DNA of 23,810 nucleotides, taken from Rozella allomycis CSF55 (taxonomy: Eukaryota; Rozellomycota). Within the stretch, counting starts at the first letter, position 1; the number at the start of each line of letters is the position of its first letter. The position numbers were made by a program, and so were the translations under genes. The notes under the pieces were generated by a model that worked only from the letters and a program-made list of their open reading frames with translations, was not told the origin of the DNA and did not search any database. Below are positions 1-23,810 of the stretch, in pieces. Location: assembly GCA_000442015.1 (NCBI GenBank), contig KE560886.1:1-23810 (forward strand), read 5' to 3'.

Positions 1-810
1 AGATGCAATTAGAGGAGCATTATAATTCGCTGCAAGAAGAAATTGAAAAGAAGACGATAAAATTGGAAAAGATGGTGAAAAAGATCCAAACGACGAAATC
101 TGAGATTCATGATTTGCAAGAGGAGTTTAGGAATGAGAGAGAAGAATTGATGGAAGCGATTAGAGAGATTTCAAAAGAAATTTTATTAAAGCAGACAATT
201 ATTGATAATTTTATAACAAAAGAAGAGGTTTATAAAGTGCAGCAGAGATCGATATTTAACGAGGAAACGGAAGAGTGGGAGATAATTTCGTATGCAGAGA
301 TGAATCAGCAAAATAAGCTGGCGAGACCGAAATCAGAGTTTAGACTTCCCATGAGTTTGTTGGCAAAGGAACAAGTAGCGAATGGAAATAAGAATCCAAG
401 ATTTAGGCATGAAAACATTCTAGTTGTTCCGTTGGATATGCCAGAGAGAATGACAAGAGATTATATTAGAAAAAATGTGANGGAAAAACTGGATCAAAAG
501 ATATAAAGAACCAATTGCTTGTAGGAGGTGAAGGAATATGATAATTTCGTATGCAGAGATGAATCAGCAAAATAAGCTGGCGAGACCGAAATCAGAGTTT
601 AGACTTCCCATGAGTTTGTTGGCAAAGGAACAAGTAGCGAATGGAAATAAGAATCCAAGATTTAGGCATGAAAACATTCTAGTTGTTCCGTTGGATATGC
701 CAGAGAGAATGACAAGAGATTATATTAGAAAAAATGTGATTGAAAAGCCAATTAATAAAAAGAAGAGCGAAGATTTGACAATATCAGCGAGCGCTTATCA
801 AAAATTTTGA
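1..810 (+). CDS. KIF3B: Kinesin-II motor subunit, KIF3B type, C-terminal part (5' end outside window)
   Basis: This is the C-terminal stalk and tail of a heterotrimeric kinesin-II motor subunit. In cilia kinesin-II is the plus-end-directed motor for anterograde intraflagellar transport. The motor domain lies left of the window. The visible part starts with a coiled coil (LEEHYNSLQEEIEKK), continues through the family-typical SEIHDLQEE and IIDNFI segments, and reaches the tail block with ENILVVPLDMPERMTRDYI. The order and spacing match animal KIF3B, as I know the family. The frame is open from base 3, so that ATG is internal and not a start. A single n at 481 and a 200-bp repeat (281-480 = 540-739) interrupt the gene. 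Reading 1-480 straight into 740-810 gives one frame ending in SAYQKF and TGA at 808-810. KIF3A or another kinesin-2 paralogue is possible, but the tail fits KIF3B better. Confidence 0.88.
281..739. repeat. 200-bp exact duplication around the n at 481 (unmerged contig ends)
   Basis: Bases 281-480 and 540-739 are identical. The n at 481 directly follows the first copy. Bases 482-539 match neither the sequence upstream of the first copy nor the one downstream of the second, so they look like a bad or chimeric contig end. The second copy restarts the kinesin frame at 538 and could be mistaken for a separate 90-aa gene. This is best read as an assembly join, not a genomic duplication. Confidence 0.9.
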
Positions 811-814
811 ATAG

Positions 815-850
815 ATTAAATTGAAATGGTTTGAAATAGATATAAATAAA
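815..850 (+). promoter_or_regulatory. Candidate poly(A) signals of the kinesin gene
   Basis: ATTAAA lies at 815-820, four bases after the stop codon, and AATAAA at 845-850. The kinesin gene and the convergent helicase gene share only 87 bp (811-897) for both 3' ends. Confidence 0.5.
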
Positions 851-889
851 AACATTTAAAATAAAGATTTAGTTTGTTTAAAATTAACA

Positions 890-895
890 TTTATT
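890..895 (-). promoter_or_regulatory. AATAAA two bases after the helicase stop codon
   Basis: On the minus strand AATAAA occupies 895-890, two bases beyond the TAA at 900-898. It follows the pattern of a poly(A) signal next to the stop codon seen throughout the window. Confidence 0.6.
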
Positions 896-897
896 GT

Positions 898-3800
898 TTA
901 ATTAGAATCCAATTTTGATCTCTTTTGCTTTTTGAATGATGCAAGGGTATTTTCATATTCTTTTAATGAGTGTATAAACGATTGAATAATGACAGTCAAG
1001 TGGGACTCTTCATCCAATTCATCAACATCGATTTCCTTGTAATCTTTGACATCTTCCAATTCCTTGAAATTCATTTCTTTGTAATCTGTGAATATGGAAT
1101 GAAGAATGTTTAATAGAATCAATTTTGAATGAATGGGTAATTTAGATTTAACTAAATCCCTAAATTCCTTGTGAGTATTTGAAAAAGTCTTTTTGAATTT
1201 TATAAATTTAGGATCATCAATTGGAATATCGTCAATGATTTGCAATGTATTTTCATAACTATTTTGATAGATTGTTATTCTTGCTTTTTCAAGCCACTTC
1301 TTTAAGGAATTTACTATTCTATTAGACAGCAACAAAGATTCAACAACATCTATTTTATTTCCACCTTCATTTACATTATCACTATTTATTTCGCTCAATA
1401 GATGAGAAATTGAAATTGTTGGAATTATAGAATTTTCATTTGTAGATTCTAGAATGTATAGATCAGATTTATATTCAAGTAAATCTAAATCAGTTTCAAG
1501 ATCAAAGTCATCTTTAGGTAGGAGATGATTGTTCAAAGGTAAAGTATTTAAAGCAAAAATGACTTTTAATTGATTTAATCTTGAAATAAAAAAGTCTTCA
1601 TCATCTAAAGAATAATTGTATTGATTAAACCACGAGCCTAATTCATCATTATGCATCAATGATAGAAATTTACAAAGTGTACCAAGTTCTCTATTTAATC
1701 CATGATCATTCTCAGATATCCCATTTAAATGTTCAAAGAATAGAACATTATAAAGGGGATAAATGTGATTAAATAAAAGAGATTTTGTTACAATAAGATC
1801 AACCAAGCCACCCTTGTGTAGAGTTAATTGACAAAGAATCAATCTTTCTAATAAATAGATGACAGACAAAGGATCAAAATCTTCAAAATAATTATAATAA
1901 ATATCTTGTATGATGCGACTATATTGATTTGTGCAGCCAAGAACTCTGTAGAATAAGAGTTCTGGTCGAATCGTTGATTTGAGAATATCTGAAATTTTCT
2001 TGAATGAACTTTCCAAATTTTCATGAATTATTTTAAAGATGAAATAGCCGCTTTGAAAAGAATTATAAACCAACAATTGGTGGATTAAATAGAATGAAAA
2101 TTTTAATGGAAAAGATTTCATTCTTAAAACAATTGAACAAGAAGAAAGAAATTCAGATAAAATAAATTTAAATTGTTTTTGATTTGAAGATTGATTTAGA
2201 ACCAGGGTTGAATATTTTATCATTAGATTTGAAAAAGTTGAAATTAAATTAAAATGAAAATTATTTTCAATATCTGAAATGTCAGAAAATGTCAGAATGC
2301 AATTCTTCAATTTTAAAAGAATTTCCATTTGATCTACAAAACATTTTTCTTTAAAGAAATTATCCAACTCTTTTGTTAAATTAGATTTGTCTTGAATTTC
2401 ATTAGAAGTTTTTAAACTATCATTAGAAGCATTTACAGTAACAGTGTCACTACATGAGTCCTTTAAAGTATTAACATCACTTTGTTCATTAGACTTTGAA
2501 TTGCTAATATCCACTGGCGCACATTCATTGTTATTATTCAACGTATCTTTAACAGTAATTTCCTTACTCTCTTTATCTTCATTAACACTATTGAATTCAA
2601 CAATGTCGCTGCCTTCACTAGTCACATTGGAATCATTAGCATCATTAACTAGAACTGTATCACTACATTCAACAACTGTATCACTACAATCTTTGCTATC
2701 AACACCTTCAACAACTGTATCACTACATTCTTTAACGTCATTAGCAACATTAACAACAGTAACTTCTTCAACTTTAGCAACATTAACTTGTTTATTATCA
2801 TCTTTATCCACTTTAGCAACATTAACTTGTTTATTATCATCTTTAACAACTATATCATTAACAACTTTGGCTATTAACTCTCCATTAATCAATTCAACAT
2901 TGAAATTTATTAAAGCAAAGTATGAAATAATTTCACCGACAAATTTAGATTTAAAATTATTTGAAATTTTATTAATGCTTGTCAGAAAAGAAGATTTCTC
3001 TAAATTTTTAAAACTTTTGTTCAAATTTGAATGCCAACCATAAAGTTTAACATAATCTCCATTTTTATTAACATTCAAGAATCCAAAATTTCTGTAAAAT
3101 AAAATATTCTTGTGTTCATTAAATTGATCTGTCAACATTTTATTAATAAAATCAAAATATTCAAAATTAAACAATTTAAATGATTCACAAACATTAATAA
3201 AATCTTTAAATTTTGATTCTTTAATTAAATAGTAAATTCTTGTAAAAATAATCAATTTGAAATAAAGTGGATCTATTTTGGAAATTTCCAGATCTAACAT
3301 TTTCAATAATTCTAAAACATTCCTTTCAGTAAACAATCTACCAAAAACTTTATAATCTTTGTTTTTCAATATTTCATCAATTATCAAATTTTCATTATTT
3401 AAATCAAATTTAAATTGATAAATAGAATATGAACTAATTAAAGTCTTGAACATTAAATCTGGATAATCCTTTTTTAATTCAGAGCTTTTAGAAACAATCA
3501 TTGCAGCTCTTTCAATGTTATCAGCTTTATCCACTAAAAGATCAACACACAATCGTTTATTTCCTTTTTGTTCCAAATGATCAATGTAATTGTTTATATA
3601 ATCTTGGTTTTCATCCAACAATGAATAAATAAAATCTTTTTCTTTTATTTCATCAATCACTCTACCAGCTGACAAACCAGTAGTGATTTTAGCACTCCCT
3701 TCAACCTTTTCTTTAACATCTCCTTTCCCTTGAAGCTTTTCCCTTTCCACGCTTTCTCTTTGTAACCTTTCCTTGTCTCTCTTTTCCTTTTCTATTAAAT

Positions 3801-6800
3801 AATTGGCAATCTCTTTCAAAAATTGTAATTTCAATTCTTTATCAATAACTTTAAACTCATTTTGATGATTAACAATAATTTCAAAAGCTTTTTCATAACA
3901 CTTAGCATTTCTAAAACAAAGAAGAGAATTGTCGTAATCTTGAATTTTCAGAAACAAATTTCCAGCCTTAACAAAATCATCAGCATTGAAGAAACATTCA
4001 GCTGCCAATTTAAATTCATCAATTTTTTCAAATTCAATAGCAGCCTTCTTCAACAATGATTGTTTTTGATTTTTAGATAAGCTTTTGGATTCCAATTCAT
4101 AAATTTTAGCCTGACAATAAGAGATTTTATAGACATTATCAGTATTTTTAAAGCAATTCAAAGCTTGAACATACATTTCTTTATTAAAGAATTCATTGCC
4201 TTTTTTATTCCATTCACTGTCAGAACTTTTAACCGCCAAAGTGTAATTTTTATTTTCATATTCAGCCAATTTAAAATTTATTAATAGATTGAAAAAATAC
4301 AATGAATTTTCACTTGTATCAAAAAACACTAGAAGATTTTTAGCCCTGGTTATTCCAACATACAGAAATTTTAAATCATTAAAAAAAGTTGAATTATTTG
4401 AATGCTCAAAGTTAGAATTCTTTCCTTTAAAATAAGTATTCATTTTTTCAGCAAAATTTTCATTTAAATCTTCTTGAACAATTTTATCTAAAATTGTTAA
4501 ATATCGCCATTTATTCTCCAATAAAGAACTTTTAAAGAAATCGAAAATTACAACATCAGAAAATTCTAAACCTTTGGATTCAGTAATTGTTAAAACTTGA
4601 GCCTTTTTATTATTTTCTTCAAGAATTCTTTCCAATTCCTTCTTTTTGAATTCATCTTTAACAAGAATGACTTGATCAGCCCCAAGTGAATTAGAATCTC
4701 CATACAAATAGATCAAGAAATTCTCAATGTTTCTGTGATTTAATATTGTTGGTTTCATTGTAGAATTAATAGCTCCAACTTCATCCTCCAATTTATCAAT
4801 CTCAGATGGAAAAAAGAAATGAATTAATCTAGTTACGAAATTTCCTACTTTTAAAATGTTGGCTTGAGATCTAAAATTCTTCTTCAATTGAAACAAGTGC
4901 GGCAAAATAGACGAATTGTTGTAATCATTCTTATTATCAGCAATAAAATAATAAAACAAATCTTTAATTATTTCAAATTTAAATATATTTCCTTCAGTGA
5001 TACATTGAACTTGATCACCAGCCAATGTAAACAAGGTTTGATTATCTCTTCTCATCAATAATTTAATTAACGCCATTTGAATCGGCAATAAATCCTGGAT
5101 TTCATCAATGTAAATATAATCAAACACGGCTAAATTGTCATTTTGATGCAATTGATTAAACAAATGAAAACAAATATCTGAAATATCAAAATCTCCATTT
5201 TCATTTTTATTTTTTTCATACTTTAAATAAAGTTGATAAATTTGTTCATAATCTACCTTGTTCAATTTACTCCTCCTAGTCTCGCCCTGTTTAATATATT
5301 TTGACATTTCCAAACATCTTTTATTCTCAATTAAATTATTGAATGATCCTTTAATATAAAACATTATTTCATTAAAAATATTTAAAGCTTCTGATTTTGT
5401 CTTACCTTTGAAATATTTTCTATGAAATTTCTCAAATCCAACAAAATTGTTTTCAAATGATTTCAAGTTGTTTCTTTTTAATTTATTCACGCTACTTGCA
5501 TTTCCTTTACCAACGCTCATTCTCATTTTATACTTTTCATATTCCAATTCGTTCATCAACATTCTATCTTCACAAAATGAATCTAAATAGATCAATAACC
5601 GCTTAAAAGATAAGAATTTCGCATCAGATTCAATATTCATTTTCTTGATTTTATTAATCTTTGATATTTGCATTTCATATTCCTCTTTTACATTTCTGCA
5701 AAGGATTTCACTTGCAGTTAAAAATAATTGCTTTCCATTCAAGTGTGACTTGAAATTATTAAAACTGACACAAAGCAATCTCCTTGATATAACACTAGTT
5801 TTGCCCGTTCCACTTCTACCAACGATAATCAAATTCTTTTTGTATTTAACAATCTTATTTTCTGTATCTTCCAACAAGTAAGGCAACTCTTTATAATCTT
5901 CAAAGTTATTCTCCAATAGAAATTCCAACGCTTCTGAATTTAAGGAATAGATTTTGCAGCTCAGATTTGATTCTTTTGAATTAGTTAAATTGGCTTGTGC
6001 TTGATCCACACAGTCAAACCTTTTTATCCCTGTAGTCTCTGCCAAATCAAATCTGTTTGGATAAATTATTCTATTCTCATCCAAAACTAATTCACAAAAA
6101 CATAAATTCAAATATTTTATGCTAAATTTATTAATGTTCTTTTTAAAAATTTCAAATCCTTTATATATTTCAGTTCCACTGATTAAATCCAACACTTCCA
6201 GCACTTGAATTCTTTTATTCAAATCAACACCAATCGTCCAAACTATCTTTTTATTATCTCCAATGTCCTTCGCATAAAATATATTCCCTGCTTTATATTT
6301 TTCTTTTATCATTTCCACACTATTAATATATGGTCTGTTATTGATCCCGCCAAAATTTCCTCGTGTCAATCCAATAATGAAATTAATCGCATTTCTCTTG
6401 ATCAAGACTTGTTCTTTACTAATCTTCTTTAACGCATTGTCAACACTTCTCAAACTCCAAATTCCCTTCACATTTACCACTTTATTATTAATCAATTTCA
6501 TTATTTCAAATCTGTTTTCACTCTTCTCAATCTCTTGTATCATTAACCCATTCATCTTCTTGTTCCATAATTCTCTCAAATTAGCGGGAAAGGATTCATA
6601 TATTGTATTCATAGCAAAAAACGAACTCGTTGACATTACCATTCTCATCATATCCGTCCACAAATTAGACGATGAAAATGTATTCGCATCTCCAAACACC
6701 CATAATGCTCTTCTAGCTCTCGTTATAGCTACATTCATTCTCTGCGCATCCTCAACAAACCCAATCTCTTGCTGTGGATTAGATCTTGTCAATGACAATA

Positions 6801-8816
6801 TTATTATATCCCTCTCATGTCCCTGATATGCATCAACAGTCCCGACATCAATTTCCTTTTCAACGCCAATCATTCTCATTGCTTCTTTAAAATCACCCAT
6901 CTTTTCTTTAAATATTTCCACTTGATAACTGTATGGGCAGATTATGCTAATGGTGTCCTTTTCTTTTGGATAACAACTCACAAAATAAGACAAAAATGCT
7001 AAAATATGGTTTGCTTCAATTAAATTCCCCTTCGATCCGCTCAATGAACTATTTTCCATAGAATTGAAATGATTTATAAACATCAAAGGCTTGAAATACT
7101 TGGAGTCATACCACTCGCATTTATAATTCAACACCTTCTTCGAATTCTTCAATTCGTTATCATAGAATGCCTTAGATGCAAATTTCACAATGTCTTTGTG
7201 CATTCTAAATTGCTCTTTCAACATCACTACAGATTCGAATCCACTCCTTAACAATCTTTCAAAAAAGCTTGTCGCTCTTCCACTATCACGAATATCTTGA
7301 GATTTGCACAATCCTGGTAACTGCTTTTCATCTCCTACAAGTGTAATCGACTTGATTCCATTGCGCAATAAGCTTAGTATCTCCCATTCCAAGCATTGAC
7401 TGGCTTCATCCACAATCACCCGTCCACATTTTTCATTTATTAACCTTGAAGATAATGATGAACTCAAAGTACAAACATATATGGATGCTATTTAACGCTA
7501 AATAATTGAGGTACCATATTTTATGTAGTCTTTGGATATGTCAATATAGTCCTTCTTTTTACTGATCCTTGTTAATACATGTGATATATTCCACAAGTCA
7601 TACAACGATATTTCACCGTTTTCAAACTTTGTAATCGATTTTTTTATGCCATCAAATAGAGTTTTATGCTTAGTTATCACATTTTCATATCTCAAAATCT
7701 GCATTAGATTGTCCTCCATTGCTGCATACACATCATTTAAATTTTCATAATGTACAATACTGTCACGTTGAAGTAAATTCGTTATCAAGTCTGTCGCTAT
7801 CGTTATTGTTCGAAAATATTCATTTATTCTCTCTTCCAACAAATACGGTCTTGTATCAGCATTCATTAATTCGATCAAAGTATCATATCTTCCAACTAAC
7901 ACTATCTTGAACGGATCAATATTAAGCTCCCGGATGATTTTATTCAATAAACACACAACTGCGACATTTGTTTTGGCGGTAACCAAAATTGTTTCACCTG
8001 GAAAAAGATTTACTAGCCCTTCAATAATACCAACAATAGTTTGCGATTTTCCTGTTCCAGGAGGTCCCTTTACAAGCGAAATAGTGTTGCTATAATTAGC
8101 AACTACGGACATTTTATTGCCTCACGCTGCTCTTCATTCGCATTGTCGTATATTGCAGATTTAGATAATTCATAATTAATATGGTTCCGAGGTGCAACAA
8201 AAGGACTCTTGTAATGATCAACTCCATTCAAAACAATATTGCGTATGGAAGAAGGTATCAAATTTCTCTCGAACATCAAGGATCGTAAGAATCGAAAACC
8301 CGGACAAAAACCAGCTATTGGAAGCAAATATCCTTCCTTAAATTGGCGATAATTATCACTTTTGTACATTATTTCCAATTTAAACTGCACAATCACTTGG
8401 GCTTGGGCATCATCATTTGGAACTTGACGCTGGCCATATCCATAATTCTCTTGATCAATGATAAGAATGCCTATTATATGATTAGAAGTATAGAAATCTT
8501 CAAATCTCGCCACCCTTTCTTCTGATAGACAAACTAAATCCATATGCATGATCTCAGGCAACTCTTCGGAAAAAACAAAGCTTATCCTGGACTCATCCTC
8601 TCGCAACGAAAATGGAAAAGATTGACGATAAGTACTAGACTTGGACAAGTTTTCAACCACTTCAGTTCTCATTTCTTCTTTCACCAGAACAGACATGTAA
8701 TCACACATCCCTTTAATAGATCCATACTCATCATTCAAGATTTTCGCTCGATAGTCTTTTTTGCAAAATGCGGGTATTCCATCACGCAAAAAGTTAAAGA
8801 TTTTTTCCACAGTCAT
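898..8816 (-). CDS. Giant tandem SF1 helicase protein (UPF1/ZNFX1-like plus UvrD/TRANK1-like) with TPR-like region
   Basis: The reconstruction predicts about 2630 aa. The first module carries EEQREAIK, Walker A GPPGTGKS (8044-8067), motif II DEAS (7399-7410), GDEKQLP, EQFRM, DAYQGHERD and AITRARR, which fits the UPF1/SEN1/ZNFX1 group. The second carries GRSGTGKTS (near 5794-5820), DEIQD (5092-5106), AGDQVQ, NFRSQ, ESKGLEF and VGITRAKN, which fits UvrD-type helicases of the TRANK1 kind. A TPR-like stretch (NKKGNEFFNKEMYVQALNCF onward) follows, then a low-complexity linker and a long C-terminal region I do not recognise. The start is set at the first in-frame ATG (8816), but the frame is open further upstream. 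A 27-nt intron (7488-7514) joins KYG to ASIYVCTLSSS. A one-base frameshift at an A run near 8113-8116 separates EEQREAIK from MSVVANYSN. The last exon is 6590 nt with no visible intron. The substrate is unknown; the families suggest ATP-driven RNA or RNP remodelling. Confidence 0.8.
2644..2850 (-). repeat. In-frame tandem repeats coding a low-complexity linker
   Basis: A 36-bp sequence is repeated exactly at 2771-2806 and 2810-2845 (period 39 bp, 13 codons, coding DDNKQVNVAKV). Nearby (about 2650-2735) several copies of a unit coding CSDTVVE occur. The repeats lie in the helicase exon between the TPR-like part and the C-terminal region. They keep the frame and encode acidic, Val/Asn/Ser-rich sequence, probably a disordered spacer. 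Confidence 0.8.
7488..7514 (-). other. 27-nt intron of the helicase gene
   Basis: It starts GTACCTC and ends AAATAG on the minus strand and contains an in-frame TAG. Removing it joins AAATATG to CATCC and gives ASIYVCTLSSS, the motif that normally precedes the DEAS box in UPF1-like helicases. It is the only intron I could place in this gene. Confidence 0.85.
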
Positions 8817-9106
8817 ATTTTCTACCCCTGCTTTTCTCGACGCGAAAATATATAAAAGATCAGTTGAGAAATCTCGCAATCTACTATCTTGGATCTATGG
8901 AAATTTATCGAGCTTGATTCTCAAGTTCAGGTAGAAAGCGGAGAAAAAAATAGAATTAAAGGCATAGAATCATGATGTAGTCGTAAACTCGTAATGCTAA
9001 ATTGTACGTTGGTGACACGAACCATGAATCCATGAGAAATAATGGATCGTGTTTTTAAAATAAATCATACTATATTGACTAAGATGAAAATTTTTATTTG
9101 ATAACG
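8817..9106. other. Intergenic or 5' leader region between the PRP38-like and helicase genes
   Basis: This 290-bp stretch should hold the helicase promoter and 5' leader. The helicase frame stays open on the minus strand from 8816 up to a TAG just upstream of about 8890. Further up, in the same frame, an ATG at 9033 opens a 25-codon reading frame beginning MDSWFVSPTYNLALRVYDY. It could be a first exon joined by a GTTTAC...CCATAG intron of 93 nt, but that size would be unlike every other intron here. I see no RNA gene in it. Confidence 0.4.
9094..9099 (-). promoter_or_regulatory. AATAAA seven bases after the PRP38-like stop codon
   Basis: AATAAA on the minus strand at 9099-9094; the stop TAG is at 9109-9107. 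Confidence 0.6.
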
Positions 9107-9979
9107 CTACAAAAATTTCTTTTTGCGTCTTGATGTATCTTCGTCGTCACTAATTTCGTCCTTAACTTCGGAATACTTTGAATCCCACTCACAAAACTCT
9201 GAATTTAACTCCAAGTTTATGTCACCCCAGTTATTCTTGCTTTCATCTGATAAATGCAGTTTCTCGAATTGATGATCAAGCCTTTTCACTTGGTAAAAAG
9301 GATCATTGGCGACCTGAAAGTTTCGCTTTAACTTTCCAAACTTGGAATGCCGCTTGAGAATGGTATATTTTTCTTTATCTGGAAATGGATTACGATTTAG
9401 AATATCAAGTTCCTTTTCTAAAATCATCAGATCAGAATTTGAAAGATTCGGAAGCTGAACAGATAAAACTCGGTTTACAGTCAACAATTTTTTGGCTATT
9501 CCTTCAATTGTACTTTAATGAGCCAACATGCATTATTGTTACTCTGCCATAATCAAAGGACTTGCAAAAGTAACAGGCTCCTTACAATGAAGAAAGGGTC
9601 GAAACATGTCTAAAAGCTTTTTCCCTTCTTTGTACTTAAACCTCCAATAGAATAAAACTATGCACTTTGCAAACCTATATTTCCGTGACTTGTGTCATTA
9701 CGGTGTTTCCGCTTTTGACATTAGTTGTCGAGACTTTTTATCAGTAAGATTCTTATTTTTTAATAGCGAGTGCAATAGAACCAATGGATACAATGGCTGT
9801 TCTCTTCCATCTGGATGGATCTTGGTGAATTCTAGGCTTGTTATAGTATCAAATTCTTCGGATATTGATTGTACCGAGTTCATTTCACTAATTAGACATT
9901 CATGGGAATATTACACTAAACTTGAGAAAGTTGTTCCGCCCTCAATTGCTTTGACCAAGCTTAGGTTTGTGGGATACAT
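9107..9979 (-). CDS. PRP38: Divergent PRP38-like pre-mRNA splicing factor (4 exons, 262 aa)
   Basis: The exons are 9979-9915, 9887-9702, 9674-9543 and 9512-9107, separated by introns of 27, 27 and 30 nt. The sum is 789 nt with no internal stop. The fold signature follows PRP38 in order: NLSLVKAIE with TTFSSL near residue 5-21, a hydrophobic helix LYPLVLLHSLLKNKNLTDK, SKAETPFAKCIVLFYWRF (the family's SPYIRALGFMYIR position), PFLHCKEPVTF, MADTIEGIAKKLL (the family's MTIGE...LL position) and QLPNL (the RLPR position). PRP38 is a tri-snRNP-associated protein needed for spliceosome activation. Similarity is weak, the glycine-rich loop found in many PRP38 proteins is missing, and the tail is acidic and lysine-rich (ISDDEDTSRRKKKFL) rather than RS-rich. 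It could be a lineage-specific paralogue. The start is the first ATG after an upstream in-frame TAA. Confidence 0.55.
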
Positions 9980-10072
9980 ATTCAAAAGCTTGAAGTTTAA
10001 AAGTGATCTATGTGATTAAAAGACAATTAAAATTATAATCAATAGTACGCTAAGGCAAAAATTCTTTATTTG
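9980..10072. other. 93-bp spacer between CEP83 and the PRP38-like gene
   Basis: The two genes run in the same direction. The spacer must hold the CEP83 3' end (AATAAA at 10070-10065) and the downstream promoter. No further coding exon could be attached to the ATG at 9979. Confidence 0.5.
10065..10070 (-). promoter_or_regulatory. AATAAA two bases after the CEP83 stop codon
   Basis: AATAAA on the minus strand at 10070-10065; the stop TGA is at 10075-10073. Confidence 0.6.
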
Positions 10073-12411
10073 TCACTGTTCCTTTATACTTGAATCGGAC
10101 AAACTTATATCGTCATCGTCGAATTTGTTCACTTTTGTCAAGTTTCTTGTTTCTTCTTTGAGAATATTTTTAAAGTCTTCGTGTCTTTTCTGAAAGTCTT
10201 TAATTTGATTTTGTGCTGCAAGATTTAGAGTATTTATGTTTTGTCTTTGTAACCTCGATTTAATTTTTTACTGTAATAGTTTTATTTCGCTATCTTGTTT
10301 TTGAATTATGTCTTTATAGTCATTAATTTGATTTTGAAATAGATTTAAGGATGACTTATACTTGGATTTGACCTAATTTTTTGAGTTACAGAAGATTGAT
10401 ACTTTTTTAATTAATACGGTGAAATTTTCGAGCTCTTTTTTACTATTTGACAGCTCCTTTTCAGTTAAAGCGAGTTTGATTTCTAATTGATCCTTTTCTT
10501 TTTGGATTTGAGACTAAATATGCCAGCTATACAGTTTACTTTTAGTTTCTTTGTTGTGATTCTAAAAGCCTCTTTCTCATTTACGGCGTTTCTTTTAGAA
10601 ACCCGGAGGTTTTCGTTTAGAGCATTGCATTCATTTCTGAGCAAATTAATTTGACTCTGAAGTTCAGATTCTTGAACTTTAAATTCATTAAGGATGCTTA
10701 AGTATTCGTTATTTTGCTTTTGAAGTTCGTTCAAAGCCTCCTCCTTTTTAGTCACAGAGTCTTGAAACTCTATTAATTCATTCTTGAGTTTTTCCACTTG
10801 GAATTTAGCATTTTGATTGTCATTTTCAACGTTTCGGAGCTGTGCCATCAAACTCTTTTCGTTTTCTTGGGCATGTTTAAGATTACTTTCCAAGACTTGC
10901 AAATCTTGCATGCTTTTTATTTTGATTTCATCAATTTTTTTCATTAACTATTTATTGCAAATATTAGATTTTACTTGCTCCTTTTCACTAATTATTGTTT
11001 GAGTTTTCCTTGATTCGTCTTCTCTTGCCGCTCGAACTTTGGAGTACATTTCTGCTTCGGCATCTTTCAATCTCTCTTTGAGTTCAATCTCAAACAATTC
11101 ACACTGCTTTAATTTTCTGATTATGTTTAGAAAAATATCACTACGATTTGAGATCCTGGATAGACCTGGTTGATTGTATCAATTTCTGCTCCCATTCTGA
11201 CCTCTCCTTACTGAAATCGATCTTAGCATTTCCCATTTGTAGACTAATCTGAAACTGAATTATTTATTACTTGGATTGATGAATTGTTTCTTCCAAACGA
11301 CTCTCCATTTTGCATCGCTCTTTCTTTTCTTTGCTTAGTTCATCATTTAGCTGATCAAATTGTTTTGTTAAGCGCTGCAAATCTTCTTCCAAATTTTTCG
11401 CCTGTCAAGGTATTAATAAATTTATTACCTTTGTTATGTAGCCGTTCTTTTCATGCTCACAGTTCTTAAGACCTAGGGAAAAGTCGTCGTTTGATCTTTT
11501 AAGGGCACGCAGATCCAAAGATAAATCGTTAATTTGTTTTTCTTTAGCAGCTCTTTTTTAAATGTAGTGGATACTTTACCTAACTTCAGTTAATTCTGAC
11601 TCCAATGCCCTGCACTTGGCTCTTAGCTCGTTATTTTCCATTGATATCTTATTAAATTTCTCTTCATCATTTAATTCGCCTTTTTTGCAAATATATTAGC
11701 GTTTACTAAGCGATTTTTCCAACATTTGAACTCTTGTTTCCATGAGTTTCAATTCTGTTTCATGTTGCATCGAAAGTTCTTCTATGTTAGACTCAAATTC
11801 AATTTTCTTTTTTAATCACAACTATAATTTACCTGTTTTTCTATTTCTGTTAAAGTATATTCCAGTTCCCGCTTTGTCTCAAAGAACATTCCCCGGTATT
11901 TGTCAACCTCTTGTTGCACTACTAGCCATTTCTTTTTGCCCGCTTCTTCTAGTTCATTCATAACCTGTAGTCGAAAGTTTTCAATATCTCCATTATTAAT
12001 TCGTCCCAAATTTGATGCTTCAAATTCTTGCTTTAAATTTTGCAATTTCTGCAACCATTGCTGGTCTAGTCGGCTAAGCTGGTCGTCTTTGGCGCTCTAT
12101 TAGCTATAGTTTAATGCAGTTACTAATTCTTGATTCAATCTTGATATCTCATTTTCTGCCGAATCTAGGTCATGATTAAACTTTATGTTAGCTATTTTCA
12201 ATTCATCAAAATTTGATTTTAAATTTTCATTATCAGACCGGAGTTTATTCACAATATCTAATGCGATGTCCAGGTCACGTTGAGTAACCTCATTTTCTCG
12301 AGTCAACGAATCAATTTTGTGCCTCAAAGTCTGAATATTGAAAGCATTAGTTTTCATTAGTTCAGAATTTGCTTTTTCTGGCAAAATGGCATTTTCCAAT
12401 GCTGTTGACAT
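10073..12411 (-). CDS. CEP83: CEP83 (CCDC41) homologue, centriolar distal appendage protein (12 exons, 679 aa)
   Basis: CEP83 sits at centriole distal appendages and is needed for basal-body docking to the membrane and for ciliogenesis. The exons are 12411-12124, 12096-11833, 11806-11707, 11679-11580, 11552-11429, 11401-11271, 11243-11145, 11116-10975, 10947-10540, 10513-10403, 10372-10272 and 10244-10073. The eleven introns are 26-30 nt, and exons total 2040 nt (680 codons). The protein is coiled coil almost throughout, and human CEP83 is about 700 aa. Two diagnostic stretches support the call: QQEVDKYRGMFFETKRELEY (family [20 protein letters not shown]) and, near the C-terminus, QIKDFQKRHEDFKNIL (family LKDIQRRHNEFRSLI). 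The tail is acidic (FDDDDISLSDSS). The start ATG at 12411 opens MSTALENAILPEK. Another long coiled-coil centriolar protein is the alternative, but order, length and C-terminal motif fit CEP83. Confidence 0.78.
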
Positions 12412-12535
12412 GTGTTCAGCAATTAACAAGGTTTATAAATCAAAACAAAAAATCAATATATTTGTAACCGAAATATTTTAAAGAAATTAATTAGTTTTAA
12501 TCCAATAGAAGTGGTAGGGAAGTTAAGAATTTTCG
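12412..12535. promoter_or_regulatory. 124-bp bidirectional promoter of CEP83 and TMEM107
   Basis: The two ATGs face away from each other across 124 bp, so one short region must serve both ciliary genes. It holds GTAACC at 12464-12469, which fits one half (GTNRCC) of the RFX X-box typical of ciliary promoters, and CCAAT at 12502-12506. A second X-box half at the proper spacing is not present, so RFX control is only a suggestion. A shared promoter is strongly implied by the geometry. Confidence 0.55.
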
Positions 12536-13069
12536 ATGTTCTACCGGAGTGATTTGATTCTCACAACAAGATTTTTAACTATGTCAATTCATTTTGCGTT
12601 GGCTACATCACTATATTTTAGCAAGGTAGAACAAATTATCACATATTTCAGGGTATTAATATAAAAACGTCCTTACCAATTGTGTATTCTACTGATCAAT
12701 ATTCAGCTGCAAATGATGTGTAAATGGCTTAATAATATATTATACAGAGTGCTTTCTTATATCATTTTTGCGTGGGTCTCATTTTTGATATTGTTTCTTT
12801 GTTTCTTCACAGGAATTTCCATGTTTCGATATAACTTGAGTGTACTACGTAAAAAATGCGATAAAAAGTTAAAAGACTCATTCTTCCACATTATGGGGAT
12901 CATATTTCTGACTTTGCACAATACAAAACCATGGCCTTATGAGGTGGGTTGGTATATTGTAGGTCCGACAAGGTAATGGTTTGAAAGAAATTAGAATAGC
13001 GGTATACCAGTCCTATTGGAAATATTTTATGCCTATACAACTGTTATTTGTAGAAAAGGATATATATAA
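12536..13069 (+). CDS. TMEM107: TMEM107, ciliary transition-zone membrane protein (5 exons, 141 aa)
   Basis: TMEM107 is a four-helix membrane protein of the MKS complex at the ciliary transition zone. The exons are 12536-12625, 12652-12719, 12748-12841, 12869-12972 and 13000-13069, with introns of 26, 28, 27 and 27 nt. The sum is 426 nt, giving 141 aa against 140 in human. Family landmarks appear in order: RFLTMSIHFALATSLYFSK (first helix), INIKTSLPIVYSTDQYSAAN (lumenal loop with the LP...Y pattern), a second helix running into FFTGISMF (family FLSGVSMF), FFHIMGIIFLTLH, and WYIV then GIPVLLEIFYAYTTV (family ALPAVTEMALFVTVF). The donor after exon 2 is GTAAAT at 12720; the GT two bases earlier would break the frame of the second helix. 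The ATG at 12536 gives the expected N-terminal length. The gene converges on the SR gene with 22 bp between stop codons. Confidence 0.88.
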
Positions 13070-13075
13070 AATAAA
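13070..13075 (+). promoter_or_regulatory. AATAAA directly adjoining the TMEM107 stop codon
   Basis: AATAAA at 13070-13075 follows the TAA at 13067-13069 without a gap. It lies inside the 22-bp spacer to the convergent SR gene, so both 3' UTRs must overlap. Confidence 0.6.
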
Positions 13076-13080
13076 CAGAA

Positions 13081-13086
13081 TTTAAT
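13081..13086 (-). promoter_or_regulatory. ATTAAA five bases after the SR gene stop codon
   Basis: This variant poly(A) signal is on the minus strand at 13086-13081; the stop TAA is at 13094-13092. No perfect AATAAA is close by. Confidence 0.45.
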
Positions 13087-13091
13087 AATAT

Positions 13092-13693
13092 TTAAACAGA
13101 GGCCTCACTTGGAGAGCGGTTGCGGTTAAAACGTTCATTGGTTTCACTTGTGTTCTTTGGGCTTGCACTTCTTGAACGATCTCTTTCTTCACGTTCTGTT
13201 TTTCTCCCAGTGGATCTAGAACGAGATCTTTGAACCTCGAGCAAATTTTTTACCTTGGGCGATAGCGATCATCTCTTCTGTCATCTGTGTCTCTACGATG
13301 TCTATCCCTATCACGTCTGGGAGACCTTGAACGACTATTATGAAATTTAAAATATATTACCCTCTAAAGCTTCTTCTTGATGATGACGGGCATTTGGCAC
13401 TTACATGGCCAATACCATCACAGTTGTAGCACCTGAACTCACGTTTTCTACCCTTTGCCCATTCCACGTTTATTTTTTCTCCTTTTAGGTCAACATTATG
13501 ACATTTCTTGTAAGCTTCTTCAGCATCTTCATGCTGATCATACTCGATAAATGCATATCCTGCCTAAAACGGATGTCATTCTCATACCACGCAAAAGTTT
13601 TATCTTTATAATTTTTCCATATTTTCCAAATAACTCGTCCAAGTCTTTTTCCATTACTGAATCGTGCACACTCCCAACGAACAAAACTCTCAT
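13092..13693 (-). CDS. SR splicing factor with RRM, CCHC zinc knuckle and RS tail (4 exons, 173 aa)
   Basis: The exons are 13693-13588, 13559-13361, 13334-13254 and 13227-13092, with introns of 28, 26 and 26 nt; the sum is 522 nt. The N-terminal RRM has RNP2 as VLFVGSV and RNP1 as GYAFIEY, the latter formed only after removing intron 1. A zinc knuckle CYNCDGIGHVSAKC (C-x2-C-x4-H-x4-C) follows, then an arginine/serine tail (RSRSPRRDRDRHRRD, RSRSRSTGRK, RSRSASPK). This order is that of the SRSF7/9G8 and plant RSZ group, nuclear proteins that bind pre-mRNA and help define splice sites. It ends NRSPSEASV. In intron 1 the acceptor used is GGCAG at 28 nt; the earlier TTTAG at 24 nt would break RNP1. 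The exact orthologue within the SR family is not decided. Confidence 0.88.
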
Positions 13694-13803
13694 TTCCGTT
13701 TTTCGAATGAAAATTCTGAAATTTCAGAGAGTTAAGGGATCGAATCTAATAAGGTACACATACTCACTACTGTATTATTGGGATAAAATAATTATAAATT
13801 GAC

Positions 13804-13966
13804 TGGAATAAAAGCAAAAATGAAAATTAGCCAGCTTTTTAATATTAAATGAACTTGCAATCTAATCTTGAAATTTTGTTTTNGGAATAAAAGCAACAAT
13901 GAAAATTAGTTAGCTTTTAATGTTAAAAGATTAAAGAACTTGCAATCTAATCTTGGAATTTCGCTT
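13804..13966. repeat. Imperfect duplication around the n at 13883 (unmerged contig ends)
   Basis: The stretches before (about 13804-13882) and after (13884-13966) the n align along their length, from GGAATAAAAGCA to CTTGCAATCTAATCTTG, with several substitutions and a small insertion. They look like two alleles of the same noncoding segment. Confidence 0.8.
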
Positions 13967-13970
13967 TATT
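13965..13970 (-). promoter_or_regulatory. AATAAA three bases after the METTL2 stop codon
   Basis: AATAAA on the minus strand at 13970-13965; the stop TAA is at 13976-13974. Confidence 0.6.
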
Positions 13971-13973
13971 TCG

Positions 13974-14989
13974 TTATAGCTTTTTAAATTTTCCCTGTAA
14001 CCAAACTCTATGCATTTGTAATTTCCGTTTTCTATTAACTAGTAGACGAGTGTCAATTTTCAGATCCAATTTTTCAAAGTCGCCAAACAACTCTGAGACT
14101 TTTTCTTGTGTGAAGTAATAGACACAAGTTCCATCGCCTCTTACGTAAAAATCTTCATCCAGCAGTCTATCCTTTTTGAATCGTAATTGAGTGAGATCAT
14201 ACTTCCCGTAATCTCTGAATAGAATGACACCACCCGGTTTTAAAAGCCTAGCTAGTTTTGCAATAGCGATAGCCTGTCTATTCGGTGAAAGAGCTGATAA
14301 CACAAAAATAAGAGTAATGACATCAAGTGATTCCGGCTCTATTTCATCAATCGCAGCATCCAATGACAAATCATGTACAAAAGCATGACACTTTGATGGA
14401 TCATATTTTGCATTATTCTATTACAAAACAAATAAAAATATTACTTTTAAAACAGATACAGCTTGATGTGAAAAATCAAAAGCATAGAAAAAGTTGTCAT
14501 GCCCATCTTGTTTCATTTCGACTAACGGGAACAGGGTATTGCCAANGCCCATCTTGTTTCATGTCAATCAACGGGAACAGGGTATTTCCAACACCGCAAC
14601 CGGCTTCAAGAATTCTGCATGGTTTCTAATATTAAATAAATTGTATTGATACATTTTGAAACAGTTCTGGAAACTCTCTGGTTAGCCATTTTCTGTCTTT
14701 GAAAAATCTGTTTTCATGAACACTGTAAAATGCATCCCAAAAAGACGCAGATTTTTGTATAAAATCCACTTTTAATGTTTGAATAATTATTTTACATTTT
14801 TTCTCGTCGTTTACCGGATTTTCTTTTTGTTTGATGATGATTCTGTTCGCCTCTTCTATTTCTTCTTGTTTAAAGGTTACATTGTCCCTGAATGATGGAG
14901 ATTGTAAGAATATACCAAACGTTGTGATCGAAAACGTTTTCTAAATTTTCGAGTATTCTGTTTCCAAAAGGTTTTTCTTGTGGGACCAT
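13974..14989 (-). CDS. METTL2: METTL2-type tRNA N3-methylcytidine methyltransferase (4 exons, 295 aa)
   Basis: This SAM-dependent enzyme family (METTL2/METTL6/METTL8, yeast TRM140) makes m3C at position 32 of threonine or serine tRNAs. The exons are 14989-14916, 14887-14653, 14625-14445 and 14417-13974, with introns of 28, 27 and 27 nt. After removing the duplicated contig end the sum is 888 nt. Landmarks: PFGNRILENLENVFDHNVWD near the start, typical of METTL2 rather than METTL6; FWDAFYSVHENRFFKDRKWL and REFPEL; SAM-binding motif I ILEAGCGVGNTLFPL; ESLDVITLIFVLSALSPN; LKPGGVILFRDYG; FYVRGDGTCVYYF; and a final RVWLQGKFKKL. The ATG at 14989 (MVPQEKPFGNR) fits the family's N-terminus. No actin-binding extension like that of yeast ABP140 is present. 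Threonine-tRNA specificity is inferred from METTL2 likeness only. Confidence 0.88.
14501..14591. repeat. 45-bp imperfect duplication around the n at 14546 (unmerged contig ends, two alleles)
   Basis: 14501-14545 and 14547-14591 align without gaps with five differences. In the METTL2 frame one copy reads LFPLID and the other LFPLVE before MKQDG, and GGA/GGC is synonymous. Conservative changes suggest true haplotypes rather than read errors. Confidence 0.85.
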
Positions 14990-15120
14990 TTTTGCGCTAG
15001 CCACCGCGATTACTTAATGTACAAAGTTAATGATAAAATGCGTTGATTACAGAATTATTTAATTACAATATTAAAATATTTCAACAAATTATTTACTTCA
15101 AAAATATTGAAACACTTTTA
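14990..15120. other. 131-bp spacer between VPS13 and METTL2
   Basis: Both genes run on the minus strand. The spacer must hold the METTL2 promoter. I see no open reading frame with family likeness or RNA gene in it. Confidence 0.5.
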
Positions 15121-15122
15121 TT
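15117..15122 (-). promoter_or_regulatory. AATAAA overlapping the VPS13 stop codon
   Basis: The stop TAA is 15123-15121 and its last two bases are the first two of AATAAA (15122-15117). It is the tightest example of the stop/poly(A) arrangement in the window. Confidence 0.55.
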
Positions 15123-18100
15123 AAAATCTGCGCGAATTGTTGTAAATAGCCAACGCATCATTAATCTGCAAACAAAACCACTATTTAAAAAGAATAAAAA
15201 TAAATACATTAGCAGTGCTATGATCAGAGCAAGAAATAAATCTCTGCGCAAATTCAGGATGCCTAATTAACAAAACAATGCCATCAAACGTAGTTTTAAC
15301 AGCAATAAATACTAGAGGAGAAATTAAAAATAGTTTATACTGTCAAAAGGAATTTCCCATATTAATTTCAAGTTTCTTTCGGCCAAATAGATGATTCTTT
15401 GATTTGAAACAATAGCAATTGAATTATCTTCAGGAACATTAATATGAGCAACGTAAAAATCATTAATGTATTTTGAATGGGCGCATTCTTTCAGGAATGA
15501 CTGACCAATAGCGTCTCTTTCTGAAAAGGGTCTTAGAATTCTATCGTAAGCGATGAATCTTGGGAGTCTGATTCTTGACACTTCAAATTCATCGAATGCA
15601 ATAGTTGTATTTTTGATTCCCTCTGAAACATTACTAGCGAGATCAAAGACACCGACTATTGGTTTGGAAACTGCGCCCACTAGACCCTTGCCGATTCCTT
15701 TGAAGAAACCGCCAACGCCATCTTTGATTGCGCCCTGAGTTGGTTTTTCAATTAATCCAGTGACACCGCTTTTAATTGAAGAAGCGAATGATTTAGCACC
15801 CAGAGCAACACCATTGAAGACGTGTTTTGGTTTATTTCTTGATTTTGATTGTCTTCTTTTTTCTTGAAATTTAGAATCCAGAGTGACTACAGATAAACCT
15901 ATTAGGGTTAGTGATATGAAAATACCTTTTCCAACAGAGCCAGTAAACTTTGAGAATGCATCAGAGAGGCCATAAACAGTTTTATTTAAAAAGCTAGCAC
16001 CACCTACTTAATGGTTAAAAGTATTGAATACCTAGAATAATAATTTAAAAGCATTGAATACCTATAATCATCATTTAAAAGTAAGTATTACCTAGAATCA
16101 TATTTTATAAAAGTTGTAACCTTTAGCTAGACCAATACCAAAATCTTGAGGATTGTCAGAAACCAAACCTAGATAAGGTTCGTAAAAAGCGTNGATTATC
16201 AGAAACCAAACCAAGATAAGGTTCGTAAAAAGCGTCTTTAACAGCTGAAGAAAAAGTGTTGAATAAACCAACAGGATTACCTAATGAGAATAAAAGAATA
16301 ATTTGAATACCGAGAATGTCAGCAGAGCCTAAAAGTTTGTGAAACTGTAGAGTTAATTTAAGAGAATAGTATTCGAGGATTAGTTTGTAGAGTAAATCTT
16401 TTTGAATGATTGGATGTTCCATTATTAGAGCATTTAAAGTAATTGGAGCATTGTGAACATTCCCTTGTGAATAAGTTTAACTATATTTACCAATGGCCAT
16501 TGTTAGAGAATCTAGAATGAGAGAGAAAGGATTTCCTTTTTTAATCTTGTTTCCAGATCTAGAGAAAGAAAAGTTAATTTTGAGTGGATGTAATTGGAAT
16601 ACTTCAAAGTAGATTAATTGATTTGAAATATTTGAATTATTTTGAGTTGGAATTTTCAAATCTTTATTGAAGGGATTTTCAGTAGAAATTTTAGATTGAA
16701 AAGAAATAAAATCAAATAATTCATAAAGAAATCTACAGATTAAAAAAGAAAAAAAGATNAAAGAAATCTACAGATCAAAAAAGAAAAAAAGATTTACTTT
16801 TCATCTAATTCAATTGACATTTCTTGGAATAGAATACTGAAATATTTGAAATAATCAACACCGTGATTTTTATCTTTTGATTTAAAGATTGAACAAGAAA
16901 AGAAATTGAGTTCATCGTTTAAGTTTAAGCTTGTGGGATAAAAGATGATTGGTTGATCAAATCCATACAATTGATTATCAAATTGCAACCATTTTATTAA
17001 TAATTTTAAATTTAAATCAAAATCTGAATCTGAATATTCTAGAAATAAATCTTTTGCTGAAATTAAACCAATTTCAATTGAATTATTTATTAAAGAAACC
17101 AACAAATTAAATCTCAAAGTTAAAAGATGATTCACAACATAAGAAGAAAAGTTGGAAGAATTTGATTGAGAATGAGAAAGTGAAAGAGATTTAGATTTTG
17201 ATTTGGAAAGTGAAAATGGTTGAGCCAACGACAATGATTTACTAGACACATTCTGATTAAGAGTAGGTGTATTAGTTGTATAAGTTGTATTCTGATTAGA
17301 TACACTCTCTCTTCTCTCCCCCTTAACTTCCCCTCTTCTCTCTTTGATGGTGACTAGAGTGGTCTNCACCCCTTTCTTTGATGGTGACTAGAGTGGTCTC
17401 ATTTTGAGCTATAATGTCGGCATAAATTAAACAATCATTAAAATTGAAAGATTCAGTTAAACCAATTTCAGAAATATTTAATTCAAAATTCTTGTTGTTT
17501 CTTTTTAAAATTAATTTCTTTTCAATTGTTGAATTTTCCCAAATGTAATTTTCTTGTTGATTTTCATTCAAAGTAAAAATATTTGAACAATTCTTTTGAA
17601 AATATTTAAATTGAAATTTTGTTTGATTTATTAATTTAAATGGCCAATTAATAGAATGATTTATATTAACAAATAGAATGTTTGATTCACTCACTATATC
17701 TATTCTTATCAATTCATTATTCAAACTTAGAAATGTTTTTCCCAGATTTCTAAAATTAAACAACAATTGAGAGTGAGATGATTGAGAGAGAGAAGTAGTT
17801 GGTTGAGATGAAGTAGTAGTTGTTTGAGATGAAGTAGATGATGAAGTAGTTGAACTATCAGTGTTCATCCCTTCACCCTTACTTCTACCCCCTTCACCCT
17901 TCCCTTCATCACCTTTTAGTTCAATGATTGAATTGTTCACTTTCAGGTCAGAATGAAATGGAATTTGCTGATTCATTTTCAATTCATAAATGTTTTCATT
18001 TAAAGAACCAAATTGTTTAAATTTAATAGTCTTGTTTAATTGATTCACAATAATTATTTTTGGTGTCAATGTAACAATTGTAGATTTAAAATACTAGAAT

Positions 18101-21100
18101 AATCTATTAAACTATTTTACTTTGGTTATAGAGATTCCAATTGAATATTCAATTTGTTTATTTCTGTTTGGAATTAAAACATGATTTTCAATTGAATCAA
18201 AGTTTATTAATCTGCTCCAATCAGAGTCCATCACTTTTAAATAAACCTTATTAAAACTAGCCAACGTTATCTTTGAATTATTAAAGTTTGAATTATTAAA
18301 GTTTGAAGTGTATTGATAACTTCTTTCACCACTCTCATCATCTACTTCAGAGTCATACCAGTTGATGTTCTCTTCCTTGTATTTAATTAATAAACCAGTT
18401 TTATTCAAAATAACAAAAGGAGATGAAATGGAAACTCTTTTTGAAATCCCAAATTGATTTAAATTTTCATATTCAATTTTCAACTTTAAATTCTTGTTTC
18501 TAAAAGATAAATTATAATCAACTTCATTTCCATTTATTATAGCTTGACCTTGTTTAAATTCAGTTTCTAGAATATCAACCAAGATTGAAATTGTCTTTTT
18601 AATGTCAATTTGATTCATTGCATATTCTTCAACACTTTTAATAATCCCTCCAAATGCAAATGATTTTTCTTCTTCATAAATTTTATAATAAATATCAAAT
18701 GGTAAACAATTCTGAATTATTAAACAATTATAAATAGTAATAGTTAAACATGGGTATCTTTATAAATCATCAAATCTAATTTTACTCGAAATTTTCTACT
18801 TTGATTTCTAATTCAAATTTCAAATTTAATTTTTCATCTTTTAAATTTCTACATTCAATCAACATTGCACAATCTTTATTAAATTCTCTCCAATTGATTA
18901 TTTCATTGCAATATTCAATCCCTTCAATGTTTGGTCTCACTTTAATCACATTGTCATACAACAACATTGGATCAAACCCTCCACCATCTTCTGTTGCTAT
19001 TTTAGGGATAAAAGTAGAAATTACCAATTAATATTTTAGATTTTAAAAGTAAAGAAGCATCAAGTAACGTAGCTTCAAATGGAAGATTAGTTTTATTTCT
19101 TATTTGAATTGTTGATTCAAAGCAAACATTCTATTCAACTAGAAAATTTAAACTTTTACTTTGATATTCCCATCCACAAACACATTCACACACACCAAAT
19201 GTTTAGGGTTAGGGTTTAATAGGTTTGAAGTGTTTAAAGGGTTTAAAGGGGTTGAACTAGTGAATGAACTAGATGGACTTGTGGGCTCTCTTAATTCATT
19301 CCCCCTACTTATTGGCTCTCTCAATTCATTCATCTTTTCCTTTTCAACGTCTCGCTTCAAGGGATAGTATTTGGTTCCTTCCTTGTCAATTGGAATTTCA
19401 TTAATCTTTTTAAAATTATCCAATTTGATTGAAATCAACAATAATTGAATATTTCCCATTCTAGTTGAATCATTTAAATCTTTAAAATTAAATGGAATCT
19501 TTTCTCCATTTTTAATTAATCTCTTTTCATCTTTATTAAATAATTCAATTAAACAACCAGTCTTATTTATTATAACACATGGATACCCTTGTTTTCTCTT
19601 GTTTGGTTTCTTTTCTATTTGTTCAAAAATGTTTTTTATATTCTTCATGAATTGTTTATTAAGATTAACCATTAAATCATTCAATCCATTCAACTCATAA
19701 TTCATTGTTCCCTTGTTGTCTTTATTCACCTTGATTTGAGTCTTAAATGATTCAACCAATGGTTCCCAATGGGAATTGCTAGAATTGAAATAGTTCACAT
19801 TCATTTCAATCTCACTCTTCAACTTTAAATTCAAATTCCAATCTTTCACTTCCATTTGATGTTTATCAATCTTTATATCCAATATTGGCAACTGACATTC
19901 ACTAACATCATCAATCAACAGAAACTTTATTCCCTGACTATTCCATGTCAACAATTCACTCATCACAATCAATTCACTTGAATCCATCCAAGTAACATTA
20001 ACGTTCAAAGTATCACTATTAAGGTTTAAAGTAGTATTATTCAAAGTAGTAGTATCACTACTTGCACAAATTACTTCACCTTCACTACTTCTACCCCCAT
20101 CAACTTCAACTCCCCCTTCAATAAAGTTTGTTATAATTTTGTAAACCAATAAAATATCATGATAAGAAATTCTAAATACAATTGGCTTTGTATTCAACCA
20201 ATAATTAACACATTGATTCATTTGATCATTTTCTATCGTTAAAGATGCATCAAATTCATCAACAAATTTAAATAATTCTTTTTCATTCATATTCAACAAA
20301 AATAATCCAAAATTCTCAAAACTCAAACTTGAATTTCCTTTGGTTGAATACACAAACTGTTTCATCTTGATCAATATCGCTTCTGTCTCTTTATTCTTTA
20401 AATCTTCCAAAATAAACAATTCAAAGTTCACTACATTAACCAGAAAATAGAAAACAGAATTTGTATTGTTTTTTGACTGTGATTTAGAATTTGATTTAAC
20501 ATTTGATTTAAAAGTATTCCTTTGGGCTCCATTAGAACCTTTCAAATTCATTTCTACTTTATTATCTTTTTGGGGATAATTGTCAAGAAAAAATGATTTA
20601 ATTGAATAAATGTTATTTAAACTTGTAATCATTTTGGGACTATCAAGAGTTACTTTAACCATCCCATTCCCATTCTCTACCATTGTATACTGAATAAACA
20701 ATTGTCCATCTGAATATTCACTCTCTGGTATTATTTGTGTATAATATTGTTTAATACTTCTAGTATCATCCAACGAAAATGAATCAACCCAAACATCAAC
20801 CTGCATTTCTCCCCTGTCTCTCTTGAAATTCAAAACACTCTTGTTAATCTTAAACAAACAAAAATTCAAACATTTTCCATCTCTCAAATTGAACAATTCC
20901 AATTCTATCCCTTGCAATTCCACAACAATTTCATTAATCACTTTATCAGGTGTATTAAGATTTTGAAGAGCAAGAGTATTAAGAGTATTAGTTAAAGCAC
21001 TCCCCATCACTTGATCAGTCACTCCAGCAGTCACTTTACTATTCAATTCATCACTCCATTCACCCTCTACTCTCCCTTCTCCTTTCTCTCCAACTTCATC

Positions 21101-23810
21101 ACTAAATATCTCACTCGTTGAATCTATTAGATAAAAAACATTCTTCAACAACATTTCATACAAAAATTCATCCAATTCTACCTTCACTCGACTCACATTC
21201 CCCTTGACATACATTCTTGGTTCTTTATCATACTCAATTCCCAATTCAACATCAAAATCTTTCATAATCTTCTTTTTCCCATAAAATGTTTCTGCTTCCA
21301 CTTTAGCTGACTGAATCAAAATATTCAATTTCTTTTCATTCTCTTTAATCAACTTTAAATTTCCAAGATACGAAATTATTTTCCCATTTTCATCTTCAAT
21401 ATCTCTCACTTGCACTATTGGCGTTGACAAGTTGATTTCATAATTCATTTCACTCTCACTCTTTTCATTCTCAAGTGGAAATGATTTTATAAATTTCATC
21501 AATCGCTTTAAATCTTCATGACAATAAAATAAATGCAAAGAGCCTCCATTCAACTTTAGAAAATTATCAAAATATTCAAAACTCAACACATTCTTTCCCT
21601 TTAGAAATAAACCTTCATCTTTAGAATCATAAAGTTCATGTTCATTATATACTTTTTTTAAATTTGAATTAATACGCTTGATTTTGATCTCTTTTAGATT
21701 TCCAATAATTCCTTTATCAATTTGTAAATTTCCTTGTTCCAATTCAACACAAGAAAAACACTCTTCTCCATCAAACAACATAAACTTTATTCCCTCAAGC
21801 GATATCCACACATCCAATTCACTCTTATTATCACTTTTAACTGATTTTTTATTAATAAACGTCAAATTCAAATATTCCTGAAATTTCTTAATTACTCTGG
21901 GATCAACAGTCAAAGTAACTTTGGAAATAAACAGTTTTGCTTGTGGCTTTAAACCCATCAAATACTGCAAATTCATAAATTCATGCCGGCCTTTTTCTGA
22001 TTCAAAAACATTTTCTTCTTCTTTAATGTAAAATGAACCAAACTTTATTTCAACTTGAGACTCCATTTCTTTTTTAGAAAAATCAACGGAAAATGACTCT
22101 ACTCCAGTTTCACCTACATATAACAGAAATGGTGCATTTGATTCATTTAATTTTATCAATCTTTCATCGTCTTCTTCCTTATAAATGATGGCTTTCAATT
22201 TCTGAATTTTCAAAGTGAATTTCAAAATTTCCTTATCAATTACAGGGGTTTCTTCTGCATCATAAAAGACTTCTTCTTCTTTTTGATCATCCATTGATTC
22301 ATTCAAAGGAAAATAAATATCAAATAATTTTAACAATTTATTATATTTAACATTAGAAAATAAAAGATTAATTTCATCTGTGAAGGAGTCTATTAATATT
22401 CTAGTAACGGATGGAACGATTCCAATCTGAAGAATCATTTTTAAATTAACATTTGGAATAAACTGAAATTCTTTTCTATTAAAGTTATTTTCAAGATAAA
22501 ATTTGTTGAATGGAATGTAAAGCATTTCAAGTTTTGATAAATTTAAAATAAACTTGTCGTACATTAGTTTATTCAAATCTTCTTCATTCATTTCATTTTT
22601 ATTAATTAAGTCGCTTTTAACATTCAATCTTCCCAAGTCTGCTATAAACAATGAACTCTTTAAATCAGAAACATCAAATGGAAGAATTAAAAGTGGAGCA
22701 TTCAAATTCAATTTTAAATCAAAACTTTTATGTTCTTCCAATGCAAATTGCAAACCAGCCCTGGTCATCTTTATTATACCCTTGTTGGCGGCATTCACAA
22801 TTGCATCCAACGTTTCATTCGTTCCAATTCTTTTAAAAAAGTTTTGTAAAACATTTATTAATTTATAATTATAAACCAGCTTTAATGGCTCCATATCAAT
22901 CTGTAATGATTCATCCGCCTCTCCATGCAGCGGTTTATGTTGGTAATTCAACACAACAAATGGTTTATTCAACTCGGCAATATTTATAACATTTGATTCT
23001 AATCTCTTTGAATCAACGATAGTAGTCTTGCCTGAATGCCCATCAAATTTCCTTTCACATAAGCCGAAATCAAATTACTTTTCAACAATCAAAGGAAATA
23101 AAGTTCCAATCGTTCCATCTCTTATTGAAATATCTTCTAGCTTCATTAAAACATCAAATGAAGTTTGTCTTTAACAATTAAACCCAATTTTCTTACCTGG
23201 TCGAATATTTCATTTCAAGACCCTCAAATCTCGCATTTAAAAATTCTAATTTATTATTAATTAAACATAATGATCCACTCTTCAGATTAAATCTCAAATT
23301 TAGTAATACAGCATCTTTCGAAATTTCCCAATTCAATTCATTTTCATTAAATCCAATTGTTTCATACAAATTCTTCAAATCTTTATCAGCCTCTTCTTTT
23401 CTACTGGAATAAAAATATGAAAACCATCCACCGCTTACCTCTGGCTTCTTTTCCTTCTTTTCTCTCTCTCGTTGCTCTTTCCCTGCAATGCTCCTGTACA
23501 GTCTAATGTCTTCAATACTTAATATTCTTTCAAGTAACTCAATCTCCTGTTTATCCAAATCACTCATTTTATTATCCAACTTTTTATTAAACAAGGAAAC
23601 ATATTTTCTTCTTTCTTCTCTTCTCTTTTCAAAATACTTCCAACTCCACTTTTCATTTCTTTCTCTTATAGACTTTTTCACACAAGAAATAGCAAATCTC
23701 CACCACTCTTTAGCATTTGTTTTCACTATGGAATTCATCGGTCTCATTGATTGAAATCTCTCTCTTCTTTTCAATCGATCAAATAAATCCATCAATAATT
23801 GAAAATCAAC
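15121..23810 (-). CDS. VPS13: VPS13, bridge-like lipid transfer protein (N-terminus outside window)
   Basis: VPS13 proteins form long hydrophobic grooves that move phospholipids in bulk between organelle membranes. Exons in the window: 23810-23197, 23168-23079, 23051-19160, 19130-19025, 18996-18786, 18757-18121, 18093-16798, about 16767-16491, 16463-16121, 16003-15341, 15311-15208 and 15180-15121. The introns are 27-30 nt apart from the four-unit array at 16004-16120. With three duplicated contig ends removed the exons sum to 8181 nt (2726 aa), in frame from the window edge. Landmarks: AKEWWRFAI and NDVLLNLRF-like N-terminal repeats, PFVVLNYQHKPLH, the VAB region (PCVIINKTGCLIELFN, IIQNCLPFDIYYKI, PFVILNKTG, LIVTLTPKIIIVNQ-type segments), YFEVFQLHPLKINFSF, LGSADILG, NPVGLFNTFSSAVKDAFYEP, KGGASFLNKTVYGLSDAFSK and a C-terminal domain ending WFCLQINDALAIYNNSRRF. 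Roughly the first 200 residues, including the chorein start, lie right of the window. Ser/Thr-rich linkers are at about 17150-17330 and 17770-17930. Confidence 0.93.
16004..16120 (-). other. Four-unit tandem intron array in VPS13 (29+30+30+28 nt)
   Basis: In transcript order the units are 16120-16092 (GTTACAACTT...GATTCTAG), 16091-16062 (GTAATACTTA...GATTATAG), 16061-16032 (GTATTCAATG...TATTCTAG) and 16031-16004 (GTATTCAATA...TTAAGTAG). Each begins GT, ends TAG, has an inner CTTTTAAA-like core (TTTTATAAAA in the first) and is the size of a single intron in this genome. Units 2 and 3 match at 22 of 30 positions; units 3 and 4 match at 16 of their first 17. Removing all 117 nt joins AAAG to GTGGTGCT and restores LAKGGASFLNKTVYG, the conserved VPS13 sequence. 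Keeping unit 1 or 2 puts a stop in frame. Splicing as one 117-nt intron or stepwise cannot be told apart from DNA. Confidence 0.85.
16151..16235. repeat. 42-bp near-identical duplication around the n at 16193 (unmerged contig ends)
   Basis: 16151-16192 and 16194-16235 differ at two sites, both synonymous in the VPS13 frame (GAC/GAT Asp and CTA/CTT Leu). It duplicates the segment coding AFYEPYLGLVSDN. Confidence 0.88.
16725..16793. repeat. 34-bp duplication around the n at 16759 spanning a VPS13 intron
   Basis: 16725-16758 and 16760-16793 differ at one base. The complete intron is 16768-16797 (30 nt, GTAAATC...CTGTAG). The left copy repeats most of that intron and eight exon bases, so the true gene has only one. 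Confidence 0.88.
17341..17399. repeat. 25-bp exact duplication around the n at 17366
   Basis: 17341-17365 and 17375-17399 are identical; the eight bases between the n and the second copy are poor contig-end sequence. Merging the copies restores NETTLVTIKER running into RGEVKGERRESV in VPS13. Confidence 0.88.

What the first reader, a model, noticed from the sequence alone, without database searches (positions are those of the whole stretch)
16004..16120. Tandemly multiplied ultrashort intron in VPS13: four GT...TAG units with zero-length exons between them
Seen: four head-to-tail related units of 29, 30, 30 and 28 nt sit where conserved VPS13 coding sequence needs a single splice. Every unit has its own donor, acceptor and normal length, and each junction is TAG|GT. 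Inference: removing the first unit leaves the exon against the next unit's GT, so the array could be spliced stepwise, each step on a standard intron. As one intron it would be 117 nt, nearly four times the longest other intron here. A spliceosome tuned to 26-30 nt may need the recursive route. The array may also be a birth stage of introns by tandem duplication. I do not know of a described four-fold intron array of this kind.
Basis: partly seen in the sequence, partly recalled or inferred. Interest (0 to 1): 0.9.

Follow-up and report, generated by a model that had tools for sequence, protein, structure and literature searches.

The report
Tandem arrays of ultrashort introns
A parasitic fungus (Rozella) carries, at many places inside essential genes, rows of two to twelve tiny introns placed end to end with nothing between them, which suggests that its splicing machinery takes out long interruptions in steps of about 29 letters.

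Summary
At 16120-16004 (minus strand) four GT...TAG units of 29, 30, 30 and 28 nt abut with TAG|GT junctions inside VPS13. Removing all 117 nt gives a conserved protein join without a gap. The window matches Rozella allomycis CSF55.

It is not a one-off. In the 9.97-Mb genome, TAGGTA-to-TAGGTA distances form a comb: 185, 6, 84, 9 and 45 hits at periods 15-45, 39-49, 53-63, 66-78 and 82-94. Gene models on 13 segments gave 37 arrays of 2-12 units, in genes including TOP2, MTR4, glycogen debranching enzyme and dynein. Single introns are 26-30 nt in 193 of 211 predictions.

Where two junctions lie two units apart, the middle AG|GT is intact in at least 80 of 84 cases, against roughly 8-29% expected if unused. 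This argues that internal sites are used, so stepwise removal is the best explanation. It is not shown: no RNA was available.

Unexpected: first units are richer in G over C than last units in 36 of 37 arrays. A specific hairpin was tested and not supported.

The parts
16092..16120 (-). Array unit 1, 29 nt, GTTACA...TCTAG (unusual GTT donor)
16062..16091 (-). Array unit 2, 30 nt, GTAATA...TATAG
16032..16061 (-). Array unit 3, 30 nt, GTATTC...TCTAG
16004..16031 (-). Array unit 4, 28 nt, GTATTC...AAGTAG; acceptor TAG gives the gap-free protein join (the other assembly's model P0001 has one extra valine, as if it used ..TTAAG)
16281..16310 (-). Single 30-nt intron without stop codon, upstream of the array (LG|NPVG join, as in P0001 and the homologues); placed by eye, not by the gene finder
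15899..15925 (-). Single 27-nt intron without stop codon, downstream; kept as IFISLTLIG in the P0001 model but absent from all 7 homologues aligned
15312..15340 (-). Single 29-nt intron of VPS13 (predicted)
16464..16490 (-). Single 27-nt intron of VPS13 (predicted; P0001 has the same join)
16768..16797 (-). Single 30-nt intron of VPS13, read by eye; the N join at 16759 repeats its 3' part, so the gene finder drew it as 65 nt
18094..18120 (-). Single 27-nt intron of VPS13 (predicted)
18758..18785 (-). Single 28-nt intron of VPS13 (predicted)
18997..19024 (-). Single 28-nt intron of VPS13 (predicted)
19131..19159 (-). Single 29-nt intron of VPS13 (predicted)
23052..23078 (-). Single 27-nt intron of VPS13 (predicted)
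23169..23196 (-). Single 28-nt intron of VPS13 (predicted)
15327..16003 (-). VPS13 coding stretch after the array, C-terminal part (Pfam VPS13_C)
16151..16235 (-). Two near-copies of 43 nt around the N at 16193: unmerged scaffold join, not biology

Best explanation
The 117-nt stretch is one member of a genome-wide class of tandem intron arrays in Rozella allomycis. Each unit is a complete ultrashort spliceosomal intron (GT...AG, mostly 27-31 nt), and zero-length exons (AG|GT) separate the units. SHOWN from sequence: the arrays exist in many genes; their removal restores conserved proteins where this was checked; their spacing is quantised; their internal junctions are retained far above the neutral expectation; neighbouring units are related copies. 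INFERRED: a spliceosome adapted to introns of about 26-30 nt recognises each unit by intron definition and removes the array one unit at a time. The order does not matter, because each removal leaves AG|GT again and so a shorter array of the same kind. The arrays probably arose by local tandem duplication of an intron within an AG|G(T) exon site (slippage or unequal exchange between repeated TAG|GT junctions). They are tolerated because every added unit is self-removing. The G-to-C compositional polarity is real but unexplained; keeping splice sites free of local structure is the best partial reason found.
For: Array exact, with conserved protein join. Spacing comb of TAGGTA pairs: 91 of the first 100 listed of 185 at period 26-31 where a flat spread over 15-45 predicts 19; 6, 84, 9 and 45 hits at periods 39-49, 53-63, 66-78 and 82-94; with A or T first, 191 at the two-unit spacing 53-63 against 49 at 67-77. 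Triple-junction pattern 90 against 8 for the reversed pattern, merging to 49 loci on 28 contigs. 37 arrays in 13 segments; of 82 introns modelled there, 43 single, 37 arrays, 2 long undivided that I judge doubtful by eye. Junctions at conserved sites: MTR4 KG|RVACEISS, TOP2 DQ|DHDGSHI and YYK|GLGTS, dynein LT|RLAA and F|RFAIEH, debranching enzyme AA|GLPHF and PL|GMKTLDPSD. A TOP2 protein model on a different contig (P0145) reads FVGSNN across another array. Single introns 26-30 nt in 193 of 211. Middle AG|GT intact in at least 80 of 84. Adjacent-unit identity 0.66 against 0.54 between arrays.
Against: No RNA, lariat or intermediate was seen, so one-step removal is not excluded. Retention of internal sites could partly reflect turnover by recent duplication; for 31 unit pairs in fetched arrays the neutral expectation is 9.1 intact, 29%, higher than from average divergence. 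In the 200-kb sample the gene finder also proposed 83 undivided introns of 20-298 nt; I think most are leaps across gene boundaries but did not verify this, so free-standing introns above 31 nt are not excluded. VPS13 unit 1 has a rare GTT donor. The G-to-C polarity is not predicted by simple stepwise removal. The arrays were found by patterns or models that favour AG|GT junctions; only the middle-junction test avoids this, and its 84 cases overlap within arrays. Eleven of the 37 arrays lie within 200 nt of an assembly N, so their unit numbers are uncertain.
Confidence: 0.72

Rival explanations
1. Each array is one long intron removed in a single reaction with the first donor and last acceptor; internal GT and AG are fossils of the duplications, and RNA folding of the G-rich 5' half onto the C-rich 3' half brings the ends together.
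For: First unit has the higher G minus C in 36 of 37 arrays, 25 of 26 without a nearby N, and the trend holds in 13 of 14 further contigs. Predicted pairs link the two halves more often than in shuffles, 0.71 against 0.50. The ends are a little closer in the predicted fold than in shuffles, 18.6 steps against 20.9 and 20.0.
Against: Fold energies are no lower than shuffles (mean z 0.06 and 0.12 over 38 arrays). Left and right halves of one array do not match better than halves of different arrays (local score 5.78 against 5.99; duplex -13.97 against -11.51, lower in 20 of 36, p 0.23). Internal AG|GT intact in at least 80 of 84. Only 2 of 82 modelled introns in the array segments are long and undivided, and both look doubtful.
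Confidence: 0.18
2. Assembly artefact: unmerged read overlaps stacked as repeats.
For: N joins in this window are flanked by near-copies, one at 16193 close to the array; N's lie inside a few arrays elsewhere.
Against: The three join copies that TRF reports match at 84-95%, while VPS13 unit cores are 57-70% alike and units end exactly at splice sites. 26 of 37 arrays have no N within 200 nt. Protein models on other, short contigs of the same organism begin or join at arrays (P0001, P0145).
Confidence: 0.03
3. The units are copies of a dispersed mobile intron family (introner-like) that keeps inserting into AG|GT.
For: Arrays sit in AG|G sites: A at -2 and G at -1 in 32 and 33 of 37, downstream G in 31 of 37, against 23, 24 and 21 of 43 for single introns. 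Insertion of GT...AG into AG|GT recreates the site at both ends. A few 6-mers recur in 5' units of different arrays, such as GTTGAA in 9 of 68 against 1 of 211 single introns.
Against: Units of different arrays are hardly more alike (0.54) than unrelated single introns (0.52), while neighbours are (0.66).
Confidence: 0.07

Closest known systems
Recursive splicing at zero-length exons / ratchet points (Drosophila; background seen in passages of PMC2773006)
   Same: Combined acceptor-donor AG|GT sites; stepwise removal proposed
   Different: There, combined sites subdivide large introns. Here 57-340-nt stretches are filled completely by complete introns of mostly 27-31 nt whose neighbours are copies of one another.
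Stwintrons and complex intervening sequences (Hypoxylaceae, PMC9024468, passages and section 15; Lipomyces, PMC7138796, abstract and part 1 of section 6)
   Same: Fungal complex intervening sequences made of several U2 introns and excised consecutively; in Hypoxylon 'overwhelmingly' by consecutive reactions
   Different: There, one intron is nested in or abuts the donor of another. Here 2-12 introns lie head to tail and none interrupts another. The Hypoxylon paper notes that AG upstream together with GT downstream was not found among its 117 stwintrons.
Intron gain by tandem duplication or repeat expansion (Cryptococcus CNN00420, passages of PMC2395259; potato case PMC4974935, search listing only)
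   Same: Introns multiplied by local DNA duplication
   Different: [quoted passage not shown] Here the repeat is the intron alone and the spacers are zero.
Introners (PMC9860276, search listing and start of abstract only)
   Same: Multiplication of introns inside one genome
   Different: No clear dispersed family similarity between arrays found.

Membership tests
Spliceosomal (GT-AG) introns | GT...AG ends, interrupt coding sequence, removal restores the conserved protein | tested here: met
   for the junctions checked
Spliceosomal (GT-AG) introns | Branched lariat intermediate | not testable with these tools
   no RNA data
Recursive splicing | Zero-length exon: acceptor immediately followed by a donor | tested here: met
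   Sequence feature AG|GT at the junctions; function not tested
Recursive splicing | Intron removed in successive segments | not testable with these tools
   only indirect: internal AG|GT intact in at least 80 of 84
Recursive splicing | Occurs in introns much longer than usual for the genome | tested here: met
   57-340 nt against 26-30 nt in 193 of 211 single introns, though absolute lengths are tiny
Stwintron | Internal intron interrupts donor, branch or acceptor element of an external intron | tested here: not met
   Units abut; none interrupts another's ends; branch points were not mapped
Introner | High similarity between copies at many different loci | tested here: not met
   0.54 between arrays against 0.52 between single introns
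Intron gain by tandem duplication | Neighbouring introns are copies of one another | tested here: met
   Adjacent cores 0.66; best adjacent identity above 0.7 in 23 of 37 arrays
Hairpin-bridged intron | Array-specific pairing of 5' and 3' ends beyond composition | tested here: not met

The most novel reading that the evidence does not exclude
Rozella's spliceosome has a hard upper limit near 31 nt. Any longer intervening sequence can persist only as a whole number of complete introns, so introns in this genome are quantised. They grow by adding self-removing units, and a 5'-G to 3'-C composition gradient acts as an ordering or accessibility code for stepwise removal. This would be a distinct intron architecture and a visible birth route for new introns.
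Probability: 0.35. Interest if true: 0.93.

Novelty: new variant of a known kind. Interest (0 to 1): 0.86.

Why it matters
It would show recursive splicing pushed to its limit: introns of about the smallest size, stacked without exons, in essential genes of an early-branching fungal parasite. It makes two old questions testable in one organism: what sets maximum intron length for a spliceosome, and how introns multiply. Arrays of different unit number and divergence are natural intermediates of intron growth, and each predicts countable lariats and intermediates. It would also matter for annotation: gene finders that assume one intron per gap can misplace or break models at these places.

Tried and rejected
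Hairpin idea: prompted by the G-to-C polarity, tested by MFE against two kinds of shuffle, by left-right complementarity inside against between arrays, and by local structure. Local structure was slightly weaker than in unit-order permutations (p 0.036, 25 of 35) and than in shuffles (p 0.017, 24 of 35). Splice-site accessibility was higher than in shuffles (0.525 against 0.482) but not than in permutations (0.531). A specific hairpin is rejected on these tests; avoidance of local structure is only weakly supported.

Exon composition as the source of the polarity: 60-nt flanks up 0.109, down 0.082, p 0.14, n 31, not supported. Polarity between halves of single introns: none seen. Adjacent pairs in contigs not fetched: skew falls in 24, rises in 10, ties in 6 of 40; summed by contig it falls in 13 of 14. 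For that count offered 42 strings; I left out C160:11976 (looks like a coding repeat) and one of two identical C158 strings.

First gene-finder versions fused genes or read minus-strand loci in the wrong orientation; I kept from them only the length peak and the window's intron coordinates. The finder charges extra for undivided introns outside its unit range (23-33 or 23-34 nt), which favours units. My parse FNSS in TOP2 was wrong: P0145 reads FVGSNN there. Two of the 37 arrays (C101:153590-153706 and 153728-153811) sit at a join and look like unmerged copies of the YYK|GLGTS region. P0001 keeps a 27-nt stretch that homologues lack, so that model is probably ab initio and is not evidence of actual splicing. 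The tool's reversed-pattern control is uninformative for the TAGGTA and WAGGTA pair searches: its totals (172, 49, 65, 72, 59, 361, 327) exceed the hits in five of the seven, I think because the reversed word is common in coding sequence; I relied on the spacing comb instead. The homologous-protein search with the debranching enzyme piece returned 6 proteins at its threshold, none named Rozella. Rfam found nothing in the window. A search of phage records found nothing. Literature: the listings, and the passages or sections, held no description of such arrays that I saw; the Rozella genome paper itself is not held.

Full report
IDENTITY AND SETTING. A 226-residue piece downstream of the array is 100% identical to a protein of Rozella allomycis CSF55 on a 2,783-bp contig (P0001). 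The window is therefore that fungus, in a different assembly (contig C79, 23,810 bp, of a 9.97-Mb genome in 213 contigs). The gene is VPS13 (Pfam VPS13_M and VPS13_C), on the minus strand. That the other assembly is from single cells is recalled; one paper that used single-cell libraries of R. allomycis was seen in passages (PMC6784888).

THE OBSERVATION. The 117-nt stretch splits exactly into four GT...TAG units of 29, 30, 30 and 28 nt. Unit cores are 57-70% identical pairwise. Left in place it has in-frame stops. Removed with the final TAG as acceptor, it gives LAK|GGASF, which aligns without a gap to 7 metagenomic VPS13 homologues; P0001's model adds one valine, as if it used the AAG three bases earlier. 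Around it lie 11 single introns of 27-30 nt, two of them placed by eye. The N at 16193 with its two 43-nt near-copies is a join artefact, since P0001 has the stretch once.

SINGLE INTRONS AS YARDSTICK. Inside 23-33 nt it had no length preference; outside it charged a small penalty. An earlier run with a flat length prior over 18-420 nt already peaked there (133 of 365 at 26-30, the rest spread thinly). Donors are GTA in 206 of 211. In this sample the VPS13 array was the only chain of units; decoy junctions shifted by 1, 2 or 3 nt gave none and by 4 nt one. The same run proposed 83 undivided longer or shorter introns spread over 20-298 nt, which I take to be mostly leaps across gene boundaries but did not verify.

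GENOME-WIDE. Three TAGGT words at intron spacing: 90 matches against 8 for the reversed pattern, merging to 49 loci on 28 contigs, of which two look by eye like coding repeats. The distance between TAGGTA words forms a comb: 185 hits at periods 15-45, of which the first 100 are listed and 91 of these fall at 26-31; 6 at 39-49; 84 at 53-63; 9 at 66-78; 45 at 82-94. Allowing A or T first: 191 at 53-63 against 49 at 67-77. The tool's reversed control is not informative for these pairs; it exceeds the hits in five of the seven searches.

ARRAYS IN CONSERVED GENES. I modelled 13 segments: those held as loci (its first 30 places, without the C98 repeat and without the window) plus two further stretches chosen for their long arrays. 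They gave 37 arrays of 2-12 units: fourteen of four, eleven of three, six of five, three of six, two of two, one of twelve. Sequence comparison with solved structures places junctions in conserved stretches: MTR4 (array B gap-free, array A with a one-residue gap), TOP2 (DQ|DHDGSHI and YYK|GLGTS gap-free), a dynein heavy chain (LT|RLAA, after what I recall as a P-loop, and F|RFAIEH, gap-free), debranching enzyme (AA|GLPHF and PL|GMKTLDPSD gap-free, NK|GKPATPRD with one-residue gaps). Other gene names (HYDIN-like, Sec7-like, proteasome subunit-like) are by eye. A TOP2 model from another contig of the organism starts exactly after one array, reads FVGSNN across a second, and ends with residues that read into the donor of a third (P0145). 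Of 82 introns modelled in these segments, 43 are single, 37 arrays, and 2 long and undivided (102 and 86 nt), both doubtful by eye.

ARE INTERNAL SITES USED? The pattern fixes two junctions two units apart and says nothing about the one between. That middle junction is an intact AG|GT in at least 80 of 84: 77 by coincidence, one, two; four are undetermined. If internal sites were idle, four bases would all survive in about 8-19% at the average unit divergence, or 29% (9.1 of 31) from the actual unit pairs in fetched arrays. Matches overlap within arrays, so the 84 are not independent, and turnover by recent duplication could inflate retention. I take this as the main evidence for stepwise removal, with narrow single-intron length as the reason it would be needed.

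ORIGIN. Adjacent units are 0.66 identical in their cores, non-adjacent units of the same array 0.53, units of different arrays 0.54, single introns 0.52. So copies arise next to their source. Arrays sit in AG|G sites more strictly than single introns of the same segments, which means each exon edge looks like an internal junction. A duplication bounded by AG|GT adds a unit without touching the protein.

POLARITY. From first to last unit, G falls from 0.212 to 0.054 and C rises from 0.067 to 0.188; the first unit has the higher G minus C in 36 of 37 arrays, in 25 of 26 with no N within 200 nt. In contigs examined only through one search's strings, adjacent pairs fall in 24, rise in 10 and tie in 6 of 40, and the sum falls in 13 of 14 contigs. 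Exon flanks and single introns do not show it. Composition is close to reverse-complement symmetric, which suggested a hairpin, but fold energies equal shuffles and halves do not match their own partners significantly better than others. Order and composition do reduce local structure slightly. I leave the direction of the gradient unexplained. VPS13 itself shows it only weakly.

VERDICT. The finding is real, larger than claimed, and not found described in the searches made (the Rozella genome paper is not held). It works like recursive splicing with zero-length exons; membership in that class needs RNA. It is not a stwintron, because no unit interrupts another's ends, and not an introner family on the evidence here.

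Noticed in passing
Arrays on C28, C31, C39, C65, C66, C68, C82, C87, C93, C101, C139, C183 (L002-L031, L052, L053): Strong 5'-G to 3'-C composition polarity along intron arrays, 36 of 37, not shared by exon flanks or single introns.
   Followed up: yes
window 481, 13883, 14546, 16193, 16759, 17366: Single N's flanked by near-identical repeats (three show in TRF with periods 35, 43 and 46; the others by eye): scaffold joins with unmerged overlaps; they duplicate coding sequence and in one case an intron end (16793-16723).
   Followed up: partly
window 15000-24000: GC skew on the VPS13 coding strand runs from strongly G-rich in the 5' part to C-rich near 16-17 kb; the neighbouring helicase-like gene shows a similar decline towards its 3' end.
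   Followed up: no
C139:35204-35543 (L052): The longest array modelled, 12 units, in an unidentified coiled-coil gene; exon join not verified by homology.
   Followed up: partly
G000 C28, C31, C39, C65, C68, C82, C87, C152, C183: Several arrays lie within 10 kb of contig ends, possibly because arrays break assemblies; enrichment not tested.
   Followed up: no
C101:19572-21581 and C93:53913-58816: HYDIN-like genes (name by eye, not by search) carry five modelled arrays in each stretch, so arrays cluster strongly by gene.
   Followed up: partly
window 13973-14989, 13081-13693, 897-8816 (minus strand): By eye: a methyltransferase-like gene, an RNA-binding protein with an RS-rich tail and a CCHC knuckle, and a large helicase-like gene; predicted introns mostly 23-28 nt, besides one of 52 nt.
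   Followed up: no
P0056 (1357 aa, unnamed source): TOP2 63% identical to Rozella's, the top-scoring hit; possibly a relative from environmental DNA in which array positions could be compared.
   Followed up: no
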